From assembly GCF_003852405.1 (NCBI RefSeq), contig NZ_QAJM01000009.1, positions 299,219 to 363,218 on the forward strand: DNA of 64,000 nt, written 5' to 3'. The position numbers and the translations under genes are program-made. Each line of letters starts with the position of its first letter. The first letter of the stretch is position 1. Source of the DNA: Pseudomonas sp. KBW05 (GTDB lineage: Bacteria > Pseudomonadota > Gammaproteobacteria > Pseudomonadales > Pseudomonadaceae). Shown here piece by piece: positions 1-64,000 of the stretch. The notes under the pieces were generated by a model that was not told the DNA's origin, did no database searches, and saw nothing but the letters and a program-made list of their open reading frames with translations.

Positions 1-63
1 TAAGTGGCCGTTACCGCAGCAACGGATATGTACACAACACAACACAACACAACGAAACCCAAC

Positions 64-1065
64 CTACTCAATCCCCACCTGATTCCGCCCATTATGCTTG
101 GCAGTGTAAAGCCCCTTATCCGCCGCCAATATCAGCTGCCGACAATCCGTCCCCTGCTGCGGCGTCACCGTAGACAAACCGATACTGATCGTCAGGCTAG
201 CCCCCTCAGCCGGCGCAATATGCGGAATCTTCAACGCCGCCACCGCCATACGCAGCTTCTCCGCCACCAACCGCGCCCCACCCGGCGACGTATTCGGCAA
301 CACCAGCGCAAACTCCTCACCCCCATAACGCGCCGGCAAATCCGAAGGCCGGCTACTGGCGTCACGGATAGTCGCCGCCACCTTGCGCAGAGCTTCGTCC
401 CCTTCAACGTGACCAAAGCTATCGTTGTAGGTCTTGAAGAAATCCACATCAATCATCAGCAACGACAACTGCGTCTGATCACGCATGGCCCGGCGCCATT
501 CCAGCTCCAGGTATTCGTCAAAGTGACGACGATTGGACAGCCCGGTAAGCCCATCGGAGTTCATCAGGCGTTGCAGCACCAGGTTAGTGTCCAGCAGCTG
601 CTGCTGACTGACCCGCAGCGCGCGATACGCCGCATCCCGCTGCAACAGCGTCATATAGGAGCGCGAGTGATAGCGAATACGCGCCACCAGTTCGATATTG
701 TCCGGCAGCTTGACCAGGTAATCGTTGGCCCCAGCCGAGAACGCCGCGCTCTTGATCAGCGGGTCCTCTTTGGTGGAAAGCACGATGATCGGGATATTCG
801 CCGTGGCCGGGTGGTTGCGGTATTCGCGCACCAGGGTCAGGCCGTCAAGGCCGGGCATGACCAGGTCTTGCAGGATCACCGTCGGCTTGATGCGGATCGC
901 CTGGGCAATCGCCTGGTGCGGGTCGGCGCAGAAATGGAAGTCGATATTCTCTTCATGGGACAGGCCACGCCGTACGGCTTCGCCGATCATGGCCTGGTCA
1001 TCGACCAGCAACACCATGGCAGCGTTTTCGTCGGTCTTGATGTCGTCGATCTGTAAATCATTCAT
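64..1065 (-). CDS. wspR: WspR, response-regulator diguanylate cyclase
   Basis: Output enzyme of the Wsp system: it makes cyclic-di-GMP from two GTP when phosphorylated by WspE. An N-terminal receiver domain (residues about 15-135, likely phospho-acceptor Asp67 in LQDLVMPG) is followed by a helical linker and a GGDEF domain with the active-site motif GGEEF at about 248-252. The inhibitory I-site RxxD is present as RPSD at about 239-242, so product inhibition should operate. The length of 333 aa is normal for the family. The start has a good ribosome site (AGGTGA, 6 nt away). It lies 51 bp downstream of wspF as the last gene of the operon. Cyclic-di-GMP made here is known in pseudomonads to drive exopolysaccharide and wrinkly-type colonies. 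Confidence 0.97.
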
Positions 1066-1116
1066 GTGCAGTCACCTGAATTACTACCTGCAAGCCAGCA
1101 CCGCCGGGGGTCTTGA

Positions 1117-2127
1117 TCATTTTGCAAAGACCTCCAGCAATCGGGGCGCAATTCTATCCAATGGGCGAATTTCAACAGCAGCATCAATCGCCGCCGCCGC
1201 TTTGGGCATGCCATACACCGCGCAGCTCTGCTGATCCTGGGCGATGGTCAAATATCCTTGTTCACGCATGAGCTTGAGCCCCTGGGCGCCGTCGCGCCCC
1301 ATGCCGGTCAGCAATACACCGACCGCGTCGCCATTCCAGTGGCTGGCGACGCTCTCGAAAAACACGTCGATGGACGGCCGGTAAATCTCGTTCACCGGCT
1401 CGGCGGTGTAGGCCAGGGTGCCATTTTTCAGCAGCCGGATATGGTGGTTGGTGCCGGCCAGCAACACCACGCCACTTTGCGGCGGCTCGCCTTCGCGGGC
1501 CAGGCGCACCGGCAGGCCAGAGGCGCTGCTCAGCCATTCGGCCATGCCGGCGGCAAACACCTGGTCCACATGCTGCACCAGTACGATGGCGGCGGAAAAG
1601 TCCCGGGGCAAGCCCTTGAGCAGGATTTCCAGGGCGGCCGGGCCGCCCGCCGACGAACCGATCGCCACCAGGCTCTCGCGTTTGCCGGTCGCGCGCTGGG
1701 GCGCTGCCTCGGCACGCACCCGGCTGCCGCGCTGGCCGATCAGCCAGCCAATATTGAGGATCTTGCGCAGCAACGGCGCCGCCGCGTCCTTGGGGTTGCC
1801 CACGCCGAGCGCCGGGGTGTCCACCACATCCAGGGCACCGTGGCCCATGGCTTCGAAGACGCGGCTGACGTTAGCCTGACGGTCTACGGTAACAATCACG
1901 ATAGCGCACGGCGTCTCAGCCATGATCTGGCGAGTCGCCTCCACGCCGTCCATCACTGGCATGATCAGGTCCATCAGGATCAGGTCCGGGGTCACTTCAG
2001 CGCAACGCTGCACCGCTTCCAAGCCATTGCTCGCCACCCACACAACCTGATGGGCCGGCTCGAAACTCAAGGCACGGCGCAGGGCTTCAACAGCCAGGGG
2101 CATGTCATTGACGATCGCAATCCTCAT
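1117..2127 (-). CDS. wspF: WspF, CheB-like methylesterase
   Basis: Removes methyl groups from the receptor WspA and so damps Wsp signalling; loss of function is a known route to constitutive WspR activity. The receiver domain spans about 1-120 with Asp53 in LMDLIMP, followed by a linker and a CheB catalytic domain from about 150. The Ser-His-Asp triad is visible: Ser in GSSAGGP (about 158-164), His in QHVD (about 186) and Asp in TGMGRDGA. At 336 aa it is full length. The start overlaps the wspE stop by 4 nt, implying translational coupling. Confidence 0.97.
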   Translation of the reverse strand: MRIAIVNDMPLAVEALRRALSFEPAHQVVWVASNGLEAVQRCAEVTPDLILMDLIMPVMDGVEATRQIMAETPCAIVIVTVDRQANVSRVFEAMGHGALDVVDTPALGVGNPKDAAAPLLRKILNIGWLIGQRGSRVRAEAAPQRATGKRESLVAIGSSAGGPAALEILLKGLPRDFSAAIVLVQHVDQVFAAGMAEWLSSASGLPVRLAREGEPPQSGVVLLAGTNHHIRLLKNGTLAYTAEPVNEIYRPSIDVFFESVASHWNGDAVGVLLTGMGRDGAQGLKLMREQGYLTIAQDQQSCAVYGMPKAAAAIDAAVEIRPLDRIAPRLLEVFAK

Positions 2128-4412
2128 CCCCGTGCCCCTCCGATCAGTTCCATCACCGCGTCGAGCAAGGCATCGTCGTGGAAACTGGCCTTGGCTAAAT
2201 AATAGTCGGCGCCGGCATCGAGGCCACGACGTCGGTCTTCTTCGCGATCCTTGTACGACACCACCATCACCGGCAGCGATTGCAGGCGACTATCACGACG
2301 CAACAGTGTGACCAATTCAATACCGTCCATGCGAGGCATATCAATATCAGTGATCAACAGGTCGAAATCCTCGGAGCGCAAGGCATTCCAACCATCCATG
2401 CCATCCACTGCCACCGCGACTTCATAGCCACGATTGAGCAGCAATTTGCGTTGCAGTTCACGCACGGTGAGCGAGTCATCCACCACCAGCACGCGTTTGC
2501 GCGGCACTTCGGTGGCCTGCTGGCTGCGCCGGGCGATACGCTCCAGGCGGCCGGTGTTGAGCAGCTTGTCCACCGAACGCAGCATGTCTTCGACATCAAC
2601 GATCAACACCACCGAGCCGTCGTCGAGCAAGGCGCCGGCGGAAATATCCTGGACCTTGCCCAGGCGGTCATCCAGCGGCAACACCACCAACGTGCGCTCG
2701 CCGATGAAGCGCTCGACGGCAATCCCGTACACCGCATCGCGCTCGCGGATGACCACCACTTTCAAGGTGTCCGACGGGCTCTGGCCGGCCGGGCGCTGCA
2801 ACAACTGGCTGGCGGCGACCAGGCCGACATGCCGGCCCTCGTGCCAGAAATGCTGGCGGCCTTCCAGTTGCACGATGTCGTCGGGCGCCAGGTCGCACAT
2901 GCGTTCGATATGCGCCAGCGGGAATGCATAGGCTTCTTCGCCGACTTCCACCACCAGGCTGCGCACCACCGACAAGGTCAGCGGCACTTCCAGGTGGAAA
3001 CGACTGCCCTGCCCCGCCGTCTGCTCCAGCACCACCGCACCACGCAGTTGGCGCACCATGTGTTGCACTGCATCCAGGCCGACGCCGCGCCCGGACACCT
3101 CGGTGACCTTGTCGCGCAGGCTGAAACCCGGCAGGAACAGGAAGGTCAGCAGCTCTTCTTCGCTCAGGCGCAGGGCAGTTTCCAGCGGCGACAAGTGCCG
3201 ATCGACGATGGTGCCGCGCAGGCGTTCCAGGTCCACGCCATTGCCGTCATCGCTCAATTCCAGCACCAGCAAACCGGCCTGGTGGGACGCGCGCAGGCGG
3301 ATCAAACCTTCCGCCGGTTTGCCCGCCAGCAGGCGCTGCTCGGGCATTTCGATGTCGTGATCGACGGCATTGCGCAATAAATGAGTGAGCGGCGCTTCAA
3401 GCTTTTCCAGCACGTCGCGGTCAACCTGGGTCTTTTCGCCCTCGATCTCCAGGCGCACCTGCTTGCCCAGGCTGCGGCCAAGGTCGCGGACCATGCGCAC
3501 TTGCCCGGCCAGTACGTCGGCAAACGGGCGCATGCGACAGGCCAGTGCGGTGTCGTAGAGCACTTGGGCGCGCTGCCCGGCCTGCCAGCCGAACTCGTCC
3601 AGCTCGGCGGTTTTTTCCGCCAGCAGGGCCTGAGCTTCGCTGAGCAGGCGGCGGGTATCGGCCAGGGCTTCCTGGGCTTCGAGGTTCAGGTCCAGGGTCT
3701 TGAGTTGCCCGTCCAGCGTGTCCAGGGCGCGCGCGCTCTGGCTTTGGATACGCTTGAGACGTTGCATGCTGGACAGGTAAGGCTTGAGCCGCTGGGTTTC
3801 CACCAGGGACTTGCTGGACAGATCCAGCAGGCTGTTCAAGCGCTCGGCGGTCACGCGCAAGACGCGCTCGCCGCCTTCGGTCATGCGTCGGTTCTGGCGT
3901 GGCGGCTCAGCGGTGACGGGCGGCGCAGGCTCGGACTCCGCTGACAGCTCTTCAACCAGCGGCGCAGGTGCGGGCTCGGGCGCTGGTGGCACTGGCGGTG
4001 GCACGGCGTTGACCGGCGCCTGGGACGGATCGAGCAAGCGCTCCATCAACGCCACATAGGCTTCGATATCCGCCGGGCCCACGGTGTTGCCCGGCGTGGC
4101 GATGCGCATCAGCAGGTCGGTGCCTTGCAGCAACGCGTCGATATGTTCGGGTTGCAGGTACAGCCGGCTTTCCTGGGCGCTGACCAGGCAATCCTCCATC
4201 ACGTGGGACACACTGACCCCGGCATCCACCCCGACAATCCGCGCCGCGCCCTTGAGCGAGTGGGCCGCGCGCATACAGGCTTCGAGCTGGTCGGCCTGGG
4301 TCGGGTTGCGTTCCAGGGCCAGCAGGCCGGCGCTGAGCACCTGGGTCTGGGCGTCGGCTTCCAGGCTGAACAGTTCCAGCAGCGAGGCGTCGCGCATCTG
4401 GTCGGGGGTCAT
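2124..4412 (-). CDS. wspE: WspE, CheA-like hybrid histidine kinase
   Basis: Kinase that phosphorylates WspR and WspF in response to WspA. Domain order: HPt (His51 in AAHSLKGAARIV), a Pro-rich linker rich in PAPEPAP, dimerisation and HATPase region, a CheW-like coupling domain, and a C-terminal receiver (acceptor Asp in LLITDIDMPRMDG), giving 762 aa. An upstream in-frame start would add 23 residues with no family character and would run into wspD; the ATG at 4412 overlaps the wspD stop as ATGA, so I chose it. The next gene, wspF, also overlaps by 4 nt. Confidence 0.96.
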   Translation of the reverse strand: MTPDQMRDASLLELFSLEADAQTQVLSAGLLALERNPTQADQLEACMRAAHSLKGAARIVGVDAGVSVSHVMEDCLVSAQESRLYLQPEHIDALLQGTDLLMRIATPGNTVGPADIEAYVALMERLLDPSQAPVNAVPPPVPPAPEPAPAPLVEELSAESEPAPPVTAEPPRQNRRMTEGGERVLRVTAERLNSLLDLSSKSLVETQRLKPYLSSMQRLKRIQSQSARALDTLDGQLKTLDLNLEAQEALADTRRLLSEAQALLAEKTAELDEFGWQAGQRAQVLYDTALACRMRPFADVLAGQVRMVRDLGRSLGKQVRLEIEGEKTQVDRDVLEKLEAPLTHLLRNAVDHDIEMPEQRLLAGKPAEGLIRLRASHQAGLLVLELSDDGNGVDLERLRGTIVDRHLSPLETALRLSEEELLTFLFLPGFSLRDKVTEVSGRGVGLDAVQHMVRQLRGAVVLEQTAGQGSRFHLEVPLTLSVVRSLVVEVGEEAYAFPLAHIERMCDLAPDDIVQLEGRQHFWHEGRHVGLVAASQLLQRPAGQSPSDTLKVVVIRERDAVYGIAVERFIGERTLVVLPLDDRLGKVQDISAGALLDDGSVVLIVDVEDMLRSVDKLLNTGRLERIARRSQQATEVPRKRVLVVDDSLTVRELQRKLLLNRGYEVAVAVDGMDGWNALRSEDFDLLITDIDMPRMDGIELVTLLRRDSRLQSLPVMVVSYKDREEDRRRGLDAGADYYLAKASFHDDALLDAVMELIGGARG

Positions 4413-5110
4413 GTGAGGCTCCGGGTCACGGCAGACAACAATTGCGCCTCGTCCAGCCAACGCAGGCTGCGGCCTTTCCACTGCAACACGCCCTGGGTGA
4501 AGCGCGCGCTGGCCTGGGTGCCGGAGGCCGACGCAGCCTTCAAGGTGCGCTCGTCGATGGCGTGAATGCCATCCACTTCATCCACCGGCACCACCACCGG
4601 GCCATCCTGCGCGGCGATGATCAGCATGCGCGGCATGATCCGCCCGCCGCTGGCGCCATTGCTCGTGGTGTCCAGGCCCAATAGCTCCACCAGCGACAGG
4701 CACGCCACCAGCGCGCCGCGCACATTCGCCACGCCGAGCAAGGCACGGGAGCGTTGGTGCGGCAGGGAATGAATCGGCTGCAACGGCGCCACTTCCACCA
4801 GGCAACGGGTGGCGATGCCCAGCCATTCCTCGCCGAGACGGAACATCAACAGCGAACGTGTGACCACGTCTTCGTCGATTTCGACGGCGGCTTGCGGGCG
4901 CTGGTCGTCCTGCTGCAACGCGTAGCGGTCCAGCAGCCGCGTGGCGGCGGCGGAGTACACCGCGCAGTTGCGGCAATGAATATGGTCCGCCAGCAACGGG
5001 CAGGACTTGTCGCCATGGATGCCGATGCGGTTCCAGCAATCGTCGATGGCTTGGGTGTCGGCCAGGGTCAGGTCCAGGCCGGCGGTGTCGAGCGCGTGTG
5101 GGCTACTCAT
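4409..5110 (-). CDS. wspD: WspD, CheW-like coupling protein
   Basis: Scaffold protein expected to link the receptor WspA to the kinase WspE. The C-terminal half (from about residue 90, beginning LLMFRLGEEWLGIATRCL) is a CheW-type SH3-like domain. The N-terminal extension has a CPLLADHIHCRNC segment with clustered Cys/His residues, a feature also seen in WspD of other pseudomonads; metal binding is possible but only inferred. It overlaps both wspC and wspE by 4 nt. The 233 aa length makes it the larger of the two CheW paralogues in this operon. Confidence 0.95.
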   Translation of the reverse strand: MSSPHALDTAGLDLTLADTQAIDDCWNRIGIHGDKSCPLLADHIHCRNCAVYSAAATRLLDRYALQQDDQRPQAAVEIDEDVVTRSLLMFRLGEEWLGIATRCLVEVAPLQPIHSLPHQRSRALLGVANVRGALVACLSLVELLGLDTTSNGASGGRIMPRMLIIAAQDGPVVVPVDEVDGIHAIDERTLKAASASGTQASARFTQGVLQWKGRSLRWLDEAQLLSAVTRSLT

Positions 5111-6369
5111 CGTTTGGACTCACTGTCAGCTCGCTCGCTACGCGCGGCACGCGCCTGCAAACGGCGCGCCCCCGCACTGTCGCCCTGGGATTCAAGCAAC
5201 GCGGCCAGGTGCATCAAGGCCTGCGGATGCTGGGGTTCCAGGTACAAGGCTTTGCGGTAAAACCCCTGGGCTTCCAGGGCACTGCCCGCCACATCGCTGA
5301 GCAGCCCCAGCCAGTAAAACACCTGGGCGGCCGGCGGGTGGTTGCTCAAATAGCGCTCACACGCGGCACGGGCCTCGGCGCTTTTGCCTTCGTTGGCCAG
5401 GGTGGCGATCTGGCTGAGCAGATCCGCCGCGTCGGACGGCGGCGCCTTGATCGGCACCACCTGGGCACTGAACGTGCTGAACGGGCGCGGCTTGACCGGC
5501 AACGCCGCCGCACTGCGCGGCGGTGGCGGCGGCGCGGGAATTGGCGCAAACACCGGCTCCGGCTTGACCGGCTCGACATGCCGGCTGAACGCAAACGACT
5601 GCGGCACGCCAATCGACTTCATACCGTGGCGCCCCAGCAGACTGCCCTCGGCCGGGCCGATAAACAGCACGCCGTCCTCGTGGGTCAGGCCCTTGAGCAC
5701 ATCAAACACTTGTTTCTGGGTCGGCTGGTCGAAGTAGATCAGCAGGTTGCGACAGAATACAAAGTCATAGCTCGCCTCGTTCGCCAACAGCGTCGGGTCG
5801 AGCAGGTTGCCGACTTGCAGGCGCACTTGCTCACGCACACGCTCGCTGATGTGGAAGCCGTCGGCGGACTCGCTGAAATGGCGGTCGCGAAACTCGATGT
5901 CGGCGCCGCGAAACGAATTCTTGCCATACACCCCGCGCCGCGCACGCTCCACCGACAGCGGGCTGACATCCAGGCCCAGCACCTTGAACTGGTGCGGCGC
6001 CAGGCCGGCATCGAGCAAGGCCATGGCAATCGAATAGGGTTCTTCGCCGGTAGAACACGGCAGGCTGAGGATGCGCAGCGCGCGCATCTGCTTGATCTCG
6101 GCCAGGCGTGCCTTGGCCAGGCGGGCCAGCGTGGCAAAGGATTCGGGATAACGGAAAAACCAGGTCTCGGGGACGATCACTGCTTCGATCAGCGCCTGTT
6201 GCTCGTCATGGGAGCGTTGCAGTTGCTGCCAGTAATCATCGGCCGTCTGCGCGTGCACGGCCTGGCTGCGCTGGCGCACGGCGCGCTCGATGATCGCCTC
6301 GCCGACGGAGGCGACGTCGAGGCCGATGCGCTCCTTGAGGAAGTTGAAGACGCGCGGGTCGCTGCTCAT
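5107..6369 (-). CDS. wspC: WspC, CheR-like methyltransferase with TPR tail
   Basis: S-adenosylmethionine-dependent methyltransferase that methylates glutamates of WspA, opposing WspF. The CheR N-terminal helical domain and Rossmann methyltransferase domain occupy about residues 1-270, with SCSTGEEPYS-type sequence (LPCSTGEEPYSIAMALL) as the SAM-binding motif and an FCRNLLIYF motif. A Pro-rich linker then leads to TPR-like repeats in the last 100 residues (YWLGLLSDVAGSALEAQGFY, ALMHLAALLESQGD). TPR tails distinguish WspC from the simpler CheR. It overlaps wspB and wspD by 4 nt each. Confidence 0.96.
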   Translation of the reverse strand: MSSDPRVFNFLKERIGLDVASVGEAIIERAVRQRSQAVHAQTADDYWQQLQRSHDEQQALIEAVIVPETWFFRYPESFATLARLAKARLAEIKQMRALRILSLPCSTGEEPYSIAMALLDAGLAPHQFKVLGLDVSPLSVERARRGVYGKNSFRGADIEFRDRHFSESADGFHISERVREQVRLQVGNLLDPTLLANEASYDFVFCRNLLIYFDQPTQKQVFDVLKGLTHEDGVLFIGPAEGSLLGRHGMKSIGVPQSFAFSRHVEPVKPEPVFAPIPAPPPPPRSAAALPVKPRPFSTFSAQVVPIKAPPSDAADLLSQIATLANEGKSAEARAACERYLSNHPPAAQVFYWLGLLSDVAGSALEAQGFYRKALYLEPQHPQALMHLAALLESQGDSAGARRLQARAARSERADSESKR

Positions 6370-6878
6370 ACGCTCAACTCGGCAGAGAACAGCAAGGCGC
6401 GCACGTCGTCGGTCAGCAGGTCACTCACACCAATCCATTGCATCAGGCCCCGTGCATCTTCACGCACCGGACCCAGGTATGGCGCCTGGCGGTTGTCCAG
6501 GCCGTAGGGCTGGAACTCCGCGGGGTCGCAACGCAGAGTATCGGTAGCCTGTTCGAGGACCAGCCCCAGCCAGCGCGACTCAACCTCGGCGCTTGGCTGG
6601 TAATTGACCAGCACCAGCCGCGTGCTGGTGCGCGCCTGGGCCGGGGCGCCAAAGGTCAGCGCGCTGAGGTCGATCACCGGCACCAGCGCGCCGCGATGGG
6701 CAAAGATCCCGGCGACCCACGCCGGCGCATGGGCGATGGGTTTGAGCGGCAGGCGCGGCAACACCTCGGCCACTTCCGTGGCCTTGAGGGCGTAGCGCTC
6801 GCTGCCGATGTGGAACACCAGAAACAACGCCTTTTTCGCTGCCGGGACGGCGCCGCGTTTAGCCGCGAGGTCGCTCAT
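6366..6878 (-). CDS. wspB: WspB, CheW-like coupling protein
   Basis: Compact CheW-domain adaptor of 170 aa (FHIGSERYALKATEVAEVLP near the N-terminus, then GIFAHRGALVPVIDLSAL). With WspD it should couple WspA to WspE; the receptor/WspB pairing is inferred from its position directly after wspA. Its start overlaps the wspA stop and its stop overlaps the wspC start by 4 nt, so the first three cistrons are tightly coupled. Confidence 0.95.
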   Translation of the reverse strand: MSDLAAKRGAVPAAKKALFLVFHIGSERYALKATEVAEVLPRLPLKPIAHAPAWVAGIFAHRGALVPVIDLSALTFGAPAQARTSTRLVLVNYQPSAEVESRWLGLVLEQATDTLRCDPAEFQPYGLDNRQAPYLGPVREDARGLMQWIGVSDLLTDDVRALLFSAELSV

Positions 6879-8500
6879 CAGACTTTGAAACGCGACACGC
6901 CGCTGCGCAGACCGACCGCAACCTGGCTCAGTTCATCAATCGCAAAGCTGGCCTGGCGCAGGGACTCGACGGTCTGGCTGCTGGCATCGCCCAACTGCAC
7001 CAACGCATGGTTGATCTGCTCGGCGCCGGTGGCCTGGGCCTGCATGCCTTCGTTGACCATCAACACCCGCGGCGCCAGGGCCTGTACCTGATGGATGATC
7101 TGCGACAGCTGCTCGCCGACTTGTTGTACTTCAAACATGCCACGACGCACTTCTTCGGAAAACTTGTCCATGCCCATCACACCCGCCGACACCGCCGACT
7201 GGATCTCACGCACCATTTGTTCGATATCGTAGGTGGCCACGGCGGTCTGGTCGGCGAGGCGGCGCACTTCGGTGGCGACCACGGCAAAACCGCGCCCGTA
7301 TTCACCGGCCTTCTCGGCCTCGATGGCAGCGTTGAGCGACAACAGGTTGGTCTGGTCGGCGACCTTGACGATGGTCACCACCACTTGGTTGATGTTGCCG
7401 GCCTTCTCATTGAGGATCGCCAGCTTGGCGTTCACCAGGTCGGCGGCGCCCATCACCGAGTGCATGGTTTCTTCCATGCGCGCCAGGCCTTGCTGGCCGG
7501 AACCGGCAGCTACCGACGCCTGGTCGGCGGCGGTAGAGACTTCGGTCATGGTGCGGACCAAATCCTTGGAAGTGGCGGCGATCTCACGCGATGTAGCGCC
7601 GATCTCGGTGGTTGTGGCCGCTGTTTCAGTGGCCGTGGCCTGTTGCTGCTTGGAGGTGGCGGCAATCTCGGTGACCGAGGTGGTCACCTGCACCGACGAG
7701 CGCTGGGCCTGGGACACCAGGGCCGTAAGCTCGGTCATCATGTCGTTGAAGCCGGTCTCGACCGCGTTGAATTCGTCCTTGCGCTCCAGGTTCAGGCGCT
7801 TGCTCAGGTCGCCGTCGCGCATGGTGCCGAGGATTTCGACGATGCGCTGCATCGGCGCCATGATCGCGCGCATCAGCAGCAGGCCGCACAGGCCAGCGGC
7901 CAGGATGGCCACGGCGAGGGACAGGAACATGCTCAGTTTTGCCGCAGAGACGGCATCATCGATGGCGTTGGTCGCACGATCGGCGACGTTCTTGTTTTCG
8001 GTGATGATGTCATTGAGCTTCATGCGGCCTGCGGTCCAGGTCGGCGTGAGCTGGGTGTCGAACTCCTTGCGCGCGGCCACAAGGTCGCCGCGTTGCAGGC
8101 TGTCGAGCACGCTGGACAGGCTCTTGTTGTAGACCTGGTGCAGCGCTTCGAATCGGTCGAACTCGGAACGGTCATCGCTGCCGGCGATGGTTTGTTCATA
8201 GTTGCTCATCTGCTGCTGGATGCGCGCTTCGAAGGATTTGAACTCGGCCTTGTCGGCGTCGCTGAGCTTCTTGTCTTCGCGCAGGCCCAGCAGTTCGAGG
8301 GTTTGCAGGTAGCTGTCGACCCAGGCGCTGCGAATCATCGAACTGAGGTAAACCCCCGGCACCGCGTCGTCGCGCACGGCGACTTCACTGTCTTCGATCT
8401 TCAATAACCGTGAATAAGAGACCACAACCATTAACAGCATGATGGCGATAATGACCGCAAAACTTGCCAAGATCCGTTGGCGCAGGGTCCAGTTCTTCAC
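6878..8500 (-). CDS. wspA: WspA, methyl-accepting chemotaxis-type surface sensor
   Basis: Membrane receptor at the head of the Wsp system, implicated in sensing surface contact. It has a TM helix at about residues 11-30, a periplasmic four-helix-type domain to about 190, a second TM ([21 protein letters not shown]), HAMP, and a long coiled-coil MCP signalling domain with the hairpin tip sequence [21 protein letters not shown] place the start at the GTG codon at 8500 because a strong CGAGGAA ribosome site lies 5 nt upstream and family members begin [11 protein letters not shown]. The in-frame ATG at 8521 has no ribosome site. Confidence 0.95.
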
Positions 8501-8668
8501 AGTAATTCCTCGCAGGGCCATTCAAATGGAGGGGAGTATAGCTGAGCAGAAGCCCTCATTAATCAACGGGTTTTGATGGAATGTTCACATAATCCAAAAA
8601 CAAACCGGGCAACCATTAACAGCGGGAGCCGCCCTCCCTCGGAACAACGCCTGACGCGGTAAAAAACT

Positions 8669-8756
8669 GTGGGAGCGGGCTTGCTCGCGAAAGCGGTGTT
8701 TCAGTCACTGAATGTGCTGACTGATCCACCGCTTTCGCGAGCAAGCCCGCTCCCAC
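8669..8756. repeat. REPIN (paired REP palindrome)
   Basis: Two inverted copies of the REP unit (GTGGGAGCGGGCTTGCTCGC on the left, its reverse complement on the right) surround a short variable centre. The arms pair for more than 20 bp. It is the first of seven such elements in the window, all intergenic. It lies between the wspA promoter side and the DUF533 stop. REPINs of this family are moved by RAYT transposases, none of which is encoded here. Confidence 0.93.
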
Positions 8757-8781
8757 ATGTTGATCCCTGTTGTGTCAGTGA

Positions 8782-9489
8782 TTACGAGTTCAGGCGCACC
8801 TGGTTTTCCAATTCAGCCTTCAGGCCCGGCTCAAGCTTGAGCTGGCGGGCCAACTCATCGAGGTAGGCCTTTTCCATAAAGTTTTCCTCGTCCACCAGCA
8901 TCACGCTGGCGATGTACATCTCGGCGGCCATTTCCGGAGTGCCAGCCGCGCGGGCCACATCGGCCGGGTCCAGGGGTTTGTTGAGTTCGGCGTGCAGCCA
9001 GCTTTGCAGCTCTCGGTCGTTGTCCAGCTTGGTGAATTCGCCTTCGATCAACGTGCGCTCGCGCTCGTCGACATGGCCGTCAGCCTTGGCGGCGGCGACC
9101 AGCGCCTTGAGGATGGCCTGGCTGTGCTGCTCGACCTGGGCCGGTGGCAGGCGGTCGATAGTCTGCGGCTCGCCCTTGGGCGCAGTGGCCTGTTGCGCCT
9201 GCCAGTTGCCATAGGCTTTGTAGGCAATCACGCCCAACGCGGCCAGGCCGCCGTAGGTCAGGGCCTTGCCGCCGAACTTGCGCGCCTTTTTATTGCCCAG
9301 CAGCAGGCCCATGGCCCCCGCCGCGAGTGCGCCACCGCCCGCGCCGCCGAGCAGGCTGCCCAGGCCGCCGCCGCCGAGCAAGCCGCCCAAGGCGCCTTTA
9401 TCGTCCTGTTTACGCTGGCCGCCAGCCTTGTTTTGCAGCATGTCCTGGCCAGATTTGAGCAGTTGATCGAGCAATCCACGGGTATTCAT
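8782..9489 (-). CDS. DUF533 (YebE-type) inner-membrane protein
   Basis: A 235-aa protein of the DUF533/TerB-like family. The N-terminus begins MNTRGLLDQLLKSGQDML, followed by a Gly-rich low-complexity stretch (GGLLGGGGLGSLLGGAGGGA) and a probable membrane segment around 85-105. The C-terminal 120 residues form an acidic helical TerB-like domain (AAAKADGHVDERERTLIEGE). The chosen ATG has an ideal AGGAGG site 6 nt upstream; a longer reading would add nine residues without a ribosome site. Function is unknown in the family. It is divergent from the LysR gene at 9658. Confidence 0.88.
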   Translation of the reverse strand: MNTRGLLDQLLKSGQDMLQNKAGGQRKQDDKGALGGLLGGGGLGSLLGGAGGGALAAGAMGLLLGNKKARKFGGKALTYGGLAALGVIAYKAYGNWQAQQATAPKGEPQTIDRLPPAQVEQHSQAILKALVAAAKADGHVDERERTLIEGEFTKLDNDRELQSWLHAELNKPLDPADVARAAGTPEMAAEMYIASVMLVDEENFMEKAYLDELARQLKLEPGLKAELENQVRLNS

Positions 9490-9657
9490 TCGTAGCCTCC
9501 TGACACTTGGGTTCATAGGACCAATAGGCCCCCAGCGTAAAACTAAGTGCCAAAAAGCCCCGATCTAGAGTGCTTCCAGATGTAACGCGACGACCCTTCG
9601 CTAAAACCGATATACACTCGAGCAAATCTATAAAAACACCCCACTGGTAATCCCAGC

Positions 9658-10569
9658 ATGATGACCTTGCGTCAAATCCGGCACTTTATCGCCGTGGCCG
9701 AGACCGGCTCGATCTCGGCCGCCGCGCAGACCGCGTTTATTTCCCAATCGACCCTGACCCTGGCGATCCAGCAACTGGAGCAGGAAATCGGCGTCAACCT
9801 GTTCAATCGCCACGCCAAGGGCATGACCCTGACCCACCAGGGTCATCAATTCCTGCGCCAGGCCCACCTGATTCTCGCCACCGTCGATAACGCCAAACGC
9901 AGCCTGCAACAAAGCACCGACCAAGTGGCCGGGCAGTTGATCATCGGCGTGACCAGCCTGGTGGCTGGCTACTACCTGGCGGATCTGCTCACGCGTTTCC
10001 AGCGCGCCTACCCCAATGTGGAAATCCGCGTGATGGAAGACGAGCGCCCATACATCGAGCATTTGCTGGTCAGCGGCGAAATCGACGTAGGCGTGCTGAT
10101 CCTCTCCAACCTCGAAGACCGCCACGCCCTGCAAACCGAAGTGCTCACCCACTCCCCGCACCGCCTGTGGCTGCCGGCGCAACACCCGCTGCTGGAGCAC
10201 GACAGCATCAACCTCGCCGACGTGGCGCGCGAGCCGCTGATCCAACTGAACGTTGATGAAATGGGCCACAACGCCCAGCGCCTGTGGGCCGGCGCCGGCC
10301 TACAGCCACGCGTAACCTTACGCACAGCTTCCACCGAAGCCGTCCGAAGCCTGGTGGCGGCAGGCCTGGGTGTGTCGATCCAGCCGGACATGACCTACCG
10401 CCCCTGGTCGCTGGAGGGCGACATTATTGAAGCGCGGCCGATTGCCGACCTCAGCCAGACCCTGGACGTCGGCCTGGCCTGGCGCCGTGGCACCGCGCGG
10501 CCGGCGTTGGTCGACCCATTCCTGACGGTCGCTCGTGAACAGCCGCACCCGCGCAAGCCATCTATTTAA
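9658..10569 (+). CDS. LysR-family transcriptional regulator
   Basis: A 303-aa LysR-type regulator with an N-terminal winged helix-turn-helix (LRQIRHFIAVAETGSISAAA, then SQSTLTLAIQQLEQEIG) and a periplasmic-binding-protein-like effector domain. It lies about 100 bp upstream of the aldehyde dehydrogenase and polyamine importer genes in the same direction, so it is a reasonable candidate regulator of that module; this is inference from position. A second ATG one codon downstream is equally possible as start. Confidence 0.92.
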   Translation: MMTLRQIRHFIAVAETGSISAAAQTAFISQSTLTLAIQQLEQEIGVNLFNRHAKGMTLTHQGHQFLRQAHLILATVDNAKRSLQQSTDQVAGQLIIGVTSLVAGYYLADLLTRFQRAYPNVEIRVMEDERPYIEHLLVSGEIDVGVLILSNLEDRHALQTEVLTHSPHRLWLPAQHPLLEHDSINLADVAREPLIQLNVDEMGHNAQRLWAGAGLQPRVTLRTASTEAVRSLVAAGLGVSIQPDMTYRPWSLEGDIIEARPIADLSQTLDVGLAWRRGTARPALVDPFLTVAREQPHPRKPSI

Positions 10570-10671
10570 TCGAATGCTGCATTCAGTATTTAGTATTTGT
10601 TGACCTCGCGCCTGACCTCTAGTCTCTGTGCATCCATAAGAGAAAGGTCAGGCCCTCGCAAGAGAACGCCC

Positions 10672-12159
10672 ATGGCCACACAAGAAAAGAGATCGCGAAA
10701 AATGTCCGGCGCGCCCACCCCGCTGCTCACTGCGTTGCTGATCGACGGCGAACTGGTCCAGGGCCAGGGTTTTGTCGAGCCGATCCTCAACCCGGCCACC
10801 GGTGAAGTGCTCACCCAGATCGCCGAAGCCAGCACCGAGCAAGTCGAAAGCGCGATCCTCGCCGCCCACCGCGCCTTTGCCGGTTGGTCGCGAACCACGC
10901 CGCAGCAACGCTCGAACATCTTGCTCGGCATCGCTGACGCCATCGAAAAACAAGCCGATTACCTGGCCCGCCTGGAATCCCTGAACTGCGGAAAGCCGTT
11001 GCACCTGGCGCGCCAGGATGACTTGAGCGCCACCATGGATGTGTTCCGCTTCTTCGCCGGTGCGGTGCGTTGCCAGACCGGCCAGCTCAGCGGCGAGTAC
11101 CTGCCGGGCTACACCAGCATGGTGCGCCGCGACCCTATCGGCGTCGTTGCTTCGATTGCGCCGTGGAACTACCCGCTGATGATGGCCGCGTGGAAAATCG
11201 CCCCGGCCCTGGCCGCCGGCAATACCCTGGTGTTCAAACCCTCGGAGCACACGCCGCTGTCGATCCTGGCCCTGGCGCCAGCCCTCAGCCAACTGCTGCC
11301 GCGTGGGGTGATCAACATTCTGTGTGGCGGTGGCGAAGGCGTCGGCAGCCATTTGGTCAGCCACGCGAAAGTGCGCATGGTCTCGCTGACCGGCGATATC
11401 GTCACCGGGCAGAAAATCCTGCAAGCCGCGTCGAAAACCCTGAAACGCACGCACCTGGAACTCGGCGGCAAAGCCCCGGTGATCGTATGCAACGACGCCG
11501 ACCTGCAAGCCGTGGTCGAGGGCGTGCGCGCCTATGGCTACTACAACGCCGGCCAGGATTGCACCGCCGCCTGCCGCATCTACGCCCAGGCCGGGATTCA
11601 CGACAAATTGGTCGCCGAGCTGGGTGCAGCGGTCAGCAGCCTGCGCTTTGCCGGTAAACGCGACGCCGACAACGAACTCGGCCCGCTGATCAGCACGCGC
11701 CAGCGCGACCGCGTGGCCAGCTTTGTCGAACGCGCCCTTGGCCAACCGCATATCGAACGCGTGACCGGCGCCGCCGTGCATTCCGGCGCAGGCTTCTATT
11801 ACCAGCCGACCCTGCTGGCCGGCTGTAAACAAAGTGATGAAATCGTCCAGCGCGAAGTGTTCGGCCCGGTGGTCACCGTGACCCGCTTCGACGAACTGGA
11901 ACAAGCGGTGGACTGGGCCAACGACTCCGAATACGGCCTGGCTTCCTCGGTATGGACCCAGAATCTGGACAAGGCCATGCAGGTCGCCGCCCGCCTGCAA
12001 TACGGCTGCACCTGGATCAACAGCCACTTCATGCTGGTCAGCGAAATGCCCCATGGCGGCTTGAAGCGCTCGGGGTATGGCAAGGATCTGTCCAGCGATT
12101 CGCTACAGGACTACAGCGTGGTGCGCCACATCATGGCGCGCCACGGCCAGCATCTCTAA
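10672..12159 (+). CDS. NAD-dependent aldehyde dehydrogenase, aminobutyraldehyde type
   Basis: Aldehyde dehydrogenase of 495 aa, closely paralogous to patD at 16534 (shared [32 protein letters not shown] and FGPVV segments). The catalytic Cys is in [10 protein letters not shown] and the catalytic Glu in LELGGKAP. It probably oxidises 4-aminobutyraldehyde or a related omega-aminoaldehyde to the amino acid, as expected for polyamine breakdown; the exact substrate cannot be read from sequence. I took the ATG at 10672 (preceded by AAGAGAA); the longer in-frame extension upstream has no family similarity. It is the first gene of the polyamine module. Confidence 0.92.
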
Positions 12160-12233
12160 AACAACAACTAAGCTCATGCGTCACCGGTTTGCGAAAAACT
12201 GCCCCGACCATAATTAAAGAAGAGGGAACCCCC

Positions 12234-13385
12234 ATGTCCGCGCACAAGACCGCACTGCTCAGTGCCCTGGCCACCGCGCTGCTGGCCAGCGCCAGCCTGC
12301 AGGCCGCCGAACCGCTCAAGGCCGTTGGCGCTGGTGAAGGCCAGCTGGATATCGTCGCCTGGCCCGGCTATATCGAACGTGGCGAAAGCGACAAGGCCTA
12401 CGATTGGGTCACAGGTTTCGAGAAGGAGACCGGCTGCAAGGTCAATGTGAAAACCGCCGCCACCTCTGACGAAATGGTCAGCCTGATGGCCAAGGGCGGC
12501 TATGACCTGGTCACCGCCTCGGGCGACGCTTCGCTGCGTTTGATCGGTGGCAAGCGCGTGCAGCCGATCAACACGGCGTTGATCCCGAACTGGAAGAACA
12601 TCGACCCGCGCCTCAAGGATGCGCCGTGGTACGTGGTCGGCCAGCAAACCTACGGCACCCCGTACCAGTGGGGCCCGAACGTGTTGATGTACAACACAAA
12701 CGTGTTCAAGACCGCGCCCACCAGTTGGAACGTGCTGTTCGAGGCGCAGAACCTGCCGGACGGCAAGCCGAACAAGGGCCGCGTGCAGGCCTATGACGGC
12801 CCGATCTACATCGCCGACGCGGCGCTGTACCTCAAGTCGACCCAGCCGGAACTGGGCATCCAGAACCCCTATGAGCTGACCGAAACCCAGTACAAGGCCG
12901 TGCTCGACCTGTTGCGCGCCCAGCAACCGTTGATCCACCGCTACTGGCACGACACCACCGTGCAAATGAGTGACTTCAAGAACGAAGGCGTGGTGGCCTC
13001 CAGCGCGTGGCCGTATCAGGTCAACGGCTTGGTCAACGAGAAGCAGCCGATTGCGTCGACCATCCCCAAGGAAGGCGCCACCGGCTGGGCCGACACCACC
13101 ATGTTGCACAGCGACGCCAAGCACCCGAACTGCGCCTACAAGTGGATGGACTGGTCGCTGCAACCGAAGGTGCAGGGCGACGTGGCGGCCTGGTTCGGCT
13201 CGCTGCCGGCGGTGCCTGCGGCCTGTAAGGAAAGCGAACTGCTCGGCGCCGAGGGCTGCAAGACCAATGGTTTCGACCAGTTCGACAAGATCGCCTTCTG
13301 GAAAACCCCGCAGGCTGAGGGCGGCAAGTTCGTGCCGTATAGCCGCTGGACCCAGGATTACATTGCGATCATGGGCGGCCGCTAA
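12234..13385 (+). CDS. ydcS: YdcS-type spermidine/putrescine ABC substrate-binding protein
   Basis: Periplasmic solute-binding protein of 383 aa with a Sec signal peptide (hydrophobic ALLSALATALLASASLQAA, cleavage probably after QAA) and the polyamine-binder pattern beginning LDIVAWPGYIERG. It would capture putrescine or spermidine and deliver it to the YdcTUV importer encoded next. The ATG at 12234 has AAGAGGG upstream; the in-frame extension from 11952 lies inside the preceding gene and is not real. E. coli ydcSTUV-patD is the closest known arrangement. Confidence 0.92.
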   Translation: MSAHKTALLSALATALLASASLQAAEPLKAVGAGEGQLDIVAWPGYIERGESDKAYDWVTGFEKETGCKVNVKTAATSDEMVSLMAKGGYDLVTASGDASLRLIGGKRVQPINTALIPNWKNIDPRLKDAPWYVVGQQTYGTPYQWGPNVLMYNTNVFKTAPTSWNVLFEAQNLPDGKPNKGRVQAYDGPIYIADAALYLKSTQPELGIQNPYELTETQYKAVLDLLRAQQPLIHRYWHDTTVQMSDFKNEGVVASSAWPYQVNGLVNEKQPIASTIPKEGATGWADTTMLHSDAKHPNCAYKWMDWSLQPKVQGDVAAWFGSLPAVPAACKESELLGAEGCKTNGFDQFDKIAFWKTPQAEGGKFVPYSRWTQDYIAIMGGR

Positions 13386-13410
13386 GCCTTCCTGACAACA
13401 CAGGACCAAT

Positions 13411-13512
13411 GTGGAGCGGGCTTGTGTGGGAGCGGGCTTGCTCGCGAATGCGGTGTGTCAGCCAACACATCCATAACTGACCCACCGTATTCGCGAGCAA
13501 GCCCGCTCCCAC
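13411..13512. repeat. REPIN with one extended tip
   Basis: A paired REP palindrome (13426-13512) preceded by a partial extra copy of the unit end (GTGGAGCGGGCTTGT). The element sits in the gap between ydcS and ydcT inside the importer operon, where its hairpin might adjust the ratio of binding protein to membrane components, as known for REP elements in other ABC operons. Confidence 0.92.
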
Positions 13513-13601
13513 ATTTTTGACCGCGTTCACAGATTCCCAGATTTTTCAGAAGTCCAGGCCGGGCAGCTGCGACGACCCGCGCCTTTTCGGAGCACCGCAC
13601 C

Positions 13602-14636
13602 ATGACGCTTGCAGTCCAATTCACCCACGTTTCCCGTCAGTTCGGCGAAGTGAAGGCCGTTGACCGGGTTTCCATCGATATCCAGGACGGCGAGTTCTTT
13701 TCCATGCTCGGCCCTTCCGGCTCGGGCAAGACCACGTGCCTGCGCCTGATCGCCGGGTTCGAGCAACCGAGCGCAGGCTCGATCCGTATTCACGGTGAGG
13801 AAGCCGCGGGCTTGCCGCCGTATCAGCGCGACGTGAACACTGTGTTCCAGGATTACGCGCTGTTCCCCCATATGAATGTGCGCGACAACGTGGCCTATGG
13901 CCTCAAGGTCAAGGGCGTCGGCAAGGTCGAGCGCCTGAATCGTGCCGAGGAAGCCCTGGGCATGGTCGCCCTCGGCGGTTACGGCGAGCGCAAGCCGGTG
14001 CAACTGTCCGGCGGCCAGCGCCAGCGTGTGGCCCTGGCCCGCGCCCTGGTCAATCGCCCGCGCGTGTTGCTGTTGGATGAGCCGCTGGGCGCCCTCGACC
14101 TCAAGCTGCGCGAGCAGATGCAAAGCGAGCTGAAAAAGCTGCAACGCCAGCTCGGCATCACCTTTATCTTCGTGACCCACGACCAGACCGAAGCGCTGTC
14201 GATGTCTGACCGGGTGGCGGTGTTCAACAAAGGCCGCATCGAGCAGGTCGATACCCCACGTAACCTGTACATGAAGCCGGCCACTACGTTTGTCGCCGAG
14301 TTCGTCGGCACCTCCAACGTGATTCGCGGCGAGCTGGCCCAACGCCTGAGCGGCAACCCCCAGCCGTTTTCGATCCGCCCGGAACACGTGCGTTTTGCCG
14401 AAGGCCCACTGGCTGCCGGCGATGTGGAAGTCAGCGGCCTGCTGCACGACATCCAATACCAGGGCAGCGCCACGCGCTATGAACTGAAACTGGAAAACGG
14501 CCAGGCCTTGAACATCAGCCAGGCCAACAACCAGTGGCTGGACATCAGCAGCGGCCATCAGGTCGGCCAGTCGATCACCGCCCGCTGGGCCCGTGAAGCC
14601 ATGACGCCACTGACCGACATCGCAGGCGAGGTGTGA
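13602..14636 (+). CDS. ydcT: YdcT/PotA-type polyamine importer ATPase
   Basis: ATP-binding subunit of 344 aa. Walker A is GPSGSGKTT (about 38-46), the signature is LSGGQRQRVALARAL, Walker B is VLLLDEPLGALD, and the H-loop is VTHDQTEA. A C-terminal TOBE-type domain (about 250-344) follows. GGAG lies 9 nt upstream of the ATG. The stop is one base before the ydcU start, so the ATPase and permeases are translated together. Confidence 0.95.
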   Translation: MTLAVQFTHVSRQFGEVKAVDRVSIDIQDGEFFSMLGPSGSGKTTCLRLIAGFEQPSAGSIRIHGEEAAGLPPYQRDVNTVFQDYALFPHMNVRDNVAYGLKVKGVGKVERLNRAEEALGMVALGGYGERKPVQLSGGQRQRVALARALVNRPRVLLLDEPLGALDLKLREQMQSELKKLQRQLGITFIFVTHDQTEALSMSDRVAVFNKGRIEQVDTPRNLYMKPATTFVAEFVGTSNVIRGELAQRLSGNPQPFSIRPEHVRFAEGPLAAGDVEVSGLLHDIQYQGSATRYELKLENGQALNISQANNQWLDISSGHQVGQSITARWAREAMTPLTDIAGEV

Positions 14637-14637
14637 C

Positions 14638-15567
14638 ATGAACCTGGCCCTTTCCCAACCGCCGATGCGCAGGTTTTCCAACCTGCTGTACCGCAAGCCC
14701 AACCTGTACCTGGCGATGTTGCTGATACCGCCGCTGATCTGGTTCGGCGCGATCTACCTCGGCTCGCTGCTGACCTTGCTCTGGCAAGGGTTCTACACCT
14801 TTGACGACTTCACCATGGCGGTCACGCCGGACCTGACCCTGGCCAACTTCGCCGCGCTGTTCCAGCCGTCGAACTTCGACATCATCCTGCGCACCCTGAG
14901 CATGGCGATCGTGGTGTCCATCGCCAGCGCCGTGGTGGCCTTTCCCATCGCCTACTACATGGCGCGCTATACCACCGGCAAGACCAAGGCGTTTTTCTAC
15001 ATCGCGGTGATGATGCCGATGTGGGCCAGCTACATCGTCAAGGCCTATGCCTGGACCCTGCTGCTGGCCAAGGTCGGCGTCGCGCAGTGGTTTGTGCAGC
15101 ACCTGGGCCTGGAGCCGGTGTTGCAGTTCGTACTGGGCATTCCCGGCGTGGGCGGCAGCACCTTGAGCACCTCGCACCTGGGGCGGTTCATGGTGTTTGT
15201 CTACATCTGGCTGCCGTTCATGATCCTGCCGATCCAGGCCTCGCTGGAACGTTTGCCGCCGTCGTTGCTGCAAGCCTCGGCCGACCTGGGCGCCAAGCCG
15301 CGCCAGACGTTTATGCAGGTGATTCTGCCGCTGTCGATTCCAGGGATTGCCGCCGGTTCGATCTTCACCTTCTCGCTGACCTTGGGCGACTTCATCGTGC
15401 CGCAGCTGGTAGGGCCGCCGGGTTACTTCGTTGGCGGCATGGTCTACGCCCAGCAAGGCGCCATCGGCAATATGCCCATGGCGGCAGCGTTCACCCTGGT
15501 GCCGATCGTGCTGATCGCGGTTTACCTGTCCATCGTCAAACGCCTGGGGGCCTTCGATGCACTCTGA
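14638..15567 (+). CDS. ydcU: YdcU/PotB-type polyamine importer permease
   Basis: Inner-membrane permease of 309 aa with about six transmembrane helices. The EAA-type loop that docks on the ATPase is [20 protein letters not shown]. The N-terminal cytoplasmic tail of about 30 residues precedes the first helix. It overlaps ydcV by 11 bp. Together with ydcV it forms the translocation pore for the ydcS ligand. Confidence 0.94.
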
Positions 15568-16366
15568 GAAATCATCAATAGGCTTGAAGATCGCAGCCTG
15601 GGGCGGCCTGGTGTTTTTGCACTTCCCGATCCTGATCATCTTCCTGTACGCCTTCAATACCGAAGAAGCCGCGTTCAGCTTTCCACCCCAGGGTTTTACC
15701 TTGAAGTGGTTCAGCGTGGCCTTCGCCCGACCAGACGTGCTGGAAGCGATCAAGCTGTCCTTGCAGATCGCTGCCATCGCCACGCTGATCGCCATGGTGC
15801 TCGGCACGCTGGCCTCGGCGGCCTTGTATCGCCGCGAGTTCTTCGGCAAGCAGGGCGTGTCGCTGATGCTGATCCTGCCGATTGCGCTGCCGGGGATCAT
15901 CACCGGTATCGCCTTGCTGGCGACGTTCAAGACCCTGGGCATCGAGCCGGGGATGTTCACCATCATCGTCGGCCACGCGACCTTCTGCGTGGTGATCGTC
16001 TACAACAACGTGATCGCCCGTTTGCGCCGCACTTCCCACAGCCTGATCGAAGCCTCGATGGACCTCGGCGCCGACGGCTGGCAGACCTTCCGCTACATCA
16101 TCATGCCCAACCTCGGCTCGGCGCTGCTGGCCGGCGGCATGCTTGCGTTTGCGCTGTCGTTCGACGAAATCATCGTCACCACCTTCACCGCCGGCCACGA
16201 GCGCACCTTGCCGTTGTGGCTGCTCAACCAGTTGAGCCGCCCACGGGATGTGCCGGTGACCAACGTGGTCGCGATGCTGGTGATGCTGGTGACGATGTTC
16301 CCGATTCTCGGTGCCTATTACCTGACGCGCGGCGGTGAAAGCGTGGCGGGGAGTGGCGGTAAATAA
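15557..16366 (+). CDS. ydcV: YdcV/PotC-type polyamine importer permease
   Basis: Second permease subunit, 269 aa, with six predicted membrane helices and an EAA loop reading [20 protein letters not shown]. It completes the ydcSTUV importer. Its start lies inside the end of ydcU. A REPIN follows it, then patD. Confidence 0.94.
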
Positions 16367-16393
16367 CTGACTGGAGGAATGCGGTCAACAAAT

Positions 16394-16480
16394 GTGGGAG
16401 CGGGCTTGCTCGCGAAAGCGGTGTATCAGAAACAGATGTGCTGACTGACCCACCGCTTTCGCGAGCAAGCCCGCTCCCAC
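16394..16480. repeat. REPIN (paired REP palindrome)
   Basis: A standard two-arm element with the same GTGGGAGCGGGCTTGCTCGC arms, lying between ydcV and patD. Both arms end in the CGAAAGCGG form. Confidence 0.93.
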
Positions 16481-16533
16481 ATTTAGAGCCGGTTCTTTCA
16501 GGGAAATATGAATAGTTTTTGGAGGACTGAATC

Positions 16534-17958
16534 ATGCAAACCAAACTCTTGATCAACGGCCACCTGGTCGCCGGCGAAGGCCCGGCCCAAGCCATCTTCA
16601 ACCCGGCACTCGGCCGTGTGCTGGTAGAAATCAACGAAGCCAGCGAAGCCCAGGTAGACGCCGCCGTGCGCGCCGCCGATGCGGCCTTTGAAGGCTGGTC
16701 GCAAACCCCGCCGAAGGACCGTTCCCTGCTGCTGCTGAAACTCGCGGACGCCATCGAAGCCCATGGCGAAGAGCTGGCCAAGCTGGAGTCGGACAACTGC
16801 GGCAAACCCTACAGCGCCGCGCTGAACGACGAGATCCCGGCGATTGCCGACGTGTTCCGCTTCTTCGCCGGTGCCAGCCGTTGCATGAGCGGGTCGGCCG
16901 GTGGTGAGTACTTGCCCGGCCACACCTCGATGATCCGTCGCGACCCGGTCGGCGTGATTGCCTCCATCGCACCTTGGAACTACCCGCTGATGATGGTCGC
17001 CTGGAAAATCGCCCCCGCCCTCGCCGCGGGTAATACGGTGGTGCTCAAGCCGTCGGAACAAACCCCGCTGACCGCGTTGCGCATGGTCGAACTGGCGGCG
17101 GACATTTTCCCTGCTGGTGTGCTCAACCTGGTATTCGGCCGTGGGCCAACCGTGGGTAGCCCACTGGTGAACCATCCGAAAGTGCGCATGGTGTCGCTGA
17201 CGGGCTCCATCGCCACCGGCGCGAACATCATCTCCAGCACCGCCGACAGCGTAAAGCGCATGCACATGGAGCTGGGTGGCAAGGCACCGGTGATCATCTT
17301 CAACGACGCGGATATCGACGCCGCCGTGGAAGGCATTCGTACCTTCGGTTTCTACAACGCCGGCCAGGATTGCACGGCCGCCTGCCGGATCTACGCCCAG
17401 GCGGATATCTACGATGCCTTTGTCGAGAAGCTCGGCGCGGCAGTCGCCAGCATCAAGCATGGTTTGCAGGATGACCCGGCCACCGAGCTGGGGCCACTGA
17501 TCACCGCGCAACACCGCGACCGCGTGGCCGGGTTTGTCGAGCGCGCCGTGGCGCAGTCGCATATCCGCCTGATCACCGGTGGCAAGGCCGTGGAAGGCAA
17601 TGGTTTCTTCTTTGAACCGACCGTGCTGGCCGACGCACAACAGGACGATGAAATCGTGCGCCGTGAGGTGTTCGGCCCGGTGGTGTCGGTGACCAAGTTC
17701 AGCGATGAAGCCCAGGTGCTGGGCTGGGCCAACGATTCGGACTACGGCCTGGCGTCATCCGTGTGGACCGCCGACGTAGGCCGCGCCCACCGTTTGGCCG
17801 CGCGGTTGCAGTACGGCTGCACCTGGGTGAATACCCACTTCATGTTGGTCAGCGAAATGCCCCATGGCGGTCAGAAACTGTCGGGGTATGGCAAGGACAT
17901 GTCCATGTACGGGCTGGAGGACTACACCACTGTGCGGCATGTGATGTTCAAGCACTGA
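16534..17958 (+). CDS. patD: Gamma-aminobutyraldehyde dehydrogenase
   Basis: A 474-aa NAD-dependent dehydrogenase expected to oxidise 4-aminobutyraldehyde to GABA, the step after spermidine cleavage or putrescine transamination. Catalytic Cys is in [10 protein letters not shown] and Glu in [13 protein letters not shown] sits 8 nt before the ATG. The position after ydcSTUV matches the E. coli ydcSTUV-patD operon. It is a paralogue of the dehydrogenase at 10672, so the module carries two related enzymes, one on either side of the importer. Confidence 0.93.
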
Positions 17959-17986
17959 CGCGTTTTCCCTGTAGACGCAGATCTGT

Positions 17987-18106
17987 GTGGGAGCAGGCTT
18001 TTTGTGGGAGCGGGCTTGCTCGCGAAAGCGCCGGATCAGACAACACATCTGTGACTGATACACCGCATTCGCGAGCAAGCCCGCTCCCACACAAGCCCGC
18101 TCCCAC
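17987..18106. repeat. REPIN with extensions at both tips
   Basis: The main palindrome (18004-18090) is flanked by a degenerate extra arm start (GTGGGAGCAGGCTTTTT) on the left and a second ACAAGCCCGCTCCCAC copy on the right. The left and right inner arms differ (AAGCGCC versus ATGCGG), so the pair has begun to diverge. Confidence 0.92.
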
Positions 18107-18162
18107 ATGGGTCCGCCGTCACAGGGTCTCCCCATAACAATAAATAATCGTAGGTTTTCCCC

Positions 18163-20025
18163 ATGGACATCACCCGCCGCGACTTCCTCAACGGCGTCGC
18201 CATCACCCTGGCCGCAGGCATGACCCCGCTGCAAATCCTGCAAGCCGCCCCCGACGGTCGCTACTACCCGCCCGCCCTCACCGGCTTGCGCGGCAGCCAT
18301 GTCGGCTCGTTCGAAGTGGCGCACCAGATGGGCTGGGAAAAGAAGGTGTTCGACACCGAAAAGCTGCCGATCAACGAGACCTATGACCTGGTGGTGGTCG
18401 GCGGCGGCTTGAGCGGTTTGTCGGCGGCGTGGTTCTACCGCGAGAAGCATCCCAAGGCCAAGATCCTGATCCTGGAAAACCACGACGACTTCGGCGGCCA
18501 CGCCAAACGAAACGAGTTCCAGGCCGGTGGCCGCATGATCATCGGTTATGGCGGCAGCGAGGCGTTCCAGTCGCCCAACCACCTCTATAGCAAAGAGGTA
18601 AACGGGCTGTTGAAGAAACTCGGGGTGAATATCAAGCGCTTCGAAACTGCCTTCGACCGCCAGTTCTACCCAGGCATGGGCCTGTCGCGCGGGGTGTTCT
18701 TCGACAAGGAAAACTTCGGCGAAGACAAACTGGTGACCGGCGACCCGACGCCGATGGTGGCAGACGATGTGGCGCCGGACCAACTGAATGCGCGCGCCAT
18801 CAGCGACTTCATCAACGATTTCCCGCTGCCCCAGGCGGATCGTCTCGCCTTGATCGAATTGCACACCGCGCCCAAGGATTACCTGCCAGGCAAAACCGCC
18901 GAAGAAAAGGCCGACTACCTGGCCGCCACCAGCTACCGCGATTTCCTACTGAAGAACGTAGGTTTATCGGAAGGTGCGGTGAAGTACTTCCAGAGCCGCA
19001 CCAATGACTTCATGGCGTTGAGCATTGATGCCGTGGCTTCAGCTGACGCCTATAGCGTAGGTTTCCCAGGCTTTGCCGGAATGAACCTGGCGCCGATCAG
19101 CGAAGAAGCAGCGGCAGAGATGGAAGAGCCTTACATCTATCACTTCCCCGATGGCAACGCGTCGCTGGCGCGCCTGCTGGTGCGCAGCCTGATCCCGGGC
19201 GTGGCGCCGGGGCACACCATGGACGATATCGTGCTGGCGCCGTTTGACTACGCCCGGCTCGACCAGCCGACGTCCGCCGTGCGGCTGCGCCTGAACAGCA
19301 CGGCGGTCAGCGTGCGCAACGTCGGCGATGGCGTGCATATCGGCTACAGCCGTGGCGGACAACTCGCACAGGTGCGTGGCAAGCGCTGCATCCTGGCCTG
19401 CTACAACATGATGATTCCGTACCTGTTGAAAGACCTGCCGGCAACCCAAGCCCATGCCTTGAGCCAGAACGTGAAATACCCGCTGGTGTACACCAAGGTG
19501 GTGATCCGCAATTGGCAGTCGTTCCAGAAGCTGGGGGTGCATGAGATCTACGCGGCGACCCAGCCGTACAGCCGGATCAAGCTGGACTACCCGGTAAGCA
19601 TGGGCGGCTACGACCACCCGCGCGACCCGACGCAGCCAATTGGCCTGCACATGGTCTACGTGCCCACCAGCCCCAACAGCGGCATGAACGCCCGCGACCA
19701 GGCGCGTGCCGGGCGCGGCAGGTTGTATGGCCAGACGTTCGAACAACTGGAAGCGCAATTGCGTGACCAGTTGCAACGCATGCTCGGCCCGGGTGGTTTC
19801 CAGCATGAAACGGATATCCTGGCGATCACTGTCAACCGCTGGTCACATGGTTATGCGAGCTTCTCCAACAGCTTGTTTGATGATGCCGATGAGAGCGAAG
19901 CGTGGATGAAGCTGGCGCGCAAGCCGGTGGGACATGTGAGCATCGCCAATTCGGATGCGGCGTGGAGTGCGTATGCGCATGCGGCGATTGATGAGGCGTA
20001 TAGGGCAGTGGGTGAAGTGGGCTGA
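18163..20025 (+). CDS. spdH: Spermidine dehydrogenase, Tat-exported flavoprotein
   Basis: A 620-aa FAD-dependent amine oxidoreductase. The N-terminus MDITRRDFLNG has a twin-arginine motif followed by a short hydrophobic stretch, indicating export of the folded flavoprotein. The FAD-binding GxGxxG motif is VVVGGGLSGLSAAW (about 77-90). Length and sequence fit SpdH of P. aeruginosa, which splits spermidine into 1,3-diaminopropane and 4-aminobutyraldehyde. The aldehyde is the substrate for PatD encoded just upstream, so the neighbourhood supports the call. No strong ribosome site is seen. Confidence 0.9.
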   Translation: MDITRRDFLNGVAITLAAGMTPLQILQAAPDGRYYPPALTGLRGSHVGSFEVAHQMGWEKKVFDTEKLPINETYDLVVVGGGLSGLSAAWFYREKHPKAKILILENHDDFGGHAKRNEFQAGGRMIIGYGGSEAFQSPNHLYSKEVNGLLKKLGVNIKRFETAFDRQFYPGMGLSRGVFFDKENFGEDKLVTGDPTPMVADDVAPDQLNARAISDFINDFPLPQADRLALIELHTAPKDYLPGKTAEEKADYLAATSYRDFLLKNVGLSEGAVKYFQSRTNDFMALSIDAVASADAYSVGFPGFAGMNLAPISEEAAAEMEEPYIYHFPDGNASLARLLVRSLIPGVAPGHTMDDIVLAPFDYARLDQPTSAVRLRLNSTAVSVRNVGDGVHIGYSRGGQLAQVRGKRCILACYNMMIPYLLKDLPATQAHALSQNVKYPLVYTKVVIRNWQSFQKLGVHEIYAATQPYSRIKLDYPVSMGGYDHPRDPTQPIGLHMVYVPTSPNSGMNARDQARAGRGRLYGQTFEQLEAQLRDQLQRMLGPGGFQHETDILAITVNRWSHGYASFSNSLFDDADESEAWMKLARKPVGHVSIANSDAAWSAYAHAAIDEAYRAVGEVG

Positions 20026-20057
20026 AATGTGACCTAACTGCCAACACAGAACCCAAT

Positions 20058-20144
20058 GTGGGAGCGGGCTTGCTCGCGAATGCGGTGTGTCAGTCGACAC
20101 ATTTGTGTCTGATGCACCGCATTCGCGAGCAAGCCCGCTCCCAC
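20058..20144. repeat. REPIN (paired REP palindrome)
   Basis: Standard two-arm element with CGAATGCGG inner ends. It occupies the first part of the 355-bp gap between spdH and opgD. The rest of that gap (20145-20380) shows no gene and should hold the opgD promoter, but no clear -35/-10 pair was picked out. Confidence 0.93.
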
Positions 20145-20380
20145 ATTTGAGCTTCATCATTCTTGAGTGGGGTGATCATCCAAGCCCCCGGAAATGTCTT
20201 GTCGCACTTGCAATGCCATCACCCCGCTATCAATCATTTTTCCTACACCATCGAACCGCTTAAGCTATCCGGCGTCTGTTTATTGTCCGTTGCGTTTGGC
20301 CGAAGGCATGTCCGAACCGTAATTTCTGATCCAGCACGTGCCAGGAACGGCGCGGGATTTGCTCACGACAGGTTGTCTCT

Positions 20381-22006
20381 ATGCACCGCAGGAATTTGCT
20401 CAAAGCGTCCATGGCCATCGCGGCCTACACCGGGTTGTCGGCCAGCGGCCTGCTCGCCGCGCAGGCCTGGGCTGGAAACCGTGCCGCCGACGGCAAGGCT
20501 GTGACATTCGATTTTGAAACACTCAAGGCCCAGGCCAAGCAACTCGCCGGCACTGCGTATAAAGACACCAAGCAGGTGCTGCCGCCGACCCTGGCGACCA
20601 TGAGCCCGCAGAATTTCAACGCCATTGGCTATGACGGCAACCATTCGCTGTGGAAGGACTTGAACGGCCAACTGGACGTGCAGTTCTTCCACGTCGGCAT
20701 GGGCTTCAAGACGCCGGTGCGCATGCACAGTGTCGATCCCAAGACCCGTGAGGCCCGCGAGGTGCATTTCCGCCCTTCGCTGTTCAACTACGAGAAAACC
20801 ACGGTCGATACAAAACAACTGAAAGGCGACCTGGGCTTCTCCGGCTTCAAGCTGTTCAAGGCGCCGGAACTGGATCGCCATGACGTGCTGTCGTTCCTCG
20901 GCGCCAGCTACTTCCGTGCGGTGGACAACACCGGCCAATACGGACTTTCCGCACGCGGCCTGGCGATTGATACCTACGCGAAAAAGCGCGAAGAATTCCC
21001 GGATTTCACACAGTTCTGGTTCGAAACCCCGGACAAGGACGCCACGCGCTTTGTGGTCTACGCCCTGCTCGACTCGCCGAGCGCCACCGGCGCCTATCGT
21101 TTCGACATCGACTGCCAGGCCACCCAGGTGGTGATGGCCATCGACGCCCATATCAATGCGCGCACCGCCATCGACCAACTGGGCATTGCGCCGATGACCA
21201 GTATGTTCAGCTGCGGCACCCATGAACGCCGCATGTGCGACACCATCCACCCGCAGATCCACGATTCGGACCGCCTGGCGATGTGGCGCGGCAACGGCGA
21301 GTGGATCTGCCGCCCGCTGAACAACCCGGCCAAGTTGCAGTTCAATGCGTTCGCCGACAAAGACCCGAAAGGTTTCGGCCTGGTGCAGACCGACCATGAA
21401 TTCGCCAGCTACCAGGACACCGTGGACTGGTACAGCAAGCGCCCAAGCCTGTGGGTCGAACCCACCACTGCGTGGGGCGAAGGCTCCATCGACCTGCTGG
21501 AAATTCCTACCACCGGCGAGACCATGGACAACATCGTGGCCTTCTGGACGCCAAAAAAACCGGTGGCCGCCGGCGACTCGCTCAACTACGACTACAAGCT
21601 GTACTGGAGCGCCTTGCCGCCGGTGAGCACGCCGTTGGCACAAGTCGACGCCACCCGCTCAGGCATGGGCGGCTTTACCGAAGGCTGGGCACCGGGCGAG
21701 CACTACCCACCGGTGTGGGCCCGTCGTTTTGCCGTGGACTTCAAGGGCGGCGGCCTGGATCGCCTGCCGGCCGGCACCGGGATCGAACCGGTGGTGACCT
21801 GCTCCCATGGCGAGGTGAAGGATTTCAGCATCCTGGTGCTCGATAACATCAAGGGCTACCGCATCCTGTTCGACTGGTACCCCACCAGCGACAGCGTGGA
21901 GCCGGTAGAGCTGCGCCTGTTTATCCGTACCCAGGACCGCACCTTGAGCGAAACCTGGCTGTACCAGTACTTCCCGCCGGCGCCGGACCAGCGTAAGTAC
22001 ACCTGA
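20381..22006 (+). CDS. opgD: OpgD/MdoD, periplasmic glucan biosynthesis protein
   Basis: Shapes the osmoregulated periplasmic glucans made by OpgGH. The 541-aa precursor starts [10 protein letters not shown], a Tat motif, with a hydrophobic segment ending AQAWA (cleavage near residue 31). The mature part carries the OpgG/OpgD beta-sandwich signature ([44 protein letters not shown]-like C-terminus). Tat export distinguishes OpgD from Sec-exported OpgG. The gene stands alone, without opgGH. Confidence 0.94.
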
Positions 22007-22014
22007 TGCAAAAT

Positions 22015-22040
22015 GTGGGAGCTGGCTTGCCAGCTCCCAC
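22015..22040. repeat. Compact perfect inverted repeat downstream of opgD
   Basis: Arms GTGGGAGCTGGC and GCCAGCTCCCAC are exact reverse complements separated by TT. The outer bases match the REP unit, so this looks like a minimal or eroded REP. It lies between the convergent opgD and the small gene at 22058 and could end transcription from either side, though no U-run follows. Confidence 0.8.
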
Positions 22041-22057
22041 AGGTTTCAACTGTGCTT

Positions 22058-22243
22058 TTAGAACCGCGACACACTCTTCATCGCCCCAATCAGATACCGC
22101 ATCGCCACCTGATCGTTCTCGGTCAGGGCGCGGTACTGCGCCAGTAATTCGGCCTCATCCGAACTCAATCTTCGACCCCATAAAGACATTCTGCGGGTCA
22201 GAAAAAACGCCACTGCACCCACAACACCATAGGACTTGGCCAT
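22058..22243 (-). CDS. Small conserved-type hypothetical protein
   Basis: A 61-aa protein starting MAKSYGVVGAVAFFLTRRM, with one short hydrophobic segment followed by a basic and then acidic helical part (SSDEAELLAQYRALTENDQ). A good AGGAG site lies 9 nt upstream. I do not recognise a named family; a small membrane-associated protein is the most that can be said. It is convergent with opgD. Confidence 0.65.
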   Translation of the reverse strand: MAKSYGVVGAVAFFLTRRMSLWGRRLSSDEAELLAQYRALTENDQVAMRYLIGAMKSVSRF

Positions 22244-22462
22244 GGACTACTACTCCTGAATTCAATCAACTGTTCCTGATGCCCATCAACCGCCTCCCGT
22301 GAAGCGCAATGCCTCAGCGGACAAACAGACTGACTCCCCGGGCCAGAAATCAGACTTACCCTAAGCGTAGAAACGATCTTGCCAACCGTGCGATTTTTTT
22401 AGAGTAATCACTTAAATAATTGGCATTAAGCAAAAGCCTTGCAGAAGTTTCTTACCTGGCTT

Positions 22463-22486
22463 TTAATTGAGTGACCACTCAATTAA
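22463..22486. promoter_or_regulatory. Palindromic TetR-type operator
   Basis: Two perfect 11-bp arms, TTAATTGAGTG and CACTCAATTAA, separated by AC. The site lies 14 bp upstream of the TetR gene start, so it is the likely autoregulatory operator of the tetR-DUF418 operon. Confidence 0.8.
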
Positions 22487-22500
22487 TTAATGAGACGACG

Positions 22501-23097
22501 ATGCGCACCGCTGATCCGCAGCAACGTGAAAGCAAACGCATGGCCCTGCTCGACGCCGCCGCCCGGTGTTTTGCCGAAGCGGGTTTCGTCGCCACCCGCA
22601 CGGCCGACATCTGCACAGCCGCAGGGATGAGCGCCGGCAACCTGTTCCACTATTTCGCCAGCAAACATGAAGTGTTACTGGCGCTGGTGGCCCGCGAAGG
22701 TGAGCAGATCCAACAAGCGATGGCGCCATTGGCCGCTGCCGAAGATCCGATGGCCGCGCTGCTGGCGTTCGTGGACCACACCTGTGAATTGGCGTGTGAC
22801 CGCCATTACGCGGGCCTGGCATTGGAAACTTCCGCCTTGGGCCACCGTGATGAAGCCGTCGCTTGCCTGATGAAAGCCAACGACCGCTACTTGCGCGAAG
22901 GCCTGGAGGCGCTGATCGAGGCTGCCGGCAAGGCCGGGCAATTGCACACGACCTTGACCGTGCCCGAGGCGGCCAATTGGCTGGCCACTCTGATCGACGG
23001 CATGTTCGCCCGAGTGGCGGCCGATGCGGACTTCCACCCGAACCAGCAGATTGATGTGCTGCGCGGCCTGGTGACCCACCTGCTGCAAGGCCACTGA
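22501..23097 (+). CDS. TetR-family transcriptional repressor
   Basis: A 198-aa repressor with a TetR DNA-binding domain (LLDAAARCFAEAGFVATRTA, then MSAGNLFHYFASKHEVLLAL) and a helical ligand domain. An upstream in-frame GTG would place the start inside the palindromic operator, so I prefer the ATG at 22501. The downstream DUF418 gene begins 2 bp after its stop and is probably the regulated gene. Ligand unknown. Confidence 0.9.
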   Translation: MRTADPQQRESKRMALLDAAARCFAEAGFVATRTADICTAAGMSAGNLFHYFASKHEVLLALVAREGEQIQQAMAPLAAAEDPMAALLAFVDHTCELACDRHYAGLALETSALGHRDEAVACLMKANDRYLREGLEALIEAAGKAGQLHTTLTVPEAANWLATLIDGMFARVAADADFHPNQQIDVLRGLVTHLLQGH

Positions 23098-23099
23098 AC

Positions 23100-24269
23100 A
23101 TGACGCCGACACGCCTGGTACATGTAGACGCGCTACGCGGCTTTGCCTTGCTGGGCATTCTGGTGGTGAACATCTGTGCATTCGCCGACCCCTACTACGC
23201 GTCCGCCCTCAGCAACCCCGACTACGCCGGCACCGGCGACCACCTGATGCGCCTGGTGATTTCGCTGCTGTTCGAAACCAAGTTCTACCTGCTGTTTTCC
23301 TTTCTGTTCGGCTACAGCTTTACCTTGCAGATAGCCGCCGCCGAACGCGCCGATGCGGCGTTTGCACCACGCATGGTTCGTAGGCAATTAGCCTTGCTGA
23401 TCGTAGGGGTGGTCCATGGCGCCTTGCTGTATTACGGCGAGATACTGTCCACCTACGCCTTGCTCGGCCTGGTGCTGCTGGCAGCGCGCAGCCTGGAACC
23501 GGCCAAGGCGTGTCGCTGGGGAGTCGGCCTTGTCGTTGTTGCCTGCTCGGGCTGGATGTTGCTCGGTGTGCTGCAAATCCTCGAGGGCGATACCAGCGGC
23601 GCCGCCAGCAGCGAACCTGCGACCAAGCTCGCGGCCTTCAGCGGCAGTGCCCTGGACACGTTGCGCTTTCACAGCGGTCACCTGTGGAACACCGTACAGG
23701 CACTTTGGCTGCTGCAAGGGCCGAGCGCCTTGGCGATGTTCTTCTTTGGCTATGCCGCCGGGCGGCGCCAATGGCTGGTGGCGCCGTATCCCTGGGAACC
23801 CCACTTGCGTCGCCTGTTGTGCCTCACCCTTCCCATCGGCCTGCTGGGCGCGCTGATCTATGCGTTGAGCGCCGCCTACGCGCCCGGAGGCGGCCTGGAA
23901 ACCTTCGCTTTTGGTGTCGGGCAACTCACGGCACCGTTGTTGAGCGCGGCGTATGCCCTGTTGATGCTGGCACTGTTCAGCTCTGCCGTCGGGCCCTCGC
24001 TGTGTCAGTGGCTGGCGCCCGTGGGCAAGATGGCCCTGAGTAACTACCTGTTGCAATCGGCCCTGTTGGGGCTGCTGTTCAGCGGCTATGGCGCAGGCTT
24101 GATCAACCAGCTGGAGCCCTGGCTGATGTTACCGGTAGTACTTGTGATCTTTGTCTTGCAACTGTGGCTGAGCGCGCGCTGGCTGCGCACTCATCCCTAT
24201 GGGCCGATGGAGTGGCTGCTGCGGGCAGCCACGTTATGGGCGTGGCCAAGCTGGCGGCGCCCCCCATAA
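23100..24269 (+). CDS. DUF418 multi-pass membrane protein (YeiB-like)
   Basis: A 389-aa integral membrane protein starting TRLVHVDALRGFALLGILVVN, the DUF418/YeiB hallmark, with about nine to ten predicted helices and the C-terminal motif PVGKMALSNYLLQSALLGLLFSGYG. The family is distantly related to membrane acyltransferase-like proteins; substrate and function are unknown. It is translationally coupled to the TetR gene, suggesting ligand-induced expression. Confidence 0.88.
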   Translation: MTPTRLVHVDALRGFALLGILVVNICAFADPYYASALSNPDYAGTGDHLMRLVISLLFETKFYLLFSFLFGYSFTLQIAAAERADAAFAPRMVRRQLALLIVGVVHGALLYYGEILSTYALLGLVLLAARSLEPAKACRWGVGLVVVACSGWMLLGVLQILEGDTSGAASSEPATKLAAFSGSALDTLRFHSGHLWNTVQALWLLQGPSALAMFFFGYAAGRRQWLVAPYPWEPHLRRLLCLTLPIGLLGALIYALSAAYAPGGGLETFAFGVGQLTAPLLSAAYALLMLALFSSAVGPSLCQWLAPVGKMALSNYLLQSALLGLLFSGYGAGLINQLEPWLMLPVVLVIFVLQLWLSARWLRTHPYGPMEWLLRAATLWAWPSWRRPP

Positions 24270-24271
24270 AA

Positions 24272-24293
24272 AACCCACCGTCATCGGTGGGTT
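24272..24293 (-). terminator. Intrinsic terminator of the Old Yellow Enzyme gene
   Basis: Stem AACCCACCG / CGGTGGGTT with loop of 4. On the minus strand it is followed by a T-run, so it ends the gene at 24311; it may also slow plus-strand transcription from DUF418. Confidence 0.85.
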
Positions 24294-24310
24294 CTGCCAA
24301 GGCGCGCAGG

Positions 24311-25417
24311 TCAGTCGCGCAGATCGGACTCGTGGATCGGCTGATCCCGATGGGTCGCCCGCTGGTACTGCGCCGGCCAGATCGCCTTGCGCCCGCCCAG
24401 GTCATCGTCGGCATGCAACGGCCAGTACGGATCGCGCAGCAGTTCGCGGGCGAGAAAGATGATATCGGCCTGGCACGTGCGCAGAATGTGCTCGGCCTGG
24501 GCCGGCTCGGTGATCATGCCAACGGTGCCGGTGGCGATGCCTGCTTCCTTGCGTACCCGTTCGGCGAAACGCGTCTGGTAACCGGGGCCGATGGGGATCT
24601 CGGCGTTGGCGGCGGTACCACCAGAGGACACGTCGATCAGGTCTACGCCGAGCGCCTTGAGGCGCTGCGCCAATTCCACGGTTTCGTCGGGGTTCCAACC
24701 GTCTTCCACCCAGTCGGTGGCCGATACCCGCACAAACAACGGCAGCTCCACGGGCCAGACTTGGCGCACGGCCTCTGTCACTTGCAGCACCAGGCGGATG
24801 CGGTTTTCAAACGAGCCGCCGTACCGGTCCTGACGCTGGTTACTGATGGGTGAGAGAAACTGGTGCAACAGGTAACCGTGGGCAGCGTGGATTTCCACCA
24901 CTTCAAACCCGGCAGTCAAGGCGCGCTTGGCAGCGGCGACAAAGTCGCCGATCACTTGCTGGATCTGCCCTTCGTCCAGCTGTTTGGGCTGGGTATGCTG
25001 CGGGTCGAAGGCGATCGGCGATGGGCCTACAGGCACCCAGCCACCGTCGTCCGGCTTGACGCTGCCATGCTTGCCGATCCACGGCCGATGGGTGCTGGCC
25101 TTGCGCCCGGCGTGGGCCAGTTGAATCCCGGCCACCGCGCCTTGGGCGGCGATAAAACGCGTGATGCGTTGCAGCGGCTCGATCTGTGCGTCGTGCCACA
25201 GTCCCAGGTCCTGGGCAGTGATGCGACCGTCGGCGGTCACAGCAGTGGCTTCGGTAAAGATCAGCCCGGCGCCCCCCACGGCGCGGCTGCCGAGGTGCAC
25301 CAGGTGCCAGTCATTGGCCAGGCCGTCTTCAGCGGAGTATTGGCACATCGGCGACACCGCGATGCGGTTGAGCAGGGTCAATTGACGGAGGGTATAGGGT
25401 TCGAGCAGCTGGCTCAT
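24311..25417 (-). CDS. NADH:flavin oxidoreductase, Old Yellow Enzyme (YqjM/XenA class)
   Basis: FMN-dependent ene-reductase of 368 aa with a TIM-barrel fold. Diagnostic segments are NRIAVSPMCQYSA (the Cys that tunes FMN in YqjM-class enzymes), IQLAHAGRKAS, EIHAAHGYLLHQFLSP with the HxAHGY substrate-binding histidines, and NQRQDRYGGSFENR. It would reduce activated C=C bonds or nitro compounds. The ATG at 25417 has GAGGTG upstream; an upstream in-frame start adds 12 residues without a site. Confidence 0.92.
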   Translation of the reverse strand: MSQLLEPYTLRQLTLLNRIAVSPMCQYSAEDGLANDWHLVHLGSRAVGGAGLIFTEATAVTADGRITAQDLGLWHDAQIEPLQRITRFIAAQGAVAGIQLAHAGRKASTHRPWIGKHGSVKPDDGGWVPVGPSPIAFDPQHTQPKQLDEGQIQQVIGDFVAAAKRALTAGFEVVEIHAAHGYLLHQFLSPISNQRQDRYGGSFENRIRLVLQVTEAVRQVWPVELPLFVRVSATDWVEDGWNPDETVELAQRLKALGVDLIDVSSGGTAANAEIPIGPGYQTRFAERVRKEAGIATGTVGMITEPAQAEHILRTCQADIIFLARELLRDPYWPLHADDDLGGRKAIWPAQYQRATHRDQPIHESDLRD

Positions 25418-25507
25418 GGCGCACCTCTTCTGGGTTCTATGGGCACTGTTCAACAGTGCTTAGAGCCTAGTCGACAACGGTGGATTGCACAGGGTTCAGA
25501 AGGAAAC

Positions 25508-25530
25508 CGGGAGCCGATTGCCGGCTCCCG
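25508..25530 (-). terminator. Terminator-like hairpin after kup
   Basis: A 9-bp stem CGGGAGCCG / CGGCTCCCG with a 5-nt loop, immediately after the kup stop. The following minus-strand tract is only moderately T-rich. Confidence 0.7.
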
Positions 25531-25542
25531 TACTGCAACAGC

Positions 25543-27444
25543 TTACATTTCGACTTGGGTACCCAGTTCGATCACCCGGTTTACCGGGAGCTTGAAGAAG
25601 CGCAGGTTGCCGTTGGCGTTCTTCAACATGAAGGCGAACAGGCTTTCGCGCCAGCGCGCCATGCCTTCGATCTTCGACGCGATGACCGTCTCACGGCTGA
25701 GGAAGTAGGTGGTGCGCATCGGGCTGAAATCCAGATCCTCCAGATGGCACAGCTTCAGCGCTTCGGGCACATCCGGCTCATCGGTAAAGCCGAAGTGCAG
25801 GATCACACGGAAGAAGCCGTCGCCAAAGGCGTCCACCTCGAAGCGCCGCTCTACCGGCACCCGTGGAATATCTTCGTAGACCACCGTCAGCAGCACCACT
25901 TGCTCATGCAACACCTGGTTGTGCAGCAGGTTGTGCAACAAGGCGTGGGGCACGGCGTCGGGGCGCGCGGTGAGGAACACCGCCGTGCCCTGCACGCGAT
26001 GGGGCGGCTGCACGCGGATGCTGCTGATGAAGATCGGCAGCGGCAGGCCGCCTTCGTCGAGGCGTTCCACCAGCAATTGCTTGCCGCGTTTCCATGTCGT
26101 CATCAAAACAAACAACACAATCCCCGCCAGCACCGGGAAGGCGCCGCCCTGGATGATCTTCGGCACGTTGGCGGCGAAGTACAGCCCATCCACCAACAGG
26201 CAGCAGACCAGTACCGGCACCGCCAGGATCGGTGGCCACTTCCACAGCAGCAACATCACCGCCGACACCAGGATGGTGGTCATCAGCATGGTGCCGGTCA
26301 CCGCCACGCCGTAGGCCGAGGCCAACGCGTTGGAGGACTCGAAGCCCAGCACCAGCAGGATCACACCGACCATCAGCGACCAGTTCACCGCGCCGATGTA
26401 GATCTGGCCTTGTTCGGCACTGGAGGTGTGCTGGATGTGCATGCGCGGGATGTAACCCAACTGGATCGCCTGACGGGTCAGGGAGAACGCGCCGGAGATC
26501 ACCGCCTGAGACGCGATCACCGTGGCCAGGGTGGACAACACCACCAGCGGGATCAGCGCCCAGCTCGGCGCCAGCAAGTAGAACGGGTTGCGCGCGGCTT
26601 CCGGGTCGCCCAGCAGCATCGCGCCCTGGCCGAAATAGTTGAGCACCAGCGCCGGCAACACCAGGATGAACCAGGCACGGGCGATGGGTTTGCGGCCGAA
26701 GTGGCCCATGTCGGCGTACAGCGCTTCGGCGCCGGTCAGTGCCAGCACCACCGCGCCGAGAATCGCCACGCCGATCCCCGGGTGCGCCTCGAAGAAGCGC
26801 ACGGCCCACATCGGGTTCATCGCACTGAGCACTTCCGGGTGCAGGGTGATGCCATACACACCAAGGCCGCCCAGCACGAGGAACCAGGTCACCATCACCG
26901 GGCCGAACAGCTTGCCGATGTGATCGGTACCGTGTTTCTGGATCAGGAACAGCGCCACGAGCACGACCAGAGCGATGGGCACGACCCATTTTTCCAGGCC
27001 ATCGAACGCCAACTCCAGGCCTTCAACAGCCGACAACACGGAAATCGCCGGGGTGATCATGCTGTCGCCGTAAAACAGCGCCGCGCCACACAGGCCACAC
27101 ACCACCAGGAAACTGCGCAGTTTCTTGCGCTCCCCCGCCGCCCGCCGCGCCAGCGCAGTCAGGGCCATGATGCCGCCTTCGCCTTGGTTATCGGCGCGCA
27201 GCACAAACAGCATGTACTTGATCGACACCACCCAGATCAGCGACCAGAAGATCAGCGCCAGGATCCCCAGCACGCCGTCATGGTTGACCTGAACCCCATA
27301 ACCGCCGTTGAACACCTCTTTAAGGGTGTAGAGCGGGCTGGTCCCGATATCGCCGTAAACCACCCCGACCGCCGCCACCAGCATGCCAATCGGCTTAGTG
27401 GTGGAATGCGCGGCGCCTGCCGCCGGACTACTTGCCTGACCCAT
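25543..27444 (-). CDS. kup: Kup low-affinity potassium transporter
   Basis: A 633-aa K+/H+ symporter. About twelve membrane helices occupy the first 450 residues, with the Kup signature [18 protein letters not shown] near the N-terminus, and a cytoplasmic C-terminal domain of about 180 residues follows. The ATG at 27444 has AGGAG 6 nt upstream; a TTG one codon earlier is less likely. The 386-bp gap upstream (27445-27830) contains no gene, only an 8-bp inverted repeat (AACAGCGC / GCGCTGTT) and the promoter side of the toxin-antitoxin pair. Confidence 0.96.
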
Positions 27445-27797
27445 CAACCACTCCTGCCCTTTGACCTGAGGTCTTTTATAAACAGCGCGTCTCAGCTGAC
27501 CGTAGCATGCGCTGTTTTACTTCTCGTAACAGACGTTTTATTGACCTTGGCGTTTTACCTGTGGGCAACGGCGCGAAGCATAGCGCAGCGGTTGGGGGAT
27601 TTCGCGGTTCGCGTGTGCTGGCCTAAAGAGATGAAGGCCATTTGAGTGCTATTTGCCTGCATTGAACGCTCTTATCGACAAGGCTACTTTTGCCTCCCGC
27701 TGCGGTTTCCGACGCACGGATTGCTTGAACTCGTATTCAACACAAAAAGCGTTTGATCAAGTTCGTCGGGTGACCCCATACTGAAAACGTAGCCACG

Positions 27798-27809
27798 ATG
27801 TAGCTACAT
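27798..27809. promoter_or_regulatory. Palindrome upstream of the antitoxin gene
   Basis: Perfect 12-bp palindrome ATGTAGCTACAT, 22 bp before the antitoxin start. A possible promoter (TTGATC at 27753, 18-bp spacer, CATACT at 27777) lies just upstream. This is the expected place for autorepression by a DinJ/RelB-type antitoxin. Confidence 0.65.
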
Positions 27810-27830
27810 TTTTTGTAGAGGAGTCCTGAT

Positions 27831-28151
27831 ATGTCCGCATTACTGAAAACCACTGACGTGCGTTGCCGCATAGACGAGGATTTGAAAGAGCGTGCCACTG
27901 CTGTGCTCAACGCGTGCGGGCTTAGCCTCAGTGAAGCCTTGCGCCTCTTCCTCCACCAGGTCGTGACAACGCAGGGGCTCCCTTTTGAAGTGCGCGTCCC
28001 TTCGGAGAAAACCGCTCGTGCCATGGCGCAAGCGCGTGAGATTCGTCGTCAGTTCGACTCAATCGACGAAATGCTAGGGGGCGCTGATGGCGAAACCGCA
28101 GAAGAAGCAAAAACGCGCCGACCTGCCAAAACAATGCGCACAGACGCCTGA
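27831..28151 (+). CDS. DinJ/RelB-type antitoxin
   Basis: A 106-aa antitoxin. The N-terminal half (TTDVRCRIDEDLKERATAVL, NACGLSLSEALRLFLHQVV) is a ribbon-helix-helix DNA-binding domain of the RelB/DinJ family; the rest is the toxin-wrapping tail (LPFEVRVPSEKTARAM). An AGAGGAG site precedes the ATG. Its last 21 residues (charged, ETAEEAKTRRPAKT) are encoded within the toxin gene, an overlap of 65 bp that is much larger than the few bases usual for such pairs. Confidence 0.9.
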   Translation: MSALLKTTDVRCRIDEDLKERATAVLNACGLSLSEALRLFLHQVVTTQGLPFEVRVPSEKTARAMAQAREIRRQFDSIDEMLGGADGETAEEAKTRRPAKTMRTDA

Positions 28152-28449
28152 ATTCAAAAAGTCCTGGGAACGCTACAAGCGGGCCGGGCGCCGAGATATG
28201 AATGAAGTACGGACAGTGATGGTGCTGCTGTTCCTGGGCGAGCAGCTTCCCGCCGAATACCGCGACCATGCACTTACCGGCAATTGGGACGGCTTCAGGG
28301 AGTGTCATATCGGTGGCGACTTTCTGATGATTTATGAAAACTCGCGGGCCGACCTGATCACCTTTGTGGACTTGGGGAGCCACGCTGAATTGTTCGCGCA
28401 GTCATTAGCGAATCCTATAGTGCCGCACTCGTCGCATTTCCCCGCATAA
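28087..28449 (+). CDS. YafQ-family mRNA interferase toxin
   Basis: A 120-aa RelE-superfamily toxin that should cleave mRNA on the ribosome. The YafQ catalytic set is intact: His in RDHALTGNWDG, His and Asp in FRECHIGGD, and the final His in LGSHAELF. It has an N-terminal Lys-rich extension of roughly 13 residues (MAKPQKKQKRADL) compared with E. coli YafQ. AGGGGG lies 6 nt upstream of the ATG, so this start is well supported even though it overlaps the antitoxin gene. Confidence 0.9.
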   Translation: MAKPQKKQKRADLPKQCAQTPEFKKSWERYKRAGRRDMNEVRTVMVLLFLGEQLPAEYRDHALTGNWDGFRECHIGGDFLMIYENSRADLITFVDLGSHAELFAQSLANPIVPHSSHFPA

Positions 28450-28568
28450 AGCTGGTCAAGCGCGTTGCCCATCGATAGAATTGCGCACTTTTTGACCAGA
28501 GGCGCACCAAGCGCCCGTCCGCTGCCTGCCCTTCACGGCGGCGGCGTCATTCAATACCGAGGTTAGAC

Positions 28569-29909
28569 ATGTCCACCACCATCGCAAAAGCCAACCCCAA
28601 GGTTGGCTTTGTTTCCCTGGGTTGCCCGAAGGCGCTTGTCGATTCCGAGCGCATCCTTACGCAACTGCGTATGGAAGGCTATGACGTCGTGTCCACTTAC
28701 CAGGACGCCGATGTGGTGGTGGTCAACACCTGCGGTTTCATCGATTCGGCCAAGGCTGAGTCCCTGGAAGTGATCGGCGAAGCGATCAAGGAAAACGGCA
28801 AGGTCATCGTGACCGGCTGCATGGGCGTGGAAGAAGGCAATATCCGCAACGTGCACCCAAGCGTGTTGGCGGTGACCGGTCCGCAGCAGTACGAGCAGGT
28901 GGTCAACGCCGTGCACGAAGTGGTGCCGCCGCGTCAGGATCACAACCCGCTGATCGACCTGGTGCCACCGCAAGGCATCAAGCTGACCCCGCGTCACTAC
29001 GCGTACCTGAAAATTTCCGAAGGCTGCAACCACAGTTGCAGCTTCTGCATCATCCCGTCGATGCGCGGCAAGTTGGTCAGCCGTCCGGTCGGTGATGTGC
29101 TGGACGAGGCGCAGCGCCTGGTCAAATCCGGCGTGAAAGAGCTGTTGGTGATCTCCCAGGACACCAGCGCCTACGGCGTCGATGTGAAATATCGCACCGG
29201 TTTCTGGAACGGCGCGCCGGTGAAAACCCGCATGACCGAACTCTGCGAAGCCTTGAGCAGCCTGGGTGTGTGGGTGCGCCTGCACTACGTTTACCCGTAC
29301 CCGCACGTCGACGAGCTGATCCCGTTGATGGCCGCCGGCAAGATCCTGCCGTACCTGGACATCCCGTTCCAGCACGCCAGCCCGAAAGTCCTGAAAGCCA
29401 TGAAACGCCCGGCCTTCGAAGACAAGACCCTGGCGCGCATCAAGAACTGGCGCGAGATCTGCCCGGAGCTGATCATCCGTTCGACCTTCATCGTCGGCTT
29501 CCCCGGCGAAACCGAAGAAGACTTCCAGTACCTGCTGGACTGGCTGACCGAAGCGCAGCTGGACCGCGTCGGTTGCTTCCAGTACTCGCCGGTGGAAGGC
29601 GCTCCGGCGAACCTGCTGGACCTGGCCGTGGTGCCGGACGACGTCAAGCAAGACCGTTGGGAGCGTTTCATGGCGCATCAACAGGCCATCAGCTCGGCGC
29701 GCCTGCAACTGCGCATCGGCAAGGAAATCGAAGTATTGATCGACGAAGTCGATGAGCAAGGCGCCGTAGGCCGCTGCTTCTTCGACGCGCCGGAGATCGA
29801 CGGTAACGTGTTTATCGACGATGCCAGCGGTTTGAAGCCGGGCGACAAGGTCTGGTGCACCGTGACCGACGCCGACGAATACGACCTGTGGGCGGAAAAG
29901 CGCGACTAA
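28569..29909 (+). CDS. rimO: RimO, ribosomal protein S12 methylthiotransferase
   Basis: Radical-SAM enzyme adding a methylthio group to the conserved Asp of ribosomal protein S12. The N-terminal UPF0004 domain carries Cys in SLGCPKA, NTCGF and VTGCMG for the auxiliary Fe-S cluster; the radical-SAM motif is CNHSCSFC (about residue 150); a C-terminal TRAM domain follows. At 446 aa it is full length. The ATG is preceded by CCGAGGTTAG. Confidence 0.96.
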
Positions 29910-29924
29910 CGCTGTAAAGATTTG

Positions 29925-29961
29925 AAAAAGCCCTGCCTCTGGACAAGATGCGGGGCTTTTT
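29925..29961 (+). terminator. Intrinsic terminator of rimO
   Basis: Stem AAAAAGCCCTGC / GCGGGGCTTTTT (one G-U pair) followed by T residues, 15 bp after the rimO stop. Confidence 0.9.
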
Positions 29962-30016
29962 TACGTCTATCGTTTTGCCCATCGGCGCCAATCATTTTCG
30001 GCAAGGGGCAGCGGGC

Positions 30017-30487
30017 ATGGGTCAGCACTCGGTTATCCATACACCTAAAACCAGCGACTACGCGGAGTTGGCGCGGATTTGGGAGGCGTCGGTGCGGGCC
30101 ACCCATGACTTTTTGCCAGACAGTTACATCGTGTTGCTCAAGGACCTGGTGCTGACCCGTTACCTGGACGCCGTGATGCTGATCTGCACCAGGGACGTAC
30201 GCCAACGCATCACCGGGTTTGCCGGCGTGGCGGCGGGCAAGGTGGAGATGCTGTTTATCGACCCGCAGCATCGGGGCCAGGGGCTTGGCCGGCAGTTGCT
30301 GGGTTATGCCATCGAGCACATGAATGCTGATGAGCTGGACGTTAACGAACAGAATCCGCAGGCGCTGGGTTTCTACTTCAAGCAGGGGTTCGAGGTGATC
30401 GGACGGACGGAGCATGATGGTTTGGGCCAGCCTTATCCGTTGCTGCACCTGCGTTTGCGCCAGCAACAGCAAATAAGTAGCGGCTGA
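30017..30487 (+). CDS. GNAT-family N-acetyltransferase (YjaB-like)
   Basis: A 156-aa acetyltransferase with the acetyl-CoA-binding motif VEMLFIDPQHRGQGLGRQLL and the C-terminal NPQALGFYFKQGFEVIGRTE element of the YjaB group. The acceptor is unknown. I chose the ATG at 30017, which has AAGGGG 8 nt upstream; the longer reading starts inside the rimO terminator. Confidence 0.88.
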   Translation: MGQHSVIHTPKTSDYAELARIWEASVRATHDFLPDSYIVLLKDLVLTRYLDAVMLICTRDVRQRITGFAGVAAGKVEMLFIDPQHRGQGLGRQLLGYAIEHMNADELDVNEQNPQALGFYFKQGFEVIGRTEHDGLGQPYPLLHLRLRQQQQISSG

Positions 30488-30504
30488 CTCAACGCCGAAC
30501 ACCT

Positions 30505-30607
30505 GTGGGAGCGGGCTTGCTCGCGAAGGCGGTGTGTCAGTCAAATAGGTATCGACTGACACACCGTCTTCGCGAGCAAGCCCGCTCCCACACAAGCCCG
30601 CTCCCAC
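30505..30607. repeat. REPIN with one extended tip
   Basis: Two-arm element ending in a duplicated ACAAGCCCGCTCCCAC copy on the right, the same extension as at 18091-18106. The inner ends are AAGGCGG and CCGTCTT, slightly diverged from the consensus. Confidence 0.92.
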
Positions 30608-30713
30608 ATTTAGACCGAGTTGAGCCAAATAAGGCCATTGCCCTGAAATGGGGCCGGGATTAACCGGCGCCAGGCAGGTACAATAGCCGCCCCCTTTTGT
30701 TACGGCCCTTGTC

Positions 30714-31424
30714 ATGACTGACCCCATACGCCTCTCCAAACGCCTTATCGAACTGGTCGGTTGCTCCCGTCGGGAGGCTGAGCTGTTTATCGAAGGCGGC
30801 TGGGTCTCGGTGGACGGTGAAGTGATCGACGAGCCGCAGTTCAAGGTCACCACCCAAAAGGTCGAGCTCGACCCGGACGCCAAGGCCACCGTGCCAGAGC
30901 CGGTGACTATCCTGCTGCACGCGCCAGCGGGTATGGACGCAGAAACGGCGATGGCCTCGATCAGCGCCGACACCCTGTCCGAAGAACACCGCTTCAGCAA
31001 GCGCCCGCTCAAGGGCCACTTCCTGCGCCTGACCGCCAGCGCCGACCTGCAAGCCAAGGCCAGCGGCCTGCTGGTGTTTACCCAGGACTGGAAGATTCTG
31101 CGCAAGTTGACCGCCGATGCCGCCAAGATCGAGCAGGAATACGTGGTGGAAGTCGAAGGCGACATGGTTGCCCACGGCCTCAACCGCCTGAACCACGGCC
31201 TGACCTACAAAGGCAAGGAGCTGCCGGCGGTCAAAGCCAGCTGGCAGAACGAAAACCGCCTGCGTTTTGCGATGAAAAACCCGCAGCCGGGCGTGATCGC
31301 GCTGTTTTGCGAAGCGGTTGGCCTCAAGGTCATCGCTATCCGTCGCATCCGCATCGGCGGCGTGTCCATCGGCAAGGTGCCGGTCGGCCAGTGGCGCTAC
31401 CTGTCGGCCAAAGAGAAGTTCTAA
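30714..31424 (+). CDS. RluF/RsuA-like protein with degenerate pseudouridine synthase motifs
   Basis: A 236-aa protein with an N-terminal S4 RNA-binding domain (RLSKRLIELVGCSRREAELF, then GWVSVDGEVI) and a C-terminal fold recognisable as RsuA/RluF-like by GLLVFTQDW, IEQEYVVEVEG and RIRIGGVSIGKVPVGQWRYL. The catalytic motif that should read RLDxxTxG instead reads DLQAKASG, so Gln replaces the catalytic Asp. The motif III NRQIRRM region is also missing (QPGVIALF). It may bind RNA without making pseudouridine. A TACAAT -10 lies at 30679. Confidence 0.82.
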   Translation: MTDPIRLSKRLIELVGCSRREAELFIEGGWVSVDGEVIDEPQFKVTTQKVELDPDAKATVPEPVTILLHAPAGMDAETAMASISADTLSEEHRFSKRPLKGHFLRLTASADLQAKASGLLVFTQDWKILRKLTADAAKIEQEYVVEVEGDMVAHGLNRLNHGLTYKGKELPAVKASWQNENRLRFAMKNPQPGVIALFCEAVGLKVIAIRRIRIGGVSIGKVPVGQWRYLSAKEKF

Positions 31425-31493
31425 GCCGCTACCCCTTTCTCGACACCGCCGGATTTGGGCGGTGTCCTCAGTTGAATACCAGGATTACCCACC

Positions 31494-31955
31494 ATGATTC
31501 ACAACGACGTACTGCGTAGCGTGCGCTACATGCTCGATATCAGCGACAACAAGATGGTCGAGATCATCAAGCTCGGCGGCATGGACGTGACCAAGGACGA
31601 CCTGCTGACCTACCTCAAGAAAGACGAGGAAGAAGGCTTCGTGTTCTGCCCGGACGACGTCATGGCGCACTTCCTCGATGGCCTGGTGATCTTCAAGCGT
31701 GGCAAGGATGAAAGCCGTCCGCCGCAGCCGATCGAAACCCCGGTGACCAACAACATCATCCTCAAGAAGCTGCGCGTGGCCTTCGAACTGAAAGAAGACG
31801 ACATGCACGCCATCCTCAAGGCCGCCGAGTTCCCGGTGTCCAAGCCTGAGCTGAGCGCGCTGTTCCGCAAGTTCGGCCACACCAACTACCGCACCTGCGG
31901 CGACCAGTTGCTGCGCAACTTCCTCAAGGGCCTGACCCTGCGGGTGCGTGCGTAA
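31494..31955 (+). CDS. DUF1456 (YehS-like) protein
   Basis: A 153-aa protein made of two similar DUF1456 repeats: MIHNDVLRSVRYMLDISDNK in the first half and TNNIILKKLRVAFELKEDD in the second, each followed by a segment ending in a hydrophobic FLDGL or FLKGL helix. The function of the family is unknown. It begins 70 bp after the RluF-like gene and ends 3 bp before trmO, so it may share their transcript. Confidence 0.9.
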   Translation: MIHNDVLRSVRYMLDISDNKMVEIIKLGGMDVTKDDLLTYLKKDEEEGFVFCPDDVMAHFLDGLVIFKRGKDESRPPQPIETPVTNNIILKKLRVAFELKEDDMHAILKAAEFPVSKPELSALFRKFGHTNYRTCGDQLLRNFLKGLTLRVRA

Positions 31956-31958
31956 GCC

Positions 31959-32654
31959 ATGAGCTACAACGTCTCGCCCGTCGGCTTCGTGCGCTCCTGT
32001 TTCAAGGAGAAGTTCGCCATCCCGCGCCAACCACAACTGGCGCCTGCCGCCCGTGGCGTGCTGGAGCTGGTGGCGCCGTTCGACGGCGGCGAGGCGGTGC
32101 AGGGGCTGGAGCAGGTCAGCCATGTGTGGCTGCTGTTTCTGTTCCACCAGGCCCTGGAAGACAAGCCGCGCCTGAAAGTACGCCCACCACGCCTGGGCGG
32201 CAACACTTCCATGGGCGTGTTTGCGACCCGTGCGACGCACCGGCCCAATGGCATCGGCCAGTCGGTGGTCAAACTGGACAAGGTGGAGCCGGGCCGGCTG
32301 TGGATTTCCGGGATCGACCTGCTCGACGGCACGCCGGTGCTGGATATCAAGCCGTATGTGCCCTATGCGGACATCATCGACACGGCCACCAATGACATGG
32401 CCAGCGGCGCGCCCACGTTGATTCCTGTGCAGTGGCTGAAGACCGCGCTGCACCAGGCACAAAACCACGCCCAGCGGCTGGATGAGCCGTTGGTGGCGTT
32501 GATTGAGCAGTGTTTGGCGCAAGATCCGCGGCCGGCGTATCAGACGCCTGGGCCTGAGCGCGAGTATGGTGTGCAGTTCTGGGATGTGGATGTGCGGTGG
32601 CACTATCCCGAAGCGGGCGTCATCTGTGTGCTGGAAGTGCTGCCAGCTAGTTGA
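31959..32654 (+). CDS. trmO: TrmO, tRNA t6A37 N6-methyltransferase
   Basis: SAM-dependent enzyme that methylates N6-threonylcarbamoyladenosine-37 in certain tRNAs (TsaA/YaeB family, 231 aa). Family hallmarks are GFVRSCFKEKFAIPRQPQL at the N-terminus, ATRATHRPNGIGQSVVKL in the centre and DLLDGTPVLDIKPYVPYAD. The start is 3 bp after the DUF1456 stop. A REPIN follows. Confidence 0.94.
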   Translation: MSYNVSPVGFVRSCFKEKFAIPRQPQLAPAARGVLELVAPFDGGEAVQGLEQVSHVWLLFLFHQALEDKPRLKVRPPRLGGNTSMGVFATRATHRPNGIGQSVVKLDKVEPGRLWISGIDLLDGTPVLDIKPYVPYADIIDTATNDMASGAPTLIPVQWLKTALHQAQNHAQRLDEPLVALIEQCLAQDPRPAYQTPGPEREYGVQFWDVDVRWHYPEAGVICVLEVLPAS

Positions 32655-32672
32655 ATACACCGAAAACCAAAT

Positions 32673-32760
32673 GTGGGAGCGGGCTTGCTCGCGAATGCGG
32701 TGTATCAGTCAATAACTCTGTCGACTGACACTCCGCTTTCGCGAGCAAGCCCGCTCCCAC
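32673..32760. repeat. REPIN (paired REP palindrome)
   Basis: Standard two-arm element between the convergent trmO and fpr. The inner ends are ATGCGG and CCGCTTT, so the arms no longer match perfectly at their bases. Confidence 0.93.
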
Positions 32761-32793
32761 ATTTTTTGGATCTATGGTGTTACTGACTCAGTA

Positions 32794-33573
32794 TTACTTC
32801 TCGACGAACGCACGCTCGATCAAGTAATCACCCGGCTCACGCATGCGTGGCGAAACTTTCAGGCCGAAGCTGTTCAACACTTCGCTGGTCTCGTCCAACA
32901 TGCTTGGGCTGCCGCACAGCATGGCGCGGTCGTCCTCGGGGTTGATCGGCGGCAGGCCGATGTCGGTGAACAGCTTGCCGCTGCGCATCAGGTCGGTCAG
33001 GCGGCCTTCGTTTTCGAACGGCTCGCGGGTCACGGTTGGGTAGTAGATCAACTTCTCACGCAGGGCCTCGCCGAAGAATTCGTTCTGCGGCAGGTGCTCG
33101 GTGATGAACTCGCGGTAAGCGACTTCGTTGACGTAACGCACGCCGTGGCACAGGATCACTTTTTCGAAACGCTCGTAGGTTTCCGGGTCCTGGATCACGC
33201 TCATGAATGGAGCGAGGCCAGTGCCGGTGCTGAGCAGGTACAGGTGTTTGCCCGGCTTCAAATCGTCAAGCACCAGGGTGCCTGTCGGTTTTTTGCTGAT
33301 GATGATCTCGTCGCCTTCCTTCAAGTGCTGCAATTGGGAAGTCAGCGGGCCATCCGGCACCTTGATGCTGAAGAACTCCAGATGCTCTTCCCAGTTCGGG
33401 CTGGCAATGGAGTAAGCGCGCATGAGCGGGCGGCCGTTGGGTTGTTGCAGGCCGATCATCACGAACTGACCGTTCTCGAAGCGCAGGCCCGGGTCGCGGG
33501 TGCACTTGAAGCTGAACAGAGTGTCGTTCCAGTGATGAACACTGAGGACACGCTCGTGGTTCATGTTGCTCAT
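32794..33573 (-). CDS. fpr: Fpr, ferredoxin/flavodoxin-NADP(+) reductase
   Basis: FAD enzyme of 259 aa exchanging electrons between NADPH and ferredoxin. FAD-binding RAYSIASPN and KVPDGPLTSQL, NADP-binding STGTGLAPFMS and CGSPSML, and the C-terminal FVEK are all typical of pseudomonad Fpr. The ATG at 33573 (MSNMNHERV) agrees with the family; AGGAG lies 10 nt upstream. It is divergent from finR, which is known in P. putida to activate fpr under oxidative stress. Confidence 0.95.
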   Translation of the reverse strand: MSNMNHERVLSVHHWNDTLFSFKCTRDPGLRFENGQFVMIGLQQPNGRPLMRAYSIASPNWEEHLEFFSIKVPDGPLTSQLQHLKEGDEIIISKKPTGTLVLDDLKPGKHLYLLSTGTGLAPFMSVIQDPETYERFEKVILCHGVRYVNEVAYREFITEHLPQNEFFGEALREKLIYYPTVTREPFENEGRLTDLMRSGKLFTDIGLPPINPEDDRAMLCGSPSMLDETSEVLNSFGLKVSPRMREPGDYLIERAFVEK

Positions 33574-33698
33574 GTACGGGGAACTCCTGGAAATAGGTCT
33601 GCGCCAAAGAGATAGATGCGCAATTGCACAGCATTCTAATGGCGGCGACAATATCTGTTAACTGGATTATTAAGATAAGGGTTATCGGTTATATCGAT

Positions 33699-34625
33699 AT
33701 GCGATTTACTCTCCGTCAACTGCAAGTCTTCGTCGCCGTCGCCCAGCAGGAAAGCGTCTCCCGCGCTGCTGGCCTTCTGGCCTTATCTCAATCCGCCGCC
33801 AGCACCTCGATCACCGAGCTGGAGCGCCAATCCAGCTGCCAATTATTCGACCGCGCGGGCAAGCGGCTGAGCTTGAACGCCCTAGGTCATCAGCTATTGC
33901 CCCAGGCCGTGGCGCTGCTGGACCAGGCCAAGGAGATCGAGGACCTGCTCAACGGCAAGTCCGGCTTCGGCTCCCTGGCGGTCGGCGCCACGCTGACCAT
34001 CGGCAATTACCTGGCCACTTTGCTGATCGGCAGCTTTATGCAGCAACATCCAGAGAGCCAGGTGAAGCTGCATGTGCAGAACACTGCGCATATCGTGCAC
34101 CAGGTCGCGCACTACGAAATTGACCTGGGTCTAATCGAAGGCGACTGCAGCCACCCGGATATCGAGGTGCAAACCTGGGTTGAGGATGAGCTGGTGGTGT
34201 TTTGCGCGCCCCAGCATCACCTGGCCAAGCGTGGGGTGGCGAGCATGGATGAGTTGACCCGTGAGGCGTGGATCTTGCGGGAGCAAGGTTCGGGCACGCG
34301 CCTGACGTTTGATCAGGCCATGCGCCATCACCGCAGCGCACTAAACATCCGCTTGGAGCTGGAGCATACCGAGGCGATCAAGCGCGCCGTGGAGTCGGGG
34401 TTGGGTATTGGCTGCATCTCCCGGCTGGCGCTTCGCGATGCATTCCGCCGTGGCAGCCTGGTGCCGGTGGAAACCCCGGACCTGGACCTGGCCCGGCAGT
34501 TCTACTTCATCTGGCATAAACAGAAGTACCAGACCTCGGCCATGCGCGAGTTCCTGGAGCTGTGCCGCGCCTTCACCGCCGGGGTTCAGCGCAGCGACGA
34601 AATCGTGCTGCCGAGCATTGCCTGA
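33699..34625 (+). CDS. finR: FinR, LysR-type regulator of fpr
   Basis: A 308-aa LysR regulator: winged HTH (FTLRQLQVFVAVAQQESVSR, SQSAASTSITELERQ) plus effector domain. The pairing with divergent fpr, and family resemblance, identify it as FinR, which responds to superoxide in other pseudomonads. The 125-bp divergent region contains a small dyad ATAAGGGTTAT (33673-33683) that may be part of the binding site. The ATG at 33699 gives the usual MRFTLRQL start. Confidence 0.9.
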   Translation: MRFTLRQLQVFVAVAQQESVSRAAGLLALSQSAASTSITELERQSSCQLFDRAGKRLSLNALGHQLLPQAVALLDQAKEIEDLLNGKSGFGSLAVGATLTIGNYLATLLIGSFMQQHPESQVKLHVQNTAHIVHQVAHYEIDLGLIEGDCSHPDIEVQTWVEDELVVFCAPQHHLAKRGVASMDELTREAWILREQGSGTRLTFDQAMRHHRSALNIRLELEHTEAIKRAVESGLGIGCISRLALRDAFRRGSLVPVETPDLDLARQFYFIWHKQKYQTSAMREFLELCRAFTAGVQRSDEIVLPSIA

Positions 34626-34628
34626 GCG

Positions 34629-34991
34629 TTAGATCAGGATCACGGCCCACACCAGGGTGATCATGGTCAGCGCGACGAATTGCGCGGCGCTGCCCATGTC
34701 CTTGGCGTTTTTCGACAAGGGATGACGGTCCAGGGAGATCCGGTCGATCGCCGCTTCCACCGCCGAGTTGAGCAACTCGACGATCAAGGCCAGCAGGCAC
34801 ACGGCGATGAGCAAGGCGCGCTCGACCCGGCTGACGTGCAGGAAGAAGCTCAACGGGATCAGGATCACGTTGAGCAACACCAACTGACGGAAAGCCGCCT
34901 CGCCGGTGAAAGCCGCACGCAGGCCATCCAGGGAGTAGCCCCCTGCATTGAAGATACGTTTGATACCGGTTTGACCCTTGAAAGGCGACAT
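34629..34991 (-). CDS. dgkA: DgkA, diacylglycerol kinase
   Basis: Small inner-membrane kinase of 120 aa recycling diacylglycerol to phosphatidic acid. It has an N-terminal amphipathic part (IFNAGGYSLDGLRAAFTGEAAF), three membrane helices and the family motif ELLNSAVEAAIDRIS with KNAKDMGSAAQF. The ATG at 34991 (MSPFKGQTG) fits homologues; the longer reading uses TTG. It is convergent with finR, 3 bp apart. Confidence 0.94.
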   Translation of the reverse strand: MSPFKGQTGIKRIFNAGGYSLDGLRAAFTGEAAFRQLVLLNVILIPLSFFLHVSRVERALLIAVCLLALIVELLNSAVEAAIDRISLDRHPLSKNAKDMGSAAQFVALTMITLVWAVILI

Positions 34992-35066
34992 AGACGTAGG
35001 CAACTGAACCAAAGAAGTGGGGAAACTAGATCACGCCAAGTCAAAAAAGCGTGAATCGGTGACAGC

Positions 35067-35717
35067 TTAATGCTGCGAAATTGACTCAAGTTGTTGCAAG
35101 AGCAACGCCGCCTGGGTCCGCGTACGCACCCCCAGCTTGCGGAAGATCGCCGTGACATGGGCCTTGATGGTCGCTTCCGACACGCTCAGCTCGTAGGCAA
35201 TCTGCTTGTTGAGCAACCCTTCGCAGACCATGGTCAGCACACGGAACTGCTGGGGCGTCAGGCTGGCCAGGCCATCACGGGCGGCCTTGGCTTCGTCGGA
35301 CACATTGATTTCTTCAAACGCTTGCGGCGGCCAGGACACGTCGCCATCCAGCACACTGCGCACGGCGTTCTGAATGTCTTCCATGGCGCTGGATTTTGGA
35401 ATGAAGCCGCTGGCGCCAAACTCCTTGGAGCGCACCACAACATCGGCTTCTTCTTGCGCCGAGACCATCACCACGGGGATCTGCGGGTATTGCCCACGCA
35501 ACAGCACCAACCCCGAGAACCCGTAGGCGCCCGGCATGTTCAGGTCGAGCAGCACCAGGTCCCAGTCGGATTTTTCGGTGAGGCGGGCTTCCAGTTCGGC
35601 AATGCTGGCCACTTCGACCAGGCGTACATCCGGGCCAAGGCCCAGGGTCACTGCTTGGTGCAGGGCGCTGCGAAACAGCGGATGGTCATCGGCTATCAGG
35701 ATTTCGTATGTGGCCAT
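35067..35717 (-). CDS. erdR: ErdR, LuxR-type response regulator
   Basis: A 216-aa two-component regulator. The receiver domain has the acidic pocket DDHP (about 10-13) and phospho-acceptor Asp in LVLLDLNMPG (about 58). The C-terminal LuxR HTH is LTPQQFRVLTMVCEGLLNKQ, then SEATIKAHVTAIFRKL. The dgkA-erdR-DTW order equals that around PA3603-PA3605 in P. aeruginosa, where ErdR takes part in control of ethanol oxidation. No cognate kinase is adjacent. Upstream, 35718-35968 has no convincing gene. Confidence 0.9.
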   Translation of the reverse strand: MATYEILIADDHPLFRSALHQAVTLGLGPDVRLVEVASIAELEARLTEKSDWDLVLLDLNMPGAYGFSGLVLLRGQYPQIPVVMVSAQEEADVVVRSKEFGASGFIPKSSAMEDIQNAVRSVLDGDVSWPPQAFEEINVSDEAKAARDGLASLTPQQFRVLTMVCEGLLNKQIAYELSVSEATIKAHVTAIFRKLGVRTRTQAALLLQQLESISQH

Positions 35718-35968
35718 TGATTAAATGATCCTGTTTTTTATGGGAGCCCTGATGGGTTCAGGGTTCGCCAATACACTAGGCGACGGCCAGGCAGCCATCG
35801 CCACAGGGCAAGTTCGACGTCAAAAGCACGTGGAACGACGTCGAAAATTCACGGTTGCGCCCCAATCGGCGCTCAGCATGCCCAGCGTAGCCTGGGGGGT
35901 CAAGCACTACGCCCTTGGGCATTTTAGCGGCGGCGGGTTTACGGTGCCATCATGCAAACGTCGTCTGG

Positions 35969-36688
35969 CTATACCGCTGGGATATAGGGTGCAAGACGAG
36001 TATGGACGATGTCGGTGGGGTCCAGGGGTAACTGGAATTTTGCCGCCAGGTAATGGGTACTGAATACGTCGAGGTAGGCGTCCAGCACTTCACTGGCGGC
36101 GCCGTCGTCGGCCAGTTCCAGGCACAGCGCCGCGACCTCGGCAGTGCAGAAATGATCATCGCGCTTGGAACGACGCAGCTTGTAGCGCGACAGTTGCTCA
36201 GGCGCCAGGCTCAGTACCGGCAAATGCTCCAGGTACGGGCTTTTGCGAAACATCTTGCGCGCTTCGCTCCAGGTGCCGTCCAGCAGGATAAACAATGGGC
36301 GCTTGCCCTCTTCCACCTGCACTTGGCTGACAACCCGCTCGGGCACCACGAACTCACCGGGGAATACGATATACGGCTGCCACTGCGGGTCGGCCAGCAA
36401 GGTCAGCAAGTCGGGGTCAACTTCGGTGCGCGACCAGGCAAACGCGGTGGTGTCGTCGATCACATCGGCGATCAGCCAGCCGGTGTTGCTGGGTTTCATC
36501 GGTTCAACGTCATGCATCAGCAGGCACATGGCGGACGTGGCCGCGACTTTAGGCCGCCAGGCGCACAGGCAGTACTCGGGAATGACCCGGCAGCCGGGGC
36601 AACGCTCGGCGCGGGAACCACGATTCAGGAATGGCCTGACGGCGCGGGCCAGACGCTGGGTGCGCAGGCGGGAGACGGCGTGGCTCAT
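35969..36688 (-). CDS. tapT: DTW-domain tRNA-uridine aminocarboxypropyltransferase
   Basis: A 239-aa DTW-domain protein. Cys-rich CPGCRVIPEYCLC near the N-terminus and the signature LLDGTWSEARKMFRKSPYL in the centre define the TapT/TuaA family, which transfers the 3-amino-3-carboxypropyl group of SAM to a tRNA uridine. Substrate position is inferred from the family. It sits upstream of erdR in the same direction, 250 bp apart. Confidence 0.9.
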   Translation of the reverse strand: MSHAVSRLRTQRLARAVRPFLNRGSRAERCPGCRVIPEYCLCAWRPKVAATSAMCLLMHDVEPMKPSNTGWLIADVIDDTTAFAWSRTEVDPDLLTLLADPQWQPYIVFPGEFVVPERVVSQVQVEEGKRPLFILLDGTWSEARKMFRKSPYLEHLPVLSLAPEQLSRYKLRRSKRDDHFCTAEVAALCLELADDGAASEVLDAYLDVFSTHYLAAKFQLPLDPTDIVHTRLAPYIPAV

Positions 36689-36868
36689 CGGATGCGCCGT
36701 TGGGACGGGTAAATCGACACGGTGAAAACTCGTGGAGGGCTATAAGTGCCGGCAGTTTACCAGCGATACGCCTGGCTGTAGTGGCAACGGCTCACCTATA
36801 ATTGCGCGCCACTGAACGCACAGCGCAGTGGCTGGTCTATGCACCAGTACCCGAATCAGGAGAGTTTC

Positions 36869-37303
36869 ATGTTGCGTTCCATGCTGCGCCTTGCCGCCCC
36901 ATCCATCGCCCTCGCGCTGGTATTGCCTGTGGGCGCCCAGGCGGCCTCGCTGCTGGAGGCACAAATGAACCGCAAGCTGCAAAGCGTCGCAGCTGAAAGC
37001 AACAAGGACCTGCCCCGGGAAATCGACGAAAAAACCCTGGAAGTGGCCTACACCGTTGAAGGCATGCAACTGATCGATCACCTCAGTGTACTGCCCGACC
37101 GTGCCGAACAGATGCGCGCCAACCCCAAGGCGGTGTATTTCCAGCTCGGCCAGAGCGTGTGCCTGAACAAGGGCTACCGCGAGCTGATGGCCAAGGGGGC
37201 GGTAATGCGCTATGAAATCACTGAGAACAAGACCAACCGCCCCGTGGCGTCGGTAAAGTTTGCCGAAGCAGATTGCCCTGCCCCGGCAAAGAAGAAAAAG
37301 TAA
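36869..37303 (+). CDS. Small secreted protein (PA3611-like)
   Basis: A 144-aa precursor with a clear Sec signal peptide (basic MLRSMLR, hydrophobic core SIALALVLPVG, cleavage near AQA-AS). The mature part is helical and charged with two Cys (SVCLNKGY and ADCPAP) that could form a disulphide, and ends in KKKK. It resembles the small periplasmic/secreted protein PA3611 of P. aeruginosa in size, position and layout; this match is from memory and is tentative. AGGAGAG precedes the ATG and TATAAT lies at 36797. The downstream gap 37304-37591 holds two hairpins (37317-37340, 37384-37402) and no gene. Confidence 0.75.
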   Translation: MLRSMLRLAAPSIALALVLPVGAQAASLLEAQMNRKLQSVAAESNKDLPREIDEKTLEVAYTVEGMQLIDHLSVLPDRAEQMRANPKAVYFQLGQSVCLNKGYRELMAKGAVMRYEITENKTNRPVASVKFAEADCPAPAKKKK

Positions 37304-37591
37304 CGACATGACCTTCGCGCACCGCCGTCCGGTGGTGCGCACTCCCCCGCTTCAAGTCCTTTCGGGCAGCTAGACTCTCTCTAGCAACCAATAAGTGGTT
37401 GCCAGCCAAGGGTTTTCCGGCTCATGATCAAGCCATCCCTACCCTTCAATCACAGCATTTCCCCTGCTGTTCTGTAACATTTTCAGGGCAAAAGAAGGTT
37501 GCCCCCAGCGGCAAGCAGCGACACATGCAGTGTCGTCGCCTCCGGCGAATGGCTCGTCGGCCACCCGGGCCCTGCAAGAAGGAGAAGTTGA

Positions 37592-38704
37592 ATGCCTTAC
37601 GAACCGAATGACCGCCTGCTCCGCCATTTTGAACAAAATGGAGCCGACCTCACGCAACAGGTCGAAGCGCAACTCCAGCTGATTGCCCCCAACAGCCCGA
37701 ACATCCCTCTTTATCGCGACATGATCCTCACCGTGCTGCGCATGGCCCAGGACAACGGCGACCGCTGGAACGCGAAAATCACCTTGCAAGCCATCCGCGA
37801 GTTGGACAACGCATTCCGCGTACTGGAACAGTTCAAGGGGCGCCGCAAGGTCACGGTGTTTGGCTCGGCACGTACGCCCGTCGAAAGCCCTTTGTATGCC
37901 TTGGCCCGTGAAGTCGGTGCAATGCTCGCAAAATCGGACCTCATGGTGATCACCGGCGGCGGCGGCGGCATCATGGCCGCCGCCCATGAAGGCGCCGGCC
38001 TGGAACATAGCCTGGGTTTCAACATCACCCTGCCGTTTGAACAGCACGCCAACCCGACCATCGACGGCACCGAAAACCTGCTGTCGTTTCACTTCTTCTT
38101 CACCCGCAAGCTGTTCTTCGTCAAGGAAGCCGATGCACTGGTGTTGTGCCCAGGCGGTTTTGGCACACTGGACGAGGCGCTGGAAGTGCTGACGCTGATC
38201 CAGACCGGCAAAAGCCCATTGGTGCCCGTCGTGTTGCTGGACGCTCCCGGTGGCGGTTTCTGGCAAGGCGCGCTGGACTTTATCCGCAGCCAGCTGGAAG
38301 CCAATCGCTATATCCTGCCCACCGACCTCAAGCTGGTACGCCTGGTGTACAGCGCAGAGGAGGCGGTGGCGGAGATCAATCAGTTCTACGCCAACTTCCA
38401 CTCCACACGCTGGTTGAAGCGCGAATTCGTGATGCGCATGCATCACCCTCTCAGCGATCGGGCACTGGCCCATTTGCAAAACGAATTTGCCAGCCTGCGG
38501 TTGAGCGGGGAATTCCAGCAACTCGCTTATACCGGCGAAGAACATGATGAGCCGAGGTTCAGCCATCTGACGCGACTGGTGTTCAACTTTAATGGTCGCG
38601 ACCAGGGCCGCTTGCGCGAGTTGGTGGATTTCATCAACTTGCCGGAGAACTGGGCGCAGGCTCAGGGCAAAGTGCAGCAGCGGGTGGCGCCGGAGCCGGC
38701 GTGA
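37592..38704 (+). CDS. LOG-family nucleotide-processing protein
   Basis: A 370-aa protein with a Rossmann-like LOG domain in the middle (KVTVFGSARTP, VITGGGGGIMAAAHEGA, VLCPGGFGTLDEALEVLTL). The last two are the LOG/YgdH nucleotide-binding and PGGxGTxxE catalytic motifs, suggesting N-glycosidic hydrolysis of nucleoside monophosphates. About 85 N-terminal and 110 C-terminal residues extend beyond the core. AGAAGGAGAAG provides a strong ribosome site. True substrate unknown. Confidence 0.88.
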   Translation: MPYEPNDRLLRHFEQNGADLTQQVEAQLQLIAPNSPNIPLYRDMILTVLRMAQDNGDRWNAKITLQAIRELDNAFRVLEQFKGRRKVTVFGSARTPVESPLYALAREVGAMLAKSDLMVITGGGGGIMAAAHEGAGLEHSLGFNITLPFEQHANPTIDGTENLLSFHFFFTRKLFFVKEADALVLCPGGFGTLDEALEVLTLIQTGKSPLVPVVLLDAPGGGFWQGALDFIRSQLEANRYILPTDLKLVRLVYSAEEAVAEINQFYANFHSTRWLKREFVMRMHHPLSDRALAHLQNEFASLRLSGEFQQLAYTGEEHDEPRFSHLTRLVFNFNGRDQGRLRELVDFINLPENWAQAQGKVQQRVAPEPA

Positions 38705-38716
38705 TTTTTTGAGCAA

Positions 38717-38750
38717 AAAAAGGCCCACTATTTTCATAGTGGGCCTTTTT
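38717..38750. terminator. Bidirectional terminator between LOG gene and recX
   Basis: Long stem AAAAAGGCCCACTA / TAGTGGGCCTTTTT with a 6-nt loop. It has T-runs on both strands and separates convergent genes. Confidence 0.93.
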
Positions 38751-38763
38751 GCAAGATAACAAC

Positions 38764-39231
38764 TCAGTCGTCCATGTCTCGGCCGCTGAGTAGGCGGCTG
38801 ATCATTTCCATCGAAAACCCGCGATAACTCAGGAAGCGGCCCTGTTTCGCACGCTCCCTGGCATCAATAGGCAGATGACCAGAAAACTTGCGTCGCCAGG
38901 TCTCTTCCAACTGCGACTGCCAGCTGATTCCGCACTCACGCAGGGCAAGGTCGATATCAGCACGTTGCAGGCCCCGCTGGCTCAGCTCTTCACGAATCCG
39001 CGCCGGGCCGTAGCCAGAGCGGGCTCGATAGGACACAAAACTTTCGAGGTAACGGGCTTCCGACAGCAGCCCTTCTTCCGTCAAACGGTCGAGAGCAGTG
39101 TCGATCATCTCGGGCTCCGCGCCGCGCTGACGCAACTTACGCGTCAGCTCGACTCGACCATGCTCGCGGCGAGCGAGCAGGTCCATCGCAGTGCGCCGAA
39201 CGGCAACGAGTGTATCCAGTACAACTGTCAT
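38764..39231 (-). CDS. recX: RecX, RecA modulator
   Basis: A 155-aa helical regulator that caps RecA filaments. RecX repeats are visible: [20 protein letters not shown], then [20 protein letters not shown], then [13 protein letters not shown]. It lies 8 bp downstream of recA in the same operon, the usual arrangement. Confidence 0.95.
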
Positions 39232-39239
39232 CGTTTGCT

Positions 39240-40298
39240 TCAGATATCAGTGTCGGCTTCTTCTACTTCTGCAACCGGCTCGCGGTTGGCGGCAGCCTTC
39301 ACGTCTGGCGCGGCGGTCAGCAGCTTGTCGCGGATCTGCTTCTCAAGCGTGGCAGCGATATCCGGGTTTTCTGCAAGGAACTTGGCCGAGTTGGCCTTGC
39401 CCTGGCCGATCTTGCTGCCGTTGTAGGCATACCAGGCGCCGGACTTCTCAACAAAACCGTGCAGTACGCCCAGGTCAATCATCTCGCCGTTCAGGTAGAT
39501 ACCCTTGCCGTAGAGAATCTGGAACTCCGCCTGACGGAAAGGTGGGGCCACTTTGTTCTTCACGACTTTGACGCGGGTTTCGCTACCAACAACTTCGTCG
39601 CCTTCTTTCACCGCGCCAGTACGGCGGATGTCCAGACGGACCGAAGCGTAGAACTTCAGCGCGTTACCACCGGTGGTGGTTTCCGGGCTGCCGAACATCA
39701 CGCCGATCTTCATGCGGATCTGGTTGATGAAGATCACCAGGCAGTTGGCGTTCTTGATGTTACCGGTGATTTTACGCAGCGCCTGGGACATCAGACGGGC
39801 TTGCAGGCCCACGTGCATGTCGCCCATTTCGCCTTCGATTTCAGCCTTGGGTACCAGGGCGGCCACGGAGTCGACCACGATCACGTCGATAGCGTTGGAA
39901 CGCACCAGCATGTCGGTGATTTCCAGGGCTTGCTCACCGGTATCCGGTTGGGAAACCAGCAGGTCGTCAACGTTGACGCCCAGCTTGCCAGCGTATTCAG
40001 GGTCGAGGGCGTGCTCAGCGTCAACGAACGCGCAGGTGGCGCCCATTTTTTGTGCCTGGGCAATCACCGACAGGGTCAGGGTAGTTTTACCGGAAGATTC
40101 AGGACCGTAGATTTCAACGATACGGCCTTTTGGCAACCCGCCAATGCCGAGCGCGATGTCCAGACCCAGAGAGCCAGTGGAAATAGCCGGGATCGCCTGA
40201 CGGTCGTGATCGCCCATACGCATTACGGCACCCTTGCCGAATTGACGTTCGATCTGACCCAGGGCCGCAGCCAAGGCTTTCTTCTTGTTGTCGTCCAT
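39240..40298 (-). CDS. recA: RecA recombinase
   Basis: Strand-exchange ATPase and SOS co-protease of 352 aa. Walker A is GPESSGKTT (about 66-74), Walker [11 protein letters not shown], loop L2 [20 protein letters not shown]. The ATG at 40298 (MDDNKKKAL) has AGGA upstream. Since LexA- and S24-type repressors self-cleave on RecA filaments, this gene links DNA damage to the nearby tailocin. Control is by the SOS box at 40341. Confidence 0.98.
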
Positions 40299-40340
40299 TA
40301 AAGTCCTCACGTAATCAATAAGGCCGGGGCGGCCAACACC

Positions 40341-40356
40341 TGTATAAGTAGACAGT
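40341..40356. promoter_or_regulatory. LexA (SOS) box of recA
   Basis: CTGTATAAGTAGACAG matches the CTG-N10-CAG consensus. It is 42 bp upstream of the recA start and also 27 bp from the 3' end of pncC. Confidence 0.9.
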
Positions 40357-40382
40357 ATTGTTCCACAAAGATCGGAGATCGC

Positions 40383-40883
40383 CTACCCCTGATTTTCTAT
40401 TTCTGCTGCAGCTCGTCGCAACAAGCCCTCTAGCGCGGCCTTTACCGTTTGTCGGCGGACCTCATCGCGGTTGCCGGTGAAGTGTTCAAGCTCAGACGTG
40501 ACGTCTTCACCGACACCAAAGGCAAGCCATACAGTGCCCACCGGTTTGTCCGGCGAACCGCCATCCGGCCCGGCGACACCGCTGACCGCCACGGCAAAGC
40601 GCGCCAGGCTTTTTTCCTGCGCGCCACGGACCATCGCCTCCACCACTTCCTGGCTGACGGCGCCAACTTTCGGAAACAAGGTTTCCGGCACATTCAGTTG
40701 CCGAGTCTTCTGGCGATTGGAATAGGTGACATAACCCGCCTCGAACCAGGCCGAACTCCCCGGAATCCGCGTGATCGCCTCGGCAATACCGCCGCCGGTG
40801 CAGGACTCGGCGGTGGTGACGTGGGCGTTGAGCACCTGTAAACGGCGACCCAGTTCAGCAGCCAGTTGAGTGATTTCCTTCAC
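40383..40883 (-). CDS. pncC: PncC/CinA-type nicotinamide-nucleotide amidohydrolase
   Basis: A 166-aa single-domain CinA C-terminal protein that converts NMN to nicotinate mononucleotide. The signature TAESCTGGGIAEAITRIPGSS is near residue 23, with VSGVAGPDGGSPDKPVGTVW following. It is upstream of recA on the same strand. On its other side begins the tailocin, so pncC is the conserved right-hand border of the tail cluster. Confidence 0.94.
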   Translation of the reverse strand: MKEITQLAAELGRRLQVLNAHVTTAESCTGGGIAEAITRIPGSSAWFEAGYVTYSNRQKTRQLNVPETLFPKVGAVSQEVVEAMVRGAQEKSLARFAVAVSGVAGPDGGSPDKPVGTVWLAFGVGEDVTSELEHFTGNRDEVRRQTVKAALEGLLRRAAAEIENQG

Positions 40884-40976
40884 GGTCGTCTCCAGTCTTG
40901 AGCGGGGGTTCGCCTACCCTACAGGAGCCAATCGCACGTGCAAGTGACAGGCTGACACGCGCACATCCGCCGTCAC

Positions 40977-41534
40977 CTAAAAAACGCACAGCACTGCCTT
41001 CGCCCGCGTCCACAACCGCAAGCGGTCCTCCAGCCCATTGAGCCCGCCATTGATACGTCGCGTAATGGTGGTGAACTGATCCTTGTCGGCCAGTTCATTC
41101 AGGCCATTGCTCTGCCAGAACCAGGCAGCCGACGCGACGGCCCAGTGCGGTTGCTCCAGCAACGCAGGTTCGCGCAACAAACGTTCATCGCCGAACAGGG
41201 CCTGACTACAGGCCAGATAATTGCGCCGGCCGGTAATCTGGATCAGGCCACGGCCCCGGTACTGCTGGCCATCGCCGTCCTTTTCCGGCGTGTTGCCCAG
41301 GCGTGCGGCCAATAACCCCGTGTCGTACTTGCTCAGATACTGCTCGCTCCCGAGCTCACGTACGTAGCGCAATTCGCCGGACTCATGGCCGATTTGCGCG
41401 ATAAACGCAGCGACGCGTCGGGCACTGTCGATCCCATACCGGGCAAACGCGGCATTGAACCCAGGCAAAAAAACGCCCGCACCAAGACGGGCTCCCGGCA
41501 GGATTTGCATCAGTTGCGCCAGTGTAATCTGCAT
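40977..41534 (-). CDS. Tailocin endolysin, glycoside hydrolase family 19
   Basis: A 185-aa muralytic enzyme for release of tail particles. The GH19 catalytic region is FIAQIGHESGELRY (Glu in HE) with QYRGRGLIQITGRRNY as substrate-binding motif. No signal peptide is seen, so it needs the holin at 52028. GGGAG lies 6 nt before the ATG at 41534; the longer reading uses TTG. It is the last gene of the tail operon; no spanin genes are visible nearby. Confidence 0.92.
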   Translation of the reverse strand: MQITLAQLMQILPGARLGAGVFLPGFNAAFARYGIDSARRVAAFIAQIGHESGELRYVRELGSEQYLSKYDTGLLAARLGNTPEKDGDGQQYRGRGLIQITGRRNYLACSQALFGDERLLREPALLEQPHWAVASAAWFWQSNGLNELADKDQFTTITRRINGGLNGLEDRLRLWTRAKAVLCVF

Positions 41535-41555
41535 CAATCGCTCCCTGAAAAGTGC

Positions 41556-42566
41556 CTATTCCGACAAACCGCCGGCGGTGATCGAGCTGCGATACCCCGC
41601 CACCGGGTCGCTCGAATTCACCACCTGGGTGATCGACCACCGCCCCTGCATGTAAGCCGGCCACGTCTCATCGAGCCGCAACAGCCCTTCGGCGGCCAGT
41701 AACGGATTGCCAGGGCAATCGATCAGCAACTCCAACCCCTCGCGCCCAGCCCTGCGCAGTTCGGCTTCAGCGACGGCACGGGCTTCCGCCGCGTTTTGAC
41801 AGCGCTGGCGCAGGGCCTTGAACGGCGCAATGCCCACTTCAACCACATGCTGCTTGCCCCCCGCCGCATCCCACCAGGTGACACGGCTGCCCTGGTATTT
41901 CGCGCGCGTCTTGTCGTTGAGCGTGGCGGTGATAAAGGCCGGATCACCGGGGCGATTGTCCTGGGTCACGGACAACTTCACCTCCGGCAACTGTTGCAGG
42001 GTCAATGTCCGGGTTTTGCCGGCTTCGGCGAGGACATAGAGTTCGTTGAACGGCTTGGTGATCGCGCAGTAACGCTTGGCCAGCCGGGTAATGAACGCCA
42101 TGTCGCTTTCATTGGACTGGTCGATATGCGGCACCGGAACGTTTTCCAGCGACGGCGCCACACGCGGCGAAAACCCATGCCGACTGACCAGTTGGCGAAA
42201 CAGCACGCCCAGCGTGGTGGGCCCATAGCTGGCGGATCGACGCTGGCGATAGCCGCTCGCGTCCTGTTCGCTGAAGGGCGCCGCTGTCGCGACAATCAGC
42301 AAGCGCATGGGAAACAGCACGGGGGTGCGCTGGCTGATCAGAAACTGGCCTTTTTCCACCAGCCCCGTCTCTTTGTATCCCACGCGCAAGCCAATCTTGC
42401 CGCTCATGCTCGGCAGACCTTCCAGCCCCTCGATATTGAGGGTCAGTTCCAGCCGGTCGGACTGGATGCCGACCCCATCGGTATGGCTCCAGCGCATGAC
42501 GCGTTGGTTGAGCAAGGCCGCGTTGGCGCCGTAAAACTCCACGATAGGTGTAAATCCCTGTGTCAT
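41556..42566 (-). CDS. Phage late control gene D-like baseplate hub protein
   Basis: A 336-aa P2 gpD-family protein (PA0628 position in R-pyocin). Family traits are FTPIVEFYGANAALLNQRVM at the start, a central LGVLFRQLVSRHGF element and the late MQGRWSITQVVNSS region. GpD forms the hub on which the spike and tube assemble. The coding sequence follows X on the same strand after 9 bp. Confidence 0.92.
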   Translation of the reverse strand: MTQGFTPIVEFYGANAALLNQRVMRWSHTDGVGIQSDRLELTLNIEGLEGLPSMSGKIGLRVGYKETGLVEKGQFLISQRTPVLFPMRLLIVATAAPFSEQDASGYRQRRSASYGPTTLGVLFRQLVSRHGFSPRVAPSLENVPVPHIDQSNESDMAFITRLAKRYCAITKPFNELYVLAEAGKTRTLTLQQLPEVKLSVTQDNRPGDPAFITATLNDKTRAKYQGSRVTWWDAAGGKQHVVEVGIAPFKALRQRCQNAAEARAVAEAELRRAGREGLELLIDCPGNPLLAAEGLLRLDETWPAYMQGRWSITQVVNSSDPVAGYRSSITAGGLSE

Positions 42567-42575
42567 GCAGCCTCC

Positions 42576-42788
42576 TTAATCCCACGCCAGAACAGGGCGC
42601 AGCGCCGCCGGCCGCGTTTGCATTTCCGGCACGATCACCCACACACCCGCCGGCAAAACAGGGCCGTACTCGGCAAGCGTGGGGTTCATGCGCCACAGGG
42701 TTTCTTCGGCCGCATCATCGCAACGCCCCAGCTCGCGGTAGAGCAGCAGGTTGACCGAGTCACCGGCGATACTTCGTACTCTACGCAT
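42576..42788 (-). CDS. Tail protein X (LysM-like)
   Basis: A 70-aa protein, MRRVRSIAGDSVNLLLYREL then LWRMNPTLAEYGPVLPAGV, typical of gpX with a LysM-type fold. It overlaps the end of the gpU gene by 8 bp, which fixes the start at 42788 rather than at the longer reading. gpX helps complete the baseplate/hub. Confidence 0.88.
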   Translation of the reverse strand: MRRVRSIAGDSVNLLLYRELGRCDDAAEETLWRMNPTLAEYGPVLPAGVWVIVPEMQTRPAALRPVLAWD

Positions 42789-43164
42789 TGACGAATTCCT
42801 CCAGCTCAAGGGTCCAGGTCATCAGCATCGCCGTACCGTCATCGATCACGTTGCTCTGGGTTTCCTTAACCGAATTGATGCGCCACAGGCCCCAGTTGCG
42901 GCCGATGCCATCCACCAGCGGCAACGGTGTGCGCAAGCCTTGCAAGGCACGCAGCTCATCCAGGCGTTGCATACCAACGCCGTACATGGCCTTGCCGCTG
43001 AACGTGAGTTTTTCCAGCTTCTGGCCGCTCTGTCGCGACTGCGGCTTGCTGGCAATAATCGCCAGGTCGCTCCAGCCGCCGTCGCTGTTGCGGACCAGCG
43101 AGGCATAGGCAAAGCCTCGGGACAAACCAAAAATGAAATCGCCCAAAACCATCTGTTGTCGCAT
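42781..43164 (-). CDS. Tail protein U (P2 gpU-like)
   Basis: A 127-aa tail protein (MRQQMVLGDFIFGLSRGFAY, then TFSGKAMYGVGMQRLDELRA). This is the Phage_P2_GpU family, involved in baseplate or tail completion. AGGAGG lies 6 nt upstream of the ATG; its A overlaps the stop codon of the tape-measure gene. Confidence 0.9.
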   Translation of the reverse strand: MRQQMVLGDFIFGLSRGFAYASLVRNSDGGWSDLAIIASKPQSRQSGQKLEKLTFSGKAMYGVGMQRLDELRALQGLRTPLPLVDGIGRNWGLWRINSVKETQSNVIDDGTAMLMTWTLELEEFVNA

Positions 43165-44270
43165 CAATCACCTCCTGAGTCGGCGAGCGCCGCATTGCGG
43201 CGAACCCCCAGCGCGTCCGTGACCATCGGCATGCATTGAAATTGCAGGGCGTGGATCACCTGGCTGACCACCTGTTGGGCATCGGCAGGGTTCACACCGG
43301 TGATCTGGATACTTGGCGCAATGGACACCTGCACGTTATCCGCGCGGGCGCTGTTGAGCTCTTTGCTCACGGCATCGGGCGCCGGCAGGCGATCACTGGG
43401 GCCGAACAGTTTGTCGCCCAGCCAGGCGCCCGCTTCGCTGCCCAGCAAACCACCGATGGCGCCGCCGACAGCTGTCCCTATACCGGGAAACACCAGGGTA
43501 CCGATGGCTGCCCCCGCAGAGGCGCCCGCCCACGCGCCACCCGCCGTGCTCAGGCCGGAGCCGACGGCGCTGGCGTCGCCGTTGCGTACGCCCTGGATCA
43601 CATCCACGGCAGCTGCGGCGGTTCTCAATGGCCCAAGCCGGCGAATGCCGACGGATTGCAGTGTGCCGACAGCATCGGCCAAGGCACCTGCGCTTAGGTT
43701 GGGTGCGCTAGCTGCAACGCTGGCCCCGGCAAAGGACTGAAAACGTTGCGAGCCCGCCCCCGGTTGAAAGCCGTTTGACAAGCCCCCCAAGGCCTGGCGG
43801 GCTCGCTCGTACAGAGCGCGCCACCCTGCGCTGTGCCCACCGTTTTTTTTGAGCTCTTTGACTTGATTGACGGCCGCGTCCATGACCAGATCAACCGCTT
43901 TTTCTATGACCTTGTCTTTGATCGTGTCCAACAAGCCAGCGCCGGCAGCCTCGGGCTGATCCTGCGGCGAGCTCGCGGCCACATCGGCAGCCTTGGGCAC
44001 CAGCGCATCGCCGTTGATGAACAGCGTGCTGTTGAGCGTCTCCAACGTCTCGCGCAGCCGCACTTGCTCCTGGGTCAAGGCGTTGATGTCCACACTGAGC
44101 GTGACCAGCGCAGAGCGCAGTTCCAACTGCGGCTGCGCGGCCCCATCCAGGCTTACGGGGGCCGCCGCACTGGCGGAAAACGGCGCCAGCACATTGCCAA
44201 GGTCGGCATCGCCGATCATCCAGCGCAAGTCCTCCTGGGCGAGCCTCATCCCATATTTAGTGTCTTGCAT
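43164..44270 (-). CDS. Short tape-measure-type tail protein
   Basis: A 368-aa protein occupying the tape-measure position between E/E' and U. Residues 40-100 are helical (LSVDINALTQEQVRLRETLE); 235-290 is a Gly/Ala-rich hydrophobic segment (GAAIGTLVFPGIGTAVGGAI) common to tape measures. It is about half the size of P2 gpT. If tail length follows the usual 1.5 angstrom per residue, the tail would be near 55 nm. AGGAG lies within the end of E' just upstream. Confidence 0.82.
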   Translation of the reverse strand: MQDTKYGMRLAQEDLRWMIGDADLGNVLAPFSASAAAPVSLDGAAQPQLELRSALVTLSVDINALTQEQVRLRETLETLNSTLFINGDALVPKAADVAASSPQDQPEAAGAGLLDTIKDKVIEKAVDLVMDAAVNQVKELKKNGGHSAGWRALYERARQALGGLSNGFQPGAGSQRFQSFAGASVAASAPNLSAGALADAVGTLQSVGIRRLGPLRTAAAAVDVIQGVRNGDASAVGSGLSTAGGAWAGASAGAAIGTLVFPGIGTAVGGAIGGLLGSEAGAWLGDKLFGPSDRLPAPDAVSKELNSARADNVQVSIAPSIQITGVNPADAQQVVSQVIHALQFQCMPMVTDALGVRRNAALADSGGD

Positions 44271-44276
44271 CCCGCT

Positions 44277-44441
44277 CTACTCCTGTTTGACGCCAAGGCG
44301 AACGATCGCGATGTCGTAGCGGCGCATGGCTTTGGCGGCGTCCCATTCCAGGATCTCCGCTTCATTGACCGAGTAAACCAGCGGCACCACATCGAGGATT
44401 ACGTCAATGTCCCGTTGCGAAAGAAGGCCGCCGGTTGATTT
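44277..44441 (-). CDS. E' extension made by -1 frameshifting
   Basis: Open -1 frame running from the slippery site to TAG at 44277-44279, giving 54 residues beginning KSTGGLLSQRDIDVILDVV and ending YDIAIVRLGVKQE. In this frame a TGA lies just two codons before the slippery site and no suitable start follows, so it can only be reached by frameshifting from the E gene. The fused E+E' product would be about 231 aa. Its end carries the ribosome site of the tape-measure gene 6 nt downstream, matching the E-E'-T order of phage P2. Confidence 0.8.
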   Translation of the reverse strand, partial: KSTGGLLSQRDIDVILDVVPLVYSVNEAEILEWDAAKAMRRYDIAIVRLGVKQE

Positions 44442-44971
44442 AAAAAATCGTCAATGCGCTCCTGCAACCCCGTCCAGTCGGGCACGGTCAGGCCGGCGAG
44501 ATCGGGGATCATCAGCCCGGTGCAATGGGCGGTAATGAATTCGGCGCGGTCCTTGGCGGTGGCGAGTTTTTTCATCACCTTGGTCGCGCGCAGGGCGGGC
44601 ATTTCCAGGTCGAGTGCGGTGTGGGTGCGACCGGCGGCATCCACCGGCAGCAGCAGTTGCACCGGTTGTTCGTGGCTCGATGACACCGGCTCGCCGAGGA
44701 AGAACGACGCAGGACGAGTCGACATCTCATGCACGAATTGGGCGATGGTCACGTAGTCCGGGCGCTTGAGTTGGTCGAGCTCTTTTTCCGACAGGCCGGT
44801 GGCGAGTTTCGCCAGTTCGAAGAACTGATCGTCCTCATCATCACCGGCCCGGGCCAGCGCGTCTTTTTGCGCGGCGTAATACAGCGGTTTGAGTTGTACC
44901 TGCTCGATCGACGCGCCGGTGTCGGCGGTGATCGGCGAAAGCAGGCGGTGCAGCGGTGGCATCCAGGCCAT
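44399..44971 (-). CDS. Tail assembly chaperone E with duplicated domain
   Basis: A 190-aa tail assembly chaperone placed between tube and tape measure, the P2 E position. Two halves align: residues about 20-95 (GLSEKELDQLKRPDYVTI, ending RPASFF) and 115-185 (GLMIPDLAGLTVPDWTGL, ending QPAAFF), so the chaperone domain is duplicated. AAGGAG lies 8 nt upstream of the ATG at 44971; the longer reading comes from the REP element. Within its second half is a -1 slippery heptamer at 44441-44447. Confidence 0.85.
   Translation of the reverse strand: MAWMPPLHRLLSPITADTGASIEQVQLKPLYYAAQKDALARAGDDEDDQFFELAKLATGLSEKELDQLKRPDYVTIAQFVHEMSTRPASFFLGEPVSSSHEQPVQLLLPVDAAGRTHTALDLEMPALRATKVMKKLATAKDRAEFITAHCTGLMIPDLAGLTVPDWTGLQERIDDFLNQPAAFFRNGTLT
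44441..44447 (-). other. -1 ribosomal frameshift site (T TTT TTA)
   Basis: Heptamer of the X XXY YYZ class in the correct phase of gene E (GAT TTT TTA). P2 E uses T TTT TTG at the same relative place. Slippage leads into the E' frame. Confidence 0.78.
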
Positions 44972-45017
44972 GGGGCAAACTCCTTGGGTAACGTTGTAAA
45001 AAAGGGCGAGCGCCGAT

Positions 45018-45111
45018 CCCTGTGGGAGCTGGCTTGCCTGCGATGCAGGTGACTCGGTCATTCAGCTAGACCGAGGTGATGCTATCGCGGGCAAGCCCGG
45101 CTCCCACAGGG
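45018..45111. repeat. REP-type inverted repeat within the tail operon
   Basis: Paired arms CCCTGTGGGAGCTGGCTTGC and its near-complement GGGCAAGCCCGGCTCCCACA, with centre containing CTCGGTC / GACCGAG. This belongs to a second REP-like family (GAGCTGGC) distinct from the seven REPINs. It sits between the tube and chaperone genes. Confidence 0.85.
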
Positions 45112-45124
45112 AACTCGATCGGCC

Positions 45125-45631
45125 TTAAGGCATCAGCACGGCGCGGCGTGCATCGCCGAGGATATCGACGCCGTTGAGCACGAACTTCTGGGTGCGTACG
45201 TCGATGTCGATCACCGGGATGCCGTTTTCCAGGCGGTTGTAGGTGCGGCAGGACAGCTCCAGGGTGGTGGTGGCCTTGTCGCCCATTTTCAGCTTGGCTT
45301 CCGCCAGGGATTTGAGCTTGCCGCCGACCGTGTGGTAGGTGAAATAGGTCTTGCCGTCCTGGTCCTGGCCGGCTTCGCGCACGTTCAGCAGGATGTCGTC
45401 ACCCAGGCGCACACCCAGGGCCAGCATGATTTCCGGGCCGGCGCCTTGCAGGATCAACGTGGCATTGAGCACCTTGCCGCTCTTGGCCATTTCCTCGGCG
45501 ATAAAGCGCCCGCCGGACATGGGCTCCATCTCGAACTCGATCGTCGGCGGGGTGAATTCCTCCACCGTCGCGGACAACGGCAGGCCTTGAAGGGTGGCCG
45601 CAATGGCCTGTCTGACTCGGTTGGTAAACAT
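45125..45631 (-). CDS. Tail tube protein (P2 FII-like)
   Basis: A 168-aa inner tube monomer. It starts MFTNRVRQAIAATLQGLPLS and has the tube-type beta-sandwich with FEMEPMSGGRFIAEE and TTLELSCRTYNRLENGIPVIDIDV. Its ATG is shared with the end of the sheath gene, so sheath and tube are coupled in translation, fitting 1:1 stoichiometry. A REP hairpin follows its stop and may insulate this highly expressed pair. Confidence 0.93.
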   Translation of the reverse strand: MFTNRVRQAIAATLQGLPLSATVEEFTPPTIEFEMEPMSGGRFIAEEMAKSGKVLNATLILQGAGPEIMLALGVRLGDDILLNVREAGQDQDGKTYFTYHTVGGKLKSLAEAKLKMGDKATTTLELSCRTYNRLENGIPVIDIDVRTQKFVLNGVDILGDARRAVLMP

Positions 45632-46797
45632 TAGAGAACGTCCTCCAGGAACTGCTCGATGATTTCATCGCGGGCATTGAGTTGATAAATCATGTGTTCG
45701 TTCGGCGCGTAGCGGCCGTAGTCGATGACGATGAACCAGGTGCCGTTCTTGTACTTCTCGACACTGTTCAGTTCCGGGTGCAGGTACACGCTGCCGCCGG
45801 GGATGGTTTCGTCGGCGACCAGGGTTTGCAGCCAGTCGTTGATGCGCTTGACCTCCTGGTCCATGAAGGACTTGGTGAGGTTCTTGGCCATGGCTTTCTG
45901 GCCGGCTTTGACCAGCTTGCGGCTGATGGCATCTTCCAGGCCGACATAGCTGATGAACTTGCCGGTGATGGAGCGGTTACCCAGCAGCGAAAAACCGCCA
46001 AGGATGGTGCGCGCGTAGTAGCTCACGCCGTAGCGGTTGAGCAGGTCGCCTTCGGTGGAGGTGTCGAGGATGTTGTACTCGACCACGCGGGAAACATCCT
46101 CGGCGAACGTCACTTGATTGCCCGGGCTTTCCCACTGCTTGACCTTGGCCAATGCGGCAATCGCCAGGGACGACGGCGCGAGGAACACATTCTTCTTCGC
46201 TGCCTTGGAGTACACCGACGGCATGTTGTGCACCAGCAGGCAACGGTCGAAGCCAAGGTCGGCACCGCCCAGTTCGCCGCTGTAGGTCACTTGGCCGGCG
46301 ACCGCCACGTCCTTGCCATCCAGCACCACACGGGCCTTGATACGCTTGCCGAAGGCCGCGAACTCACCGGCCACCGCCTTGACGCCGGTGAAGCCTGGGG
46401 CACCGATGATGGTCAGGTCTTCCGGCACGCTGGCCAATGCCGCCAGGCCCAGCTTGCGACCGGTGACCGGCTCGTCGCCGCCGATCACATTGTTCTGGGT
46501 ATCGGCCGGGGTGGCGCCCTCCTCCACAATCACCACGTAGACCGGCACCTTCACCACCTTGAGGATCTGGTACACCGCATGAAACAAGGTGCCCGACTCG
46601 CTGCCGGTAGGATCCAGCAACGCCTGGGTGGTGAAACTGTTGATACGGAACGGCGAATTTTTCGGGATCGACGCGTGGGCTTTCGGCGCGGTGCCGACCA
46701 GGCCGATCACGTTATCGCCCAGGCCACCCATGGCCTCGGGGGATTCAGTCGCGTTGACGGTGATGCCGTTGTGCTCGAAGTTCAAAACCTCAGCCAT
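45631..46797 (-). CDS. Contractile tail sheath protein (P2 FI-like)
   Basis: A 388-aa sheath subunit. Characteristic parts are NVIGLVGTAPKA near residue 30, APGFTGVKAV in the middle, and VLKRINDWLQTL-like VKRINDWLQTLVADETIPGG near the end. The presence of a sheath establishes a contractile, R-type particle rather than an F-type one. Length agrees with P2 and R2-pyocin sheath (about 390 aa). Confidence 0.95.
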   Translation of the reverse strand: MAEVLNFEHNGITVNATESPEAMGGLGDNVIGLVGTAPKAHASIPKNSPFRINSFTTQALLDPTGSESGTLFHAVYQILKVVKVPVYVVIVEEGATPADTQNNVIGGDEPVTGRKLGLAALASVPEDLTIIGAPGFTGVKAVAGEFAAFGKRIKARVVLDGKDVAVAGQVTYSGELGGADLGFDRCLLVHNMPSVYSKAAKKNVFLAPSSLAIAALAKVKQWESPGNQVTFAEDVSRVVEYNILDTSTEGDLLNRYGVSYYARTILGGFSLLGNRSITGKFISYVGLEDAISRKLVKAGQKAMAKNLTKSFMDQEVKRINDWLQTLVADETIPGGSVYLHPELNSVEKYKNGTWFIVIDYGRYAPNEHMIYQLNARDEIIEQFLEDVL

Positions 46798-46799
46798 GA

Positions 46800-46991
46800 T
46801 TAGTCAGCCTTCTGGGTGGTGGCCTTTGGGGCCGGGGTGGCGTTGAGGACGCTGGTCAGTTCCAGACGGCCAGCGGTGCGCAGGGCGGTTGCTTCGACGT
46901 CCAGCAGGTCCAGTTCCTCGCCGACGACAGACCAATGGCCGGCGTGGGTGGGGAATGGGATGAGGACGGTGTAGGTTTGGCGGGTGGGCAT
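46800..46991 (-). CDS. Small protein preceding the sheath gene
   Basis: A 63-aa protein, MPTRQTYTVLIPFPTHAGHW then LLDVEATALRTAGRLEL, ending in an Ala/Thr/Lys tail. GGAG lies 5 nt upstream and the sheath gene starts 2 bp after it. Its place directly ahead of the sheath gene recalls Mu gp38 (DUF2635), but I cannot confirm the family. The start codon lies only 15 nt past the U-run of a terminator-like hairpin. Confidence 0.7.
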   Translation of the reverse strand: MPTRQTYTVLIPFPTHAGHWSVVGEELDLLDVEATALRTAGRLELTSVLNATPAPKATTQKAD

Positions 46992-47006
46992 ATGCACTCC
47001 ATGCAC

Positions 47007-47027
47007 AAAAAAGCCGCTCAAGGCGGC
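47007..47027 (-). terminator. Second terminator-like hairpin before the sheath module
   Basis: On the minus strand GCCGC-CTTGA-GCGGC is followed by TTTTTT. It ends 15 nt before the start codon of the small gene at 46991. Confidence 0.75.
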
Positions 47028-47048
47028 GGGGTTTAGATCAGGAAAGAA

Positions 47049-47072
47049 AACGCCCCGTCAGTGCGGGGCGTT
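47049..47072 (-). terminator. Intrinsic terminator overlapping the fibre-chaperone stop
   Basis: Stem AACGCCCCG / CGGGGCGTT with a 6-nt loop, followed on the minus strand by TTTTCTTTCC. Its first bases overlap the TAA of the fibre chaperone gene. It splits the tail genes into a V-to-fibre block and a sheath-to-lysin block, as in P2. Confidence 0.85.
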
Positions 47073-47463
47073 ATTCGGTTTGGTTGGCGATCCACGATGG
47101 TGTAACAGGCCGATGTTCACTGTTCGGAAAGTCGGATGACTGAGGCCAGTCACGCAACGCCTGCATATAAACCAGCAGTTCTTTGAACTGCGCCTCGGAG
47201 AGCGTGGGATCAACTTCAATTTCAAGCTGATCGCGATGACGTTCGCGCAGCCATTTCACTGACGACAACTCATAACCGCGCCAGGCTCGTTCCCGAGCGA
47301 CAACATCTTCAACGGTTGGAGAAACACCAGGATCCGAAATTGCGAAACCCCGTTCGCTGAGATCCGCATATTCCTTTTCCGACATTTCAATCACATCGGC
47401 CGGCATGTTTTTGCCATGCAGCGACAACGAGTAAAGCCCGTGGGTGGACGGTGAATAAAACAT
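47071..47463 (-). CDS. Tail fibre assembly chaperone
   Basis: A 130-aa Tfa/gpG-type chaperone: MFYSPSTHGLYSLSLHGKNM at the start, a central charged part, then VDPTLSEAQFKELLVYMQAL and DWPQSSDFPNSEHRP. It helps fold the fibre encoded just upstream. Its base composition is visibly less GC-rich than the flanking tail genes, like the 3' end of the fibre gene, suggesting that the pair is exchanged as a unit. Confidence 0.88.
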   Translation of the reverse strand: MFYSPSTHGLYSLSLHGKNMPADVIEMSEKEYADLSERGFAISDPGVSPTVEDVVARERAWRGYELSSVKWLRERHRDQLEIEVDPTLSEAQFKELLVYMQALRDWPQSSDFPNSEHRPVTPSWIANQTE

Positions 47464-47472
47464 GGAACCTCC

Positions 47473-48915
47473 TCAATAACCGATTGCAATGACCAGCGGA
47501 AAGACAAGCCCTTGGTTCGCGGTACCGAACCACTGAGGAAATAGTTTGACGGTCTCTTTGTTCCAGCTACTTACTTGGAACATCTGGTCAGAAAACACCG
47601 TGTCATTACCCATGGTCGAGACAGAAGAGATCAGACATGCATTGGGAAATGCGAGAGGAAAACTGACCGCGGGATAAGCGACTGATTCAAGACCGCTGAC
47701 GGGCCCTTTGAACCACTGGATAACCAACCCGCCCAACCAAGAGGGAAATGCGATATGCCCAGGCAGGCCGAGTGAAATGGAAAACCCGGCGCGCAGCTTT
47801 TTGGGGGTCACAACGACTGCATCATCCGCCCCGGCACTCACTTGTGCCTGAGTTGCAACTTTCGCAGTGCCTTGATTGATTTCCGTCGCCTGAACGGCCA
47901 AAGGCAGCAACGCCGAAACATCAATATTTCCCTGATTGATCGGCGCGCTCCAGGTCTTGATGCACCACATCACCGCCAGGTTGCGCGGACGGGTTTCATT
48001 GCCGCCCGTATACCCGACGTCCTGAAGGACATCAAAAATGGTACCACCGAGAGCTTTAGCACCAGCAGGGCCGGACGCAGAGTTGATACCGGTCTGATAG
48101 GGCGGTGTATGGGTGTGGCTCTTGAACGCATCAGCCTGGAAACTGGCAATCACACGCCCAGCATCCACGCCCCGCCCATGATCCCAACCCCGAAAAAACT
48201 CCCCTCGCGACTCCGGCAATCGCGTATACCCCACCGCATCGCCAGCAACGTTGAACTTCTTCGCCAGATACGCCGCCAAGTCCGGATAAACAGAATCCCT
48301 GAACAGGCTGTTATCCACCTCCAGATACCCCGACGGCACGATTCCAAGCGGAAACGGCACCATCGCCCCGACCGGCAACGCCGACGCCTTGGCGATCAAC
48401 GCCTCGACCTCTGCCTTGGTATACGACCCCTTCGCCAACTGCTGCGCGAGGTAATCCACTACCCACGCCCGAGTCGCCTTCACCACCGTGTCATCAATCA
48501 ACAACGTCACATTGGCAGCATTGGTCGTCTCGAAAATCGAGCGAATGTAGAACTCTTTGCCCGCCCCCGACGTCGTCAACACCGGTTTATACGACTCCGG
48601 GTATTTGACGATGGCATACAAGATCCCGCTGTCCGTCCACAGCCCGGCTTCCCGCACATACCAGCCGCCGACATTTGACGGGATGGTGACTTCAGCCATC
48701 AGCCAGTTGGCGTTTTTTTCATCTTGAAACAGCGCGTTCAACGGCCCACGCCAGACTTCGCGTTTCAGCGCTTTTGCGCTGGCATCGGGGTTGTAGACAG
48801 CGCCGTTACCGTCGCCGACGGAGATCTGCGCCAGTTTGATCGGTACGCCAGCAGCCTTGCAGGCGGTTTCGTAGGCGAGCCCCGCGTTGGTGGGCAGGGT
48901 GTAATAGTCAGCCAT
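47473..48915 (-). CDS. Tail fibre (receptor-binding) protein
   Basis: A 480-aa fibre that decides which strains are killed. The N-terminal 170 residues form the DUF3751-type baseplate-attachment domain (YYTLPTNAGLAYETACKAAG, REVWRGPLNALF, WYVREAGLWTDSG). A tail-collar-like domain follows (VGAMVPFPLGIVPSGYLEVD) with an HTH metal-site-type motif in SHTHTPPY. The last 120 residues resemble gp53-like fibre tips (LPGHIAFPSWLGGLVIQWF). The 3' part is poorer in GC, typical of recombining tip regions. Confidence 0.92.
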   Translation of the reverse strand: MADYYTLPTNAGLAYETACKAAGVPIKLAQISVGDGNGAVYNPDASAKALKREVWRGPLNALFQDEKNANWLMAEVTIPSNVGGWYVREAGLWTDSGILYAIVKYPESYKPVLTTSGAGKEFYIRSIFETTNAANVTLLIDDTVVKATRAWVVDYLAQQLAKGSYTKAEVEALIAKASALPVGAMVPFPLGIVPSGYLEVDNSLFRDSVYPDLAAYLAKKFNVAGDAVGYTRLPESRGEFFRGWDHGRGVDAGRVIASFQADAFKSHTHTPPYQTGINSASGPAGAKALGGTIFDVLQDVGYTGGNETRPRNLAVMWCIKTWSAPINQGNIDVSALLPLAVQATEINQGTAKVATQAQVSAGADDAVVVTPKKLRAGFSISLGLPGHIAFPSWLGGLVIQWFKGPVSGLESVAYPAVSFPLAFPNACLISSVSTMGNDTVFSDQMFQVSSWNKETVKLFPQWFGTANQGLVFPLVIAIGY

Positions 48916-49545
48916 TTAGTGCTCCTGTGGATAAAGGGTGGTGGTTTCGACGGTGTAGAGCCCGGCCGCCAAGCAGGCGCGGCCCGTGGCTTCAACGCCT
49001 GCCAACATGGTTGGGTAGATCGTGGTGAGTTCGCCGCACAGCGTGGCACCGCCGATGCTGTGGCGGCCCGACGCGCTCAGGCCGATGGAGACCGAGAAGA
49101 TGTCGCGCTCACTTTTGGCATCGGCCAGGCGTCGATCGAGTCGCAGGTCAGTGGCTTCGCTGTAGGGCAATTCGGTCCAGACCCGGACGGCAAAGCTGTA
49201 GGGCACACCTCGCGGTTTCTGCTCGTACCAGGCACGCACTTCGGGCCGTAGTCGCAGGCCTTTGACGGCGTTTTCCAGGGCTTGGCGAGTGCCGGCCTGT
49301 CGCGCGGTGGGCCAGGCGAGTTTGACGGTCAGGCGCTTCTCGGCCTCGGGGGCGGTGGTGCTCCATTCGTTCACCGCGCGGTCAGCTGCCAGGTAGGGCA
49401 AAAACGCTGCCGGCGTACGATCCGGGTCCATCAGTTGGGGGAATGGCGGCGTGACCCGTTCCAGCAAGTAGCCGAAGCCCAGATCAAGGGCCTTTTCCAG
49501 GGGTGAACTGTTGGCGGGCAACAGGCTCGTCTTGGGCTCACTCAT
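48916..49545 (-). CDS. Tail protein I (baseplate wedge)
   Basis: A 209-aa P2 gpI-family protein (LPANSSPLEKALDLGFGYLL, then LPYLAADRAVNEWSTTAPEA). It starts inside the end of gene J (ATGA overlap). gpI links wedge proteins and the fibre to the baseplate. Confidence 0.92.
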   Translation of the reverse strand: MSEPKTSLLPANSSPLEKALDLGFGYLLERVTPPFPQLMDPDRTPAAFLPYLAADRAVNEWSTTAPEAEKRLTVKLAWPTARQAGTRQALENAVKGLRLRPEVRAWYEQKPRGVPYSFAVRVWTELPYSEATDLRLDRRLADAKSERDIFSVSIGLSASGRHSIGGATLCGELTTIYPTMLAGVEATGRACLAAGLYTVETTTLYPQEH

Positions 49546-50537
49546 AGCGTGCGCACCTCCACCTCGACGCCCGTGCAGTACGGCGCCTGAAACGCCGAGC
49601 TGATGATCGGTGCCAGCGGCTCAAGGATCTGCAGTTGCGCAGCGCCGGCACTGTGGATGGCGTAGTCGATCCAGCTCGGGTCGACCCGACCTTCCAGGCG
49701 ATGACAGGAATCGGCGTAGGTTTGCAGCAACTGTTGCGCGGCAACCTGGGTCAATCCCGAATCGGGGCCCGCGTTGATCTTGGCGACCACACGGATCTTG
49801 TAGCGTTGGATCTGCGCGCCCTGGACCGTGACCAGATCGGTTTCCGGTCGTACATCGGGCCGTGCGAAATGTCGCCGCACGCCGTCAAGCAAATCGGCAG
49901 AGGCGCTGCCATCGCCGTCCCGGGAGAGCACGGTGACCATCACCTCGCCAGGCGCCGTACGCCGACCATTGCCATCCTTGATCCGCGCGGCATAGCCGTC
50001 CGGGTTGAAGGTGTAGCTGACCGTCACCACGCCCGACGCGGCGCTTTGCACCTTGACCGCTGGCCGCTCGCCCAAGGTGAACACTTCACGGCGATATTGC
50101 ATGCGCGAGCCTGCCGCCGGGGCGTGGGGTGCCAGGTAATAGCGCAGGCGAGCATCATCATCGCTTTCCAGCGTCGGCGGCACAGGCGGGAAAGCAGCGG
50201 GGTCACCGGGGTCAAGGACCTGGCGCTCCAGGCCCATGTCCGCGAGGCGCGCATCCAGATTGCTGCCGGTGGCCCACCACGCCAGCATCTGCTTGATGCG
50301 TGCGTTGTATTGGCGTTCGTGGGTTTGCAGGCGCACGCAAAACGCTTCCAGGGCCAGGGTCAGCAGCTCGCTTTCATTGTCGAGGCTGAGCTTGAGCTTG
50401 GCCGCACTTTGCGGCGCACGAGTGGCCACGTAGTCGACGACGAACGCCTTGAATTGCGCCAATAGCGGCTCGAAGGCGTCGACCGCGATAATCGCCGGTT
50501 CCGCCAGTTGGTTCTGGCCAGGGATCAGCATGCTCAT
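49542..50537 (-). CDS. Baseplate protein J
   Basis: A 331-aa gpJ-family wedge protein. It starts MSMLIPGQNQLAEPAIIAVD and carries GDPAAFPPVPPTLESDDDAR and VTVLSRDGDGSASADLLDGV, typical of the baseplate-J motif. It overlaps W upstream and I downstream by 4 bp each. Confidence 0.94.
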   Translation of the reverse strand: MSMLIPGQNQLAEPAIIAVDAFEPLLAQFKAFVVDYVATRAPQSAAKLKLSLDNESELLTLALEAFCVRLQTHERQYNARIKQMLAWWATGSNLDARLADMGLERQVLDPGDPAAFPPVPPTLESDDDARLRYYLAPHAPAAGSRMQYRREVFTLGERPAVKVQSAASGVVTVSYTFNPDGYAARIKDGNGRRTAPGEVMVTVLSRDGDGSASADLLDGVRRHFARPDVRPETDLVTVQGAQIQRYKIRVVAKINAGPDSGLTQVAAQQLLQTYADSCHRLEGRVDPSWIDYAIHSAGAAQLQILEPLAPIISSAFQAPYCTGVEVEVRTL

Positions 50538-50866
50538 GTGACGACCTCAAAGGATTGTTGGCGGTTTTTCCAGGTGCCGGCAAAACGCAGTAACAAGCCA
50601 GCGCCCTGACGGGTCGCGACGATGACCTGGGGTTGAAAGTCGGTGATGCCGTTCTGCGCGTTGTAGAACGCGTCGGCGGCATGGCTCTGGGCGAGGATCA
50701 ACAGGTCGTCGCCGAGGTTCTGGCCGAGCAGTTGCGGGATCTTCGAGCCGTAAAACGGGCGCTTCTGGCGAGTGCCCACGGGGGTGGTCAGCGCTCGGGT
50801 GGCGCGCTGTACGAATTGCAGCCAGTCATCGACCGCTGCCCCGCTGTTCCTATCGATTCCGATCAT
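50534..50866 (-). CDS. Baseplate wedge protein W (GPW/gp25 family)
   Basis: A 110-aa gp25-like wedge protein, IGIDRNSGAAVDDWLQFVQR at the N-terminus and TPVGTRQKRPFYGSKIPQLL as the gp25 core. gp25 homologues act in sheath initiation and contain a lysozyme-like fold in T4. Overlaps J by 4 bp. Confidence 0.93.
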   Translation of the reverse strand: MIGIDRNSGAAVDDWLQFVQRATRALTTPVGTRQKRPFYGSKIPQLLGQNLGDDLLILAQSHAADAFYNAQNGITDFQPQVIVATRQGAGLLLRFAGTWKNRQQSFEVVT

Positions 50867-50875
50867 GGCAAATCC

Positions 50876-51487
50876 TTATGCGCTGCTGATCACGCGGCCG
50901 TGGTGGTCCACCACTGGGCCGCTCAAATGCACGCCGGCGGCATCCAGCAGCAAGCCGCTGGCGCCGAGTTGCAGGGTGATGCTGTGCTCAGTCAGCGCCA
51001 GCGTGGCGGCGCCAACGGTCACGTTCACTTGTTCGCGGGAACCGCTGACGGTGGTCGGCCCGTTGCTCCAGTTGAACGTATGGCTGGCATCGTCGTAGTC
51101 GCTTTGGGTGCCGTCCTGATAACGGCGCCGGTTCAGCGAGGCCACGCCGGACACTGGCGGAAACAGACTACTGTTGAGGCCGAACAAGGCCACGGACTGT
51201 GCTCCGCCTTCGCCGCCGCCGTAGTTGAGCAACAGGCATTGTTCACCCACCGAGGGAATGCGAGTTTCAGTCTGCGAACCGGCGCTGGGGTTGAAAAAAC
51301 GGATGGCCGGGCTGAGCAAATCCCCATGACTGACCTTGCAGGTGTTGCTGGCGGCGTCGACCTCCTGGCACACGCCAATCCGGCAGAAACTTTCTGCACG
51401 GCGATACAGGTCTTCGACCTGGGTTTCCATGTCCACCAGGCGCTCGACGATCGGCCCGAGTTGCATGCGCAGCAATGCATCGAACAT
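50876..51487 (-). CDS. Baseplate spike protein V
   Basis: A 203-aa gpV-type spike. The OB-fold region is IRFFNPSAGSQTETRIPSVG with EQCLLLNYGGGEGG; a C-terminal beta-helix (VGAATLALTEHSITLQLGAS) ends HLSGPVVDHHGRVISS. In P2 the tip binds iron through histidines; the HH pair here could serve, but this is inferred. It is the membrane-piercing end of the particle. Confidence 0.92.
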   Translation of the reverse strand: MFDALLRMQLGPIVERLVDMETQVEDLYRRAESFCRIGVCQEVDAASNTCKVSHGDLLSPAIRFFNPSAGSQTETRIPSVGEQCLLLNYGGGEGGAQSVALFGLNSSLFPPVSGVASLNRRRYQDGTQSDYDDASHTFNWSNGPTTVSGSREQVNVTVGAATLALTEHSITLQLGASGLLLDAAGVHLSGPVVDHHGRVISSA

Positions 51488-51490
51488 GGA

Positions 51491-52006
51491 TTACTCCTGG
51501 AGTGGGCGATATTGATCCGGGTCGTTGATGTCGGAGACTTCCCAGGTGCGGGCAAATAGTGGTTTGCCTGTGGGATCTTCGAGGAGGCGCGGGCCGAGGT
51601 AGAGGGTTTGGCTGAAGGACACGATCCAGGTGTCGTAGTCCGTTTCCACGCCGTTCAGCGCAGAAGGTGCTGCGACGATGGCCGTGGGCAAATCGCACTG
51701 ATCCGGCGGCAGGCCCCAGCGGTTGTCCAGGGCCAGGTCCATCAGTTGGCTGGCCAGGTCGCACGCATCAAACGCTGCGGCCCCGCTGGCGACAGTGACC
51801 TTGAGGGAAACCGACAACACATGTGCCTTGCGCCCCTCAAGGGAACGCACGCCGGGGCCATTGCGCTCCATGCTGACAAGCACGCCGGTCTTATCGCCGG
51901 TGCCGGTGAAGTCCTGATGATTACCTACGCGCAATTGTGGGAACGCGCTCTTCAGCGCGTCCTCAATCGCCATGGGCAGTTGGGAGGTTCTTTCGATAGA
52001 GGTCAT
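51491..52006 (-). CDS. Tail-terminator-like phage protein (PA0615 position)
   Basis: A 171-aa protein between holin and V, the same place as PA0615 of the R-pyocin cluster. It starts MTSIERTSQLPMAIEDALKS and has a strand-rich centre (KAHVLSVSLKVTVA) followed by a helix (DLASQLMDLALD) and a final DYDTWIVSFSQTLYLG strand, a layout reminiscent of tail terminators. The function is inferred; no catalytic motif is seen. Confidence 0.75.
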   Translation of the reverse strand: MTSIERTSQLPMAIEDALKSAFPQLRVGNHQDFTGTGDKTGVLVSMERNGPGVRSLEGRKAHVLSVSLKVTVASGAAAFDACDLASQLMDLALDNRWGLPPDQCDLPTAIVAAPSALNGVETDYDTWIVSFSQTLYLGPRLLEDPTGKPLFARTWEVSDINDPDQYRPLQE

Positions 52007-52027
52007 CTTGTTGCGTCCTTGCAGCGG

Positions 52028-52357
52028 TTACTGCTGATCCGGGCGGTTGACGCCAATACGCTTGGCCGCCCAACGTTCATAAAGGCCGATGGCCACGTCT
52101 GCGCCGGCCATGGCGGTCAGGCACCCCAGTGCGGCGGCGGTCCAGACCGACAGGCCGGCGGCGTACAACAGCATCACGGCCGAGACCCCGCAAACCATGC
52201 ACGCCCCAGACCGCAAGGCCAGACGACGTACCAGCGACCAGCCCCGGGCGCCTTCCTTGTCGGCGCGCCACATTTCACCGCTGACCCCGCCGATCAGGGC
52301 CAGTACGATCACCAGCCAGATCGGCATTTCCGCTAACGCTTGCTGCTCGTTTGTCAT
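52028..52357 (-). CDS. Holin (phage holin family, LydA-like)
   Basis: A 109-aa membrane protein with three hydrophobic helices (IWLVIVLALIGGVSG, MVCGVSAVMLLYAAGL, AALGCLTAMAGADVAIGLY) and short charged loops. It lets the endolysin reach the wall, releasing tailocins by lysis. AGGAGG lies 6 nt before the ATG at 52357. Its start overlaps the stop of the preceding small reading frame (ATGA). Confidence 0.9.
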   Translation of the reverse strand: MTNEQQALAEMPIWLVIVLALIGGVSGEMWRADKEGARGWSLVRRLALRSGACMVCGVSAVMLLYAAGLSVWTAAALGCLTAMAGADVAIGLYERWAAKRIGVNRPDQQ

Positions 52358-52617
52358 GTCACGCCTCCTGGCTGAGCAATGCCGGCACAGTGCCGGGGTT
52401 TGGATACTTCCGTGTGTCGGTGGGCATTCCAAAAAGCCCGGCTGCCCAGGCTTTTCAGTAATGCGTCCCGCGAACTGTCGGCGCTACTGGCGCGGTACGG
52501 TTCTTCCCTCGATGTTTTTCCGACCACGATCCCTGTCTGCCGGATAACTGCTTCTGGTGCTTTACGCTGCACACCCGGGTCAGTTGCCAACCCTCTGAAC
52601 CGTTGAGGCCGGTTCAT
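52354..52617 (-). CDS. Possible small leader protein coupled to holin
   Basis: An 87-aa basic reading frame, MNRPQRFRGLATDPGVQRKA and then SRDALLKSLGSRAFWNAHRH. The ribosome site (CAGGCAG) is weak. Its stop overlaps the holin start by ATGA, which supports translation, but I recognise no family. It could equally be a non-coding part of the holin leader. Confidence 0.4.
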   Translation of the reverse strand: MNRPQRFRGLATDPGVQRKAPEAVIRQTGIVVGKTSREEPYRASSADSSRDALLKSLGSRAFWNAHRHTEVSKPRHCAGIAQPGGVT

Positions 52618-52656
52618 CGCTGCCTGTTCTTGTCGTACGGTGTAACTAAAGAGCGT

Positions 52657-52760
52657 CGGCATCCTTGCCGGTGTTTCCTGGCGTCCTTGCCATCGCTGTG
52701 ATGGCGTCCATGCCGATGCTGCGTGCCTTCCTTGTCTTCCTTGGCAGCATCCTTGCTGCC
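52657..52760 (-). ncRNA. Array of Rsm-type ANGGAN hairpins in the tailocin leader
   Basis: The predicted RNA on the minus strand contains four stem-loops with hexaloops of the RsmA/RsmE-binding form: GGCAGC-AAGGAT-GCTGCC (52743-52760), GGC-ATGGAC-GCC (52703-52714), TGGC-AAGGAC-GCCA (52679-52692) and CGGC-AAGGAT-GCCG (52657-52670). Two further AAGGAA motifs lie single-stranded between the first and second. The GGA cores are spaced about 22 nt apart. The stretch starts some 25 nt after the expected transcription start and ends 40 nt before the small reading frame. No terminator follows, so it is a leader rather than an independent RNA. Confidence 0.6.
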
Positions 52761-52792
52761 TCCACCTAGCCTTCTTGGCTGGCTTGAGATGG

Positions 52793-52821
52793 AGAATATG
52801 CATGTATGCATATACAGTCAA
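52793..52821 (-). promoter_or_regulatory. Putative tailocin operon promoter
   Basis: On the minus strand TTGACT (52816-52821) and TATTCT (52793-52798) are separated by exactly 17 bp, a near-consensus sigma-70 promoter reading towards the holin. The spacer contains the palindromic operator and a LexA-like box CTGTATATGCATACAT. Confidence 0.75.
52796..52813. promoter_or_regulatory. Palindromic operator in the promoter spacer
   Basis: Arms ATATGCAT and ATGCATAT with spacer GT form an 18-bp dyad between -10 and -35. Two further dyads lie upstream: AATGC-N6-GCATT (52820-52835) and TTCAC-CA-GTGAA (52839-52850). These are candidate sites for the S24 repressor encoded upstream. Confidence 0.7.
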
Positions 52822-52913
52822 TGCGTGAATGCATTTATTTCACCAGTGAATTGCACCAGCGCATTGAAAGCCTTGTGGGCATTGGGGATGCCGGCTTTTG
52901 ACAAGCGAAAAAA

Positions 52914-52933
52914 AACCCGCGCATTGGCGGGTT
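52914..52933 (-). terminator. Terminator of the repressor gene
   Basis: Stem AACCCGC / GCGGGTT, loop of 6, followed on the minus strand by eight T residues. It separates the repressor transcript from the tailocin promoter. Confidence 0.88.
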
Positions 52934-52951
52934 TTGTCTTACATAAGGTTG

Positions 52952-53686
52952 TTAGCGAGCGTACATGCCCCACCAGAACACATGGCCGAGAATGCTGATC
53001 TGCTCATCCTGGATGTCCTGGAAGCTATAGTCTTCGTCCGGGTGCTCATCGCGATTGAAACTGCGCAGGCGAATCCCGGAAGGCAGGCGATAGAGCTGTT
53101 TCACCCGCAGTTGGCCGTTGTGATTGATGGCGTACAAATCACCATCGACGATATCGCCAATCCCGCTCTTGCCCGCATTCACCCCAACCGTCGCCCCATC
53201 ACGCAGCACGGGCAGCATGCTGTTGCCACGTACGGTCACGCACTTGGCCTGGTCAAACTGCACGCCGTTATGCCGCAGGCTACGCTTGCCGAACCGCAGG
53301 CTGGCCTTTTCGCTTTCCTCGATGACGAATCTTCCTGATCCAGCAGCCAATTCAACCTCGCGCAGAAAAGGGATCGACACCTCGTCATCATTCACGGGGG
53401 TGTCGTCGTCCCACAAGCTTATGTCCTTGAGCTCCGAATGGGTTGGGTCACGCAGGTCTTCGCGCAAGGCACCAATCGCTACGCGTCCGCGCAGTTGGTC
53501 GGTGCTAACGCGAAAGTAATCGGCGATACGCGAGATGTGCTTGTCCGAGGGGTCAACGATCTTGCCGCTGAGGATCCGGGACAGCGTGGATTGAGGCACG
53601 CCAGTGCGCCGGTGAAGCTCCATGGGGGAGATCCGGTCGCGGTCCAGCAGTTCTCGTAAGACGATAGAAACGTTGCGTTTTTGCAT
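52952..53686 (-). CDS. Tailocin repressor, XRE helix-turn-helix plus S24 peptidase
   Basis: A 244-aa LexA/CI-like repressor, functionally like PrtR. An N-terminal HTH (ISPMELHRRTGVPQSTLSRI) is followed by a linker with the self-cleavage-type ELAAGSG and an S24 domain with Ser in VRGNSMLP and Lys in QLRVKQLY. RecA-stimulated cleavage would relieve repression on DNA damage. I take the ATG at 53686 (MQKRNVSIV); the longer reading starts with TTG inside an inverted repeat. The start has no clear ribosome site. Confidence 0.88.
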   Translation of the reverse strand: MQKRNVSIVLRELLDRDRISPMELHRRTGVPQSTLSRILSGKIVDPSDKHISRIADYFRVSTDQLRGRVAIGALREDLRDPTHSELKDISLWDDDTPVNDDEVSIPFLREVELAAGSGRFVIEESEKASLRFGKRSLRHNGVQFDQAKCVTVRGNSMLPVLRDGATVGVNAGKSGIGDIVDGDLYAINHNGQLRVKQLYRLPSGIRLRSFNRDEHPDEDYSFQDIQDEQISILGHVFWWGMYAR

Positions 53687-53718
53687 AGCGCGGATAGTGA
53701 CGGGAGTTTTTTGGGTTG

Positions 53719-53734
53719 GCAAATGCTAATTTGC
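53719..53734. promoter_or_regulatory. Inverted repeat upstream of the repressor
   Basis: GCAAAT-GCTA-ATTTGC, followed by ATAT so that the right half reads TTGCATAT, close to the ATGCATAT half-site at the tailocin promoter. It may let the repressor control its own gene and the divergent phosphatase. Confidence 0.55.
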
Positions 53735-53901
53735 ATATTGCAGGCCTGTTCGCTGAATGTGTAACTGGCCACGACGACGCCGCGGCACGGGGCGCAAACG
53801 CTGGAAAGCGCGTCAGAATATTATTCTCCAGACGCTTCTTGCCGACAGCCGCAGCCAGTAATATCCACCCACGCAAATCCCCTCTTATCGAACCACTGAA
53901 C

Positions 53902-54627
53902 ATGCACGCGATCCAGTCGTTTCCACCCAACACAATTGGTCGAGATTTTGTAGTCGGCGACATCCACGGTCATTTCAAACTGTTCGAGTCTCTTTTGAAG
54001 AAGACCGCGTTTGATAAAGCGCTTGATCGAGTTTTTTCCGTGGGCGACCTCATTGACAGAGGCCCCGACTCCATCGACGTACTGGACTGGTTGCAACAAC
54101 CGTGGTTTCACGCGGTGAGAGGTAACCACGAACAGATGCTCATCGATTGTATTTCTGGCAACGGAGACACTGCCCGGCACTCTCGCAATGGGGGCGCATG
54201 GATTTATGAGCTACCTGGCGCACTTCAACAGAACATTTCGAACGCACTGCAAACGCTTCCTCTAATAATGGAAATTGAATTACTGGACGGTCGAAAAATC
54301 GGGATTGTGCATGCGGAAACCCCTCTCATTGATGACACCCCCACTTGGCAAAATGCCAAAAACGCCATTACTGGCCGTCTTGGAGAGATACATCAACAAT
54401 CAGCGTTAACAAAAGCCTTATATGCCAGAAACAAAATCGAGCATCAGGACGAAATCATCATTCAAGGCATAGATCATATTTATGTCGGGCACTCGACAGT
54501 GGCGTCTGTTACCCGCTTGGGCAATACAACCTACCTCGACACGGGCTGCTCCTTTGATGACGGCGCACTAACGCTAATTGAACTAAGCACTCAGACAGCC
54601 GTTAACGTTGCCATGCACACCCGCTAA
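53902..54627 (+). CDS. Phage-type serine/threonine protein phosphatase
   Basis: A 241-aa PPP-family metallophosphatase with the three metal-binding motifs GDIHG, GDLIDRG and GNHEQM in order, and a late GHST motif. It resembles lambda NinI-type phosphatases. Codon use is markedly AT-richer than its neighbours, and it lies between mutS and the tailocin repressor, which suggests cargo from the ancestral prophage. I use the ATG at 53902; an upstream reading passes through the repressor control region. The target protein is unknown. Confidence 0.85.
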   Translation: MHAIQSFPPNTIGRDFVVGDIHGHFKLFESLLKKTAFDKALDRVFSVGDLIDRGPDSIDVLDWLQQPWFHAVRGNHEQMLIDCISGNGDTARHSRNGGAWIYELPGALQQNISNALQTLPLIMEIELLDGRKIGIVHAETPLIDDTPTWQNAKNAITGRLGEIHQQSALTKALYARNKIEHQDEIIIQGIDHIYVGHSTVASVTRLGNTTYLDTGCSFDDGALTLIELSTQTAVNVAMHTR

Positions 54628-54751
54628 GTAGCCTTTGCTTGAAGGGGGGCGAACGCTCCACCTCGCGTGTTAACCTTGCTGCCATCGCAAAATCAGCAGG
54701 GCCAAGCGCCCCCTTTGCCCCACTCCTTTCAACGAATTTGCCTACTATCCA

Positions 54752-57343
54752 ATGAGTAAAAACACTTCCGACCTGTCCTCCCACACCCCGATGATGCAGC
54801 AGTACTGGCGCCTGAAAAACCAGCACCCTGATCAGTTGATGTTCTATCGCATGGGCGACTTCTACGAGATCTTCTACGAAGACGCGAAGAAGGCCGCCAA
54901 GCTGCTGGACATCACCCTGACCGCCCGTGGGCAATCGGCTGGGCAGTCGATTCCGATGTGTGGGATTCCTTACCATTCGTTGGAAGGTTATCTGGTCAAG
55001 CTGGTGAAGCTGGGCGAGTCGGTGGTGATCTGTGAGCAGATCGGCGACCCGGCTACCAGCAAAGGGCCGGTGGAACGTCAGGTGGTGCGCATTATTACGC
55101 CGGGGACGGTGAGTGATGAGGCGTTGCTGGATGAGCGTCGCGATAACCTGATTGCCGCGGTGTTGGGCGATGAGCGTTTGTTCGGTCTTTCGGTGCTGGA
55201 CATCACCAGCGGCAATTTCAGCGTGCTGGAGATCAAGGGTTGGGAAAACCTGCTGGCCGAGCTGGAACGTATCAATCCAGTGGAGTTGTTGATCCCGGAT
55301 GATTGGCCAAAGGACCTGCCTGCGGAAAAGCGTCGTGGGGCCAAGCGCCGTGCGCCGTGGGACTTTGAGCGTGACTCGGCGCTGAAAAGCCTTTGCCAAC
55401 AATTCTCCGTGCAGGACTTGAAGGGCTTTGGTTGCGAAACCCTGACCCTGGCCATCGGCGCCGCGGGTTGCCTGCTCGGTTACGCCAAGGAAACCCAGCG
55501 CACGGCCCTGCCGCATTTGCGCGCCCTGCGTCATGAACGCCTGGACGATACCGTGGTGCTGGATGGCGCCAGCCGGCGCAACCTGGAGCTCGATACCAAC
55601 CTGTCCGGCGGGCGCGACAACACCCTGCAATCGGTCGTCGACCGGTGCCAGACCGCCATGGGCAGCCGCCTGCTGACCCGTTGGCTGAACCGTCCGCTGC
55701 GGGATTTGAGCGTGTTGCAAGCACGTCAGTCTTCTATTACCTGCCTGCTGGACGGTTACCGCTTTGAGAAGCTGCAACCGCAGTTGAAGGAAATCGGTGA
55801 TATCGAGCGCATCCTCGCGCGGATTGGCCTGCGCAATGCGCGCCCCCGCGATCTGGCGCGCCTGCGCGATGCCCTCGGCGCCCTGCCCCAACTGCAAGCG
55901 GCGATGACCGAACTGGACACACCGCACCTGCAACAGTTGGCCGTGACCACCAGCACCTACCCGGAACTGGCGGCACTCCTGGAAAAAGCCATCATCGACA
56001 ACCCGCCAGCGATTATCCGTGACGGCGGCGTGTTGAAGACCGGTTACGACAGCGAGCTGGACGAGTTGCAATCCCTCAGCGAAAACGCCGGGCAGTTCCT
56101 GATTGACCTGGAAGCCCGCGAAAAAGCCCGTACCGGCCTGGCCAACCTGAAAGTCGGCTACAACCGCGTGCACGGCTACTTCATCGAGTTGCCGAGCAAG
56201 CAGGCCGAGTCGGCGCCTATCGACTATCAACGTCGCCAGACCCTCAAAGGTGCCGAGCGCTTTATCACCCCGGAGCTCAAGGAGTTCGAAGACAAGGCGC
56301 TGTCGGCCAAAAGCCGTGCGCTGGCGCGGGAAAAGATGCTGTATGAAGCCCTGCTCGAAGACCTCATCGGCCAACTGGCGCCGTTGCAAGACACCGCTGC
56401 CGCCCTGGCCGAACTGGATGTGCTGAGCAACCTCGCCGAACGCGCACTGAACCTTGACCTGAACTGCCCGCGTTTTGTCAGCGAGCCGTGCATGCGCATC
56501 GTGCAGGGGCGCCACCCGGTGGTGGAGCAAGTGCTGACGACGCCGTTCGTCGCCAACGACCTTTCGCTGGACGACGACACTCGCATGCTGGTGATCACCG
56601 GTCCGAACATGGGTGGTAAATCCACCTACATGCGTCAGACCGCATTGATCGTGCTGTTGGCGCATATCGGCAGCTTTGTGCCGGCGGCCAGTTGCGAGTT
56701 GTCCCTGGTGGACCGGATTTTCACCCGGATCGGTTCCAGCGATGACCTGGCCGGTGGCCGTTCGACCTTTATGGTGGAAATGAGCGAAACTGCCAACATC
56801 CTGCACAACGCCACCGAGCGCAGCCTGGTGCTGATGGACGAAGTCGGTCGCGGCACGAGCACCTTCGATGGCCTGTCCCTGGCGTGGGCCGCAGCCGAGC
56901 GTTTGGCGCACCTGCGGGCCTACACGCTGTTTGCCACCCACTATTTCGAACTGACCGTATTGCCAGAAAGCGAACCGCTGGTGGCCAACGTGCATCTCAA
57001 TGCCACCGAGCACAACGAGCGCATCGTGTTCCTGCACCACGTGTTGCCCGGGCCGGCCAGCCAGAGCTACGGCCTGGCGGTGGCGCAGTTGGCCGGCGTG
57101 CCAAACATCGTGATCAGCCGCGCCCGCGAGCACCTCAGCCGCCTGGAAACCACGGCATTGCCCCATGAAACCGTGGTCGCCAGCCCTGCCAAGGCAGCGA
57201 GCAAAAACGCTGCACCGCACCAGAGCGATATGTTCGCCACCCTGCCCCATCCGGTGCTGGAAGAGTTGGCAAAGCTTGACCTGGATGACTTGACGCCGCG
57301 TAAAGCGCTCGAAATGTTATATGCACTGAAGGTTCGGATATAA
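54752..57343 (+). CDS. mutS: MutS, DNA mismatch recognition ATPase
   Basis: An 863-aa mismatch sensor. The mismatch-binding Phe-x-Glu is in GDFYEIF (about 37-43), Walker A is GPNMGGKST, Walker [12 protein letters not shown], and the C-terminal clamp-binding motif is QSDMF near residue 826. Full length. It forms the conserved left border of the tailocin insertion site. Confidence 0.98.
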
Positions 57344-57486
57344 CGCTGACGCTTGCAAGCTGGTAGACTCTCGCGCGGTTTGGGATGCTGCGGGCTTTTT
57401 AGCCTGGCCTGCAGACTATCGCTCCCGAACCTCGCGAGCCCTGCCACAAAGGGTTTCGCTGCCGCCGCCTGAGGAGAGAATTAGAA

Positions 57487-57810
57487 ATGACCTTCGTCGT
57501 CACCGACAACTGCATCAAGTGCAAGTACACCGACTGCGTGGAAGTATGTCCGGTGGACTGCTTCTACGAAGGCCCGAACTTCCTGGTCATCCACCCGGAT
57601 GAGTGCATCGACTGCGCCCTGTGTGAACCAGAATGCCCGGCCGTCGCTATTTTCTCCGAGGACGAAGTCCCGGCAGAGATGCAGGAATTTATTCAGTTGA
57701 ACGTCGAGCTGGCGGAAATCTGGCCAAACATCACTGAGAAGAAAGACTCGCTGCCGGATGCAGCTGAGTGGGATGGCGTCAAAGGCAAGATCAAAGACCT
57801 CGAGCGCTAA
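57487..57810 (+). CDS. fdxA: FdxA, 7Fe ferredoxin
   Basis: A 107-aa ferredoxin with two cluster motifs: [17 protein letters not shown] near the N-terminus and [12 protein letters not shown] around residue 40. This is the Azotobacter FdI-like [3Fe-4S][4Fe-4S] type. GAGGAGAG precedes the ATG. The mutS-fdxA-rsmZ order is conserved in pseudomonads. Confidence 0.96.
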
Positions 57811-57828
57811 CAGCGCCGCCGCCAAACA

Positions 57829-57854
57829 AAAAAAGGCCCTACGGGGCCTTTTTT
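57829..57854 (+). terminator. Intrinsic terminator of fdxA
   Basis: AAAAAAGGCCC-TACG-GGGCCTTTTTT; about 20 bp past the fdxA stop. Confidence 0.93.
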
Positions 57855-57878
57855 GCGTCCGGGGACTTTTCTACGGGC

Positions 57879-58012
57879 AAAAAAAAGGGGCGGTATGACC
57901 CGCCCACATTTTTTCCCTAGTCCCTGTATTCCTTTTCATCATCCTGATGAATCGCATCCTGCGACGTTCCTTCAAACCATCGTTCCTTGATGGCTGTGCC
58001 AATCCGTGGACA
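57879..58012 (-). ncRNA. rsmZ: RsmZ-type regulatory RNA
   Basis: A 134-nt RNA that should sequester RsmA/RsmE proteins. It begins near TGTCCACGGATTGGCACAGC and contains about eight GGA motifs, several in hairpin loops: CCATC-AAGGAAC-GATGG, TCGC-AGGAT-GCGA and TTCATC-AGGAT-GATGAA. It ends in a strong terminator (GGGCGG-loop-CCGCCC, then eight T). The place next to fdxA fits rsmZ of other pseudomonads. TAAGAT at 58021-58026 is the likely -10. Expression is expected to need GacA via the box at 58185. Confidence 0.93.
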
Positions 58013-58184
58013 CAGGGCTGATCTTAGAGACTTCCAAGGGAAGTTCAACGGGATCCAACCCGTGGCGTGACACGCCTGCGCGCTCTACGAAATACATTTA
58101 ATTGTTAATTTTCAACAAGTTAGAAAACTCCCTCAAGAATTCGGGACATACGTGTCTGGTAAAAAAACCAAACACTTACGAAAA

Positions 58185-58202
58185 AGTAAGCAAATGCTTA
58201 CA
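58185..58202 (-). promoter_or_regulatory. GacA upstream activating sequence for rsmZ
   Basis: Minus-strand TGTAAG-CATTTG-CTTACT matches the TGTAAG-N6-CTTACA consensus and lies about 175-190 bp upstream of the rsmZ start, the distance known for rsmZ. Confidence 0.9.
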
Positions 58203-58254
58203 CGAGCAATTGGGCAAAAGCGTAACGGCCACGTCCGGGCCATCTTCCGGGCAT

Positions 58255-58285
58255 GAAAAAGCCCCGACACTGTCGGGGCTTTTTC
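58255..58285 (-). terminator. Intrinsic terminator of mrp
   Basis: GAAAAAGCCCCGAC / GTCGGGGCTTTTTC with a 3-nt loop. It has T-runs on both strands. Confidence 0.92.
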
Positions 58286-58297
58286 CTTTCACGCCTC

Positions 58298-59392
58298 TTA
58301 GTCGTCGCTGACAGTAATCGTCGGCATTGCCGGCGCCGCCGCTTCCTGCAAGACGATCCGTGCGCCCACATGACGGGCCAGCTCCTGATAGATCATGGCG
58401 ATCTGGCTGTCAGGCTCGGCTACAACAGTGGGCTTGCCACCGTCAGCCTGCTCGCGAATCAGCATCGACAGCGGCAGCGACGCCAGCAGTTCAACACCGT
58501 ATTGCGTGGCCAGTTTCTCACCGCCGCCCTCACCGAACAGATGCTCGGCGTGGCCGCAGTTGGAGCAGATGTGCACCGCCATGTTCTCGACAACACCCAG
58601 CACCGGGATATTGACCTTGCGGAACATCTCCACGCCTTTCTTGGCATCGAGCAGGGCCAGGTCCTGCGGCGTCGTGACGATCACCGAACCGGCCACCGGG
58701 ACTTTCTGTGCCAGGGTCAACTGGATATCACCGGTGCCTGGCGGCATGTCGATCACCAGGTAGTCCAAATCGCCCCAGGCCGTCTGGGTAACCAGCTGCA
58801 GCAGTGCCCCGGAGACCATCGGCCCGCGCCAGACCATCGGCGTGTTGTCGTCGGTGAGGAAGGCCATGGACATGACTTCCACCCCGTGGGACTCAATCGG
58901 TACAAACCACTTCTGATCCTTGACCTTGGGCCGCGTGCCCTCGGCGATGCCGAACATCACGCCCTGGCTCGGGCCGTAGATGTCGGCGTCGAGGATGCCC
59001 ACGCGTGCGCCTTCACGGGCCAGAGCCAGGGCCAGGTTGGCGGCGGTGGTGGATTTGCCCACGCCACCCTTGCCGGAGGCGACGGCGACGACGTTCTTGA
59101 CATTGGCCAGACCCGGGATCTGGGCCTGGGCCTTGTGCGGCGCAATCACGCACTGGATATCGACCTTGGCAGAGCGCACGCCGTCCAGGCCTTCGATGGC
59201 CATTTGCAGCATCTGCGCCCAGCCGTTCTTGAACAGGCCTGCGGCATAGCCCAACTCCAGCTGGACCGACACGTGGTCGCCCTGCACCTCGATGGCACGT
59301 ACACAGCCGGCACTGACCGGGTCCTGGTTCAAATAAGGGTCGGTGTACTGGCGAAGAACGGCTTCCACCGCTGCGCGATTGACGGCGCTCAT
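58298..59392 (-). CDS. mrp: Mrp/ApbC, Fe-S cluster carrier ATPase
   Basis: A 364-aa P-loop scaffold protein that binds and transfers Fe-S clusters. An N-terminal DUF59-like domain (VEAVLRQYTDPYLNQDPVSA) precedes the deviant Walker A GKGGVGKSTTAANL, and a CSNCGHAEHLFG-type CxxC (about residue 275) holds the bridging cluster. Divergent from metG. Confidence 0.94.
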   Translation of the reverse strand: MSAVNRAAVEAVLRQYTDPYLNQDPVSAGCVRAIEVQGDHVSVQLELGYAAGLFKNGWAQMLQMAIEGLDGVRSAKVDIQCVIAPHKAQAQIPGLANVKNVVAVASGKGGVGKSTTAANLALALAREGARVGILDADIYGPSQGVMFGIAEGTRPKVKDQKWFVPIESHGVEVMSMAFLTDDNTPMVWRGPMVSGALLQLVTQTAWGDLDYLVIDMPPGTGDIQLTLAQKVPVAGSVIVTTPQDLALLDAKKGVEMFRKVNIPVLGVVENMAVHICSNCGHAEHLFGEGGGEKLATQYGVELLASLPLSMLIREQADGGKPTVVAEPDSQIAMIYQELARHVGARIVLQEAAAPAMPTITVSDD

Positions 59393-59564
59393 GGGCTACT
59401 CCCGAAAAAAGACTGACTGAAACAGGCGGCTATCCTAACCGTTCCCGCCCGTCAGCGGCATGCTTTCGCAGGTAAGGAAGATGCTGAAACAGCTCCACGG
59501 GGTGAAATATATTTCCCGGCGCTTTATAGTGGCCGACCTCCGTTTCATCAAGTAGCCGAGCCCC

Positions 59565-61616
59565 ATGTCCGAGCCACGCAAGATCCTCGTCACCAGCGCC
59601 CTGCCCTATGCCAATGGTTCCATCCATCTTGGCCATATGCTTGAGTACATCCAGACCGATATGTGGGTGCGCTTCCAGAAGCATCGCGGCAACCAATGCA
59701 TTTATGTCTGCGCGGACGACGCCCACGGTTCGGCCATCATGTTGCGCGCCGAAAAGGAAGGCATCACCCCGGAACAACTGATCGCCAACGTGCAGGCTGA
59801 ACACAGCGCCGACTTTGCCGAGTTCCTGGTGGACTTCGACAACTTCCACTCGACCCACTCCGAAGAAAACCGCGAGCTGTCGAGCCAGATCTACCTGCGG
59901 TTGAAAGAAGCAGGGCATATCGACCAGCGGTCGGTCACCCAGTACTTCGACCCGGAAAAGAAAATGTTCCTGGCCGACCGCTTCATCAAGGGCACCTGCC
60001 CGAAATGCGGCACCGAAGACCAGTACGGCGACAACTGCGAAAAATGCGGTGCAACCTACGCGCCGACTGAATTGAAGGATCCGAAGTCGGCTATCTCCGG
60101 TGCCACCCCGGTGCTCAAGGATTCCCAGCACTTCTTCTTCAAACTCCCGGATTTCCAGCAAATGCTGCAAACCTGGACCCGCAGCGGCACCCTGCAAGAC
60201 GCCGTGGCCAACAAACTCGCCGAATGGCTCGACAGCGGCCTGCAACAGTGGGACATCTCCCGCGATGCGCCGTACTTCGGCTTCGAGATCCCAGGCGAGC
60301 CGGGCAAGTACTTCTATGTGTGGCTGGATGCGCCAATCGGCTACATGGCCAGCTTCAAGAACCTGTGCGATCGCACACCGGAGCTGGACTTCGACGCGTT
60401 CTGGAACAAAGACTCCACGGCCGAGTTGTACCACTTCATCGGCAAGGACATCGTCAACTTCCACGCCCTGTTCTGGCCAGCCATGCTTGAAGGCTCGGGC
60501 TACCGCAAGCCGACCGCCATTGCCGTGCACGGCTACCTGACGGTCAACGGCCAGAAGATGTCCAAGTCCCGTGGCACCTTTATCAAGGCGCGCACCTATC
60601 TGGACCACCTGTCACCAGAATACCTGCGCTACTACTACGCCTCCAAGCTGGGCCGTGGCGTCGATGACCTGGACCTGAACCTGGAAGACTTCGTACAGAA
60701 GGTCAACTCGGACCTCGTGGGCAAGGTCGTCAACATCGCCAGCCGTTGCGCCGGGTTTATCCACAAGGGCAACGCCGGTGTGCTGGTGGCCGAGAACGCT
60801 GCGCCAGAGCTGACCGACGCGTTCCTGGCCGCCGCGCCAAGCATCGCCGACGCCTATGAAGCCCGCGACTTTGCCCGCGCCATGCGCGAGATCATGGGCC
60901 TGGCCGACCGCGCCAACGCCTGGATCGCCGACAAGGCACCGTGGTCGTTGAATAAACAGGAAGGCAAGCAGGCTGAAGTCCAGGCGATCTGCGCCACGGG
61001 CGTCAACCTGTTCCGCCAGTTGGTGATCTTCCTCAAGCCGGTGCTGCCACTGCTGGCCGCCGACGCCGAGGCGTTCCTCAACGTCGCGCCGCTGACCTGG
61101 AACGACCACGCCAGCCTGCTCGGTAACCATCAGTTGAACGAGTTCAAGCCGCTGATGACCCGCATCGACCCGGTAAAAGTCCAGGCCATGACCGACGCGT
61201 CGAAAGAAGACCTGGTCGCCAGCCAGACCGACACCGGTTCGGCTGCACCCGCTGGCAATGGTGAATTGGCCAAAGACCCGATCTCTGCGGAAATCGACTT
61301 TGACGCTTTCGCCGCCGTGGACCTGCGTGTGGCGCTGATCATCAAGGCCGAAGCCGTGGAAGGTGCCGACAAGCTGCTGCGCCTGACATTGGATATCGGT
61401 GACGAGCAACGCAACGTGTTCTCCGGGATCAAGAGCGCCTACCCGGACCCGTCCAAGCTGGATGGTCGCCTGACCATGATGATTGCCAACCTCAAGCCAC
61501 GGAAGATGAAGTTCGGTATCTCCGAAGGCATGGTGATGGCGGCGGGCCCTGGCGGTGAAGAAATCTACCTGCTGAGCCCTGACAGCGGCGCCAAGCCAGG
61601 CCAACGCATCAAGTAA
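59565..61616 (+). CDS. metG: MetG, methionyl-tRNA synthetase
   Basis: Class I synthetase of 683 aa. The HIGH motif is SIHLGHML-type ([10 protein letters not shown]), KMSKS is present as KMSKSRGTF, and a zinc knuckle ([18 protein letters not shown]) lies near residue 145. The C-terminal 110 residues are the tRNA-binding EMAPII-like dimerisation domain ([16 protein letters not shown]). Full length. Confidence 0.97.
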
Positions 61617-61627
61617 GCCTGCAAAAC

Positions 61628-61653
61628 AGCCCTGTCGTTTCGGCGACAGGGCT
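61628..61653 (+). terminator. Intrinsic terminator of metG
   Basis: Stem AGCCCTGTCG / CGACAGGGCT, loop of 6, then TTT. Confidence 0.88.
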
Positions 61654-61729
61654 TTTGCGCTAGTCCCCTCTTCTCGCTTGCCGGATAATCAGGCTCTGTT
61701 CGTCTAACCGGCATGCCAATGATCCCAGC

Positions 61730-62893
61730 ATGAACCTCATTCAACGTATCGACGCGCTGCTGCCGCAGACCCAATGCGGCAAATGCGGGCACCCAGGCTG
61801 CAAGCCATACGCCGAAGGCATCGCTAAAGGCGAGGCGATCAACAAGTGCCCGCCGGGTGGGCAGGAAACGATCATCGGCCTCGCACACCTGCTGAGCGTC
61901 CCCGTGCTGATGCTGGACACCAGCCGTGGCGAAGCTCCAGCGCAGGTTGCGTACATCCGCGAAGCCGAGTGCATCGGCTGCACCAAATGCATCCAGGCGT
62001 GCCCGGTGGACGCCATCGTGGGTGCCGCCAAACTGATGCACACGGTGATCAGCGACGAGTGCACGGGCTGCGACCTCTGCGTGGCACCTTGCCCGGTTGA
62101 CTGCATCGATATGCGGCCGCTGGTTAACCTGGTGCCAATGGTGGGTGGATTGGCGGCCAACGAACACGAGCAGCATGAACGCGGCCTCAAGCGTGACCGT
62201 GCGCGGCGGCGTTATGAACAGCGCAACGCGCGCTTGCAGCTGGAGGAACAACGCCAGCTAGCAGAACGCCTGGCACGGGCCAAGCGCACGGTGCCGACGC
62301 ACACTGCACCCGCAGATACAGGGCAAGCTGCCTCGGATGCAGCGATCAAGAAAGCCAAGATCGGCGTCGCCATGAGCCGTGCGCAGTTGCATAAATCCTT
62401 GAAAGCCTTCGGCCATCCGCCAACGTTTGAGCAACAATCGCAACTGATCATCCTGCAACAACAGTTCGAAGCCGCGGAGCAAGCATTGGCGGCGCTAGAA
62501 GCGAGCAGCCCGCCTCCGCTCCCTGCCAACAAAGACCCCGAGCTCAAGCGCGCGAAAATCCAGTTGGCCATGCGGCGCGCTGAGTTGAAAAAGGCTCAAG
62601 AGCAGTGCGCCGACGAGCAACAGCTGGCAACGCTCAGCGCGGCATTGACCGCTGCCGAGCACGCCCTGCATGACGTCGAGGCGATCTCCGAGCAACCCCG
62701 CCCAGACTTACAGCGCGTGGAAAAACGCCCCATTGATGCCCAACTGCGCCAGCTGAAAACCGCCCTGGCCTACGCCCGCGCGGATGTCAGCAAATTACAG
62801 CGCCAACCGGGCATCGACGCAGAAGCGCTGGCTGCGGCGCAACACAAACTGGAAGAGGTGCAGCGCCAGGTCGATACCCATGTCGGCGCCTGA
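61730..62893 (+). CDS. Solitary RnfB-like Fe-S protein without membrane anchor
   Basis: A 387-aa protein. It starts [20 protein letters not shown], lacking the N-terminal membrane helix of RnfB. Cysteines for a Rnf-type [4Fe-4S] cluster ([15 protein letters not shown], then KCPPGG) are followed by two ferredoxin motifs, [12 protein letters not shown] and [12 protein letters not shown]. After residue 150 a long Ala/Gln/Glu-rich tail contains three related helical repeats ([53 protein letters not shown]), probably coiled coil. The other rnf genes (A, C, D, G, E) are absent, although nth follows as it does after complete rnf operons. Confidence 0.88.
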
Positions 62894-62986
62894 CCTCTAT
62901 CCTATTGAGGTTGTTGCTTATAGGGCTCCGTGCCTGGAACCGCTTTTCACCATTACGCCGACCGTCTGCAAGGAATTGCCTGCCCC

Positions 62987-63625
62987 ATGAACGCCGTAAA
63001 ACGCCTGGAAATTTTCCGCAGGTTTCACGAAGACAATCCAGAACCGAAAACCGAACTGGCCTACTCTTCGCCATTCGAATTGTTGATTGCGGTGATTCTG
63101 TCGGCACAATCCACTGATGTGGGCGTGAATAAGGCCACGGCCAAACTGTACCCGGTGGCGAATACACCAGAGGCGATCCATGCCTTGGGCGTCGATGGCT
63201 TATCCGAATACATCAAGACGATTGGCCTTTACAACAGCAAGGCCAAAAATGTCATCGAGACCTGTCGGATGCTGGTGGAGTTGCACGGCGGTGAAGTGCC
63301 GCAAACACGCGAAGCCCTGGAGGCGCTGCCGGGTGTAGGCCGCAAAACCGCGAACGTTGTGCTCAATACGGCATTCCGACAGTTGACCATGGCGGTGGAC
63401 ACCCACATTTTCCGGGTCAGTAACCGGACGGGGATCGCTCGCGGCAAGAATGTGGTGGAGGTGGAAACCCAGCTGATGAAGTTCGTGCCCAAGCCCTATC
63501 TGCTCGACTCCCACCACTGGTTGATCCTGCACGGACGCTATGTTTGCCAGGCACGCAAGCCCCGCTGCGGCAGCTGTCGCATCGAAGACCTGTGTGAATA
63601 CAAGGACAAGACGTCCGACGATTGA
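62987..63625 (+). CDS. nth: Nth, endonuclease III
   Basis: A 212-aa base-excision repair glycosylase/AP lyase. The helix-hairpin-helix is LEALPGVGRKTANVVLNTAF with catalytic Lys within GRKTAN, catalytic Asp in VDTHIFRV, and the Fe-S loop is CQARKPRCGSCRIEDLC. I prefer the ATG at 62987 (MNAVKRLEIF); AAGGAA lies about 11 nt upstream. Confidence 0.95.
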   Translation: MNAVKRLEIFRRFHEDNPEPKTELAYSSPFELLIAVILSAQSTDVGVNKATAKLYPVANTPEAIHALGVDGLSEYIKTIGLYNSKAKNVIETCRMLVELHGGEVPQTREALEALPGVGRKTANVVLNTAFRQLTMAVDTHIFRVSNRTGIARGKNVVEVETQLMKFVPKPYLLDSHHWLILHGRYVCQARKPRCGSCRIEDLCEYKDKTSDD

Positions 63626-63732
63626 GTAATCATTGTTTTTTTCGATCAGTCGATTGAAAAAATCTTTTTTACCCATTCATGGATTATCGTTATAAGGAGC
63701 GCCAACGGCAGTCTTAGCCCGGAGTGAACCTT

Positions 63733-63915
63733 ATGAGCACTGGCAAAGAACAACTGGATGTAGAAGACGACCTCGTCGCAGAATCGGATGACGATGGCGA
63801 AGCCCCCGTTGCGGAGGTAGCCAAGACCAATCTAAGCAAACGTCGCACTATCGACAATCTTCTGGAAGAGCGACGCTTGCAAAAACAACTGGCCGATTAC
63901 GACTTCGACCTCTGA
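63733..63915 (+). CDS. PA3496-family small acidic protein
   Basis: A 60-aa protein with an acidic N-terminal half (LDVEDDLVAESDDDGEAP) and a basic helical C-terminal part (SKRRTIDNLLEERRLQKQLA) ending DYDFDL. It matches PA3496, which also lies next to nth and is described as a putative envelope-integrity protein; the role is not established. GGAG lies 8 nt before the ATG. Confidence 0.8.
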   Translation: MSTGKEQLDVEDDLVAESDDDGEAPVAEVAKTNLSKRRTIDNLLEERRLQKQLADYDFDL

Positions 63916-63934
63916 CCTGCCCGTTTACGACCAG

Positions 63935-63955
63935 AAGCCTCCCTGACGGAGGCTT
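63935..63955 (+). terminator. Intrinsic terminator of the PA3496-like gene
   Basis: AAGCCTCC / GGAGGCTT stem with 5-nt loop followed by TTT. Confidence 0.88.
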
Positions 63956-64000
63956 TTTGCTAGCTGGCTCACTGGCCGGATATCACGTGAGTTGTTGCAC

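Follow-up and report, generated by a model that had tools for sequence, protein, structure and literature searches.

Tailocin operon and its leader

The window, by which we mean the whole 64,000-nt stretch of DNA analysed, was recognised as Pseudomonas DNA by its nearest relatives and by genome G000 (referred to below as its own genome). Its minus strand encodes a tailocin operon that opens with a holin gene and continues 3′ with baseplate, tail fibre, sheath, and tape-measure-like genes; a CinA-family gene was detected at 40883-40383. An HTH/S24 repressor gene lies upstream, and the leader (~430 nt from the predicted promoter to the holin) is situated between the repressor gene and the holin (Table 1). 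The promoter scan found one sigma-70-like pattern compared with 0.3 expected in shuffles, and transcription of the leader would start at the position given by this prediction. The palindrome ATATGCATACATGCATAT (52813-52796) overlaps the promoter and is probably the operator of the repressor, a role suggested by the palindrome together with the adjoining HTH/S24 gene. The combined presence of an S24/HTH repressor gene and a holin-first tail operon would be compatible with putative SOS-type repressor control.

Between the promoter and the holin, ~300 nt from the holin start, an array of GGA motifs was found. Its eight GGA span 52763 to 52664, and its successive ANGGA are spaced at 12, 9, 22, 23, and 22 nt. 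The GGA and ANGGA motifs, the count of eight GGA, and the position upstream of the holin had been put forward in the original prediction and were borne out by the motif search. AAGGA was the prevailing form: five of the six array sites in the window have it, as do 216 of the 276 sites counted over the 46 leaders aligned below. Within the window, a density of six ANGGA per 140 nt was reached, on either strand, by the array and RsmZ alone. Simulated 64-kb strands (first-order) attained six ANGGA in 140 nt in 2 of 120 cases, and no stretch with even five ANGGA in 140 nt was found outside the leaders in 1.01 Mb of real sequence (both strands, best 80 loci). A chance cluster of ANGGA was ruled out by these two comparisons.

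Table 1. Features of the tailocin leader region and of RsmZ, in window positions
Feature	Position	Strand	Basis
Holin, first gene of the tailocin operon	52028..52357	-	PF16085, E 1.4e-52
Holin Shine-Dalgarno AGGAGG	52364..52369	-	sequence
ANGGA proximal to the ribosome site (ACGGAA), 56 nt before the holin start	52408..52413	-	sequence
Terminator-like hairpin AAAAGCC...GGGCUUUUU, leader end	52431..52455	-	sequence; absent from terminator scan output
Structured element of the leader, conserved, distinct from the array	52520..52632	-	223/399 genomes; phages
GCUCUUUAG, boxA-like	52646..52654	-	anchor, at most one change in 68 leaders (best 80 loci)
Rsm-type array (putative), 8 GGA, 6 ANGGA	52657..52763	-	motif search, alignment
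Hairpin 4, CGGC-AAGGAU-GCCG, 4 bp	52657..52670	-	folding
AAGGAT, hairpin 4 loop	52666-52661	-	array motif
Hairpin 3, GGC-AAGGAC-GCC, 3 bp, weak alone	52680..52691	-	folding
AAGGAC, hairpin 3 loop	52688-52683	-	array motif
Alternative hairpin GCCAUC/GAUGGC, excludes hairpins 2 and 3	52689..52705	-	folding
Hairpin 2, GGC-AUGGAC-GCC, 3 bp, weak alone	52703..52714	-	folding
ATGGAC, hairpin 2 loop	52711-52706	-	array motif
AAGGAA	52733-52728	-	array motif
AAGGAA	52742-52737	-	array motif
Hairpin 1, GGCAGC-AAGGAU-GCUGCC, 6 bp, robust	52743..52760	-	folding
AAGGAT, hairpin 1 loop	52754-52749	-	array motif
Predicted sigma-70-type promoter TTGACT-17-TATTCT	52793..52821	-	promoter scan
HTH/S24 repressor gene, upstream of the leader	53722-52952		domain matches
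RsmZ sRNA	57880..58014	-	RF00166, 122.2 bits

Distribution of the array among Pseudomonas

The best 80 holin loci, out of at least 383 confirmed relatives, were compared, with leaders recognised by means of an anchor in the 700 nt searched per locus. A recognisable leader was found at 68 of these loci. The original prediction had held that absence of the loops from related clusters would speak against it; this was the case for 20 of the 68 leaders, and the remaining 48 carried the array, each with five to seven ANGGA in 140 nt. The 20 array-less leaders keep the same promoter and downstream leader. The anchor GCTCTTTAG was lacking from 11 of the best 80 loci, one of which (L059) retains part of the downstream element, and the anchor match at L066 was due to chance only. 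Array bearers are mostly named as species that we take to be of the P. fluorescens kind, and three array-bearing records carry P. syringae or P. viridiflava in their titles; among the array-less leaders are those of P. protegens, P. chlororaphis, P. mandelii, P. brassicacearum, P. reinekei, and P. fuscovaginae.

A covariance model of the array was used to scan 399 Pseudomonas genomes, of which 65, including the window's own, gave a match of at least 143 bits; 19 further genomes gave weak matches only (at most 28 bits) and were left uncounted. Outside genome G099 there was one strong match per genome, and the next four matches in the window's own genome (L115-L118) scored at most 19.7 bits, with no known Rsm RNA among them. 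In G099 there is an additional, shortened copy (89 bits; L123 3347-3443) with its leader, adjoining frames that read as resolvase/transposase-like (a reading of frames without family search). Its first loop is AGGGGT, with the GGA lost, three ANGGA are left, and no holin-like frame was read after it in the stretch examined. A tree of the holin-side DNA, built by a quick method from 69 rows and left without an inferred root, has several long branches; on it the array requires two state changes, and thus one or two events. The plasmid search gave no match to the array. Ten records matched in the phage search, and the only one bearing the promoter, the Q8r1-96 prophage record, contains a leader that lacks the array; in this record (EU982300; L167 2025-2333), a gene annotated 'translational regulator Com' and another annotated gene lie between the leader and the holin.

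Conservation and folding of the array

The first alignment comprised 46 distinct leaders (45 named ones and the window, three identical named ones having been dropped). At five of the six sites none of the 20 A, G, G, and A columns varied, compared with nine of the 10 N columns, a split with a Fisher p of 7e-7 that is descriptive, as ancestry is shared between the columns. When the register was shifted anywhere between -12 and +12, this split was not seen again, and the register test is a better control than the Fisher value. The site at 52742 degenerates, with three of its four fixed columns variable and the motif lost in some of the 46 leaders. Addition of 33 further distinct leaders from 64 genome loci (the other 31 arrays were identical to those of named leaders) brought the total to 79. 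In this larger set the 16 A, G, G, and A columns of the four loop sites never held another base (one row has a 1-nt deletion), seven of the eight N columns varied, and the fifth site (52733) was changed in one row at each of three columns. In sum, five of six sites in the set of 46, and all four loop sites in the set of 79, show an ANGGA core with A and GGA fixed and N free. This is the pattern that a protein reading ANGGAN, such as RsmA/RsmE, would impose, and the proposal of a putative Rsm-type binding array gains support from this register-specific conservation in 79 distinct leaders.

The array leaders are also close to one another (93% mean column identity among the 46), so part of the conservation is general. 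This closeness would suit an explanation that does not involve Rsm, namely that the array is a purine-rich repeat, a short reading frame, or neutral sequence shared through recent descent, and a 65-codon frame at 52811-52614 does span the array. The register-specific conservation of the ANGGA sites argues against such an explanation, as does the start of the frame upstream of the predicted transcription start; a short coding frame across the array was rejected because alignment gaps of 1 and 2 nt break any frame. We consider this explanation highly improbable.

When the array stretch was folded, it did better than 200 of 200 shuffles. Hairpin 1 had a closing-pair probability of at least 0.5 in 41 of the 46 leaders, and the changes in its stem keep pairing. 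The same probability was reached by hairpin 2 (stem invariant) in three leaders, by hairpin 3 (GGC/GCC stem hardly varying) in one, and by hairpin 4 in 11, and RNA-only folding of the window itself placed all three near probability 0. The competing GCCAUC/GAUGGC hairpin, which lies between sites 4 and 5 and puts both GGA outside hexaloops, had a probability of 0.99 in the window and at least 0.5 in 23 of the 46 leaders, likewise with RNA-only folding; one of its pairs was changed on both sides in two leaders and broken in four. The four hexaloop stem-loops originally proposed were hence upheld for hairpin 1, hairpins 2 to 4 being weak and facing a rival. It is possible that all four hexaloops form, perhaps with protein bound. 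Covariation of the stems in related leaders, which had been suggested as a check, was not seen within the clade (0 of 16 pairs of the four hairpins changed on both sides), a result that is uninformative because the stems hardly vary.

Relationship of the array to RsmZ

Three CsrA homologues, RsmZ, and RsmY are present in the window's own genome; a candidate rsmX at G000:C2:134552-134673 (L180) scored 40.8 bits against a cut-off of 56. The RsmZ of the window carries eight GGA and six ANGGA, counts identical to those of the array, and would be its natural partner or competitor. The original prediction had likened the density of the array to that of RsmZ, and the counts were right; the Rfam cut-off for RsmZ was failed. 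Under permissive settings the array matched the RsmZ model RF00166 from end to end at 21.0 bits (E 0.011 for 621 bases), below the 44-bit gathering cut-off. Of 30 other array loci, 20 were compared with this model in the same way; 15 of them gave full-length sub-threshold matches at the array (E 0.15-8), and these were the only RsmZ matches in the 20 loci. Elsewhere in the window's own genome three places scored 19.4-21.8 against the model, and the array was not among the matches listed. Local alignment of the array with RsmZ gave a score of 25, compared with 16.0 +/- 2.2 for shuffled sequence (1 of 500 as high), which is most likely explained by shared motifs, and homology to RsmZ was rejected. 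As judged by these scores, the array resembles RsmZ in layout and is not a member of its family.

GacA-type boxes have the form TGTAAG-N6-CTTACA. A version with one mismatch was detected at 58185-58202, upstream of RsmZ, and served as the positive control for the box search. At the tailocin promoter this search found none, the nearest being a match with three mismatches at 53119, inside the repressor gene; seven matches were found compared with nine expected by chance. The available part of a study of strain SS101 gives the rsmY form of the box and describes RsmZ and RsmY with eight GGA, three of them in predicted loops (PMC4353343). The possibility that the array is a stand-alone Rsm sRNA gene was rejected, as no Rfam cut-off was reached and neither a GacA-type box nor a fitting terminator was found; the sole terminator-like sites from the scan were at 52935-52912 (minus) and 52709-52725 (plus).

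The equality in site count with RsmZ raises the alternative that the leader mainly acts as a sponge, titrating RsmA/RsmE in trans when the tailocin promoter fires and so freeing other Rsm targets. In a variant, the leader would possibly be a short RNA ended at the hairpin at 52455-52431, an mRNA-derived functional likeness of RsmZ. The array lies close to the 5′ end as predicted and at a distance from the ribosome site, which is in keeping with titration, and precedents are described in the accessible text of two papers: mRNA leaders that titrate CsrA (flaA, and fim as cited there; PMC4894983) and the ColE2 mRNA as a CsrA sink (PMC5916893). Against this stand the single strong match per genome outside G099, probably under repressor control, the lack of a GacA-type box at the tailocin promoter, and the uncertain gain from releasing other targets when the cell is on the point of lysis. 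Overall, we find a leader that serves mainly as a sponge unlikely.

Downstream leader element

The leader 3′ of the array (52654-52431, minus) contains GCUCUUUAG, labelled boxA-like on what we take to be the boxA consensus, and a structured element that is more widespread than the array (223 compared with 65 of 399 genomes). An rrn-type boxA pattern search of the window's own genome gave no match. The structured element was also found in two other leaders of that genome (L002 1453-1620 and L003 1501-1640) and in Pseudomonas phages near repressor genes (L168, L169, and L170, around 2501). It follows cI at a distance of 140 nt in PseuP_224 and of 1.2 kb in Medea1; in Orimi01 it adjoins a repressor-like gene. 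Exact GCTCTTTA occurs in L002, L003, and phage Medea1, and did not occur in the stretch examined of phages Orimi01 and PseuP_224. Across 11 sequences, seven of the 19 pairs in the three helices of the element were changed on both sides compared with 2.6 in shuffles, and no family matched the element in Rfam scans of the window. The element is plausibly a phage-type RNA leader with an antitermination role, and the neighbouring repressor genes suggest that the phage operons carrying it are early ones. At L059 (about -390 to -85 relative to the holin start), insertion of an inverted-repeat stretch interrupts the terminator-like hairpin.

Hairpin 4 of the array ends 2 nt before GCUCUUUAG, and a consensus fold pairs one AAGGA with UCUUU of GCUCUUUAG. 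This proximity, together with the occurrence of the element in phage leaders near repressor genes, is what would be expected if Rsm acted on the transcript and not on the ribosome, by gating antitermination or Rho entry or by shielding the 5′ end of the operon mRNA from decay. The boxA name is one that we presume, however, with the rrn-type pattern unmatched in the window's own genome, and the array-less leaders keep the downstream element, which consequently does not need Rsm. We consider action at the level of the transcript quite improbable.

Ribosome-site region of the holin

Sequences nearer the holin start were also compared, across 49 array leaders (best 80 loci and the window) and the 20 array-less leaders. 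Of the 49 array leaders, 44 had an ANGGA 34-74 nt upstream of the holin start, within two dissimilar spacers (near -56 and at -34); none of the 20 array-less leaders had one between -75 and -20. The interval was chosen after inspection of the data and the contrast varies with it: 44 of 49 compared with 7 of 20 leaders for -80 to -10, and 48 of 49 compared with 15 of 20 for -130 to -10. Among the array-less leaders, AGGGA occurs at -77 or -78 in five and an ANGGA at -13 in two. In the genome set, which overlaps the named set, the proximal ANGGA was found at 51 of 64 loci and was absent from 13. The contrast between the two classes of leader may reflect shared ancestry. The holin Shine-Dalgarno was predicted to be mostly paired in 34 of the 49 array leaders and 6 of the 20 array-less ones, though not in the window. 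The proximal ANGGA and the predicted Shine-Dalgarno pairing lean towards control in cis. Separately, folding of many relatives, the window not among them, predicted base pairing between the holin Shine-Dalgarno and an AUGCC(U)ACC(U) sequence directly 3′ of the terminator-like hairpin (52427-52364, minus). This sequence could compete with the outer stem of that hairpin, and an Rsm-independent switch is possible.

Proposed role in the timing of lysis

The motifs, position, and conservation pattern of the array are features of the sequence itself. From them we propose, tentatively and with roughly balanced confidence, that the array is an Rsm-binding platform that delays or gates SOS-induced expression of the holin and tailocin; the transcription start, Rsm binding, repression as the direction of the effect, and the delay are all inferred. 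The first ~130 nt of the tailocin mRNA would form the platform for RsmA/RsmE-type proteins. Inactivation of the S24-type repressor (SOS) would lead to synthesis of the leader, and free Rsm dimers would load on the clustered ANGGA and, where present, on the proximal ANGGA. Loaded Rsm would then hold back holin expression, through a translation block or a lowering of the transcript, for as long as the Rsm pool had not been absorbed by GacA-driven sRNAs of the Rsm type or by the leader RNA. Lysis would in this way acquire a threshold and be delayed, both in dependence on the Gac/Rsm lifestyle switch.

Several observations bear on this proposal. In its favour are the conservation pattern, the ANGGA counts of the array leaders, the proximal ANGGA (subject to the choice of interval), and the CsrA homologues, RsmZ, and RsmY of the window's own genome. 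The distance of ~300 nt from the holin start, unlike that of sites on a Shine-Dalgarno, the weak hairpins 2 to 4, the lack of covarying pairs, and the 20 array-less leaders count against it. In one in vitro assay, as given in the accessible part of the RsmQ paper, RsmE of SBW25 bound ATGGA and AGGGA hairpins effectively and not other ANGGA (PMC9928087). This preference, set beside the predominance of AAGGA among the array sites of the window and the other leaders, counts against the Rsm reading; RsmA or a different context may matter for AAGGA sites. The second copy in G099 was counted for the proposal by its lost first-loop GGA and the lack of a holin-like frame, and against it by its three kept ANGGA. 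Plasmids induce the tailocin of SBW25 through SOS, with the holin PFLU1169 as the toxic gene, and loss of gacS partly relieved plasmid cost, according to the available text of that study, whose authors explain the relief by PFLU4242 (PMC8544851). PFLU1169 is presumably a homologue of the window holin, and the direction of the gacS effect fits more free Rsm and less holin.

In a more elaborate form of the model, a captured phage weapon would have acquired, in its own mRNA, an RsmZ-like region that is decoy and target at once, the leader joining an element of the phage antitermination type with an Rsm platform of six sites. SOS lysis would fire only when transcription outruns the RsmA/RsmE pool, and meanwhile the transcript would empty that pool, giving a dual-function, self-timing switch wired to Gac/Rsm. 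This form is doubtful, if conceivable.

Release of tailocins by lysis kills the producer, and its timing affects both competition and how costly it is to carry plasmids. If the proposal is true, this suicidal release depends, through the Rsm platform, on the Gac/Rsm lifestyle switch in addition to DNA damage, and a further case is added, beside colicin E2, of a CsrA-family protein timing suicidal bacteriocin release. The conserved leader set names the exact bases to test.

Comparison with known systems

No paper joining tailocins and Rsm control was among the matches listed in searches of the open full-text literature. In the accessible portions of three related reports, a P. putida Rsm pull-down lists a 'predicted phage protein' among its targets and no pyocin or holin, a Gac paper on MFE01 has no mention of the tailocin-related terms, and the SS101 Rsm regulon contains one prophage mention and no holin, pyocin, or bacteriocin (PMC4353343). 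Rsm/CsrA-bound leaders and CsrA-timed bacteriocin lysis are known already; the place of the array, its number of sites, and the neighbouring phage-type element appear to be new to us.

Four known systems invite comparison. Lambdoid phages have nut/put-type antitermination leaders, which, like the downstream element, combine a boxA-like sequence with conserved hairpins and lie in phages near repressor genes; the downstream element differs in being separate from the Rsm array and more widely spread in the genus, and its function is a prediction. RsmX, RsmY, and RsmZ (RF02144, RF00195, and RF00166) share with the array many ANGGA at similar density, some in hairpin loops, whereas the array sits within an mRNA leader, lacks a GacA-type box, and falls below the Rfam cut-off. 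Colicin E7 is grouped with colicin E2 as a case of CsrA-timed lysis. In the SOS-induced colicin E2 operon, as described in the available parts of two papers, CsrA controls the lysis gene cel (PMC5157957, PMC5916893). As proposed here for the tailocin, this is an SOS-induced bacteriocin released by lysis in which CsrA and sRNAs set threshold and delay, and its mRNA with CsrA sites also soaks up CsrA, for which it may be likened to the tailocin leader. Colicin E2 is, however, plasmid-encoded, and its CsrA sites lie on the Shine-Dalgarno of cel; the window encodes a phage-tail particle, with the holin as first gene and a six-site ANGGA array ~300 nt upstream within a long leader. The array is likened, finally, to the Campylobacter flaA leader, which, per the accessible text, has GGA hexaloops ~21 nt apart and is both target and titrator (PMC4894983); flaA has two such loops, and the array has six ANGGA, four of them of the loop type, in a phage-derived operon.
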